Shown: in pieces, positions 1 to 64,000 of the stretch | How the letters are laid out: every line of letters starts with the position of its first letter | How positions within the stretch are numbered: position 1 is the stretch's first letter | Source of the DNA: Candidatus Binatia bacterium | GTDB taxonomy: Bacteria; Desulfobacterota; Binatia; HRBIN30; BPIQ01 | DNA length: 64,000 bases | NCBI GenBank assembly: GCA_026004195.1 | Contig: BPIQ01000001.1 | Span: 1,478,311-1,542,310, forward strand | Direction: 5' to 3' | The notes under the pieces: model-generated | Told to the model about the DNA's origin: nothing | What the model saw: only the letters and a program-made list of their open reading frames with translations | Databases searched by the model: none | Position numbers and translations under genes: made by a program

Positions 1-676
1 GTACCGGGACCGGTACGGTCGGGAGAGGCGGCGCGGTGGCCGGCACCCGATACCGAGGCTCGTCGTAGAGACGCAAAACGTAGCGCCTCACCAGGAACGC
101 GAAGAGCGATCCCACGAGGACAAGGCCGAGGAAGATTTTCGGCAGCGGACCCGAGCCCAGCTCACCTCGGCTCCAGAGAACGTACGCGACGACGAGCGGC
201 GCCGCTGCAACCAGTGCGGTGACGACGCTCACGGCACGCCGAACTTTTTCCGGATCCGTCTCGATCCTGCGCAGCGTCTCGTTCTCCCCGAGGCCCGTGT
301 CTTCGCCGCGGACGAGCCGCGCAAGCGCCTCCTCCACGGTCTCGGGGGCCTGCCCCGGTCGAGCGTGCAGGCGGCGCGCCTGATCTCGTGCCATCCGGCT
401 CACGACCGAAACCAGCACGGGGCCGACGAGCGGCACGGCCATCATCCAGAGCGGCGCGTGACCTTGCCAGGCGTCCCAGGCGGCGGGTAGGCCGAGCAGG
501 AACCACAGGACACTGAACAACGCTACGAACCGCGGCGGGAAGCCTCCCGCGGGCTCGCGTTCCGATTCGCCCTCCCGCCCCCGGCCTCCGGGGTCCGTCC
601 GGCGCTCCGGGCCACCCGGGTGCCGGGCGAATCCTGCTGCGAAGCCCAGCAAAACGAGTCCCGCGAGAAGGTTCAC
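1..676 (-). CDS. Integral membrane protein, N-terminal part (runs off left edge)
   Basis: Unrecognised membrane protein whose C-terminus lies beyond the window. Read from the GTG at 676 there are about 225 open codons. Hydrophobic stretches lie near residues 3-18, 50-68 (FVALFSVLWFLLGL), 78-92, and as a closing pair (VVTALVAAAPLVVAYVLW and IFLGLVLVGSLFAFLV). Before the closing pair is a charged cytosolic-looking loop (EEALARLVRGEDTG). The GTG overlaps the TGA of the small ORF upstream (GTGA), so translational coupling is likely. It is the last visible gene of a leftward operon after the cobalamin-binding protein. This frame is supported by the hydrophobic pattern, not by a family match. Confidence 0.6.
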   Translation of the reverse strand, partial: MNLLAGLVLLGFAAGFARHPGGPERRTDPGGRGREGESEREPAGGFPPRFVALFSVLWFLLGLPAAWDAWQGHAPLWMMAVPLVGPVLVSVVSRMARDQARRLHARPGQAPETVEEALARLVRGEDTGLGENETLRRIETDPEKVRRAVSVVTALVAAAPLVVAYVLWSRGELGSGPLPKIFLGLVLVGSLFAFLVRRYVLRLYDEPRYRVPATAPPLPTVPVPV

Positions 677-846
677 GAGAAACTCGCCTCCGACGCCCGG
701 ACACAGCCAACGCTGGGACGGACCGCGTTCACGACCTCGTAGAGTCCGACCCGCACCCGCCAGGCCCGCAGGAGCCCGGCGGGAGCACCGGACACTCCGA
801 CGCGACCGAGCGCGCACACCTCCGCGTTTTGTGGCCGGAACCGCAT
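673..846 (-). CDS. Small hypothetical ORF between cobalamin-binding protein and membrane protein
   Basis: A possible 57-residue protein starting at the ATG at 846; the frame stays open further upstream into the 3' end of the cobalamin-binding protein gene. Its TGA overlaps the GTG of the next gene, the main reason to consider it. It contains a basic, weakly hydrophobic stretch (LLRAWRVRVGLYEVV) and no motif I recognise. It could equally be non-coding spacer. Confidence 0.25.
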   Translation of the reverse strand: MRFRPQNAEVCALGRVGVSGAPAGLLRAWRVRVGLYEVVNAVRPSVGCVRASEASFS

Positions 847-949
847 GTCACCGTGGAAGATGACGAAGACATCGAGCGAACCAAGCAGCACCCGTGCCAG
901 GCGGGTCGGGACCAGGACTTGCTCGGCTCCGGGGCCACGCCGCCGCGTG

Positions 950-1885
950 TCAGACCCTTCCGCGCGTCTCGACGCGACGATACGAGCCCCTCGGAATCCG
1001 GTGGGCGAAAAAGCCGGGCTGGATGAGGCCCGCGAGAAGCTCGGCACTTTCGGCGATCCGCGGGCCGGGGCGATTCAGGTAGGCGTTCCCGTCGGCCACG
1101 TACACCCGCCCGTTCCGAAAGGCCGGAAGGTCTTCCCAGGGTGCCCGGCGCAAGAACGCATCGAGCTCGGCAAACGTCCGCTCGACCGAAAAGCCGCAGG
1201 GCATCAGAACGAGCACGTCGGGCTCGAACTCGCGAATTTCCTCCCAGGAGACGACCCGGCTCGGCTCGCCACGACCGACGAGGGGGCACTGGCCGCCACC
1301 GAGCTCCACGAGCTCGGGAATCCAGTTGCCCGCCACCATCGGTGGATCGAGCCACTCGAGGCAGAGAACCCGAGGCCGGCTCCGGAAACTCGGATGCCGG
1401 GCACGCAAGCTCGCCATACGCTCGCGGATCTCGGCGACGACCTCGCGGGCCTTCGTCTCCCTGCCCGTCGCCTCGCCCACGCGGAGGACGTCCTCGAAGA
1501 TCCCTTCGAGCGACCGAGCCGAGAGAAGGACGAGCCGCGCCTCGATCCCGGCGCACGCCCGGAGGGCCTCTTCGACCTCTTCCCCCGAGACGGCGCAGAC
1601 CGCACAGCGGTCCTGGGTCACGACCACGTCGGGCCGCAAGCGCGCGAGAAGGTCCGCGTCGAGATCGTAGACGGAAAGCCCGCGGTCGAGAAGCGAGCGG
1701 ACACTCGTGTCGATGTCGGCCGACGGGGCGTGCGTCTCGACCTTGGCACGCGTGAGCGCGGGCAGCTTCCGTACTTCTTCCGGGTAGTCGCACTCGTGCG
1801 ATCGCCCGACGAGGTTCTCCCCGAGCCCGAGAGCCCAGACGATTTCCGTGGCGCTCGGAAGGAGGGAAACGACGCGAAAATCCAT
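950..1885 (-). CDS. Cobalamin-binding (BtuF-like) periplasmic-binding-fold protein
   Basis: A 311-residue protein of the BtuF/FepB class III substrate-binding fold that binds cobalamin or related corrinoids. It opens with the family's characteristic strand (RVVSLLPSATEIVWALG) directly after the start and has no signal peptide, like the orphan cobalamin-binding proteins annotated in many genomes. Other family features are RPDVVVTQDRCAVCAV in the first lobe, LCLEWLDPPMVAGNWIPE at the start of the second lobe, and VYVADGNAYLNRPGPR near the end. No BtuC or BtuD transporter gene is adjacent. It follows a zinc-ribbon gene by 28 bases in the same direction. Lacking a signal, it may act in the cytoplasm or be exported by an unseen route. 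Confidence 0.85.
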   Translation of the reverse strand: MDFRVVSLLPSATEIVWALGLGENLVGRSHECDYPEEVRKLPALTRAKVETHAPSADIDTSVRSLLDRGLSVYDLDADLLARLRPDVVVTQDRCAVCAVSGEEVEEALRACAGIEARLVLLSARSLEGIFEDVLRVGEATGRETKAREVVAEIRERMASLRARHPSFRSRPRVLCLEWLDPPMVAGNWIPELVELGGGQCPLVGRGEPSRVVSWEEIREFEPDVLVLMPCGFSVERTFAELDAFLRRAPWEDLPAFRNGRVYVADGNAYLNRPGPRIAESAELLAGLIQPGFFAHRIPRGSYRRVETRGRV

Positions 1886-1913
1886 TTGCTGCGCTGCCTT
1901 CGGGCTTTCCCTG

Positions 1914-2129
1914 TCAGCGCCTTCCGGACCCGGTCAAGGGGAAGGGGTCCGTGGGCGGCTCGACGGTCTCTCCGCATGTGGAGCCGCACTCGGCGCAGAG
2001 GTACTCCACCTTGTCGCCCGTCGGCAACACCAGGAGAAGGCGCTTTCTCACGGGACGCGCGACGCCGCACCGCGGGCAGAGAAGAAGCGTGGCTTCGAGG
2101 CGGTCGAACGCGTCGTTCGGGCCGGCCAT
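1914..2129 (-). CDS. Small zinc-ribbon protein
   Basis: A 71-residue protein with two CxxC pairs (CPRCG near residue 18 and CAEC near residue 48) separated by a basic strand, as in a zinc ribbon. I chose the ATG at 2129 (MAGPNDAFDRLEATLLL) over an in-frame upstream start at 2195 because the zinc ribbon begins soon after it and the longer version would overlap miaB. It is the first gene of the leftward operon carrying the cobalamin-binding protein and is divergent from miaB. Function unknown. Confidence 0.7.
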   Translation of the reverse strand: MAGPNDAFDRLEATLLLCPRCGVARPVRKRLLLVLPTGDKVEYLCAECGSTCGETVEPPTDPFPLTGSGRR

Positions 2130-2185
2130 TGAGCTACCTCGGACGCTGAAGTTATATACACGCAAGAAAGCCCGCGTCCACGGCC

Positions 2186-3493
2186 ATGTCCGCACGGGTC
2201 TACATCGAAACCTACGGCTGCCAGATGAACCTGGCCGACTCCGAGCTCGTGCTCGGACACCTGCGCAGGGCGGGTTACGTCCGGGCTTCGAGCCCCGACG
2301 AGGCGGACGTCATCCTGCTGAACACCTGCGCCATCCGCGAGCACGCCGAAGAGAGGGTGCTCGGGCGGCTCGGGCATTTCTCGCGCCTCAAGGCCTCCCG
2401 CCCCGGCGTGCAGCTCGGGGTCCTGGGCTGCATGGCGCAGCACCTCCGGGAAAAACTCCTCGACCGGATTCCTTTCGTCGATTTCGTCGTGGGCCCCGAC
2501 TCCTACCGGCGCCTTCCCGAGCTCCTCGCGGGCGGCGTCGCAGCGGAGCTCCGGCTCGGCGGCGAGGAAACCTACGCGGACATCGAACCGGAACGAGCCC
2601 CGGGGGTGCGGGCGTGGATTCCGATCATGCGGGGCTGCGACCGCTTCTGCACGTTCTGCATCGTCCCCTACGTCCGGGGAAGGGAGCGGAGCGTCCCCGC
2701 CTCCGCGGTGCTCGAGCAGGCACGCCGAGCCGCGGAAGCCGGCTACCGCGAGGTCGTCCTGCTGGGACAGACGGTCAACGCCTACCACGACGGAGAGCAC
2801 GACTTCGCCTGGTTGCTCCGGGCCCTCGACCGCCTCGAGGGGATCGAGCGCATCCGCTTCACCTCGCCGCACCCGGCCGACATGACGGACTCGGCCGTGG
2901 AGGCCATGGCGGAGTGCCGGCACGTTTGCCCGCAGATCCACCTCCCCGTGCAGTCGGGCTCCGACCGCGTGCTCGAGCGAATGGAGCGGGGCTACACGGT
3001 CGAGGACTACCTCCGGCTCGTCGAAAAGCTGCGCACGGCAGTGCCCGGAATCGCGCTCTCGACGGACGTGATCGTGGGCTTCCCCGGCGAAGAAGAAAGC
3101 GATTTCGAAGCGACCCGCCGGCTCCTCGAGACCGTGCGCTACGACCACGCCTTTCTCTTCCGTTATTCTCCGCGACCGGGCACGAAGGCCTACCGCTGGG
3201 GCGACACCGTGCCGGAGGAAGTCAAGGCGGAGCGGCTCCGGCAGGTCATCGAGCTCCAGGAGCGGATTTCCTTCGAGATCAACCAGGCGGAGGTCGGCCG
3301 CGTCGTCGAGGTCCTCGTCGAAGGGCCGGCGCGCCGGAATCCCGAACAGCGCTCGGGCAAAACGCCGCACTTCAAGACGACCGTCTTCGAGGGAAAAGAC
3401 GCTTCTCCGGGAGAGCTCGTGTCCGTCCGTGTCGAGAAGGCCACGGCCCACACACTCGTGGGGCGAGCGACCCGACCTCTCCCCACGCCTTGA
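2186..3493 (+). CDS. miaB: tRNA-2-methylthio-N6-dimethylallyladenosine synthase MiaB
   Basis: A 435-residue radical-SAM methylthiotransferase that adds the methylthio group to i6A37 of tRNAs reading UNN codons. The N-terminal UPF0004 domain has its three cluster cysteines at C12 (YGCQMNLADSE), C48 (NTCAIR) and C82 (LGCMAQ). The radical-SAM motif CDRFCTFC (C151, C155, C158) is followed by the family-typical IVPYVRGRERS. The C-terminal ~65 residues form a TRAM RNA-binding domain (VGRVVEVLVEG ... GELVSVRVEKATAHTLVG). Length and architecture match MiaB and exclude MtaB or RimO. It is transcribed alone, divergent from the zinc-ribbon gene. Confidence 0.95.
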   Translation: MSARVYIETYGCQMNLADSELVLGHLRRAGYVRASSPDEADVILLNTCAIREHAEERVLGRLGHFSRLKASRPGVQLGVLGCMAQHLREKLLDRIPFVDFVVGPDSYRRLPELLAGGVAAELRLGGEETYADIEPERAPGVRAWIPIMRGCDRFCTFCIVPYVRGRERSVPASAVLEQARRAAEAGYREVVLLGQTVNAYHDGEHDFAWLLRALDRLEGIERIRFTSPHPADMTDSAVEAMAECRHVCPQIHLPVQSGSDRVLERMERGYTVEDYLRLVEKLRTAVPGIALSTDVIVGFPGEEESDFEATRRLLETVRYDHAFLFRYSPRPGTKAYRWGDTVPEEVKAERLRQVIELQERISFEINQAEVGRVVEVLVEGPARRNPEQRSGKTPHFKTTVFEGKDASPGELVSVRVEKATAHTLVGRATRPLPTP

Positions 3494-3547
3494 CCTGCCC
3501 CGGACGAGTAAGCTAACAGGCGACTGCCGAGCCGGAGGAGCGACGGT

Positions 3548-3607
3548 ATGAGGAGGCGGATCCTTTCTCGGGCCCTTCTGGTTTTTCCTTTCGGGCCGTC
3601 GACGTGA
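3548..3607 (+). CDS. Possible 19-residue leader peptide coupled to the cytochrome peroxidase
   Basis: A short ORF with the only strong Shine-Dalgarno sequence in this intergenic region (GGAGGAG at 3534-3540, seven bases before the ATG). It encodes MRRRILSRALLVFPFGPST, and its TGA overlaps the GTG start of the next gene (GTGA). The peroxidase GTG has no recognisable ribosome-binding site of its own, so its translation may depend on this leader. Confidence 0.35.
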   Translation: MRRRILSRALLVFPFGPST

Positions 3608-4965
3608 AGCTTTCGGGCCGCTTCTCTTTCGTTTTCGCGGTTCTCGTCGCGGCCGGGGGCTGTGCCGACGACAACGGTGCGGCACCCGGGACGGTCGACC
3701 GCGAGCTTCGTGAAGTGATCGCCGAACGAGGCATCACGGTTCCCGACCCGGGTCCGAGCCACGACCCCACCCGCGTGGAGCTCGGACGCTTTCTCATGTT
3801 CGACAAGATTCTGAGTGGCAACAAGGACATTTCGTGCGCCACCTGCCACCATTCTCTGCTTCGCACGGGCGACGGACTGCCGGTTTCGATCGGCACCGGA
3901 GGGCGGGGGCTCGGCCCTTTGCGTGTGCGCGGAGAGGACCGTCCCTTTATTCCGCGAAACGCCCCCGAGCTCTTCGTCCGAGGAAGCCCCGAGTGGAGGA
4001 CGATGTTCTGGGACATGCGCGTCGCCGGAGATCCCGAGACGGGGTTCTCCACGCCCGCCGGGGAGCACCTCCCGCCGGGACTCGAGAGTCTTCTCGCCGC
4101 CCAGGCCATGTTCCCCGTCACCTCCCGGGACGAGATGCGTGGCCGCCCCGGGGACCTTGCCGTGGACGGCGAGCCGAACGAGCTCGCCACGATTTCCGAC
4201 GACGACCTGCCGGCAATCTGGGATGCGCTGATGGCGCGGCTCTTGTCGGTCGAAGAGTACCGGGAGCTTTTCGCGGCCGCTTACCCCGATCTACCGACCG
4301 AACAGCTCGGCTTCCAGCACGCTGCCAACGCGATCGCCGCTTTCGAGGCAACGGCGTGGGCCCTTCTCGACAGCCCGTGGGACCGTTACCTTCAGGGTGA
4401 CGACGACGCCCTCCCCGAGAGCGCGAAGCGCGGCGCTCTTCTGTTTTTCGGAAAAGCCCGTTGTTCGAACTGCCACGCAGGTAGCCTCTTCACCGACCAG
4501 CAAGCGCACAACCTCGCCGTACCGCAGGTAGGTCCGGGGAAGGGAGCGGAAGCGCCGCTCGATTTCGGGCGGGGCCGTGAAACGGGTAGACTCGAAGACC
4601 GGTACGCGTTTCGCACCCCTCCGCTCCGCAACGTCGCCGTGACAGGCCCCTGGATGCACGACGGCGCCTTCTCGACCCTGGAATCGGCGGTGCGCCACCA
4701 TCTGGACCCGCGTGCGTCCCTTCTCGGCTACGATCCCGCCTCCCATCTTCCGCCGGAGCTCGTCGATACCTTCCAGGACGATCCCGATCTACTCGAGGAG
4801 ATGCTCTCGCTCCTGGACGAGGAACTACGAGAGCCGCCCGTCCTCGACGAGAGCGAAATCGCGGACCTGCTGACGTTTCTCGAAGCGCTGACGGATCCGG
4901 CCGCGCTCGACCTCTCCGAGGACATCCCGGAGCGCGTTCCGAGCGGGCTTCCGGTAGCGGACTGA
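3604..4965 (+). CDS. Diheme cytochrome c peroxidase / MauG-family lipoprotein
   Basis: A 453-residue exported protein of the bacterial diheme cytochrome c peroxidase/MauG superfamily. The N-terminus is a lipoprotein signal ending in a lipobox (AAGGC, C20). Two heme-binding motifs are visible: CATCH (C78/C81/H82) and CSNCH (C287/C290/H291). The surrounding family signatures are present: LGRFLMFDKILSGNKDISCATC at the first heme, and FRTPPLRNVAVTGPWMHDGAFSTL carrying distal ligands of the second. It would act at a membrane surface, reducing peroxide or oxidising a protein or small substrate. The GTG start overlaps the stop of a possible leader peptide; the downstream neighbour is separated by 264 bases. 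MauG-type oxidative roles cannot be excluded. Confidence 0.85.
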   Translation: MKLSGRFSFVFAVLVAAGGCADDNGAAPGTVDRELREVIAERGITVPDPGPSHDPTRVELGRFLMFDKILSGNKDISCATCHHSLLRTGDGLPVSIGTGGRGLGPLRVRGEDRPFIPRNAPELFVRGSPEWRTMFWDMRVAGDPETGFSTPAGEHLPPGLESLLAAQAMFPVTSRDEMRGRPGDLAVDGEPNELATISDDDLPAIWDALMARLLSVEEYRELFAAAYPDLPTEQLGFQHAANAIAAFEATAWALLDSPWDRYLQGDDDALPESAKRGALLFFGKARCSNCHAGSLFTDQQAHNLAVPQVGPGKGAEAPLDFGRGRETGRLEDRYAFRTPPLRNVAVTGPWMHDGAFSTLESAVRHHLDPRASLLGYDPASHLPPELVDTFQDDPDLLEEMLSLLDEELREPPVLDESEIADLLTFLEALTDPAALDLSEDIPERVPSGLPVAD

Positions 4966-5229
4966 AAGGAAGTGTGTCGTCCGGAGCGCGACCGGCCGGG
5001 CGACCGTGTAACGCTGCGTTCCCCGGCGACCCGCGCCGAGCGGTTCCTCCGGGAGAAACCGAGCAACGCGGAAGGAGGTCGGGCTTCTCGCACCGAGCGG
5101 GCCGGGGGAAATCCGACTTGACGCCGCCGCGGGCGGCAAACTAGGTTCGGGGTAACGAGCTTCGCGCCGTTTCGGGAGAGGCCGTAGCCTCTCCACGAGC
5201 GGGAGCGGGCGACGAAAGGAGAGAACGCC

Positions 5230-7494
5230 GTGCGCTCGGGTCCGTCGCGCTGTCGTCTTGCCCTGGCGCTCGCGGCGTCGATGTCCCTCGCACCGTACGC
5301 GGCTCGCGCGACCCTCTACCGCCACTGGTCGGCCCTCTACGGAGGTTCGGGCTCGGAAGAAATGGAGGGGCTCGCTCTGACGAGCGACGGCGGTGCCGTG
5401 GTGGTGGGCTCGACGGATTCCTTCGCCGACCCGAACGGCGACGCCTGGGTGGTCGTGGTCGACGCGTACGGCAACGTCGTGTGGCAGAAAACCTACGGGG
5501 GATCGGGAGACGAGTCGCTCAACGCCATCCACCCGACCCCGGACGGGGGTTACATCGCCGCGGGCTCCACGCTTTCTTTCGGCGTCTCCCGCGAGGACGG
5601 CTGGGTCGTGAAGCTCTCCCCGACCGGCACGGTCGAGTGGTCGAAAACCTACGGAGGATCCGGAACCGAGCAGTTCTGGTCGGTCGACGTGACGGGCGAC
5701 GGGAACTACGTCGTCTCGGGTGGCACGACCTCGTTCGGCGCGGGCCGGGAGGACTTCTGGGTGTTGAAGCTCGATCCGCAGGGCGACGTGCTCTGGCAGA
5801 AAACGTACGGCGGACCCAAGGACGACGGGGACTGCGCGAGTTTCGCGGAACCCGAGTGTGTCGTGCGCGTGCGGGAGGACCCGGACGGAAACCTCGTCGC
5901 GGTGAGCAACACGCGGTCTTTCGCTCCGGGTTTCGACGCGATCTGGGTGCTGAAACTCGACCCCCAGGGAAACGTCCTCTGGCAGAAAGCGTTCGGCGGT
6001 TTCGACGAGGACACGATCTGGTCTTTCGACATCGCGCCGGACGGGAACTACCTCGTGCCGGGGAGCACGGTTTCCTTCAGCCCCGATTTCAGCGGCGACA
6101 CCTGGGTGCTGAAGCTCGACCCCCAGGGGAACGTGCTCTGGCAGAAGGTCTACGCCGTTCCCGGGGACTGGGACGAGGCGCTCGCCGTGGGCGCGACGTC
6201 CGACGGGGGTGCTCTCGTCGGGGCCTTCCGCGAGGAAGGGACGTCGGACTGGGACTGGCTTCTCTTTCGGTTGGATGCCGCGGGCAACGTGATCTGGCAG
6301 CGCCGCTACGAGTACGGCTGGGACTGGCCGAATTCGGTCGCAGAGGGGCCGGACGGAAGCTTCTGGGTCGCGGGCGTCGCCTGGCCGAGCCCGGCGGCCG
6401 AGCTCGACCTCTGGGTCCAGAAACTCGACCCGCAGGGGTTCGTGGGCACCTCCTGCACGTCGATCCAGGGACTCGCACTCTCGGTCACGGACACGAACGT
6501 GACACCCGTCGACACGAACGCCACCGTGCTTGCGAGCTTCGCCACCGTGCGGTCGGTCGACCCGACGGTCGCCGACACCGGCGGAGGATCGGCCGCCCTT
6601 TGCCAGGCGAACCCCGCCGAGGACTGCTCGAACGGCACGGACGACGACGGGGATTCGCTCGTCGACTGCTCCGACCCCGACTGTACCGGGGATGCCGACG
6701 GCGACACGTACGTCGCGGCACCGTGCGGCACGGACTGCGACGACAACGACCCCGGGGTGAACCCGGGCGCGGCGGAGATCTGCACGAACGGGAAGGACGA
6801 CGAGTGCGACGGTGCCGCGGACTGCGCCGACCCCGACTGCGCGCCCACGGCGGACGGCGACGGCGACACCTATCCGGGCGGCGTCTGCGGCAGCGACTGC
6901 GACGACGCGGATCCCGACGTGCATCCAGGGGCGACGGAGGCCTGCGGCAATGCGAAAGACGACGACTGTGACGGAAGCCCGGACTGCACGGACTCGGAGT
7001 GTTTCGAGCTTCCTGTCTGTACGCTCTCGACTCCGTACGCCAGGCGGCGCTCGGTGGCACGGTTCCGGCTCGGTACCGCGCAACGCGACAGCTCCGCGAG
7101 CCGGGTCTGCGTGACGGCGGACTTCTGCGGGGCCCTCTCGGCGGTCGCGGGAGATCCTGCCCGGCAGGTGACGATCACCCTCGACGGCTGTCCCGACCTC
7201 GTCGTCCCCGGCACGGAGCTCCTCCGCAATTCGAAAGGCACGCGCTACCGGGCCAGCTCCGAGCGCGGAGCGACGCCGGGTTACCGTCTGCGCGTCGACT
7301 GCAAGCGGCTCCGCGCCGTCGTGAGGCTGCGCCGCGCCGACCTCCAGGCGTGCGTGACGAACCCCGTGGCCGTCACGCTCGCAGCCTCCGGTACCCGCTC
7401 TCTACGAGCCGAGGCCACCTTCGACCCCGTCCTCGACGGCGAAGGCAACCTGAAAAAGCTCGTCCACAGGACGGACGAGGCCTGCCTGCCTTGA
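5230..7494 (+). CDS. Secreted repeat (beta-propeller-like) protein with Asp/Cys calcium-binding segment
   Basis: A 754-residue exported protein. The GTG start follows a good ribosome-binding site (GAAAGGAG, 5215-5222) and begins a Sec signal (LALAASMSLAPYAARA). Residues ~35-400 contain about seven 45-55-residue repeats of the form GGSGxE....TxDGGYxxxGST..F....DxWVxKLDPxGxVxWQKTY, typical of propeller-like repeats in secreted proteins. Residues ~455-600 are rich in Asp and Cys with repeated DDDGDSLVDCSDPDC / CDDNDPGVNPGA units, as in the calcium-binding segments of myxobacterial surface proteins. The last ~150 residues form a domain I do not recognise. A surface or extracellular binding role is inferred. 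Confidence 0.75.
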   Translation: MRSGPSRCRLALALAASMSLAPYAARATLYRHWSALYGGSGSEEMEGLALTSDGGAVVVGSTDSFADPNGDAWVVVVDAYGNVVWQKTYGGSGDESLNAIHPTPDGGYIAAGSTLSFGVSREDGWVVKLSPTGTVEWSKTYGGSGTEQFWSVDVTGDGNYVVSGGTTSFGAGREDFWVLKLDPQGDVLWQKTYGGPKDDGDCASFAEPECVVRVREDPDGNLVAVSNTRSFAPGFDAIWVLKLDPQGNVLWQKAFGGFDEDTIWSFDIAPDGNYLVPGSTVSFSPDFSGDTWVLKLDPQGNVLWQKVYAVPGDWDEALAVGATSDGGALVGAFREEGTSDWDWLLFRLDAAGNVIWQRRYEYGWDWPNSVAEGPDGSFWVAGVAWPSPAAELDLWVQKLDPQGFVGTSCTSIQGLALSVTDTNVTPVDTNATVLASFATVRSVDPTVADTGGGSAALCQANPAEDCSNGTDDDGDSLVDCSDPDCTGDADGDTYVAAPCGTDCDDNDPGVNPGAAEICTNGKDDECDGAADCADPDCAPTADGDGDTYPGGVCGSDCDDADPDVHPGATEACGNAKDDDCDGSPDCTDSECFELPVCTLSTPYARRRSVARFRLGTAQRDSSASRVCVTADFCGALSAVAGDPARQVTITLDGCPDLVVPGTELLRNSKGTRYRASSERGATPGYRLRVDCKRLRAVVRLRRADLQACVTNPVAVTLAASGTRSLRAEATFDPVLDGEGNLKKLVHRTDEACLP
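5758..6155 (+). repeat. Three near-identical intragenic DNA repeats (~55 bp)
   Basis: Within the propeller gene, copies at about 5758-5813, 5944-6000 and 6103-6155 encode almost the same peptide (WVLKLDPQGxVLWQK). They differ at only a few mostly synonymous positions, which suggests recent unit duplication or gene conversion. Confidence 0.7.
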
Positions 7495-7659
7495 GAAGGC
7501 GAGCCGGCAGGGCGGCCCCGGAAACATCGGCGTGCCCGGCGGACGGCCCACCCGCGCGACGAGCACGCCGCGAGTCCTCGGGGAGATCGGCGTTCCGGCC
7601 GATCCGCGCGCGCCCTCGGAACCCCGCCGGAACGCGACGAGCGGTCCGGGACTCACCGG

Positions 7660-8544
7660 TCAGCGACCGACACCTGCGCGGCGAGCGTGGGGAAAGTAAC
7701 GGAGAAAACCCGGCCACAACGGCAGGGTTCCGCGGACGAGCGGCGCCAGGCGCGAGATCGTGAGACGAGGGCGCACGAAGCCGAAACGGTCCAGGATTTC
7801 CTCGGGCAAGAGGTCGAGCGTCGCCCTTTGCACGAAGCCCAGGAAGTGCCGCAGCCCCGGGGGAAGTCGAGGGGAGAAAAGAGCGTGGGCGATCTCCCTT
7901 GCGTCTTTTCCCACTTCGAGCACGGGACCCTCGATCCGCTCCGCCCAGTAATCCCGAAAGGCCCGCCAGTCCCGTGGAATCCACCTCGGCGGAATGCCGA
8001 AAAGCCGCGCCACGACTTTGGACTCCTCGTAGAACTCGGCTTTCTCGTCCGTCCTGAGGCGGCCCACGAACTTCTCGTATCCCAGGAGCGCCGAGTCGAC
8101 GAGCGTCGCGTGCACCCAGAAAAGAAGCTCGGGGTCGTTGGCATCGTAGGGCGTCCCCCTGGGGAAAACGCCCACCTCCTCGCGGAGAACCCCGTGGACC
8201 TGGTCGTGCACCCTCTCGATCTTCCGGACGGCGGCCAGAGCCTCCCGGGCCGGGCGGAACACCACGGTGAGCGTGAGGTCGAGGGTGCGGAACAGCCTCT
8301 CGAGGGGTCGGGTACGAAAAGAACTGTGCTCGGCCACGGCGGCCGCCACGAGCGGGTGGGCGACCTGAAGGAGCAACGCTCGCCCGCCCGCGAGAAGGAG
8401 CGTGGCTTCGCGGTTCACCCGCCACGTCGGACTCCCGGGGCCGAAGAGCGGCGCATCGAGGTCCGGCTTCTTCCCTCCGCCGACGTACGCGAGACGCTCG
8501 TCGTCGTTCGATTTCCCGACGAGCTTTCGTTCGGCGGCCTTCAC
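7660..8544 (-). CDS. MpaB/latex-clearing-protein-like oxygenase (DUF2236)
   Basis: A 294-residue alpha-helical protein of the DUF2236 family, which includes the fungal oxygenase MpaB and the rubber oxygenase Lcp. Family features include WRVNREATLLLAGGRALLLQVAHPLVAAAVAEHS near residues 41-72, a histidine-rich middle (IERVHDQVHG; LLFWVHATLVDSALLGYEKFVG) and the R/E-rich segment SKVVARLFGIPPRWIP. These residues coordinate or surround a heme in characterised relatives. No signal peptide is seen, unlike secreted Lcp, so a cytoplasmic or membrane-associated role is expected; the substrate is unknown. It is divergent from nadA across a 97-base intergenic region holding a palindromic operator. Confidence 0.8.
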   Translation of the reverse strand: MKAAERKLVGKSNDDERLAYVGGGKKPDLDAPLFGPGSPTWRVNREATLLLAGGRALLLQVAHPLVAAAVAEHSSFRTRPLERLFRTLDLTLTVVFRPAREALAAVRKIERVHDQVHGVLREEVGVFPRGTPYDANDPELLFWVHATLVDSALLGYEKFVGRLRTDEKAEFYEESKVVARLFGIPPRWIPRDWRAFRDYWAERIEGPVLEVGKDAREIAHALFSPRLPPGLRHFLGFVQRATLDLLPEEILDRFGFVRPRLTISRLAPLVRGTLPLWPGFLRYFPHARRAGVGR

Positions 8545-8595
8545 GAAACCCTGTCTCGCGAATTTTTCCCGGGGGGGCGTTGTCCGGCCTCCGGC

Positions 8596-8616
8596 TTTGT
8601 GTCAGAGTAACACAAA
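8596..8616. promoter_or_regulatory. Candidate NrtR operator upstream of nadA
   Basis: A 21-bp inverted repeat, TTTGTGT-N7-ACACAAA, lies 25 bases before the nadA start. The arms are perfect seven-base complements, and the centre has the GT-N7-AC core that I recall as the shared feature of NrtR-binding sites. The regulator gene itself is directly downstream of nadA. Confidence 0.7.
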
Positions 8617-8641
8617 CGGAGAACGCGACAAGGGAAGGACG

Positions 8642-9652
8642 ATGAGCGTGGCGACGAACCTCAAGACCCCCGAGGAGCTCCACCGGCAGTTCCGCGCCCT
8701 CGGAGACGAGCACTCGTACGGCCTCGACGCCTGCCGCCGCATCGCGGAGCTCGTGGCGAGAATCCAGGAGCTCAAAAAGGAGCGGAACGCCGTCGTCCTC
8801 TGCCACAACTACCAGAGGCCCGAGATCTTCGAGGTGGCGGACTTCGTCGGCGACTCGCTCGAGCTCGCGCAAAAAGCGGCACAGGTGACGGCGGACGTGA
8901 TCGTCTTCTGCGGCGTGCACTTCATGGCGGAGACGGCCAAGATCCTGAACCCCGAAAAGACGGTCCTCCTGCCGGACATGGGTGCGGGCTGCTCCCTCGC
9001 CGACAGCGTCGACCCGGAAAGCCTGCGAGAGCGGCAGGAAGAGCTCCGCAAGGTCTACCCCGACCTCCAGACCGTGGCCTACGTGAACACGACGGCCGCC
9101 GTGAAAGCGGCCGTGGACGTGTGCTGCACTTCTTCGAACGCGCTCCGGATCGTCGAGGCTCTCCCCACCGAACACGTGCTCTTCGTCCCCGACCGGCACC
9201 TGGGCGAATGGGTCCAGAGCCAGACTTCGAAGACCGTCGTCACCTGGGACGGCAACTGCTACGTCCACCACCAGATCACGCCCGAGAGCATCCGGCGGGT
9301 GCGCGAAGCACTGCCCGAAGCCAAGATTCTCGTCCACCCCGAGTGCCGCTCCGACGTGGCCGCGCTCGCCGACGCGGTACTGAGCACGAGCGGCATGGTC
9401 CGCTACGCCCGCGAAAGCCCGGCCGAAGAGTTCCTGATCGTGACCGAGTGCGGCCTCTCGGACCGCCTCCTCCTCGAGGTGCCGGGGAAGCGGTTTTACA
9501 AGGCGTGCAAGCTCTGCCAGTACATGAAGAAAATCACGCTCGAAAACACGCTCGAGGCACTCGAGAAGATGCAGCACGAAATCGTTCTCGACGAAGAGGT
9601 GCGCGCCGGGGCGGAGCGGGCGCTCCGGCGCATGCTCGAGCTCACGCACTGA
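8642..9652 (+). CDS. nadA: Quinolinate synthase NadA
   Basis: A 336-residue quinolinate synthase, which condenses iminoaspartate with dihydroxyacetone phosphate in de novo NAD synthesis. The three cysteines that hold the catalytic 4Fe-4S cluster sit in their usual motifs: C90 (VIVFCGVHFMAETAKIL), C162 (CCTSSNAL) and C270 (VTECGLSDRL). The substrate-binding signature CHNYQRPEIFEVADFVGDS is at residues ~54-72. The frame is open further upstream, but the ATG at 8642 with a preceding GGGAAGG is the family start and leaves the operator outside the coding region. nadB and nadC are not in the window. It is followed after 11 bases by the NrtR-like regulator, pointing to repression by NAD status. Confidence 0.95.
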   Translation: MSVATNLKTPEELHRQFRALGDEHSYGLDACRRIAELVARIQELKKERNAVVLCHNYQRPEIFEVADFVGDSLELAQKAAQVTADVIVFCGVHFMAETAKILNPEKTVLLPDMGAGCSLADSVDPESLRERQEELRKVYPDLQTVAYVNTTAAVKAAVDVCCTSSNALRIVEALPTEHVLFVPDRHLGEWVQSQTSKTVVTWDGNCYVHHQITPESIRRVREALPEAKILVHPECRSDVAALADAVLSTSGMVRYARESPAEEFLIVTECGLSDRLLLEVPGKRFYKACKLCQYMKKITLENTLEALEKMQHEIVLDEEVRAGAERALRRMLELTH

Positions 9653-9663
9653 GCCCCTCCGGC

Positions 9664-10329
9664 GTGCGGGCCACCGGACACCTCCGGGCCGCCAGAGCGG
9701 CCGTGGACGTGGTGGCGCTGAGTGCGGGGCGCGGATGCCTCGAAACGCTCCTCGTCCGCCAGGGCCCGGGCTGGGCGTTTCCGGGGCGGGTCGTCGCGGC
9801 GGGAGAAAAACTCGAAGAAGTCGCCCTCGAGGTCCTCGCCGCCACCACGGGAGCGAAGCCGCCCTACCTCGAGCAGCTCTTCACGTTCGAGAGCCTCCCC
9901 GGCGATCCGAGGGAAGCCGTCTCGATCGCGTATCTCGCGCTCTTCCCCGCTCCCCTCCCGGCACCTGGCGACGACGGCCGGGAACTCGACGCTCGCTGGG
10001 CGCGCGTGGACTCCCTCCCACGTCTCTCGTTCGGCCACGACCGTCTCGCCGAGATGGCGGTCGCCCGGCTTCGGGGGAAGCTTTCCTACAGCAACATCGC
10101 CTACGGGCTCCTGCCCGAGGAGTTCACGCTCGGCGAGCTGCAGCGCCTCTACGAGGTCGTCCTCGGGCGCACTCTCGACCGGAGGAACTTCCGCCGCAAG
10201 GTCCTCCTTCTCGGCCTTTTGCGCCCGCTCCGCAAACACCGCCGCGGAGCCCACCGCCCCGCGCGTCTCTACGCCTTCCGGCGGCGCGAACCCGCGTTCG
10301 TGGACATTCTTTCCGCCCGCTCCGCTTGA
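9664..10329 (+). CDS. nrtR: NrtR-like Nudix-related transcriptional regulator of NAD synthesis
   Basis: A 221-residue protein with an N-terminal Nudix-fold domain (residues ~10-140; DVVALSAGRGCLETLLVRQG, YLEQLFTF, SIAYLALFP) and a C-terminal winged-helix DNA-binding domain (residues ~150-215; LPEEFTLGELQRLYEVVLGR, NFRRKVL). This is the architecture of NrtR, which senses ADP-ribose. The Nudix box is degenerate (GEKLEEVALEVLAATTG lacks the REUxEE glutamates), so it should bind rather than hydrolyse its ligand. The GTG at 9664 is 11 bases after the nadA stop, so the two are probably cotranscribed and autoregulated through the palindrome at 8596-8616. Confidence 0.88.
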   Translation: MRATGHLRAARAAVDVVALSAGRGCLETLLVRQGPGWAFPGRVVAAGEKLEEVALEVLAATTGAKPPYLEQLFTFESLPGDPREAVSIAYLALFPAPLPAPGDDGRELDARWARVDSLPRLSFGHDRLAEMAVARLRGKLSYSNIAYGLLPEEFTLGELQRLYEVVLGRTLDRRNFRRKVLLLGLLRPLRKHRRGAHRPARLYAFRRREPAFVDILSARSA

Positions 10330-10381
10330 CCCGCGGGGAGTGCTCGGCTCAGGTCCGCCCGTGCGCTAGGGATGCCTTCCC

Positions 10382-11764
10382 GTGGAAGCACCGACCCCCG
10401 TTTTTTCGCTGCCCGACGCGCTGCCCGTGGCGCGGACCGCCTCGGAGCGGAGGCGACTCATCTGGAGTCTCGCCTGGCCCGTGATCCTCACCTTCTCCCT
10501 GGAGTCCATCGTGGCGCTCTGCGACACGCTCATGGTAGGGCAGCTCGGCCCCGTGGCGGTGGCGGGCGTGGGAGTCGGCGTCCAGGTCCTTTTTGCCGTC
10601 GAAGTCGTCATGTTCGCCGTGGGAACGGGCACGCTCGCCGTCGTGGCAAGGCAGTTCGGGGCACGGGAAGTGGTCGAGGCGGAAAAGACCCTCCAGCAAT
10701 CGATCGTGTGCGTCCTGGCCCTCGTGCTTCTCGCCGCGACCCCCGTTTTCCTCCGGGCCCCCGAGGTCGTGGGTGCGTTCGGCGTCGACGATGCGGTGCG
10801 GCACGAGGGAAGCCGCTACGTGCGCGTGGTGCTCGGAGCCGTGCCGCCCGGAGCCGTCCTTTTCGTCGTCTTCTCCGCGCTCCGGGGAGCCGGGGACATG
10901 CGCACGCCGCTTCTGGTCGGCGTGGTCGTGAACCTCGCGAACGTGCTCGGGAACTACGTCTTCATTTTCGGCAAGCTCGGCTTTCCCGCCCTCGGGGTTC
11001 CGGGCTCGGCACTCGGCACCGCTCTGGCCTTCTGGGTAGGCACGGCCCTCGCCCTGTGGCTTCTCGCCCGGGGACGGCTCCGGATCCGTTTGCGCACGCG
11101 CGGCTGGAAGCCCGAACTCGACGCCATCCGACGGCTTCTGCGCGTCGGCGGCCCTTCCGCCGTGGAGCAGGCACTCATGCAGCTCGGGTTTTTTCTCTAC
11201 CTCACGTTCGCGGCTCGTTACGGAACGGCCGCGGTGGCGGCGTACTTCGTGGGAGTGCGGATCCTGGGCCTTTCTTTCCTTCCCGGCTTCGGCTTCGGTG
11301 CGGCGGCCGCGAGCCTCGTGGGACAGAACCTGGGCGCGGGAAGACCCGACGAAGCCGAACGTTACGCGTGGGAGGCGAACCGGCTCGCCGTCCTTCTCAT
11401 GACAGCCGGCGGCGTGCTCATCTACGCGGCCGCAAGACCCGTCGCGCGTCTTTTCGTCGACGAGCCCGAAGTGGTCGAAGCGACCGTGGGCTTCATCCAC
11501 GTGCTCGCGGCTTGCCAGCCGCTCATGGCCGTCGACTTCACGCTCGGGGGCGCTCTCCGCGGCGCGGGCGACACGCGTTTTCCTCTCGTCGCGGTCCTCG
11601 TCGGCTTCTACCTCTGCCGGCTCGGGATGGCCTACGTGGTGACGTTCTGGGTCGAGGCTTCGCTCCCCTGGCTCTGGCGGGCGCTCTTCGGCGACTATTC
11701 GGCGCGGTGCGCGCTCAAGGCCTGGCGCTTCCGCTCGAACTCCTGGAAAGAAGTGCGGGTCTAG
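10382..11764 (+). CDS. MATE family multidrug/cation antiporter
   Basis: A 460-residue inner-membrane protein with about twelve hydrophobic segments and the two-fold repeated MATE organisation. Residues ~30-200 hold the first bundle (LAWPVILTFSLESIVALCDTLMVGQLG is the hallmark first helix) and residues ~240-440 the second (LRVGGPSAVEQALMQLGFFLY). It would export drugs or metabolites in exchange for protons or sodium. The GTG start follows the nrtR stop by about 50 bases. The 3' end converges with the oxidoreductase gene and the stop codons of the two genes interlock within a CTAG. Confidence 0.9.
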   Translation: MEAPTPVFSLPDALPVARTASERRRLIWSLAWPVILTFSLESIVALCDTLMVGQLGPVAVAGVGVGVQVLFAVEVVMFAVGTGTLAVVARQFGAREVVEAEKTLQQSIVCVLALVLLAATPVFLRAPEVVGAFGVDDAVRHEGSRYVRVVLGAVPPGAVLFVVFSALRGAGDMRTPLLVGVVVNLANVLGNYVFIFGKLGFPALGVPGSALGTALAFWVGTALALWLLARGRLRIRLRTRGWKPELDAIRRLLRVGGPSAVEQALMQLGFFLYLTFAARYGTAAVAAYFVGVRILGLSFLPGFGFGAAAASLVGQNLGAGRPDEAERYAWEANRLAVLLMTAGGVLIYAAARPVARLFVDEPEVVEATVGFIHVLAACQPLMAVDFTLGGALRGAGDTRFPLVAVLVGFYLCRLGMAYVVTFWVEASLPWLWRALFGDYSARCALKAWRFRSNSWKEVRV

Positions 11765-12852
11765 AGGGGATCGGAAGGCACCTCGACCTCGCGGCCCTTT
11801 TCGGCGGATTCGTAGAAAAGCTCGACCCAGCTCTGGGCTCGCGCCCCTTCCCGCAAAGAGGGCTCGGCCGGGCGGTCGGCGAGGAGCGCTTCTACGAACG
11901 AGAGATCCTGCAGCGCGTAGGGAACCGTGAGCCAGCGAGCAAGGGGGTGCGCCTCGCGACCGAGCGCGGAAAGGAATCGCCGTTCGACCTCCGAGGCTTC
12001 GACGGTCGTCTCGGGCTCGTCGCCGAGCTGGACCTGGACGGGGCCCAGCATGTCGGAGTCCGTGGAAAGGAAGGCTTTCTCCCAGAAGACCTCGAGCCTG
12101 CGGTTCGAGTGGCGCAGGGCCATGTCGTGCCAGAGACTCAGGAGCTGGGCGCGGAGGCCGGAGCGAAACTCGATCTCGGCCGCCACGTGGTCTTCGATGC
12201 CCGGGTGACCCGCGTGGTTCACCTTCCAGGCACGCACACGTGCCATGGGCCCGAAAAGCCACACGAGAAGGTCGATGTCGTGGACGCTGTGTTCGACGAG
12301 CGTCCCGCCGGCCGTGAGCGAGCGGTCCTTGCGCCAACCGCTCGCGTGAAGCCCGCGGACGGGAAAGCACTGGTCGTCACGGAAAACGACGGCGAGCGGG
12401 CGCCCGAGGTCCGTGCGCTGCGCGTAGCTCCGCACGAGGTGGTAGACGGGGGAAAACCGGAGGACGAGCCCGGTCTGCCCCGTGACCCCCGCCTCCTCGA
12501 CGGCGCGCGCCATCTCCCAGGCTTGGGCGGCCGACATCCCCAGCGGCTTTTCGCAGAAGACGTGCCGCCGCGTTTCGGCCGCACGGAAGACCGCCTCGGC
12601 GTGGAAGCTCGTCGGCGTGCAGACGAAGACGGTGTTCACCTCGCGGTCGTCGAAAAGGGACTTTCCGTCCGGGTGCGCCCGCTCGAACCGAAACTGCTCG
12701 ACGAAGGCCCGCGCCTTTTCCGGCACGACGTCGGTCACGGCCACGAGACGGATTTTCTCTTGCCCGAGTGCCTCGCGGATCTGCGCCAGGACCGCCGCGT
12801 GGACCTGCCCGATGAGACCGGCACCGAGGAGACCGATGCGAACCTGCTCCAT
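11761..12852 (-). CDS. Gfo/Idh/MocA-family oxidoreductase
   Basis: A 363-residue NAD(P)-dependent oxidoreductase. The N-terminal Rossmann domain has GLLGAGLIGQVHAA (residues ~7-20) and the family EKP motif (residues 101-103, HVFCEKPLGMS). The C-terminal domain carries GGTLVEHSVHDIDLLVWLFG, containing the conserved Asp and His of sugar-active members. The substrate is probably a sugar, inositol or sugar-nucleotide derivative, but no pathway genes are adjacent. It overlaps the MATE stop by four bases and faces a small gene across ~147 bases. Confidence 0.88.
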   Translation of the reverse strand: MEQVRIGLLGAGLIGQVHAAVLAQIREALGQEKIRLVAVTDVVPEKARAFVEQFRFERAHPDGKSLFDDREVNTVFVCTPTSFHAEAVFRAAETRRHVFCEKPLGMSAAQAWEMARAVEEAGVTGQTGLVLRFSPVYHLVRSYAQRTDLGRPLAVVFRDDQCFPVRGLHASGWRKDRSLTAGGTLVEHSVHDIDLLVWLFGPMARVRAWKVNHAGHPGIEDHVAAEIEFRSGLRAQLLSLWHDMALRHSNRRLEVFWEKAFLSTDSDMLGPVQVQLGDEPETTVEASEVERRFLSALGREAHPLARWLTVPYALQDLSFVEALLADRPAEPSLREGARAQSWVELFYESAEKGREVEVPSDPL

Positions 12853-12999
12853 CGTGGCGAGCTGCTAGCACAGGGCGGCAGCTCCACCAAGGGTCCCGTT
12901 CGCCCCTCCCGAGGGCGCGCCTGGATTCCCCGCACCCACACGGCTACAGCACCCCCGAGAGTGGCCTACCCTCCCGGATGCATACGATGACGGAAGTTC

Positions 13000-13221
13000 G
13001 TGATCTGCATCGAGAACGAAGGGAATCGAGCGAGCCTGATCGTCGGGAAGGTCTATCCCAGACTTGCCGACCCGGACGCCGAGGCACACGGTATGATCCG
13101 GATCGTGGACGAGGATCGATCACAACCCGATGGTTACCTCTACCCCGCGTCGATGTTCGTCCCGGTAGAGCTTCCGGAAGAGGCGAAACGGGCTATTCTG
13201 GCGCCAGAAAAACTCGGATGA
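13000..13221 (+). CDS. Conserved small hypothetical protein
   Basis: A 73-residue acidic protein (VGKVYPRLADPDAEAHGMIRI ... YLYPASMFVPVELPEE). I recall similar short proteins with the YLYPASxFxPxEL ending as common conserved hypotheticals in bacteria. A TGA lies in frame four codons upstream, so the GTG at 13000 is the earliest possible start. It ends six bases from the convergent acyl-CoA dehydrogenase. Function unknown. Confidence 0.6.
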   Translation: MICIENEGNRASLIVGKVYPRLADPDAEAHGMIRIVDEDRSQPDGYLYPASMFVPVELPEEAKRAILAPEKLG

Positions 13222-13227
13222 CTACCC

Positions 13228-14448
13228 TCAGTTCAGCTCGCGGCTCGAGTAGCCGAAGATCCTCCGAGCGACGATGAGCAGATTGATCTGCTGCGTGCCC
13301 TCGAAGATGTCGTTGATCTTCGCGTCCCGCATCCACTTCTCGAGGAGATACTTCCGCGAGTAGCCGAGCGGGCCCAGAATCTCGACGGCCTTCTGCGTGA
13401 CCCGGGTCACGGCCAGACCCGCTTTCGCTTTGCACATCGACGCCTCGAGGTTGTTCCGCATGCCGCGATCCATCATCCAGGCGGCCCGCCAGGTGAGAAG
13501 GCGCGCCGCCTGGAGGTTGGCCTCCATGTCCATGAAATCGCGCTCGACGGCCGTGAGCTTCGTGGGCGGTGTGCCGTAGCGGATGCGAATTCCGGCCTTC
13601 TCGAGAGCTTCGCGCGTGAAATCGAGGGCGGCACGTCCCACGCCGATCGCACTCGCCGCCACGACGGGCCGCGTGGCGTCGAAGGTCGCCATGGCCCCCT
13701 TGAAGCCTTCCTTGCGCTCCTTTTCGACCTCGGGGCTTCCGAGAATGTTGTCGAGCGGGATCCGGCAATCTTCGAAGACGAGCGTCGCGGTGTCGGAGAC
13801 GCGGATGCCGAGCTTTTTCTCGACCTTGGTGACCTTCATGCCCGGGGTGTGGTGGTCGACGACGAAGGCCTTGATGCCCGCGCGTCCCGCCGACCGGTCG
13901 ACCGTGGCCCAGACGACGACGAAGCCTTCGGACTTCTCGGCGGCCATGAGACCCGAGGTGCAGAAGATCTTCGTCCCGTTGAGAACCCAGTGGTCCCCGT
14001 CCCGCACGGCCGTGGTCGTGATCGCCGCCGTGTCGGAACCGCATCCGGGCTCCGTGATCGCCATGGCACCCCACTTGGGCTCGCCCTCGCGGAAGCGGGC
14101 GAGAAAGCGCTGCTTCTGCTCCGGCGTGCCCGCCGCCGCGACGGCGGCGCCGCCCAGCCCCGCGTTCGGGATGCTCAGGTAAAGCCCCGCGTCGCCCCAG
14201 GAGAGCTCCTCGGTCGAAACGACCGAAGCGAGATGTCGCGTGCCTCGGGCTTCCCGCAGGGCGCCGTCGGCCTCGCCGGTGATCGTCGTCCCCTTCGAGA
14301 TTTCCCACATCATGCGGAGGAACTCCCACGGCTTTTCGTGCTCGCGCTCGTCGTACTCGCGCGAGATGGGACGCATGTGCTCCGTGGCGAGAGCGTGGAT
14401 CGCCTCGCGCAGCCGCACGATGTTTTCCGGAAGTTCGAAATCGATCAT
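13228..14448 (-). CDS. Acyl-CoA dehydrogenase (first of pair)
   Basis: A 406-residue FAD-dependent acyl-CoA dehydrogenase, oxidising an acyl-CoA to its 2-enoyl-CoA and passing electrons to ETF. The N-terminal helical domain leads to the FAD-binding motif AITEPGCGSDTAAI (residues ~130-145). The C-terminal helical domain ends with the catalytic-glutamate region DAKINDIFEGTQQINLLI, as in short- and medium-chain enzymes. It is the third gene of the leftward TetR-ACAD-ACAD unit, 16 bases after the preceding dehydrogenase. Chain length or substrate cannot be read from the sequence. Confidence 0.92.
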   Translation of the reverse strand: MIDFELPENIVRLREAIHALATEHMRPISREYDEREHEKPWEFLRMMWEISKGTTITGEADGALREARGTRHLASVVSTEELSWGDAGLYLSIPNAGLGGAAVAAAGTPEQKQRFLARFREGEPKWGAMAITEPGCGSDTAAITTTAVRDGDHWVLNGTKIFCTSGLMAAEKSEGFVVVWATVDRSAGRAGIKAFVVDHHTPGMKVTKVEKKLGIRVSDTATLVFEDCRIPLDNILGSPEVEKERKEGFKGAMATFDATRPVVAASAIGVGRAALDFTREALEKAGIRIRYGTPPTKLTAVERDFMDMEANLQAARLLTWRAAWMMDRGMRNNLEASMCKAKAGLAVTRVTQKAVEILGPLGYSRKYLLEKWMRDAKINDIFEGTQQINLLIVARRIFGYSSRELN

Positions 14449-14464
14449 CTTCGCACCTCCTGCC

Positions 14465-15568
14465 TCACACGATGGCCAGTCCCTCGAAAGTAGCGAATCC
14501 GCGCGCGTTGCGGAGCCACATCTCGACGGGATGGTCGCGGATGTAGCCGTGTCCGCCCAGGACCTGCACGGCGTTGTCGGTGATCTCGAGCGCCCTCTCG
14601 GCCGCGTACTGTTTGGCGAGCACGGCCTCGCGGGTCGCGTCTTCGCCCCGGTCGAGCTTCCAGGCGGCCTCCCAGACCAGAAGCCGCGTCGCGTCGATCT
14701 CGATGGCCATCTCCGCCACCATGAACGCGATCGCCTGCTTTTGCGCGATCGCCACGCCGAAGGCCTTCCGTTCCTTCGCGTAGTCGCGCGCGTACTCGAA
14801 AGCCGCGCGGCTCACGCCCACGGCGAGCGCCGCGAGCGCCACCCGCGAGCGGTCGAGAAGCCGGCGCACACCGGCCTCTCCGGTCTCGAGCCGCGCCTCG
14901 GCCGGAAGCCGCACGTCGGAAAGACGAACCTCGAAGGTCCGAAGGCCCTTGATCCCCATGTTCTTCTCGCGTTCGAGGATTTCCACGCCCGGGGTTCCCC
15001 GACGCACGAGAAAAACGCCGACGTTCTCGAGGCCCGGCCCGCCCGTTCGCGCGTAGACCAGCATGTGCTCGGCTTCGTCCGCCAGCGGAACGAAGCACTT
15101 GTGCCCCCGCAGGATCCAGCCGCCGTTTTTCTTCTCGGCCACGGTTTCCATCTCGGCCGGGTCGAAACCGAAGCGCGGCTCGACCAGAGCTGCCGTGGCA
15201 GCGCGGAAGTTCTCCCCGGTGTACGTGGGAAGCACTTCCCGCTTCTGCGCTTCCGTACCGAACTCGAGAAGCGGCACGGTGACCAGCGAGGGCGCCAGGA
15301 TGTGGAGCGCGATCGAGAGGTCGCCCCAGCCCAGCTCCTCGGCCACGAGCGCGCCCGTCACCGCGGAAAGCTCGTTTCCGAAGCCGCCGTAGGCTTCCGG
15401 CACCGTCCCCTGCACGAGTCCGAGCCCCCAGGCTTGCTCGACGAGGGCTGCGGGGATCTCCCCTGTCTCGTCCGCATCGCGGGCCCGGGGCCGAATCTGT
15501 TCGCGGGCGAAGGAACGGACCGTTTCCTGGACGAGTTTCTGGTCTTCACTCGGTTCGAAGCCGACCAT
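14465..15568 (-). CDS. Acyl-CoA dehydrogenase (second of pair, short C-terminus)
   Basis: A 367-residue acyl-CoA dehydrogenase. The start at 15568 (MVGFEPSEDQKLVQETVRSF) is the family start; a longer frame exists but its extra 53 residues are the out-of-frame shadow of the TetR gene. The flavin-binding loop diverges (LVEPRFGFDPAEME replaces TEPxxGSD). The enzyme stops immediately after the catalytic-Glu-like ATFEGLAIV, lacking the usual TxxIQRLIIAR tail, so it may act as a non-catalytic or heteromeric partner of the downstream dehydrogenase. It overlaps the end of the TetR frame by 23 bases. Confidence 0.88.
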   Translation of the reverse strand: MVGFEPSEDQKLVQETVRSFAREQIRPRARDADETGEIPAALVEQAWGLGLVQGTVPEAYGGFGNELSAVTGALVAEELGWGDLSIALHILAPSLVTVPLLEFGTEAQKREVLPTYTGENFRAATAALVEPRFGFDPAEMETVAEKKNGGWILRGHKCFVPLADEAEHMLVYARTGGPGLENVGVFLVRRGTPGVEILEREKNMGIKGLRTFEVRLSDVRLPAEARLETGEAGVRRLLDRSRVALAALAVGVSRAAFEYARDYAKERKAFGVAIAQKQAIAFMVAEMAIEIDATRLLVWEAAWKLDRGEDATREAVLAKQYAAERALEITDNAVQVLGGHGYIRDHPVEMWLRNARGFATFEGLAIV

Positions 15569-16197
15569 GACGATCTCCTCGGACCCCGCGGCCGGGCTTC
15601 TCGACGAGTCCTTCGACGTAGTGGTCGACGAACCTCTCGAGGGCCGTCTCCAGCCCGAAAGCCCCGGGGTCCTGGTAGTACTGGATTTCGAGTCCCATGA
15701 CGCCCCCGGCGAAAATGCCCGCCGCAAGCTCCGGGTCCACTTCGCGCCGGAACTTCCCGTCGCGCTGTCCCTGCCGCACGAGCCCGGCGAGAAAAGCCCG
15801 GAAGCGTTTCATCATCTTTCGGAACTCGCCCGCGATCCTCGCGTTGGTTGCGAGGGTCTCCACCATGAGCGTCACGATGAAGCGCCGGTGGTTGCTCCGC
15901 GTCGCCTGCTCGGCGCACGCGGAGGCCACCTGCCGAAGCGCCTCGACCGCGTCGCGAGTCCCGGCGACGTCGCTCGCCACTTTCTTTTCGAACTGCGAGA
16001 CACGATCGCGAACGGCCTGCGAGAAGCAGGTCCTCCTTGTCCCGGAAGTGGTAGTAGAGGGCGCCCTTGGTCACGCCGGCGGCCTTGGCGATGCGATCGA
16101 TGGAGGTCGCCCGATAGCCCAGACGAGCGAAGCAATCGATCGCGGCTCGCATGACGGCCTTCCGGCCCTCGTCTCTCCGAGGGGCGAGGGTGGACAT
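15546..16197 (-). CDS. TetR-family regulator, frameshifted
   Basis: A repressor of the TetR family, interrupted by one frameshift in this sequence. The N-terminal helix-turn-helix is intact from the ATG at 16197 (FARLGYRATSIDRIAKAAGV, TKGALYYHFRDKEDLL). The ligand-binding domain continues in another frame (QAVRDRVSQFEKKV through HGRLRTE, ending at 15546). Removing one base between 16021 and 16030 restores a ~216-residue protein of normal length. It is the first gene of an operon with two acyl-CoA dehydrogenases and has a perfect palindrome over its start, so it probably represses this operon until an acyl-CoA is sensed. Confidence 0.8.
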
Positions 16198-16212
16198 ACT
16201 GAACGTTCAGTA
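16197..16212. promoter_or_regulatory. Perfect 16-bp palindrome, probable TetR operator
   Basis: TACTGAACGTTCAGTA is a perfect 16-base palindrome directly abutting and sharing one base with the ATG of the TetR gene. Its position at the head of the TetR/acyl-CoA dehydrogenase operon suggests autorepression. No second copy was noticed in the window. Confidence 0.7.
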
Positions 16213-16277
16213 CGTTCCCGCCGCGCTCGTGTCAATCGAGGGGCGAGACTCGGGACCACCCGGTATCCCGGGGGAGA

Positions 16278-16622
16278 CTACGGGCCACTCAGGGGGGTGA
16301 GCAGTCCTTCTTCGGCGAGCCTCCTCAGTATCTCCGCCCGGAACCGGGGCAGCGACTGCTGCATCCAGTCGCGACCCGCCCGGTGCCCTTCGGCCATCAG
16401 GGCAGGCGCGACCGAAATCGTCTTCTGTCCCAGCGGGCTACGGTAAAACGCGAGAAGCCCGCGGATCTCCTCGTGGGTGAAAGGCCCCGAGGCCCGGGTC
16501 GAGGGAAACGTTTCGGGCCGTTGCTTCTCCCCCCTTCAGAACCAGGCCGGGCTGCTCAAAAGAGCGAGAAGAAGGAGGGTCGCGGCCCAGATAGGCCAGG
16601 CCTTTCGCGCGTGAACCGTCAT
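16278..16622 (-). pseudogene. Broken DUF2059 secreted protein gene
   Basis: The ATG at 16622 begins a clear signal peptide (HARKAWPIWAATLLLLALLSS), but a TGA follows at codon 29. In the same frame the sequence then continues with the C-terminal helices of a DUF2059 domain (GPFTHEEIRGLLAFYRSPLGQK, SLPRFRAEILRRLAEEG) to a TAG at 16278. The N-terminal half of the usual mature region is missing. This is best read as a remnant with an internal deletion plus an in-frame stop; the stop could also come from paired frameshifts. DUF2059 proteins are small periplasmic proteins of unknown function. Confidence 0.6.
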
Positions 16623-16747
16623 GGTACCCCGTTGCCCCAGCAACTTCCGTTCCCGCCCGAGGGCTGCCCCGGGGGGCCGCCGAGACGTTCCCGAGACCGC
16701 CTCGGAGCGTCACGGACCGGTTCGGGGTCGTTCTCGGAGTGGCACGC

Positions 16748-18295
16748 TCAGGCGGGCCAGACGGTCACACGCCGGAAAGGCTCGGTTCCGGTACTTTGCG
16801 AGCGCAGGCCGTAAGCCTCGACGAGCTCGTGCTGGAGCCTCCGGATGCGAGCCGACTGCGGGGAAAGGGTGACGGGTTCCCGCCGTGCGATGACGGTGGC
16901 AATGGCTTCTTCGGCTTCCCGGAGCGCGCGCTCCTTTTCGGGATCGGGACCCGGAGCCGGGAGGTCGAAGATCTGCTCGAGAAAGGCGGTGATCTTGGCC
17001 TGGCTGTTCCCCGCGATGGCGTAGACCTCTGTCTTGTCGGAGACGAGCTCGCGGAGCTTTTTCGGCCGCTTTTTGGCGAGCTGCCGGAGGGTGACGACGA
17101 CGTCCGCACTCCGCGCGTGCGGCCAGACGACCGCCGGCACACCGAGGTCGCGAATGGCACGCTCGAGCCTCTCCCGGCTCACGGCGTAGGGAAAGATTCG
17201 GACAGGTCGCTCCCTCCGGCTCTCCCGGCTCTCGATGCTCACGGGCGAAGCCGGCGCTTTCTCCACCCGCACGCTCCCGTCGGGCATCCGCACTCGCAGC
17301 TCGGGCTCCACCGGAATTCCCCGGAGATAGGCGTCGACGACCTGCGCCACGTCGCGGTGGACGGCGAGGCGGTCGCGGTCGTGGATCTCGATGAGAACGT
17401 CGAAGGTCGGCGGTGCTTTGCGCTCGAGCACGGTCTTCTGCGTGCCGCGACGTCGGGCTTCTTCGTCCCCGAGCGTGACCGCCTGGATACCGCCGACCAG
17501 GTCCGAAAGCGTGGGATTGGCGATCAGGTTCTCGAGCGAGGTGCCGTGGGCGGTCGCGATGAGCTGCACGCCGCGCTCGGCGATCGTGCGAGCGGCCAGA
17601 GCCTCGGCCTGCGTCCCGATCTCGTCGATGACGACCACCTCCGGCATGTGGTTTTCCACGGCCTCGATCATGACGGCGTGCTGCTTTTCCGGGGAAGGCA
17701 CCTGCATCCGGCGCGCGCGTCCGATGCCGGGGTGCGGGATGTCGCCGTCGCCCGCGATCTCGTTCGACGTGTCCACGATGACGACCCGTTTGCCGACCTC
17801 GTCGGCGAGCACGCGCGCCGCCTCGCGCAAGAGTGTGGTCTTCCCCACACCGGGGGGGCCGAGAAGGAGAATGCTCTTTCCCGATTCGACGACGTCGCGC
17901 ACGGCTTCCACCGTCCCGTAGACGGCACGGCCCACCCGGCAGGTGAGCCCCACGACCTCGCCGTGGCGGTTCCGAAGCGCGGAAATTCTGTGGAGCGTGC
18001 GTTCGATGCCCGCGCGGTTGTCGCTCGTGAACATGCCCACGCGGGCCACGATGTAGTCGAGGTCGTCTCTCGTGACGGCCTCCTCGCTCACGAACACGAC
18101 GCGACCCGGGAAGCGGGCCTCGGGCTGCCGACCCAGGTCGACCACGACTTCGATGAGCGACGGCAGGTTCTCGAGACGTTCGAGCCGCTCTCGGAGATGG
18201 GGCGGAAAGATCGCCAGGAGCTGGTCGAGGTCGTCGACCACCTCCACGCGAGGCTCGCACGGGCGACTTTCAGAAGAGCCGAGGGGAGTCGTCAT
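16748..18295 (-). CDS. SpoIIIAA-like AAA ATPase with C-terminal R3H domain (Ycf45 type)
   Basis: A 515-residue single-stranded-nucleic-acid-binding ATPase resembling the Ycf45/SpoIIIAA-like family. An N-terminal region (residues ~20-130) precedes a P-loop domain with Walker A GPPGVGKT (146-153) and Walker B VVVIDEIG (220-227), plus the family segments DTSNEIAGDGDIPHPGIG and ATAHGTSLENLI. A linker leads to a C-terminal R3H-like region (SPQSARIRRLQHELVEAYGLRSQS). The cellular role is unknown; there is no sporulation context here. Its start overlaps the end of the HExxH protein gene by 26 bases, implying coordinated translation. Confidence 0.85.
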   Translation of the reverse strand: MTTPLGSSESRPCEPRVEVVDDLDQLLAIFPPHLRERLERLENLPSLIEVVVDLGRQPEARFPGRVVFVSEEAVTRDDLDYIVARVGMFTSDNRAGIERTLHRISALRNRHGEVVGLTCRVGRAVYGTVEAVRDVVESGKSILLLGPPGVGKTTLLREAARVLADEVGKRVVIVDTSNEIAGDGDIPHPGIGRARRMQVPSPEKQHAVMIEAVENHMPEVVVIDEIGTQAEALAARTIAERGVQLIATAHGTSLENLIANPTLSDLVGGIQAVTLGDEEARRRGTQKTVLERKAPPTFDVLIEIHDRDRLAVHRDVAQVVDAYLRGIPVEPELRVRMPDGSVRVEKAPASPVSIESRESRRERPVRIFPYAVSRERLERAIRDLGVPAVVWPHARSADVVVTLRQLAKKRPKKLRELVSDKTEVYAIAGNSQAKITAFLEQIFDLPAPGPDPEKERALREAEEAIATVIARREPVTLSPQSARIRRLQHELVEAYGLRSQSTGTEPFRRVTVWPA

Positions 18296-18827
18296 GGCTC
18301 AGCGGAGGAGCAGCGGGCCGCGTGTCGTGTTCCCTGGGAAAAGGCCAGAGCTGGCGGAAAAGGCTCGCTTCGCGCCGGTAGAAACCGTCCGTGTGGAAAG
18401 AGTCGGGAAGGCGCAGGAGCTCGTAGTCGAGATGGTGGCAAATTTCGTGAAGAAACGTCCGCAGGTAAGTCCGGAAGGCGACCACCTGCTTTCTTTTTGC
18501 CGTTCGCATCCACACCCGGATGCGGGCGCGCGAGCCGCGCTCGGGCCGCAGGTAAAGCCCGTGGAGTTCCCCGTGCATGTTCGAGGGACGCCGGTTCCCG
18601 ACGGCGACGGAGACCGGGGGGACCCGCAGCGCCGCCGTGAGAAGGTCGGCGAGTTCTTGCGTGAGCGCCTGCACCTCGCGGGCCTTGCCTTCGGGAAGGC
18701 ACTCGAAGAGCGCCCGGGCCACGACACGGAGTTTGGCCACGGTCGGAAGCCGGACCGAGGAGACCTGATTGCTCCTGTCGTACACACGCCGTTGTCGTGC
18801 ATTCAACCGGTGTCGGAAATCTGGCAT
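18270..18827 (-). CDS. HExxH-containing putative metallopeptidase-like protein
   Basis: A ~185-residue protein with a probable zinc-binding helix FLHEICHHLDYELL (HExxH) and a downstream HTDGFYRREASLF segment that could supply a third ligand, like SprT/minimal gluzincin-type proteins. The N-terminus is basic and helical. I prefer the ATG at 18827 (MPDFRHRLNARQ) to a GTG seven codons earlier. It overlaps the AAA/R3H gene by 26 bases and is upstream of it. Proteolysis has not been shown for this family to my knowledge; the call rests on the motif. Confidence 0.65.
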   Translation of the reverse strand: MPDFRHRLNARQRRVYDRSNQVSSVRLPTVAKLRVVARALFECLPEGKAREVQALTQELADLLTAALRVPPVSVAVGNRRPSNMHGELHGLYLRPERGSRARIRVWMRTAKRKQVVAFRTYLRTFLHEICHHLDYELLRLPDSFHTDGFYRREASLFRQLWPFPREHDTRPAAPPLSHDDSPRLF

Positions 18828-18945
18828 GCGCCTCGCCCTGCCCGCCACCCAGCCGTTCGGCCACTCACTCTAACAGAAAAGCCCCTTCGGTGCGAAGGTT
18901 GACCGGCTCCGCGGCGTCTTCTAGTGGTGGCTTCGAGCCCCTCCG

Positions 18946-20295
18946 ATGTCCGATTGGCGGGAAGACCTCCGGAAGCTCCTTGCTCCGGGCCGCCTCTCCA
19001 CGCGCCCGGCCGACCTCGACGCTGCGGCCGCGGACGAATCGACCCTGCCGGGCCGGAGGCCCGACGCCGTCGTATGGCCCGAGAGCACCGAAGAAGTCGC
19101 GACGGTCGTCCGTTTCGCGTGCGCGCGGGGTATCCCCGTGACGCCGCGAGGAGCCGGCACGAGTCTCGAGGGCAATCCCATCCCGCTCGAGGGCGGCATC
19201 GTGGTCGACTTCGCCAGGATGCGCTCGATCCTGGAGCTCGAGCCCGGAGACCTGACGGTGCGGGTCGAGCCCGGCGTCGTGTACGCCGAGCTCAACGCTG
19301 CTCTCCGGCACCACGGGCTTTTCTTCCCGCCCCACCCGGGGGGGAGCGCCGACACCGCCACCGTGGGGGGGATGCTCGCCAACAACGCGAGCGGCATCTA
19401 CGCGCTCGGGTACGGGGCGACGCGTGACTACGTCCGCGCCGTCACCGTCGTCGTCGGCACCGGCGAAGTCGTTCGCCTCGGGAGCCCGTGCCGGAAGACG
19501 TCCTCGGGCTACCATCTCGTGGGACTCCTCGTGGGCTCCGAGGGCACCCTCGGGCTCGTCACCGAAATCACCCTCGCCCTCGCTCCTCTTCCACGGAGCC
19601 GGAAACAAGCAGCCTTCGTCTTCGCCGACGAGCAGAAAGCCACCGCAGCCCTCTCCGAGATGCTTCGCTACGGCCTCGACCTTGCCGCCGCGGAATTTCT
19701 CGACCGCCGCTCGGTCCGCGCTCTCGGGAGCTTCCTCGGCAAGCCTTTTCCGCAGGCCGCCCTTCTCCTTCTCGAGCTCCACGGAATCCCCGCCCTCGTC
19801 GAAGAGACGGCGAGCTCGGCAGAGTCTCTCGCGGCCGAACACGGGGGCGAGGCCGCCGAAGGACCCGAGTCGCTCTGGGCGGCACGCGAACACGTGACCC
19901 GAGCCATCCAGGCGACGAGGCCCGGCGGGCGGATGGTGCGGGCGGACCTCGCGCTTCCCGTCTCGCGGGTCCCCGAGATGGTCGAGCGCGCCTATGCCCT
20001 CGCGCAGGAGACGGGCCTCGAGCTTTTCGCCTTCGGGCACCTGGGCCTCGGCATCGTCCATCTCCTCGCACCGCTCGGCCCCGGCGATTCGCGGGAGGGT
20101 GCCGAACGCCTGAAAGACCGCCTCGTCGAAGAAGCCCTCTCCCGCCGGGGTTCGGTCTCGGGCGAGCACGGACTCGGCTTCGGCAACCGCAAATACGCGG
20201 CGCGCGAGCACGGGCCGAGCCTCGCCCTCATGAGGGCCATCAAGAGCGTCTTCGACCCGAAGGGGATCCTGAACCCCGGGAAGCTATGGGAGTGA
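18946..20295 (+). CDS. FAD-linked oxidase, GlcD/D-lactate dehydrogenase type
   Basis: A 449-residue flavoenzyme of the FAD-binding type 4 (PCMH/VAO) family, oxidising a 2-hydroxy acid such as glycolate or D-lactate. The FAD-binding domain shows VTPRGAGTSLEGNPIP (residues ~62-77), PHPGGSADTATVGGMLANNASG and GYHLVGLLVGSEGTLGLVTE. The C-terminal domain has FAFGHLGLGIVHL and ends with the hallmark GSVSGEHGLGFGNRKYA ... FDPKGILNPGKLW. Partner subunits (GlcE, GlcF) are not adjacent. Its last 12 bases overlap the convergent secreted-protein gene. Confidence 0.9.
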   Translation: MSDWREDLRKLLAPGRLSTRPADLDAAAADESTLPGRRPDAVVWPESTEEVATVVRFACARGIPVTPRGAGTSLEGNPIPLEGGIVVDFARMRSILELEPGDLTVRVEPGVVYAELNAALRHHGLFFPPHPGGSADTATVGGMLANNASGIYALGYGATRDYVRAVTVVVGTGEVVRLGSPCRKTSSGYHLVGLLVGSEGTLGLVTEITLALAPLPRSRKQAAFVFADEQKATAALSEMLRYGLDLAAAEFLDRRSVRALGSFLGKPFPQAALLLLELHGIPALVEETASSAESLAAEHGGEAAEGPESLWAAREHVTRAIQATRPGGRMVRADLALPVSRVPEMVERAYALAQETGLELFAFGHLGLGIVHLLAPLGPGDSREGAERLKDRLVEEALSRRGSVSGEHGLGFGNRKYAAREHGPSLALMRAIKSVFDPKGILNPGKLWE

Positions 20296-20610
20296 ACGCT
20301 CGGGCGTGGGCGGGACCCAGACGTCGACGCTCTTGGCGTGTTTGAGGAGTTCTTTGCGCACTCGGTCCACGAGGCGCGGGTCGTGCTGGATGCGCTGCTC
20401 GAGTCGGCGGAACTCCTCGACCGTCATCCCGTGGCGAGCCACCGCCATGTCGATCGTCAAGTCTCGGTCTTTCTGCATGGCCGCATAGACGTCGACGTAA
20501 AGGTCGAATTCCTTTTCGCTCACCCTGGGTGTGGGCGTGGGATAGGCGAGCACACCCGAGGAGGAGGCGCACGCGAGAACGAAAAAAACCGCCAACTGTC
20601 GCCGAAGCAT
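20284..20610 (-). CDS. Small secreted or lipoprotein of unknown function
   Basis: A 108-residue protein with a cleavable signal (MLRRQLAVFFVLACASSSG). The VLAC could act as a lipobox, making it a possible lipoprotein, or cleavage may follow SSSGVLA. The mature part begins with a PTPTP stretch and continues as charged helix (KEFDLYVDVYAAMQKDRDL, MTVEEFRRLEQRIQHDPRL). The ATG at 20610 is preferred to longer in-frame starts because it begins the signal. It converges with and overlaps the FAD oxidase stop and is divergent from the dockerin-like protein gene. No family recognised. Confidence 0.65.
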   Translation of the reverse strand: MLRRQLAVFFVLACASSSGVLAYPTPTPRVSEKEFDLYVDVYAAMQKDRDLTIDMAVARHGMTVEEFRRLEQRIQHDPRLVDRVRKELLKHAKSVDVWVPPTPERSLP

Positions 20611-20744
20611 GCTCCTCACCGAACGGGAAAAGGACGGGCCGGAAGCCACCGCGGCGCCAATCCTGAACCCGGCGAAGAGCCGAGTCAAGCGCATTGTCCG
20701 CCGAGCGGAGATTCGGTAGGTTGCGCGGCCGTCGGCGGACCGGG

Positions 20745-22568
20745 ATGAGAGGACCGAAGGACAGTTGGGGGGCGCTCGTTCTCCGAACGGCCGCCTTCGG
20801 GGTGCTGCTCGGAGCGTCCTGTGCCTGGGGGCTTCCGGGGGACACCGATTGCGACGGCTCGAGAACTCCCGCGGACATCGGCGCTTCCATCCGAGCACTC
20901 TTCCGCCCGTCCGCCTGCCCCGAGAAAGACGCCAACGGCGACGGCCTCCTCTCGGCCGCCGACGTCTCGAAGGTCGTCGCGCTCCTCGCCGCGGAGGGGG
21001 ACGGCCTCGGCCCGCGCACGACGTTTTTCGGCCTTGCGTCGGCCGCGGGGAGGCTTCTCGGACCCACGAGTTTCACCGACCGTGGAATTCCCATCTTCGC
21101 CCGGCCCTCGGGGCTCGGCTTCCAGCTCGTCGTCGAAGGGGCTGCCGGAGAGAGCGGGGCAGCGGTCGGACAGGTCCTCCTCCAGAGCGTACCGGGAGAC
21201 CCGAGCGCCCTACCCGACCTCCAGATTCTCTCCAATCGGCCGCTCGGAGACGGGAGCCGCGCGGTCTGCGACCTCGACGGCGGCGTGCCGGGGACGGAGC
21301 CGATTCGCTTCGCTCCGGAGATGCCGGTCGCCGACGCACTCAACGACTTCGCATGCCGTTTTCGCGTGGCGACGACACGCTCGGTGCTGTGCACGCTCGA
21401 CGAATTCGAAACGCCGAATTTCGCGAGCCGCGAGAGCCAGGTGCAGTTCTGCGTCCAGATCGACTCCCGGCTTCGTTTCCCGCCCGGCGATACCCTTCTC
21501 GCCGTCCGGCTCCGCGACAGGCTCGGCAACGTCGGAGCCACGAAGTGGATCCTCGTGCGGATCCCGGGCGGAGTTCCCACCCCGACGCCGTCTCACACCG
21601 CGACGAGGCCGCCCACCCCCACGCGAACGCCGACGCTCCCGCCGACCGCGACCCACACCCCGCGGCCACCCACGCCGACGCACACGCGAACGTCGCCGCC
21701 CACGCCGACCCGAACTTCGCCGCCGACGCCGACGTTCACGAAGACCGGAAGCCCTGCTCCCACCGGTACCCCCACGCGCACAGCCACCCGCACGGCGACG
21801 GGACACCCCTCGACGCCGTCGCCCACGAGAACGCCTTCTGCGTCGTCGCCGACGCGATCGCCCACTCCGTCCCGGACTCCGTCCCCCGTGCCCCCCACCC
21901 CCTCCCCGACGAGGACCCGAAGCGCCACACCCTCGCCCACCCGCACCGCAACTCCCACGGCGGGTGGAGGCGGCCCCGAGATCGTCTTTTTCGGCCTGAC
22001 GAACGCCGAGGACTTCTTGATCCAACCCAGCGGCACGACGCCGGACGGCATTCCCATCTACCGCCGCCCCCTGGGCAGCGGCTTCCACATCGTCGTCGAG
22101 GCGAAAAGGGGCCCGACGAACCGTCCGATCGGGATGGAAACCTTCCGGTACGACCCCGGCGATCCGACCGTGCTCCCCGACCTCCAGATCCAGGTGAACC
22201 GTCCTCTCGGCGACGGAAGCCCGGAGGTCTGCGACGACACGCCCCCGTTTCTCGGCGGAGTCCCGGCCATCGTCCCGCCCAGCTTCGCGCCTTCGCCGTT
22301 CGTCGCAGCGGCCATCAACGACCTGGCCTGCCGGTTCATCGACGGTCTCGGGGAAAAGCTCGGGCGAAGGCGGGCGGACGCTTGCGTCCTTTTCGAGACG
22401 GGCGACCGGGATTTCGTCCGTCCGGAGACCGACGTCCAGTTCTGCTCCCAGGTGATCCCGCCCCCGCTCGCGTTTCCGCAGGGCGATACGCTCGTGACGG
22501 CCCGTGTCCGCGACATCGACGGCCGGACGAGTCGCGAGGCCCGCATCCTGGTCCGCGTAGGTCCCTGA
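20745..22568 (+). CDS. Secreted protein: dockerin-like module, duplicated domain, Thr/Pro linker
   Basis: A 607-residue exported protein. The ATG at 20745 gives a Sec signal (LRTAAFGVLLGASCAWG). Directly after it comes a dockerin-like pair of calcium-loop motifs (GDTDCDGSRTPADI and DANGDGLLSAADV). Two homologous ~160-residue domains follow (FFGLASAAGRLL... and FFGLTNAEDFLI...), sharing GIPIxxRPxGxGFxxVVE, LPDLQIxxNRPLGDGS and VQFCxQ. They are separated by a ~130-residue Thr/Pro/Ser linker. The architecture suggests a surface or secreted protein that may attach to a scaffold through the dockerin-like part. The repeated domain is not one I recognise. Confidence 0.75.
   Translation: MRGPKDSWGALVLRTAAFGVLLGASCAWGLPGDTDCDGSRTPADIGASIRALFRPSACPEKDANGDGLLSAADVSKVVALLAAEGDGLGPRTTFFGLASAAGRLLGPTSFTDRGIPIFARPSGLGFQLVVEGAAGESGAAVGQVLLQSVPGDPSALPDLQILSNRPLGDGSRAVCDLDGGVPGTEPIRFAPEMPVADALNDFACRFRVATTRSVLCTLDEFETPNFASRESQVQFCVQIDSRLRFPPGDTLLAVRLRDRLGNVGATKWILVRIPGGVPTPTPSHTATRPPTPTRTPTLPPTATHTPRPPTPTHTRTSPPTPTRTSPPTPTFTKTGSPAPTGTPTRTATRTATGHPSTPSPTRTPSASSPTRSPTPSRTPSPVPPTPSPTRTRSATPSPTRTATPTAGGGGPEIVFFGLTNAEDFLIQPSGTTPDGIPIYRRPLGSGFHIVVEAKRGPTNRPIGMETFRYDPGDPTVLPDLQIQVNRPLGDGSPEVCDDTPPFLGGVPAIVPPSFAPSPFVAAAINDLACRFIDGLGEKLGRRRADACVLFETGDRDFVRPETDVQFCSQVIPPPLAFPQGDTLVTARVRDIDGRTSREARILVRVGP
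21572..21963 (+). repeat. Low-complexity Thr/Pro-rich linker repeats
   Basis: About 390 bases of degenerate hexamer-like repeats encoding PTPTRTP-type units between the two homologous domains of the dockerin-like protein. Such tracts are prone to length change by slippage. A similar tract lies in the metzincin gene near 43390-43580. Confidence 0.75.
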
Positions 22569-22628
22569 GTTCCCTTGCAGCTCCGCCCCGCTTCGCGCTT
22601 TAATCCGAAGTGGCTTCGAGGGGCGGCC

Positions 22629-23405
22629 ATGCGGCAGGGAAAGGAAAAGGGAGAGCTTTTGCGCTACCGGCCCTTTGCCGGAATCTCGCGGCTCGGAATC
22701 GCCGTCTCCCGCGGACGCCAGGACGAACAAAAGGCCGTACGCGGCTCCCGCCACCCGGGCGACCCTGTCCTGTCCGAACGCGAGACCCGGGCCCGAAAGG
22801 GCACCGAATACGAGCCGCGAGGCGGAGAAGGTACCGACGATTTTCTACGGGAAGTCGCGAACGTGGTACCGCTCGCGGAGAGAGAAAGGCGGCGGGTCGA
22901 ACCCGTGGCTCCCGGGCGACGGGCACCCCGCCCCCCGAAAGAGGAAGACGAAGCCCGGGCCTTTCTTTCGGACCTCGTCTCGGGCGCGGTACCCTTCGAC
23001 ATCGCCGAGACGGACGAGTACGTCGAGGGCGTGGTGCGGGGACTCAACCCCGAACTCGTCCGGCGCCTGCGTATGGGGGAGTTCGCCCGGCAGGACTACC
23101 TCGACCTTCACGGCATGACGGCGGACGAGGCACGCAAGGCCGTCGAGGCGTTTCTTCTCTCTTCGCACCGCAAGGGCTACCGCTGCGTGCTCATCGTCCA
23201 CGGACGGGGCAAGAACTCGAAAAACCAGGTGCCCGTGCTCAAGAGGCACCTCAAGGACTGGCTCGCGCGCGGAAGCTGTTCGCGACTGGTCCTCGCTTTC
23301 ACCTCGGCGCGCCCCTGCGACGGCGGCACGGGGGCCCTCTACGCGCTGTTGCGCCGCAAGCGTGGACCCAAGACACGTCTCGACGTATTCGACGCGGGAA
23401 GCTAG
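22629..23405 (+). CDS. Smr-domain protein (SmrA/YdaL-like nuclease)
   Basis: A protein of up to 258 residues with a C-terminal Smr domain (residues ~170-258). It has the LDLHGMT motif (YLDLHGMTADEARKAV), the IVHGRGKNSKNQ motif including HGRG, and the closing AFTSARPCDGGTGALYALLR. Smr domains bind or nick branched DNA or cleave mRNA in stalled-ribosome rescue. Just upstream is the linker typical of stand-alone SmrA proteins (DDFLREVANVVPL ... FDIAETDEYVEG). The first ~65 residues look unlike the family; the true start may be further in, but no better start codon is obvious. Confidence 0.82.
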   Translation: MRQGKEKGELLRYRPFAGISRLGIAVSRGRQDEQKAVRGSRHPGDPVLSERETRARKGTEYEPRGGEGTDDFLREVANVVPLAERERRRVEPVAPGRRAPRPPKEEDEARAFLSDLVSGAVPFDIAETDEYVEGVVRGLNPELVRRLRMGEFARQDYLDLHGMTADEARKAVEAFLLSSHRKGYRCVLIVHGRGKNSKNQVPVLKRHLKDWLARGSCSRLVLAFTSARPCDGGTGALYALLRRKRGPKTRLDVFDAGS

Positions 23406-23408
23406 AGA

Positions 23409-23435
23409 GCTCCGAACCGGTAAGGGGTCCGGAGC
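23409..23435 (+). terminator. Hairpin between the Smr gene and the LLM oxidoreductase
   Basis: GCTCCG (23409-23414) and CGGAGC (23430-23435) pair with inner ACC/GGT complementarity to form a stable stem-loop just before the strong ribosome-binding site (AAAGGAGGG) of the next gene. There is no T-run, so it may be a weak terminator, attenuator or RNA-processing element. Confidence 0.4.
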
Positions 23436-23454
23436 CCGAAAGGAGGGAACGCGA

Positions 23455-24303
23455 ATGAAGTACGGACTCGTGCTGTTTCCGGCGGACTTTGCCATCCGGC
23501 CCGACACGTTCGCCCGTGCCGCCGAAGAGCGGGGTTTCGAGTCGATTTTTTTCCCCGAGCACACCCACATTCCGGCGAGCCGGAAAACCCCCTTCCCCGG
23601 CGGCGGCGATCTCTCGCCCGAGTACTGGCACTCCCACGATCCCTTCGTGGCCCTGGCCTCCGCCGCGGCCGTCACGAAGACGATCAAGCTCGCGACGGGC
23701 ATCTGCCTTCTCGTGCAGCGCGATCCCATCGTCACGGCCAAGGAGGTCGCAAGTCTCGATTTTCTCTCGAACGGCCGCTTTCTTTTCGGGATCGGCGGGG
23801 GCTGGAACGTCGAGGAGATGGAAAACCACGGCACGAACTTCCGTACCCGGTGGAAGCTTTTGCGCGAGCGCGTGCTCGCCATGAAAGAGATCTGGACGAA
23901 AGAAGAAGCCGAGTTCCACGGCGAGTTCGTCCGCTTCGACCCCATCTGGTCCTACCCGAAGCCCGTGCAGAAGCCGCACCCGCCGATCCTCCTCGGGACG
24001 CACACCGCCCGCGGGAGGCAGCGCGTCGTCGAGTATTGCGACGGCTGGCTCCCGATCGGCTTTCGCATGCGGGATTTCGAAGCGCAGGTCCGTGACCTCC
24101 ACGAAAAGGCGCGCGCGGCGGGCCGCGACCCCCGGACGATTTCCATTTCCGTCTTCGGCGCGCCGACGGACGTGGCCACGATCCGGCGCTACGAAGAGCT
24201 CGGGGTCGAGAGGGCGATCTTCTGGGTACCGCCCAAGGGCGAGGACGAGGTCCTTCCGATCCTCGACCGCTACGCGAAGTTCGTCGAAGAAGCGTCGCGC
24301 TGA
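23455..24303 (+). CDS. LLM-class (F420-dependent-type) oxidoreductase
   Basis: A 282-residue luciferase-like monooxygenase-fold protein of the group usually annotated as F420-dependent (TIGR03619-like). Seen are GLVLFPADFAIRPDTFARAAEERGFESIFFPEHTHIP at the N-terminus, ATGICLLVQRDPIVTAKEVASLD, RFLFGIGGGWNVEEMENHG and DPIWSYPKPVQKPHPPILLG. The ATG at 23455 follows AAAGGAGGG. It lies nine bases upstream of a crotonase gene, so both probably act on the same acyl-CoA or lipid-related substrate. Whether F420 or FMN is used cannot be decided from the sequence. Confidence 0.85.
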   Translation: MKYGLVLFPADFAIRPDTFARAAEERGFESIFFPEHTHIPASRKTPFPGGGDLSPEYWHSHDPFVALASAAAVTKTIKLATGICLLVQRDPIVTAKEVASLDFLSNGRFLFGIGGGWNVEEMENHGTNFRTRWKLLRERVLAMKEIWTKEEAEFHGEFVRFDPIWSYPKPVQKPHPPILLGTHTARGRQRVVEYCDGWLPIGFRMRDFEAQVRDLHEKARAAGRDPRTISISVFGAPTDVATIRRYEELGVERAIFWVPPKGEDEVLPILDRYAKFVEEASR

Positions 24304-24311
24304 GGCGAACG

Positions 24312-25184
24312 ATGGAATACAAGCAGATCCGCTACGAGGTCGAGGACGGGATCCTCACGATCACGCTCGACCGCCCCGAGAAGCTCAACGCGTTCACGCC
24401 GACGATGTTCCGGGAGCTTCTCGACGCCTTCGATCGCGCGGACGAGGACGACGAAGTCCGCGTCGTCCTGGTCACCGGCGCGGGCCGCGCCTTTTGCGCG
24501 GGCGCGGACCTCTCGGCCGGAGAGGTCGTCTTCGACCGCTCGAGGGGGCGGGCACCGACCACGCTCGAGGAACACCGCGACGAGGGCGGCATCGTCGTGC
24601 TCCGCATCTTCGACATGAAGAAACCCGTCCTCGCCGCCATCCACGGACCCGCCGTCGGGGTCGGCGTCACGATGACGCTTCCCATGGACGTGAGGATCGC
24701 CTCGACGGAAGCTCGGTTCGGCTTCGTCTTCACGCGGCGCGGCATCGTGCCCGAGGCTTGCAGCAGCTGGTTTCTCCCGCGGCTCGTCGGAATGGATCGC
24801 GCCGCCGAGTGGGTCTTCACCGGCCGGGTGTTCGGGGCCGAGGAAGCGCTGGAGGCCGGGCTCGTAAGCCGCATCGTCTCCCCCGAAGAGCTCCTGCCGA
24901 CCGCGCGCAAGCTCGGGCGCGAGATCGCCGAGAACACCTCGGCCGTGGCCGTCGCCCTCTCGCGCCAGCTCCTCTGGAAGATGCTCGGGGCGAGCCACCC
25001 CGTGGAAGCCCACCGGATCGACTCGAAGTGCATGTACTGGCTCGGCCGGAGCCCCGACGCGCAGGAAGGCGTCCGCGCCTTTCTCGAAAAACGCCCGCCT
25101 CGCTTCGTCCTGAGACCGAGCCGCGACATGCCCGAGTTCTACCCGTGGTGGGAGGCGGCAAGGGAGGGCCGGGAGAAGACGTAG
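24312..25184 (+). CDS. Enoyl-CoA hydratase/isomerase (crotonase family)
   Basis: A 290-residue crotonase-fold enzyme acting on enoyl-CoA esters. The two oxyanion-hole regions are VTGAGRAFCAGADLSAGE (residues ~58-75) and IHGPAVGVGVTMTLPMDVRIAS. RRGIVPEACSSWFLPRLVG carries a glutamate at the usual catalytic position. The C-terminus ends with PRFVLRPSRDMPEFYPWW, as in the subgroup annotated as crotonase/enoyl-CoA hydratase of degradative pathways. It follows the LLM oxidoreductase by eight bases in one operon. The exact acyl substrate is unknown. Confidence 0.88.
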   Translation: MEYKQIRYEVEDGILTITLDRPEKLNAFTPTMFRELLDAFDRADEDDEVRVVLVTGAGRAFCAGADLSAGEVVFDRSRGRAPTTLEEHRDEGGIVVLRIFDMKKPVLAAIHGPAVGVGVTMTLPMDVRIASTEARFGFVFTRRGIVPEACSSWFLPRLVGMDRAAEWVFTGRVFGAEEALEAGLVSRIVSPEELLPTARKLGREIAENTSAVAVALSRQLLWKMLGASHPVEAHRIDSKCMYWLGRSPDAQEGVRAFLEKRPPRFVLRPSRDMPEFYPWWEAAREGREKT

Positions 25185-25351
25185 GGCCGGGGCCGCTGGC
25201 CCTGCATTCGCGTGCCTGGCAGCGGGCCGCGCCGTCGGGACCTGGACTCTTTGGTCGCGGAATCCCTCGGCCTTCGTTCCTTCCCGCGCCGACTGGCGCG
25301 ACGGGGCCTTCCGGCCGGCTGGGAACCCGTGCCGCCGACCCGTTCGGCAGG

Positions 25352-25762
25352 TCAATGAAAGTCACGGCCACCCAAGAGTGATCGCACGGCCCTGCAAAAC
25401 TCGGCGAAGGTTTCTGTCTGTGTGGGTTCGTTGTTCGGACTACCGTCGCGGCGCGGGTAGTTGTTGTCTCCGTGCGACCGGATTTTTCTGTCCGCGTAGG
25501 CGATGTCGATAGACCACCCTGTCCCGTCGCAAACTCCGGGATTCGGGTACTCCGGCCGCCACTGCCACACTCCCAGTGCGTCGAGCGCCGATCGAAAGGC
25601 GGCCCATTGCTCGTCCGTGACGGTAACGACCTCGGTCTTCCAGTCGGCGTACCGGAGCGGAGACGACCTGCAGTGCAACTTGCCCCGCACGAGTTCGACG
25701 GACCACGAAGGCCCCAGGAACCCGCCGATGTGGATCCGCAGTCGTCTAGGCCTCTTGTGCAT
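25352..25762 (-). CDS. Hypothetical protein, 136 residues
   Basis: An unrecognised protein starting at the ATG at 25762 (MHKRPRRLRIHIGGFLGPSW); the longer in-frame start looks like non-coding Arg/Ser-rich sequence. It has a compact tryptophan-rich core (DEQWAAFRSALDALGVWQW, CDGTGWSIDIAYADRKIRSHGDNNYP) resembling a small globular domain found as a lone hypothetical in scattered bacteria. The lower GC content of 25.4-26.2 kb compared with the surroundings hints at an accessory region. No function assigned. Confidence 0.6.
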   Translation of the reverse strand: MHKRPRRLRIHIGGFLGPSWSVELVRGKLHCRSSPLRYADWKTEVVTVTDEQWAAFRSALDALGVWQWRPEYPNPGVCDGTGWSIDIAYADRKIRSHGDNNYPRRDGSPNNEPTQTETFAEFCRAVRSLLGGRDFH

Positions 25763-25886
25763 TGCTTCCCTCTCCCGGCTCCTGTTCGACCCTCGGGAAC
25801 CTCCCCGCGATCCCGGACTCCTGCGGGCCGGCGGCACGGTCTTTTTCCCGAGCCTTCCGGGCGCTCGCGATCCTAACTCCGGCTTC

Positions 25887-26114
25887 CTATCCTCCGTCTC
25901 CCAAGCCGGCCTTGGCAGACGCTTTTAAATCTTGTGCTGCTTTCGCAGACACAAAACTTCTGCCTCCGCACACCGGACAGCGCTTCCTATAAAACGGGAT
26001 CGCTAGGACCCACAGGCCCGATGTCAGGACAACCACAATAAGAGTCCCGATTCCTATTTTGCGTCTTGCCTCGACGGGGCGTTCACACAGTGAGCAGTAA
26101 ACGGCTCTGCCCAT
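25887..26114 (-). CDS. Small membrane protein with split zinc-binding CxxC pairs
   Basis: A 75-residue protein with CSLC near residue 8, one transmembrane helix (IGTLIVVVLTSGLWVLAIPFY, residues ~22-42) and CPVCGG near residue 47. Two CxxC pairs bracket a hydrophobic segment, as in LITAF-like or zinc-ribbon membrane anchors. Codon use and base composition are more AT-rich than in neighbouring genes. Unknown function; possibly part of the same accessory patch as the adjacent hypothetical. Confidence 0.55.
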   Translation of the reverse strand: MGRAVYCSLCERPVEARRKIGIGTLIVVVLTSGLWVLAIPFYRKRCPVCGGRSFVSAKAAQDLKASAKAGLGDGG

Positions 26115-26316
26115 CTCCGCTCTCCCTTCCGGGGCAGTCTTCTAAATGGGTGGCGGGCGAAGGCCTTTACCTCGTACTTGGCCAAAGTCGGTACCGGAGT
26201 GGGGTGGTGGCCAAAGCCACGAGCGGCGGTCCTTGCCCAACAACCACGAGGGGAGCACCGTCGACGACCTTCCCCGGGACCACAGATGCCCCTTCGAACC
26301 TAGCTGGTCAAGAAGG

Positions 26317-27099
26317 TCAAGGCGAAGCCCGACGATTGTAGGCGTCGCCGCAGCGACCGTCTCCCAGGCCGATTTGTCCCTCCAACCTGCGCCCCCGCAA
26401 AAGCCAGTAAAGGAAGGTAGCCGTGCCGACCGGCAGGTCGAGTGCCAGCCAGACCGACAGCGCTCCCGTGGCCGGAAGCGAGTAGGGCGACCGCCTGTAC
26501 CTGAGCCACGCTACGAGAAAACACGAGAGGGCCAGGGCACCGTGGAGAAAACTCACGTACCGCGACACCAGTGATTCGACTCCCGTCCCCGTGCCGATGC
26601 GACCTGCCGCCAGACGAAGAACCACCGGGAGAACATGCCAGAGACCGACGAGAACGAGTGTCACCGAGTACGCGCGGGAGAGTTCCGACGGAGCCGGCCC
26701 TAGGAAGAGGACCCGGTATCGAAAAGCCCAGGAGAGGACGAGGACTCCCGAGAACGCCGACGCGAGGTAGACGTCGAGGGCCGGAAGGCCGAAGAAGCCG
26801 AGCCCGAGTGCAACCAAAGCCGGGGACATGGCGAGACTGGAACCCACCAGGAAGGCAGCGAAGTCACCCAGCGGGGGACTCGAAGTGCGCCGAAGTTCGG
26901 CCTCGAGGCGGAAAACCAGACCGAGAAGCGCGGCGCCGAAAAGCGGGACGATCCAACGAAGCCCGGGTTGCGAAGACTCCGGACGCCATGCCGTGGCGAA
27001 CGTCGCGATCAGGCCGAAAATCAGGACGGCGTTGAGCTGCGCCGCCACGATCACCATCCGGAACGCCGGCCCCGGAGCACCCGGAGAAGGACCCGACAT
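26317..27099 (-). CDS. Polytopic membrane protein of unknown function
   Basis: A 260-residue protein with about seven hydrophobic helices (for example VIVAAQLNAVLIFGLIATFAT, IVPLFGAALLGLVF, SVTLVLVGLWHVLPVVLRLAA and ALSVWLALDLPVGTATFLYWLL). Charged loops are short and Arg-rich, and the C-terminal tail is hydrophilic. No signature motif recognised. It stands alone, divergent from the DNA ligase gene across 173 bases. Confidence 0.6.
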   Translation of the reverse strand: MSGPSPGAPGPAFRMVIVAAQLNAVLIFGLIATFATAWRPESSQPGLRWIVPLFGAALLGLVFRLEAELRRTSSPPLGDFAAFLVGSSLAMSPALVALGLGFFGLPALDVYLASAFSGVLVLSWAFRYRVLFLGPAPSELSRAYSVTLVLVGLWHVLPVVLRLAAGRIGTGTGVESLVSRYVSFLHGALALSCFLVAWLRYRRSPYSLPATGALSVWLALDLPVGTATFLYWLLRGRRLEGQIGLGDGRCGDAYNRRASP

Positions 27100-27272
27100 G
27101 GGAGAAGATTAAGGAAAAGTGCCCGGGCAGGACAAATGCCCTCTTCCGAGCAATCCCGCGGACAGCGCTCGGAGGCTGGGAAAGCCGGAAAAGCGGGAGT
27201 GTCCAACCCCGTCGAAGCAACGCCCCGCATGCCGTGATAACCTGAACGGCGTAGATACGGAGCGGCGCTTCC

Positions 27273-28823
27273 ATGCTCCTCCGAGACCTCGTTCAAGTCT
27301 CCCGTGCCGTCGGCGAAACGACTCGCCGAACGGAGAAGATCGCGCGACTCGCGGAGTGTCTCGGGCGCCTCGAGCCGAGCGAGATTCGCATCGGTGTCTC
27401 GTACCTCTGCGGGCGGCTCTCGCAGGGCCGGATCGGCCTCGGAGGCGCGACGATCGAGGCGGCGTGGCCGGGCGCGGCGGCGGAGGAGTCTCGACTTTCG
27501 CTGCTCGAGGTGAACCGCGTCTTCGACCGGATCGCCGCGGTACGCGGCGCGGGAGCGTCACGGGAGCGGGTCGAGCTCTTTCGCGAGCTTCTCCGCGAAG
27601 CCACGCGCGAGGAGCAGGACTTCCTCGTCCGCCTCGCGCTCGGCGAGCTCCGGCAGGGTGCGCTCGAGGGGCTCCTGCTCGAAGCGATCGCCCGAGCGTC
27701 GCGAGCCTCCGTCGGGGACCTCCGGCGGGCCCTCACGCTCGCCGGCAACCTCGAGGCCGTGGCCGAGGCGGTCCTGACCCACGGCCCCGCCGGACTCGAC
27801 CGTTTCCGCCTCGGCCTTTTCCAACCACTGAGACCGATGCTCGCGCAAGCGGCAGCGGATCTCGAGGAAGCACTCGCGCGGCAGCCCGAGACGGCACTCG
27901 AGTACAAACTCGACGGAGCGCGCATCCAGGTCCACAAGCTCGGCCGGGATGTCCGCGTCTTCTCGCGCCGTTCGAACGACGTCACGGCCGCGGTGCCCGA
28001 GATCGTCGAGGCGGTGCGCGAGCTTGCGGCGCGAAGCCTCGTCCTCGACGGCGAAGCCCTGGTCCTGCGGCCCGGCGGCATGCCCGAGCCTTTCCAGGTG
28101 ACGATGCGTCGCTTCGGGCGAAAGCTCGACGTCGAAACGATGCGGCAAAGCCTTCCGCTCACCCCCTTTTTCTTCGACGCCCTCCACGTCGACGGCGAGG
28201 ACCTCCTGGGACGGCCGGCCGCCGAGCGCTGGCGCGCACTTGCCGCGGTCGCCCGAGGGCTCGAAATACCTCGGCGCCTCGTGACGGACGCGCAGCAAGC
28301 ACGCGAGTTTTTCCGCGAAGCCCTCGAGCGCGGCCACGAGGGCGTGATGGCCAAAGACCCGCGCGCCCCCTACGAAGCGGGAAGCCGCGGCTTTGCCTGG
28401 CTCAAGGTCAAGCCGGCCAGGACGGCCGACCTGGTCGTCCTCGCCGCCGAATGGGGACACGGACGTCGAACAGGGTGGCTCAGCAACCTCCACCTCGGCG
28501 CCCGCGACCCGCAAACGGGCGGTTTCGCCATGGTGGGGAAGACCTTCAAGGGACTCACGGACGAGTTGCTGCGCTGGCAAACCGCGCGCCTTCGCGAAAT
28601 TGCAGTAGCGACGGACGGCCACGTCGTCCACGTGCGTCCCGAACTCGTGGTGGAGGTGGCCTTCAGCGATGTCCAGCGAAGCCCCCACTACCCGTCGGGG
28701 CTCGCGCTGCGGTTCGCCCGGGTGAGGCGCTACCGCGAGGACAAAAGGCCCGAGGAAGCCGACACGGTCGAGAGCCTCCGCAGGTGGCTCCCCACGGAGA
28801 CGGCGGAGCAGGGCCGAAGCTGA
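27273..28823 (+). CDS. ATP-dependent DNA ligase (LigB/archaeal type)
   Basis: A 516-residue ATP-dependent DNA ligase. An N-terminal DNA-binding domain (residues ~1-185) precedes the nucleotidyltransferase core with motif I EYKLDGARIQVHK (active-site Lys ~212), motif III (FFFDALHVDG), motif IV (EGVMAKDP) and motif V (WLKVKP). The OB-fold shows VAFSDVQRSPHYPSGLALRFARV, and RYREDKRPEEAD is the C-terminal motif VI region. This is the archaeal/LigB-like form found as a second ligase in many bacteria, probably in repair rather than replication. No Ku or LigD-type polymerase is adjacent. Confidence 0.92.
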   Translation: MLLRDLVQVSRAVGETTRRTEKIARLAECLGRLEPSEIRIGVSYLCGRLSQGRIGLGGATIEAAWPGAAAEESRLSLLEVNRVFDRIAAVRGAGASRERVELFRELLREATREEQDFLVRLALGELRQGALEGLLLEAIARASRASVGDLRRALTLAGNLEAVAEAVLTHGPAGLDRFRLGLFQPLRPMLAQAAADLEEALARQPETALEYKLDGARIQVHKLGRDVRVFSRRSNDVTAAVPEIVEAVRELAARSLVLDGEALVLRPGGMPEPFQVTMRRFGRKLDVETMRQSLPLTPFFFDALHVDGEDLLGRPAAERWRALAAVARGLEIPRRLVTDAQQAREFFREALERGHEGVMAKDPRAPYEAGSRGFAWLKVKPARTADLVVLAAEWGHGRRTGWLSNLHLGARDPQTGGFAMVGKTFKGLTDELLRWQTARLREIAVATDGHVVHVRPELVVEVAFSDVQRSPHYPSGLALRFARVRRYREDKRPEEADTVESLRRWLPTETAEQGRS

Positions 28824-28837
28824 CAAAATCGCTCGCC

Positions 28838-28851
28838 CGAAGGGCCCTTCG
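28838..28851. other. Perfect 14-bp palindrome after the DNA ligase gene
   Basis: CGAAGGGCCCTTCG lies 15 bases after the ligase stop. With no loop and no T-run it is a poor intrinsic terminator; it could be a protein-binding or processing site, or chance in GC-rich sequence. Confidence 0.3.
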
Positions 28852-28976
28852 ACCTCCTCTTCGCAGACTCACACCGCTTCTCGAGCGCCGGATCCCCACG
28901 GCCACGACGGGATGTCTTCGCGTCTTCAGGACGGAGGCGCGACAGATGTCGGAGGGCCGTGCCCCCAGAATTCCCG

Positions 28977-29190
28977 CTACAGGTCTTCTGGCCGAAGTCC
29001 GGTGCGCTTGGCGATGCGGGCGAGCATTCGAGGACCGATCTCTTCCTCATCGTGGAAGGCGAAGACGAAGTCGGGCCACCCGGGACGGGAGAGCACGCGG
29101 TGGGATTCCCTGTTGCCGCTTGATACGCCAGCCTATGCGCAGTAACGCTCCGAGAACCCGCCTGGCTCTCGTGCTGGGCCAGTGGCTCAT
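28977..29190 (-). CDS. hicA: HicA-type toxin, frameshifted
   Basis: An mRNA-interferase-like toxin of the HicA double-stranded-RNA-binding fold, disrupted by one extra base. From the ATG at 29190 the frame reads RVLGALLRIGWRIKRQQG. After the frameshift near 29106 (GGGAATCCC where GGGATCCC would restore it) it continues as SHRVLSRPGWPDFVFAFHDEE ... MLARIAKRTGLRPEDL to the TAG at 28977. The GSHRV histidine is the expected catalytic residue. Its ATG overlaps the TGA of hicB (ATGA). The restored length is ~70 residues, normal for HicA. Confidence 0.75.
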
Positions 29191-29393
29191 GCGAGCGCAA
29201 AGGAAATCTTCAGCAAGTCCGAACTGGCTTCAGCATGCTCTAGACGGTCCGCAATGATACGAAGAGCCAGGGCTTGCACCCTTGCTCGGGCTTCTTCCGG
29301 GGTTCCGCCATACGCCAGCGCCCCAGGCAGCTCGAGGACCTCGGCAATCCACCGACCGTCGTCCTCTTGCTCGATTTCCACCGTCAGAGTCAT
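29187..29393 (-). CDS. hicB: HicB-like antitoxin
   Basis: A 68-residue partial-RNase-H-fold antitoxin (LTVEIEQEDDGRWIAEVLEL, PGALAYGGTPEEARARVQALAL). It is the short HicB form without a C-terminal DNA-binding domain. I chose the ATG at 29393 (MTLTVEIEQ) rather than far-upstream starts because it begins the domain. It lies upstream of and overlaps the hicA gene, so antitoxin is made before toxin; the pair is probably a chromosomal toxin-antitoxin module or its remnant. Confidence 0.85.
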   Translation of the reverse strand: MTLTVEIEQEDDGRWIAEVLELPGALAYGGTPEEARARVQALALRIIADRLEHAEASSDLLKISFALA

Positions 29394-29584
29394 CGCGACT
29401 CCCTTTCTCGTGTCCGACACCACCTTACTGTCCTCTCTCGACGAACGCGAACCCCTGCAACAGAGTGCCGCCTGGGGACCGATCTGGCCGATCGCGGCGC
29501 ACTGCCCCACCACGCGAGCCCGCGGCCACCATGCGAAACGGGCGCGCCGAAAAGGCCCGATTGCCGGAATCGGCCCGGTCCCGC

Positions 29585-30406
29585 TCACGTCCGGATCTCG
29601 GCGTAAAGGCCGAAGTGGTCGCTCGGAAAGACGCCGTCTTCGGCCTCGTTCGCCACGAGCCGCACCGATTCGACCCATCCCCTTCCGGTGCGATCCGGCA
29701 TGCCGACGAAAATGTAGTCGATCCGGCGGTTCGGTTCGAAATTCCAGGCGGCGTAGGGGTTGCGGTTGTCCCAGGTGTAGCCGGGCTCGGCCGGTCCGGC
29801 CACGCGCCACGCGTCCTGGAGGTAGAAGCTCCGCCCCCCGACGCTACGGAGCCCGCAAAGAAAGCGGATCTCGTCCGAGTCGGGCTCCGCGTTCATGTCG
29901 CCCACGAGGACCGGAGGGAACGTGCCTTCGCGGCTCCAGGACTCCACGAGATCGGCCACGGCCAGCACCTGCCGTTCGCGCACGTAACCGTGGTCGAACT
30001 TCCAGTTGAGGTGGGTGACGAAAAACGGCACGAGACCGAAGGGAGCCTCTACGAGTGCGGCGACGACACACCTCCGCTCACCCGTCTCCTCCCCGGGAAG
30101 AAAACGCACCTCCGAGCGGCGGACGCGCCAGCGCGAAGCGAGGCAGTTCCCGAAAGCCCCGTCCGGCGGCTCGCCGGCGCAGCAGTCCGCTCCGCGCTCG
30201 TTCCACTCGACGGCCGCACCGAAGACGCGCTCGTAGCTCTCGCCGAGGGCCATCTTCGCCTGGTCGAGACCGTCGCGCCGGACGACGATTTCCTGGAGCC
30301 CCACGAGGTCGGGCTCGAGCCGTTCGACCCAGCGGCGGACGAGCCGCATCCGGGCCTCGAAAGGTTCGCTCACGTTCCAGCAGTTGAGCGTCAGGACCCG
30401 AAGCAA
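29585..30406 (-). CDS. Endonuclease/exonuclease/phosphatase (EEP) family protein
   Basis: A 273-residue EEP-fold hydrolase (the fold of DNase I, sphingomyelinase and inositol phosphatases). It shows the ordered metal and catalytic residues: LTLNCWNV at the start, GLQEIV (metal-binding Glu), THLNWK, VLVGDMNAEPDSD (catalytic D-x-N), RRIDYIFVG, and the closing SDHFGLYAEI (catalytic Asp-His). No signal peptide. The start is a TTG (TTG CTT CGG GTC). It lies ten bases after the citrate synthase gene in the same direction. Substrate unknown. Confidence 0.85.
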   Translation of the reverse strand: MLRVLTLNCWNVSEPFEARMRLVRRWVERLEPDLVGLQEIVVRRDGLDQAKMALGESYERVFGAAVEWNERGADCCAGEPPDGAFGNCLASRWRVRRSEVRFLPGEETGERRCVVAALVEAPFGLVPFFVTHLNWKFDHGYVRERQVLAVADLVESWSREGTFPPVLVGDMNAEPDSDEIRFLCGLRSVGGRSFYLQDAWRVAGPAEPGYTWDNRNPYAAWNFEPNRRIDYIFVGMPDRTGRGWVESVRLVANEAEDGVFPSDHFGLYAEIRT

Positions 30407-30415
30407 ACGGGAACC

Positions 30416-31711
30416 TCAGCGGGGACGCCGTTCCTCGAGCGGGACGTAGTCTCGGCGGCCGTGCCCGCAGTAGATCTGGCGGGGACGCGCGATCCTCTGT
30501 TCGGGATCGGCAAGCATCTCCTGCCACTGGGCGATCCAGCCGACCGTGCGGGCAATCGCGAAAAGGACGGGGTACATGTCCGTGGGAAATCCCATCGCCT
30601 GGTAGATGATCCCGGAGTAGAAGTCCACGTTCGGGTAGAGACGGCGGCTCACGAAGTACTCGTCCTCGAGTGCGATCCGCTCGAGTTCCACGGCGATGTC
30701 GATGAGCGGACTCCTACCCGTGACCTCGAAGACCTCGTAGGCGAGCTTTTTGATGATCTTGGCACGCGGGTCGTAGTTCTTGTAGACGCGGTGCCCGAAG
30801 CCCATGAGCCGCACTTCGCCCGCCTTCACGCGCCGGATGTAGGCGGGGATGTTTTTCACGTCGCCGATCTCCTCGAGCATGCGGACCACGGCCTCGTTGG
30901 CTCCGCCGTGGAGCGGCCCGTAGAGGGCGGCCGTGGCCGCCGCCACGGCGCAGAAGGGGTCGGCGTGCGAGCTTCCGACGGTCCGCATCGCCGTCGTGCT
31001 GCAGTTCTGTTCGTGGTCGGCGTGGAGGATGAAGAGGACGTCGAGGGCACGCTCGAGGACGGGGTTGGGGGTGTACTTGAGCTCGGTCTTCTTGAAGAGC
31101 ATGTTGAGGAAATTCCCCGTGTAACTCAGGTCGTTGTCCGGGTACGCGTAGGGCATCCCGATCGAGTGCCGGTAGGCGAAGGCGGCGAGCGTGGGCATCT
31201 TGGCGATGAGCCGGTGGGTCTGGAGCTCGCGCGAGGCGGGGTCGAAGATCTTTTTCGCGTCGGGGTAGAAGGTCGAGAGAGCCGCCACGGTGCTCACCAG
31301 GATCCCCATCGGGTGCGCGTCGTAGTGGAAGCCGTCGATGAACTGCTTGATGTTCTCGTGGATCATCGTGTGGAGCGTGATGCTCCGCACGAAGGACTCG
31401 AGCTCGGACGCGGTCGGAAGCTCGCCGTGGAGGACGAGGTAGGCCACTTCGAGAAACGTGCTGCGCTCGGCGAGCTGCTCGATCGGATAGCCCCGGTAGA
31501 GGAGAACGCCGCGCTCGCCGTCGATGAACGTGATCGAGCTCCGGCAGCTCGCCGTGTTGACGAAGGCCGGGTCGTAGGAGAGAAGTCCGGGATCGTCCGG
31601 TCCCGTACGGATCTGCCGGAGGTCGGTCGCGCGGATCGCCCCGTCGACGATCGGAATCTCGTACGTCTTGCCCGTCCGGGAGTCGGTGACCAGAAGCTTC
31701 TCTGCGCCCAT
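30416..31711 (-). CDS. gltA: Type II citrate synthase (catalytically complete)
   Basis: A 431-residue citrate synthase condensing oxaloacetate with acetyl-CoA. I use the ATG at 31711 (MGAEKLLVTD). All key residues of the E. coli-type enzyme are present: H233 in LHADHEQN, catalytic H268 in YGPLHGGANEAV, H307 in GFGHRVYKNYDPR, catalytic D363 in NVDFYSG and the arginine in IARTVGW. The N-terminal beta domain typical of type II (NADH-sensitive hexameric) enzymes is present. The second citrate synthase paralogue of the window lacks two of these residues, so this gene presumably supplies TCA-cycle flux. Confidence 0.93.
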   Translation of the reverse strand: MGAEKLLVTDSRTGKTYEIPIVDGAIRATDLRQIRTGPDDPGLLSYDPAFVNTASCRSSITFIDGERGVLLYRGYPIEQLAERSTFLEVAYLVLHGELPTASELESFVRSITLHTMIHENIKQFIDGFHYDAHPMGILVSTVAALSTFYPDAKKIFDPASRELQTHRLIAKMPTLAAFAYRHSIGMPYAYPDNDLSYTGNFLNMLFKKTELKYTPNPVLERALDVLFILHADHEQNCSTTAMRTVGSSHADPFCAVAAATAALYGPLHGGANEAVVRMLEEIGDVKNIPAYIRRVKAGEVRLMGFGHRVYKNYDPRAKIIKKLAYEVFEVTGRSPLIDIAVELERIALEDEYFVSRRLYPNVDFYSGIIYQAMGFPTDMYPVLFAIARTVGWIAQWQEMLADPEQRIARPRQIYCGHGRRDYVPLEERRPR

Positions 31712-31784
31712 GGCTCCTCCTTTGCTCTCCACCACCCTCGGGTGCGCTCAGGCTACGCCACGGCGAACGTCGAAACAAACCCCC

Positions 31785-33074
31785 CTAGCGAACCCCTTCG
31801 GGTAGCTTCGGCACGTGGGCACTCAGGACCTCGTGTCCCTCGGGCGTGACGAGCACGTCGTCCTCGATCCGGATCCCCGTTCCCCGCAGGTCCTCGGGCA
31901 CGTCGTCCCGCTCACGGGAGAAGTAGAGCCCGGGTTCCACCGTGAGCACCATGCCGGGCTCGAGTTTGCGGGGCTTGCCGTCGACCTCGTAACGCCCGAC
32001 GTCGTGGACGTCGATCCCGAGCCAGTGACTCGTACGGTGCATGAAATAGGGGCGGTAGAGCTCGCGGTCGAGAATTTCTTCGACGCTCGCCGAAAGGATC
32101 TTTTCGTCCCGAAGACCCGTCGAGAGAACGCGCAGCGCCTCCTTGTGGACCTCGTCGAAGGCGATGCCGGGAGCCACCTTGCGGATGGCCGCCTCCTGCG
32201 CCGCGAGCACGATGTCGTAGAAGGCACGCTGCCGTCCGACGAAGGCCCTGCCCACCGGGTAGGTCCGCGTCACGTCCGAACAGTAGAACTCGAGTTCCGC
32301 GCCTGCGTCGACGAGGAGGAGATCCCCCTCCTCCATCCGCCGGTCGTTCGCCGTGTAGTGGAGCACGGTCGCGTTCGGACCGGAAGCGACGATGGAAGGG
32401 TACGCAGGACCCGCGGCACCGCCGCGCCGAAACTCGTACTCGAGAAGGGCCTCGAGTTCGTACTCGTACATGCCGGGACGGCGGGCGCCCATGGCGGCCA
32501 GGTGCGCTCTTCCGGTCACCTCGAGCGAGCGGCGAAGCGCGGCGATTTCGTCGGAGCTTTTCCGAAGCCGCATCTCGTGCAGCACCTCTCCCGCATCGCA
32601 GAGAATCCGGGGACCCCGCACGCGGCTCGGCGACTGCCACTCCCGGAACCACGAAAAGACGCGCTCGGCCCGCGCAGGGTCGCGGATCCGACCCAGGTAG
32701 AGACGCTCTCTCTCCTGGAGGTAGGGACGTGCGGCCTCGGGAAATTCGGCCAGCGGAAAGGCCCGGTCGGCACCGTAGACGGTCATGGCCCCCTCGACTC
32801 CGGCACGCGGTCCGACCCAGGTCTCCCGCTCCGCGTCGCGTGGCTCGACGAAGAGCAGGAACTCCTCGCGGGGATGGCCCGGGAGCAAGAGCGCCACCGC
32901 GTCCGGCTCGGGAAACCCCGTGAGATAGTAGAAATCGCTGTCCTGCCGGAAACGGTACTCCACGTCGTTCGAACGGATCGAAAGCGGCGCCGCGAACAGC
33001 AACGCCGCCGAACCCGGCTCGAGCCGGTCCATGAAAGCACGCCGCCGCCGGGCGAACGTCGCGGCCTCGAACAT
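31785..33074 (-). CDS. pepP: Xaa-Pro aminopeptidase (M24 family)
   Basis: A 429-residue aminopeptidase P releasing N-terminal residues adjacent to proline. An N-terminal aminopeptidase-P domain (residues ~1-135; FARRRRAFMDRLEPGSAALLFAA, FRQDSDFYYLTGFPEPDAV) is followed by the pita-bread M24 domain. Its dinuclear metal ligands are in VDAGAELEFYCSDVTRTYPVG (two Asp), HRTSHWLGIDVHD (His), LTVEPGLYF (Glu) and GIRIEDDVLVT (Glu). The ATG at 33074 begins the conserved N-terminus. It follows the SPFH protein gene by 11 bases in one leftward run of genes. Confidence 0.92.
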   Translation of the reverse strand: MFEAATFARRRRAFMDRLEPGSAALLFAAPLSIRSNDVEYRFRQDSDFYYLTGFPEPDAVALLLPGHPREEFLLFVEPRDAERETWVGPRAGVEGAMTVYGADRAFPLAEFPEAARPYLQERERLYLGRIRDPARAERVFSWFREWQSPSRVRGPRILCDAGEVLHEMRLRKSSDEIAALRRSLEVTGRAHLAAMGARRPGMYEYELEALLEYEFRRGGAAGPAYPSIVASGPNATVLHYTANDRRMEEGDLLLVDAGAELEFYCSDVTRTYPVGRAFVGRQRAFYDIVLAAQEAAIRKVAPGIAFDEVHKEALRVLSTGLRDEKILSASVEEILDRELYRPYFMHRTSHWLGIDVHDVGRYEVDGKPRKLEPGMVLTVEPGLYFSRERDDVPEDLRGTGIRIEDDVLVTPEGHEVLSAHVPKLPEGVR

Positions 33075-33085
33075 CGGAAGCCCCG

Positions 33086-33832
33086 TCAGGCTCGGGACTT
33101 CTCGAGCCAGGCGCGCACCAGATCCGTGGGGAAGGGAAAGAGAATCGTCTGGTTCCTTTCCGTACCGATCTGCGACATCGTCTGGAGGAACCGGAGCTGG
33201 ATCGCCACCCCGCCTTCCATGACCCTGGCGGCCTCCCGGAGACGGCCCGCGGCCTGGTACTCGCCTTCGGCCGCGATGACCTTGGCCCGACGCAGACGCT
33301 CGGCCTCCGCCTGCTGGGCAATGGCCCGCCGCATCTCTTCGGGCAGGTCGATGTGCTTCACTTCGACGAGGACGACCTTCACCCCCCACGGTTCGGTGTT
33401 CGCGTCGATGATCTCCTGCAGCATGGCGTTGAACTTGTCGCGTTCGGCCAGAAGCTCGTCGAGTTGCGCCTGACCGCAGACGCTGCGCAGCGCCGTCTGC
33501 GCGAGTTGCGAGGTCGCGTAGAGGTAGTTCTGCACCTCGACCACGGCCTTTCCCGGATCGACGACCCGGAAGTAGAGCACGGCGCTCACCTTCACGGACA
33601 CGTTGTCGCGGGTGATCACGTCCTGCGAGGGCACGTCGAGCGTGATGGTCCGGAGATCCATCCGGTACATCTGCTCGACGAAAGGAATCACGTAGATGAT
33701 CCCGGGGCCACGGGAGCCCACGTACCGTCCGAGCCGGAGCACGACGCCCCGCTCGTACTCGCGGATGATCTTGATGCCGCTCGCGAGCAACACGGCGAGG
33801 AAGAGAAGCACGGTCATCGGCGCCACGACCAT
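33086..33832 (-). CDS. SPFH/band-7 (slipin, stomatin-like) membrane protein
   Basis: A 248-residue stomatin-like protein: one N-terminal transmembrane segment (VLLFLAVLLASGI), then the SPFH domain (EYERGVVLRLGRYVGSRGPG, LDVPSQDVITRDNVSVKVSAV) and a C-terminal coiled-coil region (AEAERLRRAKVIAAEGEYQAA). Slipins organise membrane microdomains and usually pair with an NfeD-type protease-associated partner. No NfeD gene is adjacent here, but a rhomboid protease and aminopeptidase P flank it. Confidence 0.9.
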   Translation of the reverse strand: MVVAPMTVLLFLAVLLASGIKIIREYERGVVLRLGRYVGSRGPGIIYVIPFVEQMYRMDLRTITLDVPSQDVITRDNVSVKVSAVLYFRVVDPGKAVVEVQNYLYATSQLAQTALRSVCGQAQLDELLAERDKFNAMLQEIIDANTEPWGVKVVLVEVKHIDLPEEMRRAIAQQAEAERLRRAKVIAAEGEYQAAGRLREAARVMEGGVAIQLRFLQTMSQIGTERNQTILFPFPTDLVRAWLEKSRA

Positions 33833-33874
33833 GCTCCGTAAACTAGCAAACCCGGCTTCCCGAGACCAGACGCG

Positions 33875-35065
33875 TCAGCGGGAGAAACGACCGAGCCTGA
33901 GCTTTTGCATGGCCGCGATCCGGTCGAGGGCCCGCCGGGCTTCGGCTGCGACCTCGGGCGGAGGGTCCCGGTCCAGGGCGTCGAGAAAGTGCTGGTAGGC
34001 CGGCGTGGGCATTCCCAGGTCCTCGAGCAGGACGAGCCCCGCACCCAGGTGTGCTTCGGCCAGACCCGGACCCCGGGGATAGTCGCGGAGAAGGCGGCGG
34101 TAGAGTGTGAGCGCGGCTCGCGGATGTCCCGCGCGGCGAAGCTCCTCGGCGAAGGCGAGCATCTCTTCGGGCTCGAGGGCCCGGCGGGTCTTTTCGGGAT
34201 CGAGGGCGAAGTAGATCCGTGCGGCCTCTTCCACCTCCCCGCGCGCGAGGAGGGCACGCACGGCCTCGATCGAGGCTCCCACTTCTCGCGCGACGGGTCG
34301 ACGGTACTCCGGGGGCGCCGCTCTCCACTCTCGCCGATCGAGAATTCGGGCGGCACCCCAACCGGCCAGAAAACCGCCGATGTGTGCCCCGTACGCCACG
34401 CCGCCCATACCGCTTCCGTGCGTCACGAGGAACGGCAGCAGATTGTCCACGAGGAGATACAAGGCCAGGACGAGCCGCGCCGGAACCAGGATCACGTCGA
34501 AGAAGATCGGGAAAAGCACCACGAGAAGCCGGACCCGGTTGCGCGGAAACCAGACGAAGTAGAAGCCGAGCACACCCGAGATCGCCCCCGAGGCACCCAC
34601 GAGCGGAAGCGGCGACGGGTCGAAAAACGCGTGGAAGAGCGTCGCCGCCACGCCCGTGGCCAGGTACGCCACGAGGAAACGCAGGCCCCCGAGCCGGTGC
34701 TCCACGTTGTCGCCGTAAATCCAGAGGAAGAGCATGTTCCCGAAGAGGTGCACGAAGCCCCCGTGGAGGAACATCGACGTGAAAAGGCTCACGAGCGAAG
34801 GTTCGGCGGGGCGAAAGCCGTAGACGAAAACGAAAAGATCGTAGGCGGTCACCTCCCGAAGCACCATCGGCAGGGACACGGGCCCGCGGAGCCTCGGGAG
34901 AAGGACGCGAAGGTATTCCTGGAGGAGCGGGTCCGAAGGGTCGGGAGGCACGGAGCTCAGGGGAAGCGTGACGAACAGATAGACGGCCACGTTGGCCGCG
35001 ACGAGAAGGTACGTGACCCAGGGAACGCCGCGGGGGTTGGGAGCGTCGCCGAGGGGAAGAACCAT
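33875..35065 (-). CDS. Rhomboid-family intramembrane serine protease with TPR-like tail
   Basis: A 396-residue protein. Residues ~12-240 form a rhomboid membrane domain with six or more helices. It has MFLHGGFVHLFGNMLFLWIYGDNVE, the catalytic serine in GASGAISG (S159) and the catalytic histidine in AYGAHIGGFLAGW (H228). Residues ~255-390 are soluble, helical and tetratricopeptide-like (EEAARIYFALDPEK, HPRAALTLYRRLLRDYP, AYQHFLDALDRDP), likely for protein contacts. It sits between the crotonase and the SPFH gene in the same direction. Confidence 0.9.
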   Translation of the reverse strand: MVLPLGDAPNPRGVPWVTYLLVAANVAVYLFVTLPLSSVPPDPSDPLLQEYLRVLLPRLRGPVSLPMVLREVTAYDLFVFVYGFRPAEPSLVSLFTSMFLHGGFVHLFGNMLFLWIYGDNVEHRLGGLRFLVAYLATGVAATLFHAFFDPSPLPLVGASGAISGVLGFYFVWFPRNRVRLLVVLFPIFFDVILVPARLVLALYLLVDNLLPFLVTHGSGMGGVAYGAHIGGFLAGWGAARILDRREWRAAPPEYRRPVAREVGASIEAVRALLARGEVEEAARIYFALDPEKTRRALEPEEMLAFAEELRRAGHPRAALTLYRRLLRDYPRGPGLAEAHLGAGLVLLEDLGMPTPAYQHFLDALDRDPPPEVAAEARRALDRIAAMQKLRLGRFSR

Positions 35066-35077
35066 CGCTCCGTGGGC

Positions 35078-35902
35078 TCAACGACCGCGGAACCGGGGCG
35101 GCCGCTTCTCGAGGAACGCGAGCACCCCTTCGCGAAAATCTTCGCTCGAGAAGCTCGCGACCATCTCGCGGTCCGCCTCTCGCATGGCCTCCCCCAGGTC
35201 CTGGAAGAGAGCTCCGTAAAGCTGCCTCTTCATGATCCGGAGCGAGCGAGGCGAACACTCGGTGGCCAGCTCGCGGGCGTAGTTCCGCACGTAGGGGAGA
35301 AGCTCGTCGTGCGGCACGACGGCCTGCACGAGCCCGAGCCTCCGCGCCTCCTCCGCCTCGACCCACCGTCCCGAGAAAAGAATCTCGCAGGCGTTCCCGA
35401 GCCCCACGAGTCGCGGAAGAAGCCAGGCGGTTCCGTGCTCGGCCACGAGCCCCCGCCGGGCAAACAGCGCGCCGAAGCGAGCTCGCTCCGACGCGATGCG
35501 GATGTCGTAGTAGAGCATGTAGGAAAAGCCCAGGCCCGCCGCGACGCCGTTGACGGCAGCCAGGACGGGCTTCGTCATTCCCAGGGGATAGCTGTACTCC
35601 CCGCGGAAGACCGGGGGCGACGACGGGTCCTCGGGAACGCGCAGGTCTTCCGGGAGCGGCTCGGCTCCCTCGCCCGAACCCAGGCTTCTCAGGAGATCCA
35701 TGTCGGCACCCGCGCAGTACGCGCGACCCGCGCCCGTCACGACCACGGCCCGGACGGCGTCGTCCCGCTCCGCGCTCCAGAGGGCGTGCCGCACCTCGGC
35801 ACCCATCCGCAGTGTCCACGCGTTGAGCTTCTCGGGGCGGTGGAGCGTGACCGTGGCGACTCCGTCCTCGACTTCGTAAAGAATTTCGCGGTACTCCGCC
35901 AT
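35078..35902 (-). CDS. Enoyl-CoA hydratase/isomerase (crotonase family), second copy
   Basis: A 274-residue crotonase starting at the ATG at 35902 (MAEYREILYEVEDGVATVTL). Oxyanion-hole motifs are VTGAGRAYCAGADMDLL and VNGVAAGLGFSYMLYYDIRIAS. The catalytic loop reads RRGLVAEHGTAWLLPRLVG, with a Glu at the usual catalytic position. The C-terminus (REGVLAFLEKRPPRFRG) is typical of acyl-CoA-degrading members. It resembles the 24.3-kb crotonase but lacks that protein's C-terminal extension. It is divergent from the degenerate citrate synthase. Confidence 0.88.
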   Translation of the reverse strand: MAEYREILYEVEDGVATVTLHRPEKLNAWTLRMGAEVRHALWSAERDDAVRAVVVTGAGRAYCAGADMDLLRSLGSGEGAEPLPEDLRVPEDPSSPPVFRGEYSYPLGMTKPVLAAVNGVAAGLGFSYMLYYDIRIASERARFGALFARRGLVAEHGTAWLLPRLVGLGNACEILFSGRWVEAEEARRLGLVQAVVPHDELLPYVRNYARELATECSPRSLRIMKRQLYGALFQDLGEAMREADREMVASFSSEDFREGVLAFLEKRPPRFRGR

Positions 35903-36019
35903 GGCACGAAAGCGCCTACCCCGTACGGATTCCCGAGGCAAGCCGGCGGGTTGACACCGGAAGCCCGACAGGGTTCAGTTGCTCGGCGAGACGAGCTCCG
36001 AGGGGAGGCGGTCTTTCCG

Positions 36020-37345
36020 ATGAAGAACACGCTCTCGGTCACCGACAACCGTACGGGGAAAACCTACGAGATTCCCATCGAGCACGGTGCCATCCACGCC
36101 GAAGCGCTCCGGCAGATCAAAACCGGCCCCGACGACCCGGGCCTCCTGTCCTACGACCCCTCGCTGCGCAACACGGCACGCTGCAAGAGCAAGATCACGT
36201 ACGTCGACGGCGAGCGCGGTATCCTGCGCTACCGGGGCTACGCGATCGAGGAACTCGCCGAAAAAAGCACCTACCTCGAGACCGCCTACCTGATCGTCAA
36301 GGGCGAGCTCCCCGACGTGCGCCACTTCGAGATGTGGAAGTACAACATCACCGTCCACACCATGGTCCACGAGAACATCAAGAAGTTCATGGACGGCTTC
36401 CGGTACGACGCCCATCCCACGGGGATCCTGATCGGTACCGTGGGCGCGCTCTCGACCTTCTACCCGGACGCGAAAAACGTCCTCGACCTCGAATCGCGGA
36501 GGCTCCAGACCCGCCGGCTCATCGGAAAGCTGCCGACGCTCGCCGCTTTCGCCTACCGCCGGACGCGTGGTCTTCCCTACGTCTACCCGGACAACGAGCT
36601 CAGCTATGTCGGGAACTTCCTTTCCATGATGTTCCGGATGACGGAACTCCGGTACAAGCCCGATCCCGTGCTCGAGCGAGCCATCGACAAGCTCTTCATC
36701 CTTTGCGCCGACCACGAGCTGAGCTGTTCCACGAACGCGCTCCGCTGCGTCGCGAGCTCCCACGTCGACCCCTTCTCGGCCGTCGCGGCCTCGATCGCCG
36801 GGCTCGCGGGGCCGCGGAACCAGAGCACGTACGAGGGCGTGATCCACATGCTCGAAGAGATCGGCTCCGTATCGCGGGTCCCCGAGTTCGTGAGAAAAGT
36901 CAAAAGCGGAGAGCTCGCCCCGCTGGGGTTCGGCCACCCGGTCTACAAGACCGAAGACCCGCGCGTGCGCATCATGAGAAGGATCGCCCCGGAGGTTTTC
37001 GAGGTGACGGGGAAGAACTCCATCACCGAGGTGGCACTCGAACTCGACCGCATCGCGCGCGAGGACGAGTACTTCGTCGAGCGACACCTCTACCCGAACC
37101 TCGGCTTCTGGGCGGGCATTCTTTACCACGCCATGGGAATCCCGGCCTCGATGCTGCCCGTCATGATCGCCATTCCGCGCACGGCGGGCTGGATGGCCCA
37201 CTGGGCCGAGTCGATCCGGGACCCCGAGCAAGAACTCGCGCGGCCTCGGCAGCTCTACGTGGGAGAGGACCTGCGCCCCTACACGCCCATCGAGGAGCGG
37301 CCCGAGCCCACGATGCGGGAGGACGCGGTCGACTGGCGGATCTGA
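36020..37345 (+). CDS. Citrate synthase paralogue with degenerate active site
   Basis: A 441-residue protein clearly homologous along its whole length to the 30.4-kb citrate synthase (shared TGKTYEIPI, TGPDDPGLLSYDP, HENIKxFxDGFxYDAHP). Two catalytic residues are replaced. The H264-equivalent motif GPLHGGANE has become GPRNQSTYE (Asn267), and the D362-equivalent NVDFYSG has become NLGFWAG (Gly362). The first His of LHADHE is Cys. The H305 equivalent (H306, GFGHPVY), the DPR arginine and the IPRTAGW arginine remain. The frame is intact and conserved, so it is not a decaying pseudogene. A regulatory or altered-chemistry role is inferred. Confidence 0.88.
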   Translation: MKNTLSVTDNRTGKTYEIPIEHGAIHAEALRQIKTGPDDPGLLSYDPSLRNTARCKSKITYVDGERGILRYRGYAIEELAEKSTYLETAYLIVKGELPDVRHFEMWKYNITVHTMVHENIKKFMDGFRYDAHPTGILIGTVGALSTFYPDAKNVLDLESRRLQTRRLIGKLPTLAAFAYRRTRGLPYVYPDNELSYVGNFLSMMFRMTELRYKPDPVLERAIDKLFILCADHELSCSTNALRCVASSHVDPFSAVAASIAGLAGPRNQSTYEGVIHMLEEIGSVSRVPEFVRKVKSGELAPLGFGHPVYKTEDPRVRIMRRIAPEVFEVTGKNSITEVALELDRIAREDEYFVERHLYPNLGFWAGILYHAMGIPASMLPVMIAIPRTAGWMAHWAESIRDPEQELARPRQLYVGEDLRPYTPIEERPEPTMREDAVDWRI

Positions 37346-37539
37346 GGTTCGCCCCGGTCCTCGCCGGGCCTTCGAGCGGCAAGGCTCTCGCCTCGCAAGA
37401 CCTTCTCTGCCTCTGGCGCTGGCGACCGCGCGGCTCCCGGGGATCCCGTCGAGGAGCCGGCCGCCGGCACACCGAGGGGGCTGCGAACCCCGGTTCGCGC
37501 CGAAAAACGGGAGAAGGACTCGAAGGCCGGTCTCCCCCC

Positions 37540-39714
37540 TCAGGCCGCCGGAGAACCGAGGCGTTCGCCGCACCGCTTCTCGTAGTAGGCGGCCACCCCT
37601 CCACCCTCCTCGCGTGCGAGCGCGGAGAAAAGCTCGCGCGCCTCCGGGAACTTCCCCTCACGGTAAAAACGTAGAGCCCGTTCGAAGCGGTCCACGCGAG
37701 TGCGGAGCGCGGCCGCGTCGCCGGCCGTGCCGAGAAGTTCGAAGATGCGCGTGGCCCGCGTCTTCCCTCGCACCTGTATCCGGTCGATCTCTCGCACGAG
37801 GAAATCCCCGCCCGCGAGCTCGACGACGTTCTCGGACAAGAGGATGCGCGTCCCGTACGTTTTGTTGAGAGCTTCGAGCCGCGAGGCCAGGTTCACGGAG
37901 TCCCCGACCACGGTGTAGCTCAACCGGCGCCGGGAACCGAGATTACCGACGATCATCTCGCCGGTGGCGATGCCGATCCCGCATTCGAGCTCGGGCTTCC
38001 CTTCCTCGGCCCACGCACGGTTCAGCGCTTCGAGCCTCCGGAGCATTTCGAGCGCCGTAGCGCAGGCCCGACGAGCGTGGTCGGACTGCTCGAGGGGGGC
38101 ACCCCAGAATGCCATCACGGCGTCGCCCATGTACTTGTCGAGGGTGCCCCCGTGCGCGAACACGACGTCGGTCATCTCTTCGAAGTACGCGTTCATCGTC
38201 GAGATGAGTTCTTCCGGGTCCCAGCCCTCGGCGAGAGAAGTGAATCCCCGAATGTCGGAAAAAAGCACCGTGAGTTCTTTTCGTTCGCCGCCGAGCCCGA
38301 GCTTCTCGGGCCGGTCTTCGATCGAGGCGAACGACGCTCGGGCTCAGGTAAAGGCCGAACGCGCTCCGCAACTCGCGCCGGCGTCGCGACTCTCGCAAAA
38401 ACCGCTCCGTCGTCACGCACGCGTAGGCCAGCCCCAGCGCGAGCAGCGGATAGGCGAGGCCCAGCGGAATCCCGGCGCGCAAAAAGACCCACTGGGTCGC
38501 GAGAACGTACGAAGCGGCCGAGATCCCGGCCCAGAGCGTGCCGCCGAGCGCCCCGGCAGGTGCGAAGCCGAACGAGCCGGCGAGAGCCAGCGTCGCGAGC
38601 GTGTCGACGAACAGGGAGACCCAGCGCGGCTTTCGGAGAAAATCCCCCCGGAGCACGTTGTCGATGACGGTCGCGTGCATTTCCACGCCGGGAAAAACCT
38701 CGTCGAAGGGGGTCACGCGCAGAGTCCATCACCGCCTTCGCCGTCACGCCCACGAGGACGATTTTTTCGCGAAACGTTCCAGGCGCGGTTTCTCGGCCGA
38801 GGACCCGTGCCGCCGAGAAGTGCGGGAACGTGCGTCCCGGACCGCGGTAGTTCACGAGGAAGGTCCCGTCTTCCGCGACCGGGATCGATGTCCCGCCGAT
38901 CTCGAGAGAATCCACCCCGAAGCTCGCGAAGCGCAGCGCGGCTTTCGCCTCGCCGAGGTGGGTCCGGAGGACCGCGAGGGAAAGCGGCAAAGCAAAACGC
39001 CCCCGGTGACGGAGAACGAGAGGCACCCTGCGGCAGACGCCGTCCCCTGGATCGGGGACGATGTCGAAGTAACCCGTGGCCCGTGCTGCCTCGGTGAGCT
39101 CGGGCAGGTTTCCCCGGAGCCCGGTCGCCTCGAGCACACGCCGTTCTCCGCTTCCGTCCACGGTTCCGAGCACGACGTCGTACTCCGAGAACGGAACGTC
39201 GTCGGACCCGTTTCCGTACCCGAAATCGAAGAAGTAACCGAGAACGGCCCGGCCCGAACGCCGCACGGCCTCTACCAGTTCCCGGTCTTCGTCGGGAACG
39301 AGCCGGAGGGCCGTCTCCACCTCGCCCCGGACCTCCGGACGAACGCTCTCGAGAAGCGGTCGCCAGTCGGGTCTTCGCGTCGGCTCGGATTGCACGATGT
39401 CGAAACCGACGACCGAAGCACCGTCCTCGACCAGCACGATCGAGAAGGCGCGCGACCGTCGATCGGGACCAGGGCCAGCGGCCGTATCGCTCGAGACTCT
39501 CGTCGTCCACGGCCACGACGACGACTTCCGGCCCGGGCCGGGTCGGCCCGCGGGCGAGAAGGCGGAAATCGAAGGCCTTACGGTCGAGCGAGTCGAGAAA
39601 AAAGCACCCCCGGACTTCGAGCGCCGTGACGGCCACGCCCACGAGGAGGGCGAGCCGCAGCCCGGAAACGCCGAGAGCGGGCCGGGTTTTCTTTGCCTTG
39701 TTTTTTCGCCTCAA
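37540..39714 (-). CDS. CHASE2-domain adenylate/guanylate cyclase, three frameshifts
   Basis: A class III nucleotide cyclase with an extracytoplasmic CHASE2 sensor, readable only across four frames. Segment 1 (39714 to ~39440): N-terminal helix and CHASE2 start (FDFRLLARGPTRPGPEVVVVA, YGRWPWSRS). Segment 2: rest of CHASE2 (ASVVGFDIV, YFDIVPDPGDG, KIVLVGVTAKAVMD). Segment 3 (~38716-38340): TPFDEVFPGVEMHATVIDNVL and three membrane helices. Segment 4: cyclase domain (LTVLFSDIRGFTSLAEG, DKYMGDAVMAFWGAP, GDSVNLASRLEALN) with both metal Asp residues. Removing one base at each of three junctions gives ~723 continuous residues. It is the last gene of the lipoprotein/TPR/FecR operon. Confidence 0.82.
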
Positions 39715-39729
39715 AACCGCACGGACGCC

Positions 39730-40611
39730 TCAGAAACGCACGCGTACGCCGCCCTGCTCGGGAGGAGGAGCCGGAGCCGGAGGTTCCTCGGTCACGGGCT
39801 GGTCGAGAATCGTGCCGACGTCGCGCAGGTCCTGTTCGGTGCTCGGCTCCACCGGAGCCCCCTCGACGGCCGCCGCGCTCGCCCTCTCCGGTTCGGGAAC
39901 TTCCGCCGCCCGGACGAGACCGTGCTCGAACGGTAGCCGCTCGAAGCGTCCGGATTCGAACACCTGGAATTCTTCCAGGTAACGCCGGAGCGCGTCTTCT
40001 TCGAGTGTGCGCGGTCCCGCGGGGATCTCGCCCATGGGAACGACGGTCGCCTCCCGAGCCCCGAGAAAAACGCCCTGCGCGAAGCGGTCGAACACGCTGT
40101 GAACGGAGACCCGACCGCTCAGGGCGACGACTTCCGTCACGTCCGAGACCGGGTCGTAGAGCACGACGAAGTCCGTCCCCCGCACGCCGACGACCGCCGT
40201 GCGCGTCTCCACGGTGAAGTCGGCCTCCGCCCCCCGGTACGCCTCCGAAGCGAGGCTCCGCAACTTCCCGGAAAGCAGCCGCAGAAGCGTCCGCAGCGTG
40301 CCCTCGGCCGGACGGAAAACCTGCTCGTCGACCACGATTTCGGTCCCGTCGCCCAGGCTCAGGACGCTTTCGTCCCGCAAGACGACGCGCAGCCGTCCCG
40401 GTACACCCGTGCGCAGCGTATCACCGAGTTCGACCTCCGTCCCCTCGGAGGCTTCGAACCACGACCCCGCGCGTCCGATCTCGGCCTTCCCCTCGACGGC
40501 AGCCACCCGACCCACGGGCTCGGCGTAGGCGAGAGCGACGGCGAACCAGGATACGACGAGAGCCACGCCGAAGAACCGACGCCGGGGGCTCGACCATGCA
40601 CCGCTTTTCAT
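39730..40611 (-). CDS. FecR-domain periplasmic protein
   Basis: A 293-residue exported protein with a signal (VALVVSWFAVALAYA) and a FecR domain at residues ~30-170 (GRVAAVEGKAEIGRAGSW, GDTLRTGVPGRLRVVL, DFTVETRTAVVGVRGTDFVV, VVALSGRVSVHSV). Its C-terminal half is Glu/Pro-rich and ends with APAPPPEQGG. In this context it is not a sigma-factor regulator, since no ECF sigma gene is near. It sits between a TPR/outer-membrane protein and a CHASE2 cyclase, and its ATG overlaps the TPR gene stop (TGATG). A role in envelope signalling with these partners is inferred. Confidence 0.88.
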   Translation of the reverse strand: MKSGAWSSPRRRFFGVALVVSWFAVALAYAEPVGRVAAVEGKAEIGRAGSWFEASEGTEVELGDTLRTGVPGRLRVVLRDESVLSLGDGTEIVVDEQVFRPAEGTLRTLLRLLSGKLRSLASEAYRGAEADFTVETRTAVVGVRGTDFVVLYDPVSDVTEVVALSGRVSVHSVFDRFAQGVFLGAREATVVPMGEIPAGPRTLEEDALRRYLEEFQVFESGRFERLPFEHGLVRAAEVPEPERASAAAVEGAPVEPSTEQDLRDVGTILDQPVTEEPPAPAPPPEQGGVRVRF

Positions 40612-42167
40612 CAGTACCTACCTTCCACCCCGAACGAGGCGATGTGGCGTTCGTACTCGAACGCTCGGTCGTTCGAGAGGTTCCAGGTCCCGAAGTAGGA
40701 TGCCGAAAGCCGGAACCAGGGACCGAGGCGTTTCCAGACCGAGACGATGGCCCTGTGCTCGTCGTCCTGCCGCCGCTCGAAGTTGCTTTCCGGCCTCCTG
40801 CTTTCGCGGGCGTAGTCCTCTCTCCGGTAGAAGTAACGTCCCTCGAGGCCGAGCCCCCACGGCAGGGCCGCCAAAAAGCCGGCTCCGGCCTGGTGTCCCA
40901 GATAACCGAACGCTTCGGCGGCCACCGTGTCCCTCGAAGGCTGCTCGTCGTCGAACTGGTAACCGAGCCAGGCATAGCGGTCGGGCCGACCGAGGAAGAA
41001 GACCTGTCGGACTCCCGCCGCGTGATTGAAGGCGTCGCGCAGCGAGTCGAAAGGCTCGAGGACGAAGTCGCGCCGTCGGAGCCGGTAGGAGACTTCCGTG
41101 CGTCCGAGCTTTCCCTGCCGAAAGACGACCGCCGGCACGACGTTCACCTCGTGCAGAAACTCGTCCGTCCGGAGGAGAAAGAAATCGTAGCGGGTCGCGA
41201 AAACGAACTCGAGCCACTCCCAACGAGCGCGTGCGAGGAGGCTCGGGCGGTGGTTCTGGAGGTCGAAATCGGTGAGGTCGAAGTGCAGGGTCTGGTAGAA
41301 TTCGTACGAGGCTTCGAGCTCCGCTCCGCGGGAGCGCCAGAGCGCGTACCATCCGCCCAGCGTGAGGGCCACCCGGCCGTCGGCTTCTTCGGCGAGCCCC
41401 AGATCCTGCTTCACGACCTCGTCGTCCGGAGCCAGAGCGACGTTCGAATCGTACTGGAAGTCCACCCCGCCGTAGATTCCGTACCGGGTTCGTTTGCGAG
41501 CCCGGAGCTCGCGGAGGAAGACGCGGGCCTCGGCGGCCATCGGTGTGGTCGGAGCCGATTCTTCCACCTTGCGGAAGAACCCTTCTGCTTCCGCCCAGAG
41601 CTTTTGTCGGAAAGCCGAGACGCCGCGATAGTAGGCCGCGGGAACCTCGAGCTCGGGGTCGGCTTCTTCCGCCAGGCGAAAATCCTCCTCGGCTTCCTCG
41701 ACCTCCCCCAGTCGGAGATGCGCGATGCCCGAGAACATCGACGCCTCGCCTCGGAGCTCGGGGTCGCGACGTGCCTTCTCGAGCCAGCGGAGCGCGTCCC
41801 GGTACCGGCCGAGTTCGAGGGCAGCCACTCCCGCTTCGAGAGCCGCCTCCGAAATCGTGGGATCGAGAGCGAGAGCGCGCTCGAGGTCGCCGAGCGCTTC
41901 CTCGTAGCGTCGGAGGCGCGAGAGCGCCACGCCGCGGGAATAGAGCGCGTACGGGTCGTTCGGGTCGGCTCGGACCGCCCGGTCGAACCACTCGAGCGCC
42001 CGCGCGAACTCCTTCGCACGGAAGTGCACGAGGCCACGAGCCCGCAACTCGGCCGAGGTTTCGGTCCGTGCGGTGGTGGGGCGCAGGAACTCCAGGGCGA
42101 GGACGAAACCCAGAAGAACGCGAAAAAGCCGCAACTCCCGCGGCGAAGAGGCGCGGGGCGGCACCAC
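40611..42167 (-). CDS. TPR protein with C-terminal outer-membrane beta-barrel-like domain
   Basis: A 518-residue exported protein. A signal-like N-terminus (LRLFRVLLGFVLALEFL) is followed by five or six tetratricopeptide repeats at residues ~38-215 (ARALEWFDRAVRADPNDPYALYSRGVAL and successors). The second half is a series of alternating amphipathic strands with aromatic girdles (YGIYGGVDFQYDSNVAL, LEASYEFYQTLHFDLTDF, RTEVSYRLRRRDF) ending in IASFGVEGRY with a C-terminal aromatic residue, as in outer-membrane barrels. It would display the TPR part in the periplasm. The GTG start overlaps the upstream stop (TAGTG) and the 3' end overlaps the FecR start. Confidence 0.8.
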   Translation of the reverse strand: MVPPRASSPRELRLFRVLLGFVLALEFLRPTTARTETSAELRARGLVHFRAKEFARALEWFDRAVRADPNDPYALYSRGVALSRLRRYEEALGDLERALALDPTISEAALEAGVAALELGRYRDALRWLEKARRDPELRGEASMFSGIAHLRLGEVEEAEEDFRLAEEADPELEVPAAYYRGVSAFRQKLWAEAEGFFRKVEESAPTTPMAAEARVFLRELRARKRTRYGIYGGVDFQYDSNVALAPDDEVVKQDLGLAEEADGRVALTLGGWYALWRSRGAELEASYEFYQTLHFDLTDFDLQNHRPSLLARARWEWLEFVFATRYDFFLLRTDEFLHEVNVVPAVVFRQGKLGRTEVSYRLRRRDFVLEPFDSLRDAFNHAAGVRQVFFLGRPDRYAWLGYQFDDEQPSRDTVAAEAFGYLGHQAGAGFLAALPWGLGLEGRYFYRREDYARESRRPESNFERRQDDEHRAIVSVWKRLGPWFRLSASYFGTWNLSNDRAFEYERHIASFGVEGRY

Positions 42168-43055
42168 TAGCGCACCTCGACCTGCCAGGCGAAATCCAGA
42201 AGGCGGGGCGGCCTATCGAGATTGCCGGCCCGGACCTGAAGCCGGGTCACTCCGGGGGCGGCCGAGACGGGCTGCCGCGGCCGATACGTGGAAGCCGTCC
42301 ACGCCGAGCTCTCCCCCGGGACTACAAACGTTCGGCGAGTCGTCCGAGCAGGGGTCGAGGACGATCTCCACGGTACGGACGAGCCGCGTGCTCTCGACGA
42401 TCTCGACGAGGATCGAGTCCGCGTCCACGCCAGCGAGCGCCTCGGCAACCGTGAGCCGCAAGTCGAAGGGCGCGGAGGGAGCGCTGCGGGGCGGCGGTTC
42501 CAAACTTTCGACGATGACGAAGGGAAACGAGTGCAGCAAAATGTCGCCGGCGTCGGATTCCACGCCTGCCACCACGGTGACTCCCCGCGGGTCGCTCGAG
42601 AAGCTCGGAGCCGTCACCTGGGTGAGGCTACACGAGCGCCCCAGCGCACCAGGCTCGAGCGGGCAGGTTTCTCGGATCTCCCGCTCCGTCGGAGCGAAGC
42701 CCGAGGGAAACCCCGAGACGTGAAGCGTTGCAGGGCCCACCGGGAGCGGCGAAAGCACCACGAAGCGCTCCCCCGTGGCGGGATCCGTCGGCGCACCTCG
42801 GGGGTCGAACGCCACGCAGCAGCGGAAACCCGTCTCGGACTCGAAAAGAAGGCGGACCGTTTTCACGGCACGCGGCAGCTCCGTGCCGAAGCCGGCACCC
42901 GGCTCCGGAAAGTCGCCTGCTGCCCCTCCGGCCGCCCGCTGCCACAGGGCGCGGAAGCCGAGCATTCCGCTGCCCTCGCCGGACCCGCCGCAGCCGGGCG
43001 CGGACAGGCCAACGAGAAGTACGAAGAGAAAAAGCGTCCCGAGAAATGTTCTCAC
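42167..43055 (-). CDS. Lipoprotein of unknown function, frameshifted near its C-terminus
   Basis: First gene of the TPR/FecR/CHASE2 operon. The N-terminus is a lipoprotein signal (LFLFVLLVGLSAPGCGG). The mature part has strands with an Ig-like or adhesin-like look (VKTVRLLFESETGFRCCVAFD, LPVGPATLHVSGFPSGFAP, FDLRLTVAEALAGVDADSILVEI) and no known family. The main frame stops at 42213, but a plausible ending (QPVSAAPGVTRLQVRAGNL ... LLDFAWQVEVR) lies in the +1 frame and stops at 42167, exactly overlapping the next gene start. One extra base between ~42245 and 42300 would explain this. Confidence 0.65.
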
Positions 43056-43212
43056 GGTCCCTCCCTCGCGGACCAGACTCCCGGAAACCGCGTCCGTACT
43101 CTGCTCGGAACCTGTTCCCTACGACCACGGCGCGGGCCAAGCCGGCGAGGCTTTACGTATCCCCCGGCCGCGGCCGGAAGTCAAACGACCGCGCTACCCC
43201 GTCATCGCACAA

Positions 43213-45097
43213 CTAGCCGCCCGCTGTGAGCACGCGAACGGTACAGACGACATCGGCTGCGCCGACCTGTCCGTCCCCGTTGCAGTCCACGGCCGTGCAG
43301 CGACTCGCGAGCTCCGCGTCGAACGTGGCGCGAACCAGAGCCCGGAGGTCCGCTTCGGTCGCTTCGCCGTCGCAGTCGGCGTCCCCGGGAAAACTCGTGG
43401 CCGTCGTCGGCGTAGCCGTGGGCGGGCGGGTTACGGTCGGTGTAGGGGTCTCGGTCGGGGTGAGAGTGGCCGTGCGGGTACGCGTCACGGTAGGAGTCGA
43501 TTCGGGGGTATGGGTGGGGGTCGGAACGGCCGTGGGAGGCCGCGTGGGAGTCGCCGTGGGCGTGGGTGTGGGCGAGACTCCCGCCGACCGGACGATCGGA
43601 AGATCGAAGGCCTTCGAGTGCATGTTCCCTTCGGCATCGCGCAACGAGACGCGCACGAATGACGTGAACTCGTCGGGGAAGTCGGGGGGCAGGAGCGGGA
43701 CGTCGCCTTCGAGCACCCCGTCCGAGGACAGGGTCAAACCGGGAACGCCGGTCTCTTCGAGCGCGAACTCCACGGGCCCCACGCCACCCGTGGCGCCGAA
43801 AACGTGCCGGTAGAATTCTCCTGCTACGGCCGTGGGAAGGGGATCGGGGGAAAGAATCGTGACGGGAAGGTCGGTCGGATAGAGAATCTCGAGCCCTGCG
43901 ATGTCGTCCTCTCGTACCGCGGCGCACCGCCCGTCGAAGTGGGCCCGGAAATACATCAGAGCGTCCTCGAGGAGCGGGTCCGGTTCGTCGGGATCTTCCG
44001 AGGAGTGGCCGAAGCCGATGGAGTGCCCGACCTCGTGAGCGAGAACTTCGGCCACGCCGCACGGGTCCCAGCTAGAGCACCCCTCGAGACCGTCGTTGAG
44101 GACGACGTACGCACACCGGGCCGGCACGAACGTCCGCCCGTCGAAGACCTTGTGCTCGCGCGCGTTCTCGACGGAAGAGGGAGCCGTGAAGCCGCCCCGC
44201 CCGAGCACTCCGTTGCAACCGTCCGGGTCGGGAATTTCCTCGAAGGGGTCGTTGAAAACGATCTTGTTGGGGCCCGGACACGAGCGCGAGAGCTCGGAGG
44301 TGAGCCCTTCCACGTCGAGCTCGATCGAAGCCGTCGGCACGTCCGACCAGGCGGAAAATGCACTCTCGACCGCGGAGAGGGAATCCTCGAAGCCGAGAAG
44401 GGCATCGCCTGCCTGGTCGACGAGATACAGAAGCGGCGCGCCTTCGTCGGCGACGAAGTGTCGTGCCGGAGGGTCCTGAAGGAACGCGAACTCCGCCGTG
44501 ACTTCTTTTCGGAGCGAGGGATCGTCGTATTCGGGAGGCACGGGTCGAAAGGAAGCGGCGGTGCCCGGCCGGAGCCTCGGCCGCAGCCTTCTCGAGGCGC
44601 TCGAAGAGAATCACGGGATCGAACGTCTCGCCGGGAAAAAGACGGCCGCCGCCGAGCGTCCGCACCGCGGCCATGCCGCCCGGCAGATCGACGAGCCGGA
44701 ACTTCCCGAGCGCCATGTGGTTCGTCCTGAGACTTCCGTCCGGGCGTACGTCGAGGAAGACGAGCACGCGCTCGCCGACCCGGTACTCGGGCGACCCGAA
44801 GACCACGCTCCGCCACCCGTCGGCTTCGCCGCCGTCTTCCTTGAGCACGATCTCGGTCGTACCCACGCTGCCGTGAAGCGTTCGCTCCACCTCGATCCGG
44901 ACGAGCGTGAAAATTCTTCCGTCGGGCGCGCGGACTCCGGAGATTTCCGAGACCGTACCGATCACCGAAGCCACGGAGCTTCGGACGAGCCCTTCCGGAG
45001 AAACCGGGACGAAGACCGTCCCGAGAGCCGCCTGCGCCGGGAGGAGAGAGACCGCCAGAACTGCCACCCACTTTCCGCATGGCGCCCAAACGCACAC
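43213..45097 (-). CDS. Secreted metzincin-type metalloprotease with Thr/Pro linker and dockerin-like tail, frameshifted
   Basis: A ~627-residue exported protease. The N-terminal part (signal WVAVLAVSLLPAQAALG; then SSVASVIGTVSEISGVRAPDG, EYRVGERVLVFLD) reads to about 44548. One extra base there (CCGGGCACC in place of CCGGCACC) shifts the frame. The catalytic part follows (ESAFSAWSDVPTASIEL, EVLAHEVGHSIGFGHSSED with HExxHxxGxxH, LMYFRAHF), matching matrixin-like metzincins, then a cadherin-like domain, a PTPTPT linker and a dockerin-like pair (GDADCDGEATEADL, DCNGDGQVGAADV). Its GTG start sits in a hairpin, and an ATG at 45080 would give a better signal peptide if one A were removed (MRKWVAVLAV). 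Confidence 0.78.
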
Positions 45098-45108
45098 GTT
45101 TTGGCGCC
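45081..45108. promoter_or_regulatory. 12-bp inverted repeat at the metzincin start
   Basis: GGCGCCCAAACG and CGTTTTGGCGCC pair (one G-T) around a four-base loop and overlap the annotated GTG start of the protease gene. It could form an RNA hairpin masking the start, or be an operator in the 315-base divergent region shared with the amidohydrolase gene. That region otherwise shows no gene. Confidence 0.45.
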
Positions 45109-45412
45109 GGTTGTCAACGGGAAGACTCGTGGCAGTGGTCGCTTGGACCCCACTGATGGGGCTCGTTGAGCGCCCGCACGCGCACCCGCTCGGCCAATCT
45201 AGCGGAAGCGAACACGAAGTCGAGCTGACGTGTCGCCCCTCTGCCCCGGCCCGGAAACCCGTGGCGCGGCCCCGGCCCGACAGCGTCGGCCGTTGACCGC
45301 GCCGGGAAGATTTACTATCGGAAACTTTTGTGACCGAAAGGAAACAATCGCTGCCTCTCGGGAAGGATGGTCCGGTCCGAGAGCGGCGCCCCGCACGCGG
45401 GAGGGTACGGAA

Positions 45413-46538
45413 ATGAACGGCGCGGAACCTGGTCGTCGACGCGGACGGGCACGTGACGGAGCCACCGACGGTCTGGTCGGACTATCTCGAAGCGGCCTAT
45501 CGAGAGCGGGCGCCCAGAGGGACGCTCGACGAGAACGGGCACCCGTGCATGCTGCTGGACGGGCGGCTCGTGATGCGGCACGCGATGCTGCTCACGCTGG
45601 GGCCCGAGTACGACTTCGCCGACTACAGGCCCCGAGAAGGGGGATGGAACCCGGCTGCGCGGCTCGAGGACATGGACGCCGAGGGCATCGACGTCGCGGT
45701 GCTGTTTCCGTCCATCGGGCTCTACGTGAGCGAAACGAACGACCCGAAGCTCCTCGCGGCACTCTGCCGGGCCTACAACGACTGGCTCGCCGATTACTGC
45801 CGGCACGCGCCGGACCGGCTCGTGGGGGTCGCCCTCCTTCCCCTTCTGGACGTCGAGGAATCGATCCGGGAGCTCGAGCGCGCCACGGAAAAGCTCGGCT
45901 TTCGCGGCGCGTTTTTCCGGCCGAACCCGTACGCGAACCGCGCCATCCACGACGCGGCCTACGAGCCCCTCTGGGATTGCGCCGCCACGCTCGGCGTGCC
46001 GGTGACCGTCCACGAGGGCCTTTCGGATTCCATGCCCACGCTCGGCCGGGAACGTTTCTCCAACGCTGCCATGCTGCACGTGCTCTCCCATCCGTTCGAA
46101 CAGATGGCAGCGTGCGCGGGCCTGATCCTCACGGGCGTCCTCGAGCGGCATCCTTCCCTGCGCGTGGCCTTCCTCGAGTCGGGTTCCGGCTGGCTCCCCT
46201 ACTGGCTCGAACGGATGGACTCGCACTGGGAGACGTGGCGCAAGGTGCTCCCGCCGCTCCGGCATCGGCCGTCGGAGTACTTCCGGCGGCAGTGCGTGAT
46301 TTCCACGGAGCCCGACGACGACGTCGTGCGAGCGGTCGTGGAATACGTCGGCGACGACTCGATCGTCTGGGCGTCGGACTATCCGCACCCCGACGCCCAC
46401 TTCCCGGGTGCGGTGACGAAAACGCTCGAGTCGATGGCCGGCCTCTCCGCGGACACCCGGCGGAAAATCCTCGCCACGAACGCCGCGCGTCTCTACGGCC
46501 TCGAGCTGCCTTCGAAAAAGGCGAGGGCGGTGTCCTGA
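45413..46538 (+). CDS. Amidohydrolase-family protein (ACMSD-like), frameshifted at codon 6
   Basis: A ~374-residue TIM-barrel hydrolase or decarboxylase of the amidohydrolase-2 family. The frame from 45453 onward is complete (RLEDMDAEGIDVAVLFPSIGLYV, LPVTVHEGLSDS, VAFLESGSGWLPYWLERMD, IVWASDYPHPDAHFPG). Starting at that GTG would omit the metal-binding D-x-D-G-H motif, which is encoded just upstream as LVVDADGHVTEPP. The ATG at 45413 reaches it only if one C is removed near 45428. VxVHEG, SDYPHPD and FLESG give the remaining metal and catalytic residues. A carboxymuconolactone decarboxylase-like gene follows, suggesting an aromatic or polyketide degradation step. Confidence 0.82.
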
Positions 46539-46877
46539 ATGGACCAGGCAAGTCCGCGAGAGCTCGGCCTGGAACGTGGGTCCGGGAACATCCGCACGAG
46601 CCTCCCCCCTCGGCACCGGCGGTTGCGTGAAGAAATCCCGCATCGCGCGAACTTCCCACGGAAAACCCCGGAAAAAATCGCGGTCCGCAGTGAGGCAGGC
46701 GGAAACGTTTCGACATCCCCGGCGCTCTCCGGAGGGTGGTCCTACCCCCTCGAGTGGAAGAAACCTCCGCAGGTCGGCCAGGCAACGGGCGGCGGCCCGC
46801 TCCCGAAGGAGTCGGCCATGGGCGGCATGGCCGCTCTCGCCGAGAGCGCCCGAACGTAGCGGCCCGAGGAAAAAGCC
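46539..46877. other. 339-bp spacer without a convincing gene
   Basis: Between the amidohydrolase and the carboxymuconolactone decarboxylase-like gene. A 106-codon frame opens with the ATG just after the amidohydrolase stop, but its composition looks like random GC-rich translation and no domain or hydrophobic pattern is visible. No terminator or operator was recognised. Confidence 0.5.
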
Positions 46878-47481
46878 ATGACGCAGAGAAAAGACGGGAG
46901 GACACGGGTGGAACTTCTGCCGGTAGCAGCGGCGCGCGAGGCTGCCGAAAAAGCCGGGGTGCCCGTGGCGTTCGCCGAACTCAACATTTTTCGCGCTCTC
47001 CTCCATCGCCCTGCGACCGCGAAAGCTCTCTGCGACCTCCTGCTTTCGCTCCTTTTCCAGGGCACGCTCGACCCTCGGTTGCGCGAGCTCGTCATCATGC
47101 GGATCGGCTGGGTCACGGGCTCCGATTACGAATGGACGCAGCACTGGAGAATCGCCCAGGAACGTTTCGGGGTGACGGCCGAGGATCTCCTCGCGGTGCG
47201 CAGAGTGGCGGGAGGCGGAGCACTTCGGGCCGCGCGAGCGTGCCGCGCTGGCAGCCACCGACGAAACCCTCGAAAACGGCGCGGTCTCCGACGAGACCTG
47301 GGATGCGTGCGTGGCGGCACTCGGAGGTCCCGAGGCGTGTCTCGAGCTCGCGGCGGTGATCGGCACGTGGCACCTCGTCTCGGAGCTCACCCGCAGCCTC
47401 GACATTCCTCTCGAAGAGGGGGTGGCCTCGTGGCCACCGGACGGCCGGGAACCGGAGAAACAACGTCCGGTAGGCGGATAG
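46878..47481 (+). CDS. Carboxymuconolactone decarboxylase-like (AhpD-fold) protein, frameshifted
   Basis: A ~200-residue helical protein of the carboxymuconolactone decarboxylase/AhpD-like family. The conserved core is in the first frame: LDPRLRELVIMRIGWVTGSDYEWTQHWRIAQERFGVTAEDL. After an extra base near 47202 the protein continues in the next frame (EWREAEHFGPRERAALAATDE, ACLELAAVIGTWHLVSELTRSLDIP) to the TAG at 47479-47481. The AhpD CxxC redox pair is absent, as in the annotated hypothetical subgroup. It probably works with the upstream amidohydrolase. An ATG with GAGGAAAAAG before it marks the start. Confidence 0.78.
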
Positions 47482-47726
47482 AAGAGGTCGGCTTCGGGGA
47501 CGATGATCGGCCGACTCGTTCTCGTCACCGAGCGTTCTTCTTCCGGTGCGTCAGGAGGAGGCGCACCGCTCGTGTGAGCTGAAGCCGCGCCCCACGGAGA
47601 ATTGGGAACCTCCGGACACGGGGACACGGCCCCGCGTGACGCTCCCGCTGCGAGACAATCGACCAGGGCTCGCAAGCTCGCCGCGAGCTGGGAAGAAATC
47701 GGGTCCTGGGCTATCATGAGGATCCC

Positions 47727-47939
47727 ATGAAACGGCGCCGACTCCTGTCCGAGCGGCTTCGCGTGGCGATGGAGTTGTTCGAGCTGGGCGAGAAGATGCT
47801 GCGGCAGAAGCTTCGCCGCGATCATCCTTCGGCGACCGAATCGGAAATCGATGCCAAAGTGGCGGAGTGGCTCGAGCGGCGGCCGGGGGCCGAACACGGC
47901 GACGCTCCGGGGCGGCCCCTACCGTGGCCCGAACGGTGA
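47727..47939 (+). CDS. Rv0078B-like antitoxin
   Basis: A 70-residue helical protein (SERLRVAMELFELGEKMLRQKLRRD, ATESEIDAKVAEWLERRPGAE) matching the Rv0078B-related antitoxin pattern. It is directly upstream of and overlaps (GTGA) a nucleotidyltransferase-like toxin gene. It likely neutralises that toxin and may autorepress the operon. The 245 bases upstream hold no gene that I can see. Confidence 0.75.
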   Translation: MKRRRLLSERLRVAMELFELGEKMLRQKLRRDHPSATESEIDAKVAEWLERRPGAEHGDAPGRPLPWPER

Positions 47940-48538
47940 ACCCGCTAGAAGCCACGCTCCGACGCGTTCTTGACGACCTCCCCCGCTCCGGGCGGCGCTG
48001 GGCCCTGGTGGGTGGGCTGGCAGTCAGCGCGCGTGCCGAGCCGCGATTGACTCGCGATGTCGACCTTGCCGTGGAGGTTTCGAACGACGCCGACGCCGAG
48101 CAGCTCGTCCTCGGGCTCCAGCGAGAGGGCTATCGTGTGGTGGCAGCGGTCGAGCACGAAACGGCTGGCCGCTTGGCCACGGTGCGCATGCGTCCCCCTG
48201 GTGCACGGCATACGGGAGTCGTCGTGGACCTCCTGTTCGCGTCTTCCGGGATCGAGCCCGAAATCGTGCGGACTGCAGAGGAGGTGGAGGTTCTTCCCGG
48301 ATTGCGGGCCCGGGTGGCTAGACTCGGCTACTTGATCGCCCTCAAGCTTCTTGCGCGCGACGACCGCAGCCGCCCCCAGGACTGGGACGATCTTTGCGCC
48401 CTACTGCGTCAAGCAGGCAGGCGAGATATCGCCGAGGCCCGTCGGGCACTATGGCTCATCACGGAGCGGGGCTACCACCGAGGTCGGCCCCTAGCGCAGC
48501 AGCTCGAAGAAATTCTTGGCGCTGTCAAGGGCCGTTGA
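47936..48538 (+). CDS. AbiEii/AbiGii-type nucleotidyltransferase toxin
   Basis: A 200-residue nucleotidyltransferase-fold protein. WALVGGLAVSARAEPRLTRDVDLAVEV (residues ~21-47) contains the GG/S and DxD motifs of the polymerase-beta-type nucleotidyltransferases. A later acidic residue lies in GVVVDLLFASSG, and DRSRPQDWDDLCALL is the typical C-terminal helix of AbiEii-like toxins. The GTG at 47936 overlaps the antitoxin stop and is preferred to an earlier in-frame GTG at 47924. Such toxins modify tRNA 3' ends in studied examples; a tRNA-Ala gene lies just downstream. Confidence 0.8.
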   Translation: MNPLEATLRRVLDDLPRSGRRWALVGGLAVSARAEPRLTRDVDLAVEVSNDADAEQLVLGLQREGYRVVAAVEHETAGRLATVRMRPPGARHTGVVVDLLFASSGIEPEIVRTAEEVEVLPGLRARVARLGYLIALKLLARDDRSRPQDWDDLCALLRQAGRRDIAEARRALWLITERGYHRGRPLAQQLEEILGAVKGR

Positions 48539-48568
48539 GGTGACGGCGCAAGCCCCGGAAAAATCAGG

Positions 48569-48641
48569 TGGAGCCGAGGGGAGTCGAACCCCCGACCTCT
48601 AGAGTGCGATTCTAGCGCTCTCCCAGCTGAGCTACGGCCCC
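48569..48641 (-). tRNA. tRNA-Ala (CGC anticodon)
   Basis: A 73-base cloverleaf. The acceptor stem GGGGCCG/CGGCTCC contains the G3-U70 pair that identifies tRNA-Ala. The D arm is GCTC-AGCTGGGA-GAGC. The anticodon arm is CTAGA-ATCGCAC-TCTAG with anticodon CGC (reads GCG). The T arm is GGGGG-TTCGACT-CCCCT and the discriminator is A73. The 3' CCA is not encoded (CCT follows). Confidence 0.95.
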
Positions 48642-48978
48642 ACCCGGGCTCGACGGACGGCAACGTAGCAGGAGCCCTCGGGCAAGGCAACGCGATGTCC
48701 CTTACGAGACGGCCAAGCTCGCATGCATTCGGAGGGACCCGCTCTGTCGGGTCCGCGTCCGCATTGGCCACGACCCCCCGGGACGCGACGGAGCGCGTCC
48801 CTCCCGGTGGACGTGGTCGTTCGTGACGCCGGCCACGATCGCACATGCGACGGCCGATTGCGCCACCGCGGGGACACGCTGCGCAAATCGGACGAAACAT
48901 CGCTAAACAGCCGCCGTGGCGGCGCTCGACGGATAGATCGCCCGGTGACCCGTCTTGAGTGTCCCCGGCAGGACGAAA
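48642..48978. other. 337-bp spacer without a gene
   Basis: Region upstream (by transcription) of the tRNA gene and downstream of the porin terminator. It presumably holds the tRNA promoter. Reading frames here look random. Nothing else recognised. Confidence 0.5.
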
Positions 48979-49037
48979 TAAAAAAAGACCGCCGAACGGA
49001 TCAGGATTCCAGAACCCGGTTCGATCCGGGGGGCGGC
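48979..49037 (-). terminator. Intrinsic terminator downstream of the porin gene
   Basis: On the minus strand, CCGCC...GGCGG and GGATC...GATCC pair into an extended, imperfect stem followed by TCTTTTTTT (seven T, 48980-48986). It lies about 70 bases after the porin stop and is well placed to end its transcript. Confidence 0.65.
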
Positions 49038-49109
49038 CGGGGGTGACCCTGCGAGAAGGGGGCGCCCGTAGGGACCCCCGGCCGTCGTGAGGTTTGGGGG
49101 AAGTAAGCT

Positions 49110-50285
49110 TTAGATCCGACCGATCAGCTCGAACGCGATCGTGTTGGAGGTGTCCTCCGTTCCCACCTTCCCTTCGGGGAAGATGTCCTGACTGGCCTCG
49201 TCGCGCCGGTACTCGAAGCGTGCCGTCAGGTAGTCCGGAACGAGGTCGACCGTAAGGGTGGGGGTGACTTCCCACACCGTCACGCCACGACCGCTCGGGC
49301 TGGGAACGTTGGCCAGCGCACTCGCGAGCCGGACGCCGTCGGAATCCACGAAGAATTCGCTCCGGACGGCGACGGAAACCCGATCGGTCAGCTGGACGAT
49401 GCCGTAAGCGGCCGCGCCGTACCACTCGGCGTTCTTCCTGCCGGGCAGGACGTCGTTCTCCTGGGCGTACGTGCCGTCCAGGACGAAGGCGACGTCTTCG
49501 ATCGGCCGCAAGACGGTGTTGGCCGTGATCGCCCAGCGCCGAGACCCGGCACCGGCTCCACCATTCGCGATCGAGTTCTGCTCCTGACCGAAAATGCCGG
49601 AAACGTACATCGACATCATGTCGCTGGGTTCGATCCCGAGCCCGCCGTGAAAGCTCTTGCCGTCGTTGTTGTCGTCGACGTTGTCCCAGCCGTTCACGAT
49701 CCCGAGGTCGAGCGAAACCATCTCCCCAAGGGGAATCGTCGCCATGAAGCCCGTGTGCGTGAAGGGAATGCTGAACCCGAAGAGGATCGAGTGCGAGATG
49801 TTGTGGTTCAGCGTATCCCAGGTCTTGATGACCTCGTAGCCGTGATGCGTCACGAACTTTCCGCCCTTGAGCGTGACGCCGCCGAACCCTTCGAGTGTGT
49901 AGGTGACGTAGGCTTCACGGAGCTCGAAGGAATTCGTCTCCTCGGAGCTCGAGAGAAGACCGTCGCCGTCCCAGTCCGCGGCGGTCGTTTCGGCCACCCG
50001 GCCGAAATCGAGCGTGAAGGCGGCACCCCAGGGCGACCCTTCTTTCTCGCGCAGGACGAAAAGGCTCGCCTGGTTCAGCGAGATGTCGTTCGGATCGTTG
50101 ACGTTGACCCGGACCGGCACCTTGTCGCTGTTGTTGGGGCTGTTGAAGCTGTACTGGTAAACCGTGGACACGAGCGCGTGGAGTTGGATCCCGTAGCGCT
50201 CGCTCAGCGTGACACCGAAGGCGTCGCTGCTGGCCAGTGCCAGGACTCCCACGAGCGCCATCGTGCGGAAAACGAGTCTCTTCAT
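49110..50285 (-). CDS. Outer-membrane porin-like beta-barrel protein
   Basis: A 391-residue outer-membrane barrel. It has a Sec signal (RTMALVGVLALASSDAFG) and then many amphipathic strands (GIQLHALVSTVYQYSFN, GAAFTLDFGRVAETT, SFELREAYVTYTLEGFGGVTLKGGKF) and NISHSILFGFSIPFTHTGF. The C-terminal strand NTIAFELIGRI resembles a BAM signal although it ends in Ile. It matches the family of presumed porins annotated as outer-membrane beta-barrel proteins (bbp2/DUF1597-like). The ATG at 50285 follows GGGAGGGG. It is monocistronic, with an intrinsic terminator downstream. Solute unknown. Confidence 0.82.
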   Translation of the reverse strand: MKRLVFRTMALVGVLALASSDAFGVTLSERYGIQLHALVSTVYQYSFNSPNNSDKVPVRVNVNDPNDISLNQASLFVLREKEGSPWGAAFTLDFGRVAETTAADWDGDGLLSSSEETNSFELREAYVTYTLEGFGGVTLKGGKFVTHHGYEVIKTWDTLNHNISHSILFGFSIPFTHTGFMATIPLGEMVSLDLGIVNGWDNVDDNNDGKSFHGGLGIEPSDMMSMYVSGIFGQEQNSIANGGAGAGSRRWAITANTVLRPIEDVAFVLDGTYAQENDVLPGRKNAEWYGAAAYGIVQLTDRVSVAVRSEFFVDSDGVRLASALANVPSPSGRGVTVWEVTPTLTVDLVPDYLTARFEYRRDEASQDIFPEGKVGTEDTSNTIAFELIGRI

Positions 50286-50726
50286 AACACCCCTCCCGTC
50301 GTTTCTTCGGGCCCGCGGCCCGAGGTTTTCTGGTTTCGGTGCGCAGCAAAGGAAGTGCCGCGTCCACCGTGCCAGCCCATCCCGTCTCCAGCCACTACCA
50401 CTCCCCCCGAAAGGTGCGCGAAGAATAAGCAAAGCCCAAAAAAAAGGCAAGCCCACCCGGCGGCCTTTTTTCTCTAGACATTCCGGGGGCCCGGGGCGGC
50501 GGAAAACTCCGTCTAGCCAAAACTGGCCGCCGCACGGGACGGGTCGGAACCAGCCCGGAGTTTGCGGGGGGAACCCGGGGTCACCCAGAAAAGCCCCGGG
50601 TGGGCCGACGCCCGCACGGAAACCCGTGCTCCGTACCGCAGGGGGACGAGTTCGGGACGGGAGAGACCCAGGAAAAACGGGGGGCTTCCCGCTGTTGGGC
50701 CCGGACGTTCGGTCCCGCCAGAGTCG
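50286..50726. other. 441-bp intergenic region between MaoC and porin genes
   Basis: No credible gene. It should contain the porin promoter and the end of the MaoC transcript. Two oligo(A/T) tracts flank a GC-rich segment near 50438-50472 (listed separately as a terminator). The rest shows nothing I can name. Confidence 0.5.
50438..50472 (-). terminator. Possible terminator for the MaoC transcript
   Basis: Minus-strand reading gives GGCCGCC-GGGTG-GGCTTGCC, which can fold into a short stem, followed by eight T. The plus strand also ends in six T after the same stem, so it could work in both directions. Confidence 0.45.
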
Positions 50727-51179
50727 TCAGCCCGGACGCTTGGGAATCAGAACACGCCGGCGGAGCGTGAGGACGACCTCCCCGCGCTGGTTGCGCGCCC
50801 TGGTCTCGACGTAGACCACACCCCGGTCGGGCTTCGAGCGGGACTCGGTTTTGTCGAGAATCTCGCTCTCCGCGTAGATCGTGTCCCCGTGGAACGTGGG
50901 CGCCAAATGTTTGACCGATTCGTACTCCAGGTTCGCAATGGCGTTCTGGCTGATGTCCCGGACGCTCATCCCAACGGTCAAGGCGAAAACGAGAGTGCCG
51001 TTCACCAGGCACCGCCCGTGCTGCGACCGGGAAGCGTAGTGCTCGTCGAAGTGGAGGGGGTTCGTGTTCATCGTGAGCAGCGTGAACCAGGTGTCGTCGA
51101 AGTCCCGGATGGTCCGCCCGGGCCAGTGCTGGATGACTTCCCCGACCTTGAAGTCTTCGAAATAGCGCCCCCTGTCCAT
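50727..51179 (-). CDS. MaoC-family dehydratase
   Basis: A 150-residue hot-dog-fold hydratase (GRYFEDFKVGEVIQHWPGRTI, FTLLTMNTNPLHFDEHYAS with the hydratase-motif Asn/Asp-His residues, LVNGTLVFALTVGMSVRDIS, GVVYVETRARNQRGEVV). It would hydrate an enoyl-CoA such as a mesaconyl- or crotonyl-type ester; the NPLH motif is typical. The ATG at 51179 begins the conserved N-terminus. It is divergent from the TetR/DMSO-reductase-like operon, with a 439-base gap between the two start codons. Confidence 0.88.
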   Translation of the reverse strand: MDRGRYFEDFKVGEVIQHWPGRTIRDFDDTWFTLLTMNTNPLHFDEHYASRSQHGRCLVNGTLVFALTVGMSVRDISQNAIANLEYESVKHLAPTFHGDTIYAESEILDKTESRSKPDRGVVYVETRARNQRGEVVLTLRRRVLIPKRPG

Positions 51180-51593
51180 GCGACGAGGCTTATACGCGGG
51201 CGCCGACTCCGCGCAAGGGGCGCCCCGGCTCGCATGGCGCCCGAAGAAGCCCGCGGGGCGGAAGGTGGCGCGTTCGGGTCCGCAGCGCGAGGCGGGGACC
51301 GCTTCGCTCCTCCGGCGGCTTCGGAAGCGGGGCAGGACGAAGGAGATGCCCGCTTGGGAGGCCCGGCACGAGCAACTCCGGGCACGCTGCACGCTCTCGG
51401 GCCTGATCTCCCGGAATGCGAACGGCGGGGCTTTCGAGCCGGGAGAGCGCTTGCAGTGCGTGGAGCCGCGGGGATCCCCGGGGAGAGACCCCGGGGTGCC
51501 TTGATGCAGGTCGCCACAGGCAAAATCGCCGCGCCACGCGGCCGAGCTGTCCTAGATCACCACCCGGGCCTGACCGGGGTCCTCCCCACCTCC
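51180..51593. other. 414-bp divergent intergenic region
   Basis: Lies between the MaoC and TetR genes. No convincing reading frame: the longest ones are Arg/Pro/Ser-rich in every frame. Promoters for both directions are expected; only the TetR-type operator at its right end is recognisable. Confidence 0.5.
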
Positions 51594-51607
51594 CGACCGT
51601 TCGGTCG
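51594..51607. promoter_or_regulatory. Operator 1 of the CKACCG-NN-CGGTMG set (before tetR)
   Basis: CGACCG-TT-CGGTCG, perfect six-base arms, ending 11 bases before the GTG of the TetR gene. It is one of four copies of the same pattern in the window, all heading the molybdoenzyme gene units. Confidence 0.75.
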
Positions 51608-51618
51608 AAGATCGGGGC

Positions 51619-52248
51619 GTGCTCGAGGTTCGCCAACCCGACACTCGGGAAAGAATTCTCCAGGTTGCGGAACGGCACTTCGCCGACCTGGGCTACCACG
51701 GGGCACGGCTTGCCCGGATCGCCGAGGAAGCCGGCCTCCAGAAGGCGTCTCTCTTCCACTATTTCCGCGGAAAGGCCGAACTTTACGACGCGGTCCTTGC
51801 CAAGGGCTTCCGGGAGATCGAGGGGCCCCTCGAGGCCGTGCTCGAGAACACGCCCGCGGGCCCCTCGCGCGTCTTCCGCCTGCTCGATACCTACGTCGAC
51901 ACCGTCGTGCGCCACCCCGAGAGGACCAAACTCTGGCTCCGGCAGGCGCTCGGTGACCTTCCGCCGCTCTCCCGGCCGTTCGAGGTCGAATCGTTGATCC
52001 GCCGGGTCGCGGACTCCGTCCGTTCGGACTCGCACCTGCCACCCAAGGTCGATTCTTTTGCGCTGGTGCTGGCTGTCCTGGGGATGGTGGCGTTTTTCTT
52101 CACGAGCGTCCCCGTCCTGGTCCCGGGCTGGGCGAACCAGAGCGGGTCCTTACCGTTTTCGGAGCGCGTGAAACGGCACGTTTTCGAGATCGTCTCCTCC
52201 TGTCTCGAACCTCCTCGGGCCACCGAGGCAATGCGGGAAATACCATGA
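51619..52248 (+). CDS. TetR-family regulator of the molybdoenzyme cluster
   Basis: A 209-residue TetR-family regulator. The helix-turn-helix is at residues ~8-55 (RERILQVAERHFADLGYHGA, RLARIAEEAGLQKASLFHYF). The remainder is a helical ligand-binding domain with a hydrophobic patch (FALVLAVLGMVAFFFTSVPVLVP). The GTG follows an inverted-repeat operator that is repeated before three other transcription units of the cluster, so it probably controls all of them and itself. Its stop overlaps the start of the b-type cytochrome gene (ATGA), which makes it part of that operon. The ligand is presumably the enzyme's substrate or a product. Confidence 0.9.
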   Translation: MLEVRQPDTRERILQVAERHFADLGYHGARLARIAEEAGLQKASLFHYFRGKAELYDAVLAKGFREIEGPLEAVLENTPAGPSRVFRLLDTYVDTVVRHPERTKLWLRQALGDLPPLSRPFEVESLIRRVADSVRSDSHLPPKVDSFALVLAVLGMVAFFFTSVPVLVPGWANQSGSLPFSERVKRHVFEIVSSCLEPPRATEAMREIP

Positions 52249-52727
52249 ACCCGTCCCAAGCACGCACCACTCTTCACCTCTTGCACCTCCTGCCATTTCT
52301 CGTCCTTCTGGCCACGGGCCTTCTCCTCCGGAATCCCGACCTGCGGTCCGCGCTCGTCGGCGGCTACTCCCTCGTACTTCGCCGCGTGCACCTCTGGGCG
52401 GCGATCGCCTTCTGTGCCCTACCCCTCCCTGTGTTCTTCCGTCACGGTGTGCGAACCCTGGTTGCCGTCCGGGCGGGGCCCCCGGTACGAACGCGCTGGC
52501 GACGGATTCACACGGCCGCGACACTCGGCTTCTCGTCCGCTCTGGCCGCGACGGGCTTTCTTCTCTCGGCCGACCTTCACCTGCCCGAGCGCCTTCTGAC
52601 CGAAGCTCGATCGCTGCACGCGGCTTGTGCCGTGTCCGCCGCGCTTCTCCTGGTGGTCCACCTGCTCGAGGTCTCCGGTTCGCGGATCCGGGATCTGCTC
52701 GTACGAACTCGGGGGGCAGAGGCATGA
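52245..52727 (+). CDS. b-type cytochrome membrane subunit
   Basis: A 160-residue membrane protein with four hydrophobic helices, each carrying histidines suited to heme b ligation (HLLHLLPFLVLLATGLLL, RRVHLWAAIAFCALPLPVFF, RRIHTAATLGFSSALAATGFLL, HAACAVSAALLLVVHLLE). This resembles cytochrome b561/FdnI-type anchors that link molybdoenzymes to the quinone pool. It overlaps both neighbours by four bases (ATGA), the TetR gene upstream and the gamma-subunit gene downstream, so translation is tightly coupled. Classical ethylbenzene dehydrogenase clusters carry a longer membrane subunit; this one is short. Confidence 0.78.
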   Translation: MNPSQARTTLHLLHLLPFLVLLATGLLLRNPDLRSALVGGYSLVLRRVHLWAAIAFCALPLPVFFRHGVRTLVAVRAGPPVRTRWRRIHTAATLGFSSALAATGFLLSADLHLPERLLTEARSLHAACAVSAALLLVVHLLEVSGSRIRDLLVRTRGAEA

Positions 52728-53380
52728 GGTGCGTGAGAATTTCCGCGAGAAAAGAGTCGCTGCTCGAGCCCGATTCGCCCCTCTGGCGGTCGGTTCCGTC
52801 GGAGTCGATCGGCCTCGTGCCGACGCCCCTGGCCAACCAGCCCTCGCCCTATGTCGTCGCGGCGTGCGACCCGCGAAAGCACGGTCGAGTCCGGCGCCTT
52901 GCCGTGCAGGCAGCTCACGACGGGGAGACGATCGCGTTCCGGCTCGAGTGGAAGGACCCCCACCGCGACGAGGACACGCAGGACGCCGACCGCTTTCCCG
53001 ACGCCTGCGGAATTCTCTTTCCGCTGCGGGAAGGGAATCCGCCGCTCCTGGAGATGGGAAGTCCGAGCGCGCCCGTCAACGCCTGGTACTGGCGTGCGGA
53101 TGCGAACGGAGAGGTGCGCAACACGATCGCTCACGGCCTCGGCACGACGGAATCCACGCCCCGCTCCGCGATCCGGGCGCGGGCAGCGTGGAGGCGCGGG
53201 GTCTGGAGCGTCGTTCTGGCCCGCCCGCTTCTCGTTCCCGACCAGGCAGACGAGACCGTACAGCTCTCCCCCGGCACGGGAGTACGCGTCGCTTTCGCCG
53301 TCTGGGAAGGAAGCAACGGGGAGCGGGCGGGCCTCAAGTCTTTTTCGGGCGAGTGGCGGGAGCTCGTGATCGAAACGTGA
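52724..53380 (+). CDS. Ethylbenzene-dehydrogenase-like heme b-binding gamma subunit
   Basis: A 218-residue protein of the EB_dh (ethylbenzene dehydrogenase gamma, DdhC/SerC-like) heme-binding family. It carries AVQAAHDGETIAFRLEWKDPHRDED, FPDACGILFPL, MGSPSAPVNAWYWRAD, RARAAWRRGVWSVVLARPLL and GVRVAFAVWEGSNGERAGLKSFSGEW in family order. It would pass electrons from the beta-subunit clusters to a cytochrome or quinone. The ATG at 52724 overlaps the preceding stop; no signal peptide is visible, unlike periplasmic relatives, so the complex may face the cytoplasm or be co-exported. Confidence 0.85.
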   Translation: MRCVRISARKESLLEPDSPLWRSVPSESIGLVPTPLANQPSPYVVAACDPRKHGRVRRLAVQAAHDGETIAFRLEWKDPHRDEDTQDADRFPDACGILFPLREGNPPLLEMGSPSAPVNAWYWRADANGEVRNTIAHGLGTTESTPRSAIRARAAWRRGVWSVVLARPLLVPDQADETVQLSPGTGVRVAFAVWEGSNGERAGLKSFSGEWRELVIET

Positions 53381-53390
53381 GGAAAAAGCC

Positions 53391-54458
53391 ATGACGAACG
53401 ACCGGAGTCGAACAGGGCCTGCGGGATCGCGCTCGCGGGTCGTGCGGCGGCAGGTCGCAATGGTCTTCGACCTCAACAAGTGCCTCGGCTGCCACACCTG
53501 CGCGATCGCCTGCAAGACGCTCTGGACCCGGGACGAAGGCATGGAACACATGTGGTGGGCAACCGTGAACACCCAGCCCGGAAAGGGCACGCCCAGGGAC
53601 TGGGAAAAAATGGGCGGCGGGTTCCGGGACGGCGAACCCCTCCCCGGCCGGTTGCCCACCCTCTCGGAGTTCGGCGAGGCGTGGGAGTTCAACTACGAGG
53701 AGGTCTTCTACGGCGGAAAGGGAAACCGCGTCCACCTCCGCCCGCAAGGCAACCCGAGCTGGGGACCGAACTGGGACGAAGACCAGGGAGGCGGACGCTA
53801 CCCCAACTGCTTCTACTTCTACCTCCCGCGGATCTGCAACCACTGCACGCACCCCGCGTGCCTCGAAGCCTGCCCCCGCAAGGCGATCTACAAGCGGGAA
53901 GAAGACGGCATCGTGCTGATCGACGAAAGCCGCTGCCGCGGGTATCGCTTCTGCATGGAGGCCTGCCCGTACAAGAAAATCTACTTCAACCACGTCCGCA
54001 AAATTTCTCAGAAGTGCATCTTCTGCTTTCCGCGCGTCGAGAAGGGAGTCGCACCGGCTTGCGCGCGCCAGTGTCCCGGAAGGATGCGCTTCGTGGGCTA
54101 TCTCGACGACCCCGAAGGTCCCATCTACAAGCTCGTCCGGCAGTGGAAGGTCGCCCTCCCTCTCCACCCCGAATTCGGGACGGAACCCAACGTGTTCTAC
54201 GTGCCCCCCATCTCGCCCCCTCGTTTCGACGCGGAGGGAAACATCGACGAGTCGAAACCGCGAATCCCGACCGAGTACCTCCGCTACCTCTTCGGGCCCG
54301 GCGTGGACGCCGCCCTCGAAACACTTCGCGCCGAGATGGCGAAGACCAAAGCGGGCGGAAAATCCGAGCTCATGGACCTGCTCATCGTCTACGACTGGAA
54401 GGAGCTCTTCGGACCCTTCCGCCGAGACCCGGCGGAGATCGAACCGAGGAAGGCATGA
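53391..54458 (+). CDS. Iron-sulfur beta subunit 1 of the type II DMSO-reductase-family enzyme
   Basis: A 355-residue four-cluster ferredoxin-type subunit (EbdB/DdhB/SerB-like). Four cysteine groups are visible: CLGCHTCAIAC (C31-C41), CNHCTHPACLEAC, CRGYRFCMEAC and CIFCFPRVEKGVAPACARQC. The third group has Tyr-Arg in place of one residue pattern, as in this subfamily. The C-terminus (SELMDLLIVYDWKELFGPFRRDP) is shared with beta subunit 2. An N-terminal 20-residue Arg-rich extension is not conserved with that subunit. It is followed by the TorD-like chaperone with an ATGA overlap. No alpha subunit is in this operon. Confidence 0.9.
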   Translation: MTNDRSRTGPAGSRSRVVRRQVAMVFDLNKCLGCHTCAIACKTLWTRDEGMEHMWWATVNTQPGKGTPRDWEKMGGGFRDGEPLPGRLPTLSEFGEAWEFNYEEVFYGGKGNRVHLRPQGNPSWGPNWDEDQGGGRYPNCFYFYLPRICNHCTHPACLEACPRKAIYKREEDGIVLIDESRCRGYRFCMEACPYKKIYFNHVRKISQKCIFCFPRVEKGVAPACARQCPGRMRFVGYLDDPEGPIYKLVRQWKVALPLHPEFGTEPNVFYVPPISPPRFDAEGNIDESKPRIPTEYLRYLFGPGVDAALETLRAEMAKTKAGGKSELMDLLIVYDWKELFGPFRRDPAEIEPRKA

Positions 54459-55114
54459 GCGAGGAGCCGGTGCTCGAGAAAACGCCCGCCAACGGCCCGA
54501 CGCTGGAGCGATCCCGGCTCTATCTTCTCCTGGCCGGCGCGTTCGGCTTTCCCGACGAAGGATTCCACGAGGCCGTCAGGAAGGGCGAGCTCCGGTCGGC
54601 ACTTGCGGCCACCGCGGAGGGCTTACCGTACCCCCTGGAAGGCCCCGGGCCCGAGCTGGCGGACGGGGGCGGCTCCTATGCGGCCTTCCAGTCCGAGTAC
54701 ATCCGTCTTTTCGACGTGGGCGCCGCGGGGCCACCCTGCCCCCTCTACGGCGGCCTTTACGTCGGCGACCGCCTGAGGGTGATGGAAGAGACGGTCCGCT
54801 TCTACCACTACTTCGGCCTCCGGCTTTCGAGCGCGCTCCGGGAGCTTCCCGACCACCTGACGACGGAGCTCGAGTTCCTGCACTTCCTCACGTTCCGCGA
54901 AGCCCGAGCGAGGAGCCTCGGCGAAGACCCGTCGCCGTACGTCCGGGCCGAGCGGGACTTTCTCCTGCGCCACCCCTGCCGGTGGATTCCCCTGCTCGAG
55001 AAGCGGCTCGAGAAAACCGAGCCTCTCCCGTTCTTTTCCGCGCTCGTCTCCTTCACGCGCAGCTTTCTCGAGTCCGACCGAAGCTACTGCGAATCCCTGG
55101 CCGGTGCTTCCTAG
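54455..55114 (+). CDS. TorD-family molybdoenzyme maturation chaperone
   Basis: A 219-residue helical chaperone of the TorD/DmsD/NarJ family. It carries the signature EYIRLFDVGAAGPPCPLYGG (residues ~75-94) and helices around it (RSRLYLLLAGAFGFP, LPDHLTTELEFLHFLTFREA, WIPLLEKRLEK). It should bind an alpha subunit during cofactor insertion and, for the Tat-targeted alpha 2, delay export until folded. It closes the first operon and its start overlaps the beta 1 stop. It is the only such chaperone in the window, so it may serve both alpha subunits. Confidence 0.88.
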   Translation: MSEEPVLEKTPANGPTLERSRLYLLLAGAFGFPDEGFHEAVRKGELRSALAATAEGLPYPLEGPGPELADGGGSYAAFQSEYIRLFDVGAAGPPCPLYGGLYVGDRLRVMEETVRFYHYFGLRLSSALRELPDHLTTELEFLHFLTFREARARSLGEDPSPYVRAERDFLLRHPCRWIPLLEKRLEKTEPLPFFSALVSFTRSFLESDRSYCESLAGAS

Positions 55115-55229
55115 TCGGACCGGACGGGCCTTCCGGGCGGGAGCCGTACGCTCCGCGAAGACTCACGTGGGCGACGCCCCGCTCACGCTCGCGACGATCG
55201 ATCCCGCCCCGACGACCGAGCCCCCTCCG

Positions 55230-58004
55230 CTACGCCTTTCGCACGTCGACGTGGATCGCGCGGTCGATGGGTACCGGTTGCCAGTGGAGTCCCCTGTACT
55301 GCAGGTGTCCGTAGCCCCCGGCGAAGTGGAGCCATTTGACCATGCCGGGCTCGAGGTTTTCGGGACCGCTCCAGCCCGGGAACTGGAAAGGCTCGTAGCC
55401 GTTGTAGATGACGATCTGGCCCGGCCGCGTGCCCGGCGAGCGACGGACGCGGATTCGGGTCTCGCCGAGGTCGTTGAAGACGACGGCGAGATCGTCGTTC
55501 TCGAGCCCCCTCGCCGCCATGTCGTCCGGATTCATGTACACGACGGGGTAACCGCGATGGGTCGCGAGGATCAGGCGGCTCGTGTGGTTCATGGAATGGA
55601 TGCTCCATCGGGAGTGGCCGCTCGTGAGCCTGAGCGGGTAGTTTCCGCCCTGCCGGGGATTCGGCTTGTGGACGGGAAGCTCTTCGCCCGCCTCGAGATA
55701 CCAGGGGTGGTCGATATAGAAGGAAGCTCGACGAGTGAGCGTCGGGTACGGCTTGAGCTTTTCGACGTGGTTCCGGAAGGGCGTGTGGGTCCGGTTCGGT
55801 TCGAGCGGGGACTGCTGGCAAACCATCATGGTCGACATCCCCCAGTCCACGGCACGGATCGCGCCCCGCTCGCGGAAGGTCTCGAGCGTGGTGCCTTCGG
55901 GCAGCGTCCCCAGAAGCGCGCTGTCCCGCACGATCTCGTCGAGAAGACGGGCATCGTCGGCAAGCTCCCCGCCTTTCGTGATGGAACTCCAGAGGTTCTC
56001 GAGCGGTACGGGCTCGCCGTTGCGCCGGCGCCAGGGTTTCGTGCCGCGAGCCCTGGCCCGCTCCTCGATGGCACGCGCAAGTCCCTGGATGATCTGCCAC
56101 TCGCTTTTCGCTTCCCCCGGAGGTTCCGCCGCTTTCTCGATCAGCACCACGTGGAGGTGCATGGCGCTCGCGTAGGGCTGGTTCCACTTCTCGTAGTGCT
56201 GTGCCGCGGGAAGGATGTAGTCGGCGTAGAGCCCGGTCGTGTTGATCCGCCAGTCGACGGACACGATCATCTTGAGCTTGGGCCAGAGGTGGCGGAGGAG
56301 CATCCTTGCTCCCCCTCTCTGGCGCCGCAGGAGGTTTCCGCCTACCTCGATGAGCACCCGCGGCTCGGTCGCGGGTGCCTCGGGAGCCACGAAGTCCCAC
56401 CACCCTTTTTCCCACGCCTCGCGAAGGTACGCGTCGAACGGACGCTTCATCGCGGGGTCGTGGAACTCCCTGCGGTTCCAGACCTCCCGATACCCGCAGT
56501 GGTGGTACCAGAAAAAGGCGGGCGGCGTGAAAACGCCGAGCATTTTCGTCACTTCGCGCTCGAGCGCGTAGCGGGCCATCTCGTCCGTGATCGTCGGGTC
56601 GGCCTGCCGCATGGCCTCGAGGGTCGCATCGCGCATCGCGCGCGTCTCGAGCACGGCTTCGGGCCCGACCCTGGGCTTCATCATGACGCTGAACATGCCG
56701 TCGTTGAGACCCACGGCCCAGCTCCGGGCACCCGTCCCGTGCTTCCCCCAGTTCCCGCTGAGCCCGAGCACCAGCATCATGGCCCGTTCCATGAGATCGC
56801 CGTGGTAGTACTTGCCCGAGTTCCATCCCATCAGGATCCGGGTGCGCCGCGAGGCGATCTTCCTCGCGAGAAGCCGGATGGTCTCGGGATGGACGCCGCA
56901 GACCTTGCTCGCGAGCTCCGGGCGGTAGTCCCGGTCGAGGAGCTCTCGCAGAAAAACGAACGCGGGGGCCACCTCGACCTCCCTTCCGTCACGAAGCCTC
57001 ACCGTGACCTCTCCCTCGAGCGCGGGGTCTACCTCGCCGGGGTCCAGCGTCGCCTTGGGTGCCGGAACGACCCGTCCCGTCCGCGCATCGAGCCAGTAGA
57101 ACTGGTCGTCGCCTCCCTGGCCCAGGTCCGACGCACGGAGAAAACGCCGGTCGTCCCGCCGGACGAGCAGCGGCAGGTCCGTCTGGCGCTTGACGAACGC
57201 CGCGTCGAAAAGCGCTTCCTCCACGAGGACCTGGGAGATCGCGTTCGCCAGGGCCGCGTCCGTACCGATCTCGATCGGGACGAAGTAGTCGGCGTGGACG
57301 GCCGACGGACTGAAGTCGGGGGCGATCGTCACGACCTCGCAGCCGTTGTACCGCGCCTCCTGCACGAAGTGGTACCAGGTGATGTTCGTGTAGACGGGAT
57401 TGGCGTGCCAGATGAGCACGAGCTCGCACTTGAAAAAGTCGTCGGCGCTGGGCGCAGGGTCGAACTTGCCGAAGGTCGTGTAAATTCCCGGGCTGAAGTC
57501 GTTGATTTCCGCCTGGAGGTCCGTCACCTGGAAGCCGAGCAGCGCCGAGAACGTGTTCCAGAGGATCTGCTGGACGCCGCCCTCGCCCGGCGTTCCGATG
57601 TGGTAGAGCGAAGCCGGGCCGCACTCCTCGACGGCGTCGAGAATGGCGTCCGCGATCTCGCGCAGCGCCGTCTCCCAGCTCACGCGCTCCCACTTCCCGC
57701 TTCCTCGCTCCCCCGCGCGGCGCAGCGGGTAGAGAACGCGCTCGGGGCTTTCGTGCTGCTGGCTCCAGGCGGCTCCCTTCTGGCAGCCCATCGGGTTCAT
57801 GTCGGGAACGCCGGGCTCGATCACGGGGAAGATGCCCGCCTGCTCCTCGCGCACGATCTTCCCGCCGCGGGAGTACACTCTCCACGGGCAGCCTCCGGGA
57901 TAGCAATCCACGGCGTGGCATCCCCAGCTCACCCTGTCCCACTTCCAGACGGCCCGGTAGCGGTCCTCGCTCTCGCGCCGCGTGTCGGGATGTCTCGTCG
58001 CCAT
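55230..58004 (-). CDS. Molybdopterin alpha subunit 1, type II DMSO-reductase family, no Tat signal
   Basis: A 924-residue Mo-bisPGD enzyme subunit (EbdA/perchlorate/selenate reductase-like). The FS0 cluster ligands are H30, C34, C39 and C74 (WGCHAVDCYPGG and MNPMGCQKG; the C-x4-C spacing is unusual). The type II Mo-ligand aspartate is likely D169 (INDFSPGIYTTFGKF). Cofactor-binding segments include LIWHANPVYTNITWYHFVQEARYNG, GWNSGKYYHGDLMERAMMLVLGL and YPLRLTSGHSRWSIHSM. The ATG at 58004 is the plausible start; neither it nor an upstream extension carries an RRxFL Tat motif. It is cotranscribed with beta subunit 2, 13 bases upstream. Confidence 0.9.
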   Translation of the reverse strand: MATRHPDTRRESEDRYRAVWKWDRVSWGCHAVDCYPGGCPWRVYSRGGKIVREEQAGIFPVIEPGVPDMNPMGCQKGAAWSQQHESPERVLYPLRRAGERGSGKWERVSWETALREIADAILDAVEECGPASLYHIGTPGEGGVQQILWNTFSALLGFQVTDLQAEINDFSPGIYTTFGKFDPAPSADDFFKCELVLIWHANPVYTNITWYHFVQEARYNGCEVVTIAPDFSPSAVHADYFVPIEIGTDAALANAISQVLVEEALFDAAFVKRQTDLPLLVRRDDRRFLRASDLGQGGDDQFYWLDARTGRVVPAPKATLDPGEVDPALEGEVTVRLRDGREVEVAPAFVFLRELLDRDYRPELASKVCGVHPETIRLLARKIASRRTRILMGWNSGKYYHGDLMERAMMLVLGLSGNWGKHGTGARSWAVGLNDGMFSVMMKPRVGPEAVLETRAMRDATLEAMRQADPTITDEMARYALEREVTKMLGVFTPPAFFWYHHCGYREVWNRREFHDPAMKRPFDAYLREAWEKGWWDFVAPEAPATEPRVLIEVGGNLLRRQRGGARMLLRHLWPKLKMIVSVDWRINTTGLYADYILPAAQHYEKWNQPYASAMHLHVVLIEKAAEPPGEAKSEWQIIQGLARAIEERARARGTKPWRRRNGEPVPLENLWSSITKGGELADDARLLDEIVRDSALLGTLPEGTTLETFRERGAIRAVDWGMSTMMVCQQSPLEPNRTHTPFRNHVEKLKPYPTLTRRASFYIDHPWYLEAGEELPVHKPNPRQGGNYPLRLTSGHSRWSIHSMNHTSRLILATHRGYPVVYMNPDDMAARGLENDDLAVVFNDLGETRIRVRRSPGTRPGQIVIYNGYEPFQFPGWSGPENLEPGMVKWLHFAGGYGHLQYRGLHWQPVPIDRAIHVDVRKA

Positions 58005-58017
58005 GACTCCGCCTCCC

Positions 58018-59025
58018 TCACCAGACGATGGTCGCCGGGTCGCGTGCGAACGGTCCGAGAAGCTCTTTCCACTCGTAGGCAATGAGCGTGTCCATCAGCT
58101 CGGAAGGCTCGCCTCGTTTCTTTTTCGCAATTTCCTCCTCGAGGGTCCGCAGCGCCGCCCCCACTTCCGGACCGAAGAGCGACTCGAGGTAGGAAAGGGG
58201 TATTCTCCGCGTCGATTCGTCGATCGTGCCGTCGGGCCGGACGACGAAAGCGGAAAGCGGCGGGACGTAGAAGACGTTCGGCTGCGTGCCCCACTCCGGG
58301 TGGAGAGGCAGGGCCACCCGGTACTTCTCGACCAGGAGATGAACCGCACCCTGGGGATCCTCCCGGAATCCCACGAAGACGGCGCGTCCGGGGCACTGCC
58401 GCACGCAGGCCGGAGCCACGCCCTGCTCGAGCCTCGGGAAACACGCGATGCAGTGACGGCTCACGTTGTGGACGGCGTCGAAGTAGATCTTCTTGTACGG
58501 GCATGCCCGCGCGCAGTTCTGCGTCCCCTTGCACCGCGTCTCGTCACGCAGGACGATCCCGAAATCCTCCCGGCGGTACATGGCACCTTCGGGACACGCC
58601 TCGACGCAACTCGGCCGCGAGCAGAAGTTGCAAATCCGGGGAAGGTAGAAGTAGTAGGCGTTCGGGTACGCGCCCGCTCCTTCGTCTTCGTCCCAGTTCA
58701 TCGCCCAGGCGGGCTTGCCTCCTTCGGGCTCGAGATGGGTCTCGGTTCCCCGCCGGTAGACTTCTTCCCAGTTGTAGTCGGGAGCCTCGCCGAACTCTTC
58801 GACCGTGGGCAGGTGCCCGAGAACCACGTTTCCCCGGGCGTCGTAGCCGCCTCCCATCTTCTCGTAGTCCCGGGGCGTTCCGCGCCCCGGCTGCGTGTTC
58901 ACGGTGCACCACCACATGTGGCGCCGGCCCTCCTCGTTCGTCCAGAGAACCTTGCACGCAACCGAGCAGGTCTGACAGCCGAGGCACTTGTTGAGGTCGA
59001 ACACCATGGCGAGTTGCTTGCCCAT
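58018..59025 (-). CDS. Iron-sulfur beta subunit 2 of the type II DMSO-reductase-family enzyme
   Basis: A 335-residue four-cluster subunit, paralogous to beta 1 (LAMVFDLNKCLGCQTCSVAC, WWCTVNTQPGRGTPRDYEKMGGG, CNFCSRPSCVEAC, CKGTQNCARAC, CIACFPRLEQGVAPACVRQC). Sequence identity with beta 1 runs through the whole length. The third group (CKGTQNC versus CRGYRFC) is the clearest difference and may mark different partners. It is the first gene of the leftward unit with alpha 1, and its start is 23 bases from a perfect CCTACCG-TT-CGGTAGG operator. Confidence 0.92.
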   Translation of the reverse strand: MGKQLAMVFDLNKCLGCQTCSVACKVLWTNEEGRRHMWWCTVNTQPGRGTPRDYEKMGGGYDARGNVVLGHLPTVEEFGEAPDYNWEEVYRRGTETHLEPEGGKPAWAMNWDEDEGAGAYPNAYYFYLPRICNFCSRPSCVEACPEGAMYRREDFGIVLRDETRCKGTQNCARACPYKKIYFDAVHNVSRHCIACFPRLEQGVAPACVRQCPGRAVFVGFREDPQGAVHLLVEKYRVALPLHPEWGTQPNVFYVPPLSAFVVRPDGTIDESTRRIPLSYLESLFGPEVGAALRTLEEEIAKKKRGEPSELMDTLIAYEWKELLGPFARDPATIVW

Positions 59026-59048
59026 CGCGCGCCTCCCGGGCTTCCCTT

Positions 59049-59064
59049 CCTACCGTTCGGTAGG
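59049..59064. promoter_or_regulatory. Operator 2 of the CKACCG-NN-CGGTMG set (before beta 2/alpha 1)
   Basis: CCTACCG-TT-CGGTAGG: perfect seven-base arms, 23 bases upstream of the beta 2 start on the minus strand. Confidence 0.78.
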
Positions 59065-59174
59065 CGCGGCGGAGAGGACCATCGTCAGGGAGACAGCGAT
59101 GATCGCCGTCAGCTCGGCCCTTCTGCGAACGGGTGACGGAGGTCAGAGAGTGGGCCTTGCGCGGGTCATGGCGC

Positions 59175-59188
59175 CTACCGTCCGGTCG
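59175..59188. promoter_or_regulatory. Operator 3 of the CKACCG-NN-CGGTMG set (before alpha 2)
   Basis: CTACCG-TC-CGGTCG, with one mismatched arm position, ending 15 bases before the alpha 2 GTG. Confidence 0.68.
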
Positions 59189-59203
59189 GTCTAGGGAGAC
59201 GCC

Positions 59204-62082
59204 GTGCATCTCTCGCGGAGAGATTTCCTCCGGGCCGGTGCCCAGGGGGCCCTCGTCCTCGGGCTCGCGCGGCTCGAGCTTGCCTGCGGCCCCTCGGAAC
59301 GGTCCTCGGACCGGCAGACTTCCCGCCGCGTGGCGCCGCGCCCGGCGCGCGAGCCCGAGACGTACCGGAGCTGGGAGGACGTCTACCGCCAGGCCTGGAC
59401 GTGGGACCGCGTCGTCAAGGTGACGCACACACGCGCCAACTGTATCGCGGCCTGTTCGTGGAACGCGTTCGTGAAGGACGGGATCGTCTGGCGCGAGGAG
59501 CAGAACGCGATCTACGAGCCCAGCCACCCGAGCGTTCCGGACATGAACCCCCGCGGCTGCCAGAAAGGTGCGTGTTTCAGCCAGCTCATGGTCGAGCCTT
59601 CGCGCGTCAAGTATCCACTGCGCCGAGTGGGCGAGCGGGGAAGCGGAAGGTGGGAGCGGGTGAGTTGGGAGGCGGCTCTGCGCGAGATCGCCGACCGGCT
59701 CCTCGACGTCGCGCTGCGCGACGGACCCGACTGCGTCGTCTACGACCACGGCACGACCAACATCGACTTCGGCACCGGGACCGGAGCGGAGCTCCGCTTC
59801 TTCCAGCTCTTCGGGGCGACGATCATGGACTCCTGGGCCGGTGTGGGAGATCTGCCCATGGGTGCCATCCAGACCTGGGGGCACTTCAACGCGGACGGCT
59901 CGTCGGACGACTGGTTTCGCTCGGACTACTACGTCATCTGGCTCGCGAACCCCGTCTACACGCGCATCCCCGACGTCCACTTCGTGTGGGAAGCGCGCTA
60001 CCGCGGGGCCACGGTCGTCTCGGTGGCCCCGGACTACAACGCGAGTAGCATCCACGCCGACCTCTGGCTCGCCCCGCGCGTGGGAACCGACGCGGCGCTC
60101 GCCCTTTCCCTCGCGCAGGTGATCGTCTCGGAGAAACTTTACGACGCGGATTACGTCCGCGAGCAGACGGATCTTCCTTTCCTCGTGCGCGAGGACACCG
60201 GGCGCTACCTGCGAGAGTCGGACCTCGAGCGCGGAGGACGGGAAGAGGTGTTCTACTTCTGGGACGAGCGCACGCAGAAGCTCGCCGAGGCACCCGGAAG
60301 CCAGGGACACCCGAAGCAGACTCTCGCCCTCGGCGGCGTGCGACCCGCCCTGCACGGCTCCTTCGTCGTGCGGCTCGCCGACGGTGGCACGGCTCGCGTG
60401 ACTCCTCTTTTCGAAAGGCTCGCCCGCCATCTCGAGACGTTCACACCGGAGAAGACCCGGGAGGTCACCGGCGTGTCTTCCTCGCTCGTCCGCAAGGTCG
60501 CTCGCGATTTCGCCCGGGCTCGGCGTGCGATGATCTTCGCGTCGTGGGGCTCGTGCAAGCATTACCACTCCGATCTCGTGCAGAGAGCGCTCTGCCTCCT
60601 CGTGGCGCTCACGGGAAACCAGGGAAAGAGCGGCGGGGGCGTCCGACCCGGTGCGTGGTACAGCATCGACGGGCTTTCGCGCCTGGCCGGGGAGATTTCC
60701 GTTCCCTTCTACGTACGGCTCTGGGCCCGTTTTTTCCGGCCGAAGGTTCGCGACCTGGAAGCGCTTCTCGACCGCGTGACCCGCGAGCGGGCCTTCACGG
60801 CCACTCTTCCCTTCCTTTACGTCCACGGCGGCATGAAAGAACTGGTCGACCGTCCCGACTTCCACGACTCCTCCTTGCCCCGCCCGTTCGTGGAGTACGT
60901 GCGAGAGGCGACGGAAAAGGGCTGGATGCCCGTCTCCCCTCCGCCCGACCGGCCGCCGCGCGTCTACTTTTTCACCGGCGCCAACCCGCTCCGTCGCTGG
61001 CCCGTGCCTCAGGTCGTCCGGCGACACCTCTGGCCGAAGCTCGAGCTCGTCGTGAGCCTCAACTTCCGGATGTCGAGCACCGGGCTCGAAGCCGATTTCG
61101 TCCTGCCCGCTGCCGGCTACTACGAGAAGATCGGAATCAAGTACCCCCAGAGTCTCGTTCCCTACATCGTCTTCGGCGACAAGGCCGTGGAGCCGCTCGG
61201 GGAGTCGAAGTCCGAGTGGGAGGTCATGACGCTCCTTGCGCGTGCCGTGCAGGAAAGAGCGCGCGAGCGCGGGATCGTCTCGTTCGTGGACCGCGGGGGA
61301 TCCCGCGGGACTACGCCAACTTCTACGAAGACTTCACGATGGAGCGGCGCTTCGACGAAACGAAGGAAGAAAAAGCCATGGACTGGCTCTTGCGTCGCTC
61401 GCCCGCCGTGGGGAAGACGCGGTGGTCCGAAGCACGCCGGACCGGCGCCGTGCGGGTGCGTGCCTTCGGGCACTACGGCCCGCACAACGCGATCTGCAGC
61501 GACTACGAGGAGGGGAACACGGTCTACCCCCACCGATGGTTCGTCGAAAAGAAAGAACCCTGGCCCACGCTCACGGGGCGGCAACAGTTCTTGCTGGAAC
61601 ACCCCTGGTACGTGGAAGCCGGCGAAGAGCTTCCCACATACAAGGAACCGCCGAAGGCGGGCGGTGACTACCCCCTCCGGCTGACGGGCGGACACACCCG
61701 CTGGTCCATCCACGCCATCTGGCGGGACCAGCGCCACATGCTGCGGCTCCAGCGCGGCGAGCCCGTTCTGTTCGTGAACCCCGAAGACGCTCGAGCCCGC
61801 GGGATCGGAGACCACGCGCTCGTCCGCGTTCGGAACGACGTCGATTCTTTCCTCGTCCGCGCGAAGCTCTCGCCCGCCGTGCAACCCGGGCAGGTCGTCC
61901 TCTACCATGCCTGGGAGAACTTCCAGTTCGCGGACTGGCAGCAGGGACAGGCCGTCGTTCCTTCCCCGTGGAAGGCGCTCCACCTGGCCTCGGGCTACGG
62001 CCACCTGCGCTACCGGATGTACGGCGCCGCTCCGAGTCACACGCCGCGGGGAACCACCGTGGAAGTGGAAGCCGTGACCTAG
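59204..62082 (+). CDS. Molybdopterin alpha subunit 2, Tat-targeted, frameshifted near residue 700
   Basis: A ~959-residue type II DMSO-reductase-family alpha subunit. It begins with a twin-arginine signal (HLSRRDFLRAGAQGALVLG). FS0 ligands are H75, C80, C84 and C119 (HTRANCIAAC, NPRGCQKG). The Mo-ligand Asp is likely D216 (GDLPMGAIQTWG, closely like NarG's DLPPASPQTWG). The frame breaks at a run of five G near 61301; a sixth G would join VSFVDRGG to IPRDYANFYEDFTMERRF, and the protein continues normally through YPLRLTGGHTRWSIHAI to WKALHLASGYGHLRYRM. It is a separate transcription unit with its own operator. Its beta partner is not fixed by context. Confidence 0.88.
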
Positions 62083-62306
62083 GAACGAGAGCGGCGCGAG
62101 GCTGCGGGCGGGGGTTCCGGAGCCCTGGAGCGAAGCCCGGCCGCGCGATCTCGCCCGCCGATTTTGTCGGACTGTCCGCGGGAGCTCCGGCAACCCGGCC
62201 CCTCGGTCCTGGCCCCATGGCTTCCCGCGAGAATGGCCGAGATTGCGGGGGCGGCCGACCTGCCATGGGTCAGTCGAGTTGCTGCCCGGGATCATTTCCG
62301 GCCTCC

Positions 62307-62320
62307 CGACCGGTCGGTAG
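62307..62320. promoter_or_regulatory. Operator 4 of the CKACCG-NN-CGGTMG set (before the cytochrome c gene)
   Basis: CGACCG-GT-CGGTAG, ending 9 bases before the ATG of the tetraheme cytochrome gene. The central 12 bases, CCGACCGGTCGG, form a perfect palindrome. Confidence 0.7.
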
Positions 62321-62329
62321 ACGGAAGGC

Positions 62330-63709
62330 ATGGCGGTCTCCTCCGTTCGCCGGCTTCCCGCGGTAGCCCTGTCCGTCGGTGTATTCCTGCTGCGGCTCGC
62401 CGCTGCCGGAGAGCTCCCGGCCGAGGGTCCGAGTCTTCGGGCGCTTCACGAGAAGATCGCCGAGCCCCGCTGGCTCGTCGCGTACCTGCTCGAACCGGCG
62501 CGTTTCCAGCCGGGCACGGCCATGCCCGACTTCGACCTCGAAGCCCGCGAAGCGCAGGCCCTGGCGCGGTTTCTCTACGGTAGCGAGGAGCCGCACGCAT
62601 CGTCTCCCCTCGCGGGGGACGCCGAACGAGGCCGTGCGATTTTCGATCGCCGGGGTTGCGGCGCGTGTCACGCCACGACGACCCGCGAGCGGAGCTTCTC
62701 CGGCCGGGTTCCCAACCTCGCCTCCGCGGGGCTCAAGCTCCACGCCGAATGGACCCTGAGCTGGCTCCGGGACCCGCGAGCGGTCGACCCCGGCGCGACC
62801 ATGCCGCGATTTCCCTTGATGCAGGCGGAGGTCGAGGACGTCGTGGCGTTTCTCGCCACGCTGCGAGAAGGTACCGACGCACTCGCCGGCGCACCGCCTT
62901 TCGACCCCCGAGCGGATGCGACGCTCGGAAAAACGCTCTTCGAGCAGTACGGGTGCGGGAGTTGCCATGTCCTCGGGGTGCGCACGAGAAGTTCGAGTTT
63001 TTCTCCGCGGACGCGGGAGGAGCTGGTTCGGCTCGGCGAAACCCTCGTCTCGCGCTACCACTGCCGCGCCTGCCACCGGATCGGCCCGGAGGATCCGGCT
63101 ACCGAGTTCCGCCGCGCCGACGTCGGCGCTCCGGCCCTCGACGAGGAGGCGCGGCGGGTCCGCCGCTCGTGGCTCGTCGCCTACCTCGAGAGTCCCGTGC
63201 CTCTTCGCCCTCGCCTCGAGGTGCCCATGCCGGACTACGGACTCGACGAGCAGGAAGCGAGCGCGATCACCGCCTATCTTGCCTCCCTCGCCGGCCTCGA
63301 AGAGGAGGCCGAGGAAGCGTGGAGCCCGCCGCCCGAGCTCGTCCAGGCCGGGATCGAGCGACTTGCCCACTACCGCTGCATGCAGTGCCACACGACCTCG
63401 AGCACCGTCCCGCCCGAGAACCGCGCCATCGACCTCGACCTCGCACGGTCGAGGCTCCGGGTTTCGTGGATTCGCTCGCTTTTGCGGAACCCGGAAAAAG
63501 CGCTCGGCGCAGGCACGCTCATGCCGAGCGTCTTCTACGACGCCGAAGGCAGGCCGAAGGTCGCCGGGGCCGAAAAGGAAATCGAGGCCATCACGGCCGC
63601 GCTCGTGGCGAGCGAGGCGGGGCTCGAGACGGCCGTGGCCCGGCTCGAAGCGGAGCGACACAAAGCCGCGCCCGGCGCGGACATCGACTGGACGAAGTAC
63701 GAGTACTGA
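62330..63709 (+). CDS. Tetraheme cytochrome c, probable electron acceptor
   Basis: A 459-residue exported cytochrome. A signal peptide (LPAVALSVGVFLLRLAAAG) is followed by cytochrome c domains with CxxCH sites at C110 (CGACH), C209 (CGSCH), C245 (CRACH) and C350 (CMQCH). Each is followed or paired with an axial-Met-like MP motif (TMPRF, VPMPDY, LMPSV). The first ~55 mature residues (EPRWLVAYLLEPARFQPGTAMPDF) repeat the second half of such a domain without its heme site, suggesting a lost heme or domain duplication. Its operator and position next to the Tat-targeted alpha 2 suggest it takes electrons from this enzyme in the periplasm. Confidence 0.88.
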   Translation: MAVSSVRRLPAVALSVGVFLLRLAAAGELPAEGPSLRALHEKIAEPRWLVAYLLEPARFQPGTAMPDFDLEAREAQALARFLYGSEEPHASSPLAGDAERGRAIFDRRGCGACHATTTRERSFSGRVPNLASAGLKLHAEWTLSWLRDPRAVDPGATMPRFPLMQAEVEDVVAFLATLREGTDALAGAPPFDPRADATLGKTLFEQYGCGSCHVLGVRTRSSSFSPRTREELVRLGETLVSRYHCRACHRIGPEDPATEFRRADVGAPALDEEARRVRRSWLVAYLESPVPLRPRLEVPMPDYGLDEQEASAITAYLASLAGLEEEAEEAWSPPPELVQAGIERLAHYRCMQCHTTSSTVPPENRAIDLDLARSRLRVSWIRSLLRNPEKALGAGTLMPSVFYDAEGRPKVAGAEKEIEAITAALVASEAGLETAVARLEAERHKAAPGADIDWTKYEY

Positions 63710-63729
63710 ACACGGGGAGTACGGGGGCC

Positions 63730-64000
63730 ATGGCACTGGTCGACCTCGAGACGACGCTCACCGAACAGGAAAAGGCGATTCGGGACACGGCCAGAAGATT
63801 CGCGCGGGAAACCCTGCGTCCCGTCGGAACCCTTCTCGACAAGATGCCAGACCCTGCGACGGTGATCGCCCCCGATTCTCCCCTCTGGAAGGTCTTCGAC
63901 CGTTACCGGGAGCTCGAGCTCGGCCTTCTCGACACGGCCTCGACGGGACTCTCGCCCCTCGAGCAAGCGCGGGTGCGCTTTCTCGTCAGCGAAGAGCTCG
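63730..64000 (+). CDS. Acyl-CoA dehydrogenase, N-terminal fragment (runs off right edge)
   Basis: The first 90 codons of an acyl-CoA dehydrogenase family protein: LTEQEKAIRDTARRFARETLRPVGTLLDKM is the typical N-terminal helix. DRYRELELGLLDTASTGLSPLEQARVRFLVSEEL is also seen. The ATG at 63730 lies 20 bases after the cytochrome stop, so it is probably in the same transcription unit. Its linkage to the molybdoenzyme cluster suggests that the oxidised product is activated to a CoA ester and beta-oxidised. The rest is outside the window. Confidence 0.8.
   Translation, partial: MALVDLETTLTEQEKAIRDTARRFARETLRPVGTLLDKMPDPATVIAPDSPLWKVFDRYRELELGLLDTASTGLSPLEQARVRFLVSEEL

Follow-up and report, generated by a model that had tools for sequence, protein, structure and literature searches.

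Four adjacent genes whose predicted products run from the outer to the inner membrane raise the question of whether an event at the cell surface is turned into a cyclic nucleotide signal. They come from a Candidatus Binatia bacterium of the order HRBIN30 and lie in the window, the whole 64,000-nucleotide stretch of DNA that was analysed, all on the minus strand and running from 43055 down to 37540:

42167..43055, minus strand, surface lipoprotein; only a conserved N-terminal domain is recognised (16-row alignment, conserved Cys and Pro)
40611..42167, minus strand, TPR-barrel protein; TPR at about residues 38-226, C-terminal β-barrel at about residues 230-518
39730..40611, minus strand, FecR-domain protein; signal peptide by eye, no other Pfam domains, tail ending in GVRVRF
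37540..39714, minus strand, CHASE2 class III adenylate cyclase; pieces at about 39714-39439, 39437-38722, 38720-38330 and 38330-37540

The gene set, strand and place given in the initial annotation agree with both the open reading frames and the Pfam scan, which found TPR (6e-24) in the TPR-barrel protein, FecR (1.6e-13) in the FecR protein, and three CHASE2 pieces (5e-13, 1e-25 and 5e-5) in addition to Guanylate_cyc (2e-24) in the cyclase, and matched no family in the lipoprotein of the window. The order of CHASE2 followed by Guanylate_cyc is consistent across frames, with two of the three CHASE2 pieces and the catalytic piece over the cut-off. The claimed junctions are also present: the barrel and FecR genes overlap by one base in a TGATG at 40611, and a gap of 15 bases separates the end of the FecR gene at 39730 from the TTG start of the cyclase at 39714. 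However, the TAGTG at 42167 that joins the lipoprotein and barrel genes is reached only via an unreported lipoprotein frameshift. The annotated lipoprotein frame (42213-43055) stops at 42213 and its continuation lies in the open reading frame 42167-42448; owing to the frameshift near 42277, the last residues are in another frame. A promoter scan of the operon found none, and terminator-like sites were no commoner than in shuffled sequences. Upstream of the operon stands a matrixin-like metalloprotease gene (43213-45097, frameshift near 44542), the product of which has a Thr/Pro stalk and, by eye, a dockerin-like C-terminus.

In the FecR protein, only PF04773 was matched (residues 64-168), and the N-terminus reads by eye as a signal peptide; neither an N-terminal anti-sigma domain nor a membrane helix ahead of the FecR domain was found by Pfam or by eye. 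The absence of a sigma factor, proposed earlier, was borne out among the neighbours scanned for domains, and FecI-FecR signalling was rejected on these two grounds, the missing sigma factor and the missing anti-sigma domain. The locus shares with FecI-FecR-FecA a FecR domain and an outer-membrane barrel, whereas the anti-sigma N-terminal domain, the sigma factor and the TonB receptor were not found here and TPR replaces the signalling plug. The lack of a sigma factor beside a FecR protein is not in itself evidence of signalling. The FecR proteins of this family share a short C-terminal tail resembling Gx[LV]x[VI]xF, in which the last residue is Phe in 10 of 14, and contain no barrel; such a Phe-type ending is like the C-terminal signal of outer-membrane barrels. 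A search of the PDB with the FecR family profile matched an antifreeze protein fragment (5ix9, E 5.5e-6).

Genes of similar content stand beside CHASE2 cyclases elsewhere. The cyclase of L004, a locus of a relative, matched 117 records of a plasmid collection, and a FecR gene lies beside the cyclase in six of the seven annotated plasmid regions examined; in the seventh, of S. meliloti R11, the gap beside the cyclase carries no annotation. On pSymB of S. meliloti 2011, an unannotated frame of 1219 residues contains FecR and TPR domains and overlaps by one base the start of the CHASE2 cyclase downstream, and its C-terminal stretch fits the barrel range reported for NsrA. From its length, its place and that range (600-1200, PMC7529298), we infer that this protein is NsrA. 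According to the same paper, NsrA is an outer-membrane receptor that signals via the cyclase CyaK, both being required for signal perception, and PMC13001267 likewise presents NsrA as an outer-membrane receptor with CyaK as its cyclase. Rhizobium BG4 and Methylocystis also encode a FecR-TPR protein, of 1213 and 1221 residues respectively, immediately ahead of the cyclase, and in Paracoccus aminophilus the genes for a cNMP-patatin, a TPR-barrel protein, a FecR protein and a cyclase are side by side.

The FecR profile of the window is homologous to the FecR region of the S. meliloti protein, the one relative in this comparison (hhalign probability 97, E 3e-11). What the locus and NsrA-CyaK share is a homologous FecR domain, a TPR domain and a barrel at the C-terminus, encoded next to a CHASE2 adenylate cyclase, and a one-base gene overlap. 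They differ in that these parts form one polypeptide in S. meliloti but are separate genes here, and in that the window's relatives have several receptor operons per one cyclase. In addition, the barrels are not detectably homologous: BLASTP against the S. meliloti protein matched only TPR, and the Paracoccus barrel gave a weak hhalign probability of 27.

We therefore favour, with moderate confidence, a split NsrA-like outer-membrane receptor that feeds a CHASE2 adenylate cyclase and has gained a surface lipoprotein. In such a receptor, the lipoprotein, putatively its sensor head, and the barrel would form the surface part, from which the TPR domain would hang into the periplasm, and FecR would serve as a separate periplasmic adaptor. 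Either the FecR or the TPR domain would contact and act on the cyclase of the inner membrane through its periplasmic CHASE2 domain, so that the signal would run inwards and alter the output of cAMP, the probable product in the host species. The relay from the outer membrane to a cyclic nucleotide, as put forward in the initial annotation, gains from the S. meliloti fusion upstream of a CHASE2 cyclase and from the signalling of NsrA via CyaK; it is weakened by a cyclase that is often not adjacent and by smc02177, a FecR gene beside cyaD1 in S. meliloti and a target of Clr, a receptor of cAMP, which PMC5498481 describes as dispensable for plant signal perception. This dispensability, the barrels without detectable homology to NsrA, and a possible Slam-like export function all speak against a simple relay. 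Our main doubts accordingly concern the direction of the signal, the Slam-like export role and the intactness of the cyclase in the host species.

Two further described systems are comparable. A Campylobacterota cluster, compared by its description in PMC9239204, also combines a CHASE2 cyclase with FecR and TPR genes, for which one pathway was proposed, but has a phosphodiesterase gene where the lipoprotein stands here. The Burkholderia BiofilmReg operon (PMC5192318) likewise places a secreted FecR-domain protein beside a CHASE2 sensor; it differs in a LysM domain, a CHASE2 histidine kinase with two-component output and the lack of a barrel. As FecR is paired with histidine kinases in the latter, the FecR-CHASE2 link outlasts a change of output. 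The same text states that what CHASE2 domains sense is unknown. The FecR-CHASE2 link itself is already known, since PMC9239204, PMC5498481 and PMC5192318 describe it; new here are the separate FecR protein, the variable-head lipoprotein, the several receptor operons per cyclase and the cNMP-binding enzymes beside some cyclases. In the literature searched, which left out most subscription papers, no account was found of a lipoprotein-barrel-FecR triad or of a cyclase accompanied by more than one such triad.

Conservation of the gene order was surveyed in 118 genomes of the class. Of 59 barrel rows, the 9 that fell short of 800 bp were dropped, which left 50, with 34 in the order (15 genomes) and 16 elsewhere; 3 of 80 CHASE2 rows were dropped as pieces of one gene. 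Neighbours were counted within 1 kb on the same strand for FecR, 6 kb for the lipoprotein domain and 8 kb for CHASE2, limits at which some misses may reflect contig ends. In the order, FecR lies near the barrel in 34/34 cases, the lipoprotein in 23/34 and CHASE2 in 6/34, and the corresponding values in the class outside the order are 12/16, 3/16 and 10/16. The barrel-FecR arrangement is more than chance. Of the four-gene order originally described, the lipoprotein-barrel-FecR core is thus conserved, but the adjacency of the cyclase is not general.

Despite this, a CHASE2 protein is encoded in 29 of the 30 genomes with a barrel match, including 15/15 outside the order. Across the 118 genomes, FecR and CHASE2 are associated (45/7/13/53, Fisher p 2e-13). 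Both this value and the co-occurrence counts are uncorrected for shared descent. Among the 15 genomes of the order, 13 (window counted) encode a CHASE2-cyclase protein, which lies near the barrel-FecR pair in six and elsewhere in seven. The two exceptions are G008, whose CHASE2 protein carries a Ser/Thr kinase and no cyclase, and G012, a barrel genome without a CHASE2 match; together with the 28 of 34 barrels in the order that have no adjacent cyclase, they count against the relay. The kinase fusion of G008 is located at L049:360-3038. In a tree of the catalytic parts, the cyclases of the order and family f7 form one group (support 96/97), and the orphan and adjacent copies are therefore read as one orthologous enzyme. 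A single cyclase may serve several receptor operons. The barrel tree, which holds all 34 barrels of the order and only 6 of the 16 from elsewhere, divides with good support into two sides. On one are 13 barrels, each from a different genome and never beside CHASE2; on the other are 27, including that of the window and every one of the 12 barrels adjacent to CHASE2, some of which belong to families f7 and f11. Linkage to the cyclase can be read as old on the latter side and separated later. The host genome has a second barrel-FecR pair on a long branch (L025, contig 1, 135-138 kb), near which lipoprotein and CHASE2 matches are absent.

The steadier link of the barrel to the lipoprotein than to the cyclase, 23/34 against 6/34, suits another explanation, in which the triad would serve to display a protein at the surface in the manner of Slam (type XI secretion): the TPR-barrel protein would export or anchor a stalked, variable-head lipoprotein with the help of FecR in the periplasm, and the cyclase would be a regulator or a frequent neighbour. 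The lipoproteins fit this. An N-terminal domain with a conserved Cys and Pro is common to the 16 aligned copies, and a lipobox-like Cys was seen, by eye or pattern, in most lipoproteins but not in L028. The open frames at the 15 other loci, 372-1396 residues from stop to stop, all exceed that of the window; they include a 40-residue segment in which Thr and Pro make up 55-80%, and they differ in their C-terminal parts. Four of these heads are β-propellers (L028, L033, L034 and L036) and one combines CarboxypepD_reg with TSP3 (L027); no domain was recognised in the heads of the other lipoproteins scanned. The window lipoprotein has neither stalk nor head, and its structure model (pLDDT 34.5) is too low in confidence to judge a C-terminal eight-stranded barrel, for which there is no Pfam match either.

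The outer-membrane barrel is assigned from weak Pfam barrel hits, about 13 predicted strands in a low-confidence model and a conserved C-terminal half; in the model, built from the rows of the window and L004, pLDDT is mostly above 90 for TPR and mostly below 50 for the barrel. Its profile had no meaningful match in the PDB, and at 1e-8 the window barrel found nothing in the plasmid collection. A role in exopolysaccharide export was rejected, as E. coli BcsC ranked only 16 in the fold search with an rmsd of 13, for which reason that match was not used. Like Slam proteins (SlipAM, DUF560), the protein has periplasmic N-terminal TPR and a C-terminal barrel, with a lipoprotein gene next door and weak SlipAM matches; unlike there, 33 of 34 barrels fall under the curated cut-off and no C-terminal TbpB-like barrel is recognised in the lipoprotein beside it. 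The window barrel scored 21.6 and 19.3 bits in two scans, below the cut-off of 22. All three SlipAM matches in the order (HRBIN30) are in barrels of the window's family (3/3), SlipAM is matched by 5/19 barrel domains (best 2.7e-7), TPR_Slam was matched in 12/19 full-length barrel proteins, and a Paracoccus FecR protein has a sub-threshold TbpB_B_D match (2e-4). On the other hand, only 1/34 barrels passes the SlipAM cut-off, BBP2_2 is matched by more of the barrel domains (11/19), and a display unit leaves unexplained the CHASE2 protein in nearly all barrel genomes. FecR and the cyclase terms sought are absent from the main text of two papers on type XI secretion (PMC12282271, PMC8406197). We regard the display unit as the strongest of the alternatives, though a fairly unlikely one.

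Also counting against the split receptor, the cyclase of the window is broken as assembled, with the three reported frameshifts confirmed at about 39439, 38722 and 38330, and sits on a long branch. Among class III cyclases of solved structure, the best match of its catalytic piece is a bacteriophytochrome-adenylate cyclase (2e-46). Class III cyclases use two Asp for metal, Lys and Thr for adenine, and Asn and Arg for the transition state; the window retains all six (D, K, D, T, N, R), as do the orthologues of the order. The two f12 copies have S in place of T, and one truncated row is without the last three. Frameshifts were placed with a codon-model decoder, which runs each strand alone, so that shadow frames inflate its counts. 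It called five here, at 44542, about 42277-42285, 39439, 38722 and 38330, all insertion-like, and 117 in 20 other stretches of the host genome, or 2.24 per 10 kb called coding, compared with 0.49, 0.61 and 1.77 in three sets of loci from relatives. Six of the 20 stretches contain at least five calls in the space of 6.3 kb. Under a Poisson model at the genome rate, three in 2.17 kb have a P of 0.013 and five in 6.7 kb a P of 0.019, and hence the local cluster is mildly unusual; it looks stronger on the window's own rate, as 5 of its 10 calls fall at the operon region.

That the cyclase is a decaying pseudogene in the host species, with the output of the operon lost, seems unlikely to us. Such decay would agree with the presence of three frameshifts over 2.2 kb, the long branch of the cyclase (1.23, where the median is 0.28), a genome that is small (3.6 Mb) compared to most relatives, and an rpoB intact over 4 kb, which argues against a uniformly error-rich assembly; the frameshifts themselves are patchy. 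However, the coding pieces have no in-frame stop and all catalytic residues are retained, and the local frameshifts share one insertion-like character in a genome where frameshift calls are common. Because of this genome-wide abundance and the intact cyclases of the relatives retrieved, the frameshifts look like errors of the present assembly, and patchy assembly error fits them better than selective decay. Inactivation, which the initial annotation had named as grounds for abandoning the relay, is thus disfavoured by the survey, though not decisively.

The suggested search for a receiver of cAMP gave a divided answer: the host genome encodes only two cNMP-binding proteins, a Crp/Fnr protein and an MMPL transporter, neither near the operon, but in relatives such proteins stand beside the cyclase more than by chance, with 3 of 14 within 3 kb of a CHASE2 gene against 0.12 expected (P 3e-4; 6 of 107 rows dropped as second domains or under the cut-off). 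By eye, the motif of the Crp/Fnr protein seems to lack the usual phosphate-binding Arg; a Clr-like output is therefore not evident in the host, which also tells against FecR and barrel as targets of cAMP. The MMPL transporter gene with its cNMP domain (L066:1387-3021, host contig 2) is followed by a LolA-like gene (281-1180), and the pair is possibly a cAMP-gated envelope exporter. Among the relatives, G005 and G011 have, as the next gene downstream of the cyclase, one for an enzyme with glutaminase, STAS and cNMP domains (read by eye and from PF00027), and in G009 such an enzyme is encoded near the barrel:

L053:4672-6600, L054:1137-3077 and L004:4040-6163, glutaminase-STAS-cNMP enzyme beside a CHASE2 cyclase or barrel

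In G001, a patatin-cNMP protein is encoded beside FecR, and a protein that combines two cNMP domains with ferredoxin-like motifs is encoded near the orphan cyclase (by eye and PF00027). These enzymes allow a speculative combination, which we hold to be improbable as a whole, of a surface-display checkpoint: a Slam-like TPR-barrel protein would load a stalked lipoprotein with interchangeable heads, and barrel occupancy or head binding would be read by periplasmic FecR and passed to one shared CHASE2 cyclase. Several heads would then feed one common pool of cAMP, whose targets would be cAMP-gated enzymes (glutaminase, patatin phospholipase and RND exporter) rather than a transcription factor.

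Least probable is that FecR and the barrel come after cAMP in the pathway, serving as targets or effectors rather than as upstream sensors: smc02177 and the TPR gene smb20495 are indeed Clr targets needed for phenotype and not for perception, with effector secretion as the authors' second possibility (PMC5498481), and NHLP-type export genes adjoin a FecR-CHASE2 cyclase in Shinella and Ensifer (L115, L118), but NsrA, the reported outer-membrane receptor, is required for perception (PMC7529298).

Since the parts are encoded separately here, any one of them can be removed or exchanged while the others stay in place, an option that the fused NsrA does not offer. The variable heads of the lipoproteins would reveal the kinds of signal that are read, and the layout of one cyclase with many receptors would be a naturally occurring test case for the way in which events at the outer membrane reach an enzyme of the inner one.

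Follow-up and report, generated by a model that had tools for sequence, protein, structure and literature searches.

A Tat-less branch of EbdA-type molybdenum enzymes that probably works in the cytoplasm

Ethylbenzene dehydrogenase (EbdABC) is a molybdenum enzyme that introduces water-derived oxygen into hydrocarbons on the outer side of the inner membrane. Hydrocarbon and steroid hydroxylases of the EbdA group, as far as they have been characterised, have been assigned to the periplasm (PMC10100899, PMC7411048, PMC8840923). In a review, EbdA, CmdA, S25dA, SerA, ClrA, DdhA, and PcrA are given as periplasmic, and only NarG as periplasmic or cytoplasmic (PMC10100899). The hallmarks of the type II subfamily are an Asp ligand to the Mo and an FS0 site formed by one His and three Cys residues (PMC8840923). 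In Sterolibacterium denitrificans, the steroid C25 and C26 dehydrogenases (S25DH and S26DH) were assigned to the periplasm on account of their Tat sequences (PMC7411048). In the literature that we searched, which consisted of papers available without subscription, we found no account of an EbdA branch that lacks the Tat signal or is cytoplasmic.

In the present study, we analysed a window of 64,000 nucleotides from a Candidatus Binatia bacterium, for which an earlier note had described an alpha subunit without a Tat signal and raised the possibility of a cytoplasmic complex. We found that the absence of the signal is, on comparison of homologues, real and ancestral to a large and apparently undescribed clade. 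We consider it likely that this subunit (alpha1) and the adjoining beta2 form a cytoplasmic EbdA-type Mo enzyme, a C-H hydroxylase or dehydrogenase without a dedicated gamma subunit, whose Tat signal was lost once. The genes concerned are the following (positions in the window).

52245..52727, plus strand: small membrane cytochrome b561-like protein (PF01292, 30.7 bits; cut-off 30.1)
52724..53380, plus strand: gamma, EbdC-like heme-b (EB_dh) subunit without a signal (PF09459, TIGR03477)
53391..54458, plus strand: beta1, iron-sulfur subunit (TIGR03478, 528.8 bits; beta tree)
54455..55114, plus strand: delta, type II enzyme chaperone, NarJ/EbdD-like (TIGR03482, 170 bits; PF02613)
55230..58004, minus strand: alpha1, EbdA-like molybdopterin catalytic subunit (phmmer, HMM, AF2, residue conservation)
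58018..59025, minus strand: beta2, four-cluster iron-sulfur subunit without a signal peptide (2ivf_B, E 4.7e-115)
59204..62082, plus strand: alpha2, Tat-bearing paralogue (SRRDFLRAGAQGALVLGLARL; H-x4-C-x3-C), the in-genome contrast to alpha1

The alpha1 reading frame is intact (924 aa), with a ribosome-binding site (GGGAGG) and an ATG start 13 nt past the beta2 stop codon. Its N-terminus, MATRHPDTRRESEDRYRAVWKWD, is hydrophilic and without a Tat signal, as the earlier note had read it, and has no Sec signal either. Classical Tat signals are carried by paralogues in the same genome, both within the window (alpha2) and outside it, and TatC is encoded there too. We called Tat signals in homologues from 240 bp upstream of the alpha core, in three frames, as RR-x-hydrophobic followed by a hydrophobic stretch. 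By this rule of RR motif and hydrophobicity, which is not a trained predictor, no Tat signal was called in any frame for 111 of the 114 alpha1-clade members that could be assessed, and the remaining three hits look like chance. An in-frame Tat signal was present in 59 of 60 assessable Tat-type relatives. As the clade members were collected by similarity to alpha1, the counts describe the alpha1 clade and not the entire family.

In the FastTree phylogeny, alpha1 fell within a clade of 117 sequences that contained no Tat-bearing member and had Tat-bearing sisters; by parsimony, five changes explained the entire tree, with three labels corrected by hand from a reading of the N-terminus. In an IQ-TREE analysis of a 39-row subsample, the alpha1 clade was recovered (100/100), its sister groups were mostly Tat-positive, and the clade and EbdA were united (100/100). 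Judged by record titles, the clade includes sequences from Chloroflexota, Myxococcota, Actinomycetota, and Acidobacteriota, as well as from genomes labelled Deltaproteobacteria. Comparison across this tree places a single loss of the signal in the ancestor of the clade. In the seven closest loci, the beta stop codon precedes the alpha core by only 41-122 nt, and the N-terminus that fills this gap is short and hydrophilic; thus, a sequence error or a hidden start was excluded. The absence is a stronger observation than when first noted, because it is a trait of the whole clade, and the case of orthologues with a Tat signal that a sequence error had removed here did not occur.

The best solved relative of alpha1 is EbdA of Aromatoleum aromaticum (PDB 2IVF chain A; phmmer, E 1.2e-223), and the alpha and beta subunits both align with EbdABC over nearly their full length. 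The alignment pairs residue 12 of alpha1 with EbdA residue 64 and extends to both C-termini, so that alpha1 starts where mature EbdA starts. The AF2 model of alpha1 (pLDDT 87.8) superposes over its full length on 2ivf_A with a TM score of 0.95. The score is 0.86 to perchlorate reductase (PcrAB, PDB 4YDD), which is likewise a type II alpha-beta enzyme but is periplasmic, has a C-x3-C spacing, and is more distant from alpha1. Against the type II alpha model TIGR03479, alpha1 scored 868.5 bits, under the cut-off of 984.75; the match begins at model position 42, and the missing Tat region therefore accounts for part of the shortfall. With NF042978, the equivalog of ethylbenzene dehydrogenase proper, it scored 764 bits and did not reach the cut-off of 2000.

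Both type II marks are present in alpha1. The Mo ligand Asp169 corresponds to Asp223 of EbdA and is Asp in all 117 clade members, and Lys398 corresponds to the active-site Lys450 and is kept in 116 of the 117. Alpha1 thus has the intact catalytic core of an EbdA-type hydroxylase, which favours C-H hydroxylation as the predicted activity without proving it. On the substrate side, His192 and Asp485 of EbdA are replaced by Pro and Leu, respectively, so that ethylbenzene itself is not implied as the substrate. Alpha1 is a variant branch beside EbdA rather than an ethylbenzene dehydrogenase by name.

These same substitutions, and the reduction of nitrate, selenate, and perchlorate by near family members, would fit a cytoplasmic type II reductase or another oxidoreductase in place of a C-H hydroxylase. 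We regard this as unlikely, though it deserves some weight, since the nearest characterised lineage by phmmer, IQ-TREE, and TM score is EbdA, with both Asp223 and Lys450 conserved, and since acyl-CoA and alcohol dehydrogenases flank the loci in the Chloroflexota-rich set. No one partner was conserved in Pfam tallies of the neighbouring genes, in which the recurrent families were acyl-CoA dehydrogenase, alcohol dehydrogenase, TetR, and transporters.

The FS0 ligands of alpha1 are H30-x3-C34-x4-C39-x34-C74, just as the earlier note described them, and they align on the ligands of EbdA. All four were invariant in a 41-row alignment, and an FS0 motif was found in 117 of 117 clade members. C39 is in register with C92 of EbdA and hence lies within the cluster site. 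The spacing had been taken as unusual and as an argument for the cytoplasm; neither holds. EbdA has H-x3-C-x5-C (HLNICWPQGSC), against H-x3-C-x3-C in PcrA and NarG, and 106 of the 117 alpha1-clade sequences have H-x3-C-x4-C-x34-C. Tat-bearing groups among the collected homologues have H-x4-C-x3-C or H-x3-C-x5-C, with a few C-x6-C, and C-x4-C is also found in two Tat-bearing sisters (L135 and L142), so that the spacing is uncoupled from the loss of the signal. Cysteine counts did not differ between Tat-less and Tat groups, and this test of the compartment was neutral.

As for the partners, a tree of 64 beta subunits contained one clade of 47 with beta2 (support 100), of which 35 adjoin Tat-less alphas of the alpha1 clade and none adjoins a Tat-bearing alpha. 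Beta1 grouped with Tat-associated betas (support 82). By this pattern, beta2 is the probable dedicated partner of alpha1, and beta1 probably is not its partner. The betas of the beta2 clade carry no Tat signal of their own; the two hits obtained lie upstream of the start codon and are attributed to chance. The gamma subunit, which aligns with EbdC (2ivf_C; residues 1-213 on 1-209), lies beside beta1 and not beta2; the only other EB_dh gene in the genome is far off on the contig. As beta1 sides with the Tat-type betas, gamma most likely belongs to the periplasmic Tat-type complexes of the same cluster. It does lack a signal, as claimed before, yet periplasmic EbdC is equally signal-less, so that the absence is uninformative on the compartment and cannot serve as an argument for the cytoplasm. 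Export as a passenger would explain the signal-less gamma and EbdC alike.

Could alpha1 nevertheless use the gamma at 52724 in a cytoplasmic alpha-beta-gamma complex? No other EbdC-like gamma lies near the cluster, and mixing of subunits was used for S25DH (alpha1 beta3 gamma3; PMC6016249). Chloroflexota operons of the order alpha-alpha-gamma-beta-delta-alpha combine Tat-less alphas with gamma, and no subunit in them has a signal; several such operons, with gamma beside Tat-less alphas, are counter-evidence to an enzyme without gamma. We nevertheless judge a shared gamma improbable, because of the affinity of the neighbouring beta1 and because, in genomes labelled Deltaproteobacteria, most alpha-beta2 pairs come without gamma. 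The best reading of these arrangements is that enzymes of the alpha1 branch usually have no heme-b gamma of their own.

In the preferred reading, the alpha1-beta2 pair, with FS0 His/Cys3, the Asp ligand, and the catalytic lysine retained, would probably carry out an O2-independent hydroxylation or dehydrogenation, with oxygen derived from water, at a C-H bond of a hydrophobic intermediate. Electrons would pass from the Mo through FS0 to FS1-FS4 of beta2, whose cluster motifs are the usual ones, and would exit from FS4 with no heme-b gamma dedicated to the complex. The residue at the side of FS4 is Thr in beta2, mostly Ala, Ser, Asn, Thr, or Asp in its clade, and Tyr or His in 9 of 9 Tat-adjacent betas; the difference is concordant with the clade and does not simply track the presence of gamma. 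This Thr, together with the lack of an adjoining gamma, suggests a different electron exit. The acceptor may be a soluble carrier of the cytoplasm or, as in NarGHI, a membrane cytochrome b on the cytoplasmic side; a NarI-like cytochrome b is our best guess. At three loci (L061, L066, and L078), a cytochrome b561-like homologue lies directly upstream of a Tat-less alpha, in the order cytochrome b-alpha-beta2, which might represent a NarGHI-like layout. Against this link stand its small basis of three loci and the occurrence of the family in Tat-type loci too. As a marker of Tat-less enzymes the gene was rejected for the latter reason, and it is suggestive only.

Among known systems, EbdABC shares with the alpha1-beta2 pair the FS0 and active-site residues and the four-cluster beta, and differs in that EbdH is periplasmic whereas alpha1 has no Tat signal, in C-x5-C against C-x4-C, and in His at the FS4 side position and a gamma that beta2 does not adjoin. 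S25DH and S26DH, likened here by description and not by sequence, belong to the same subfamily, in which a single genome encodes several paralogous alphas and the beta and gamma sets are interchangeable, but the alphas of S25DH and S26DH have Tat signals and are placed in the periplasm (PMC7411048). NarGHI of Escherichia coli resembles the proposed topology, in which a cytoplasmic alpha-beta pair sits on a cytochrome b of the membrane; its sequence similarity to alpha1 is distant only, and the membrane partner of alpha1-beta2 is conjectural.

Since the alpha1 branch has lost its export signal, alpha1 probably works inside the cell; we infer this localisation from sequence. The proposal of a cytoplasmic complex is thus well supported by the clade-wide absence, the lack of room upstream, and the signal-less alpha and beta, while the arguments from FS0 and gamma fall away. 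A periplasmic complex in which alpha1 travels as the passenger of a signal-bearing partner is distinctly less probable than either alternative above. Such export of signal-less subunits is described for PaoABC (PMC4273604), it was proposed for NxrB (PMC3578206), and periplasmic EbdC is itself signal-less; however, beta2, gamma, and the chaperone all lack a signal, as do the betas and gammas of the clade, and it is alpha, the very subunit that lost the signal here, that carries it in S25DH/S26DH and NXR. That a Tat signal is present but masked by a misassigned start or faulty sequencing, as an upstream TTG at 58082 that lengthens the alpha1 frame and the broken frame of the neighbouring alpha2 might suggest, is hardly credible, as the added stretch runs into the conserved C-terminal region of beta2 and has no hydrophobic stretch, and the same all-frame absence upstream of 111 of 114 orthologues refutes it.

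The large Tat-less clade predicts a cytoplasmic version of the enzyme with a different electron exit. More tentatively, and with somewhat less than even confidence, it may represent a widespread undescribed branch of cytoplasmic EbdA-type alpha-beta hydroxylases, in which a membrane cytochrome b or soluble carrier replaces the heme-b gamma and the periplasmic cytochrome c. If so, many uncultured Chloroflexota, Myxococcota, and Actinomycetota could attack hydrophobic, possibly CoA-linked compounds intracellularly without oxygen. The clade is a candidate for such attack in many uncultured bacteria on substrates inside the cell, among them CoA thioesters, which never reach the periplasm. Homology to EbdA is insufficient by name alone to assign a periplasmic location.

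Several further observations concern the paralogues. The alpha2 reading frame shifts at 61303-61366, whereas alpha1 is intact, and alpha4, beyond the window (C1:1549918-1552636), is likewise split between frames; either assembly error or gene decay may be responsible. A multi-heme c-type cytochrome adjoining alpha2 (62330-63709) might accept electrons from the Tat-type complexes in the periplasm. Outside the alpha1 clade, a second small group of Tat-less alphas (L025, L028, L041, L042, L043, and L132), often in tandem pairs, has H-x3-C-x4-C-x37-C and apparently lost the signal independently. A truncated alpha (L047:11675-12016), whose locus also contains three Tat-less alphas, has a clear Tat signal and C-x4-C; with 114 aa of mature sequence it is unplaceable in the tree and is a possible exception. 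Three signal-less Chloroflexota alphas (L106, L100, and L068) are nested in the H-x4-C-x3-C Tat group. The FS0 motif was not found in L068; in L106 and L100, the FS0 His is apparently replaced by Cys (CNQADCIAAC and CVQADCIAAC), possibly giving an all-cysteine FS0 in a type II enzyme.
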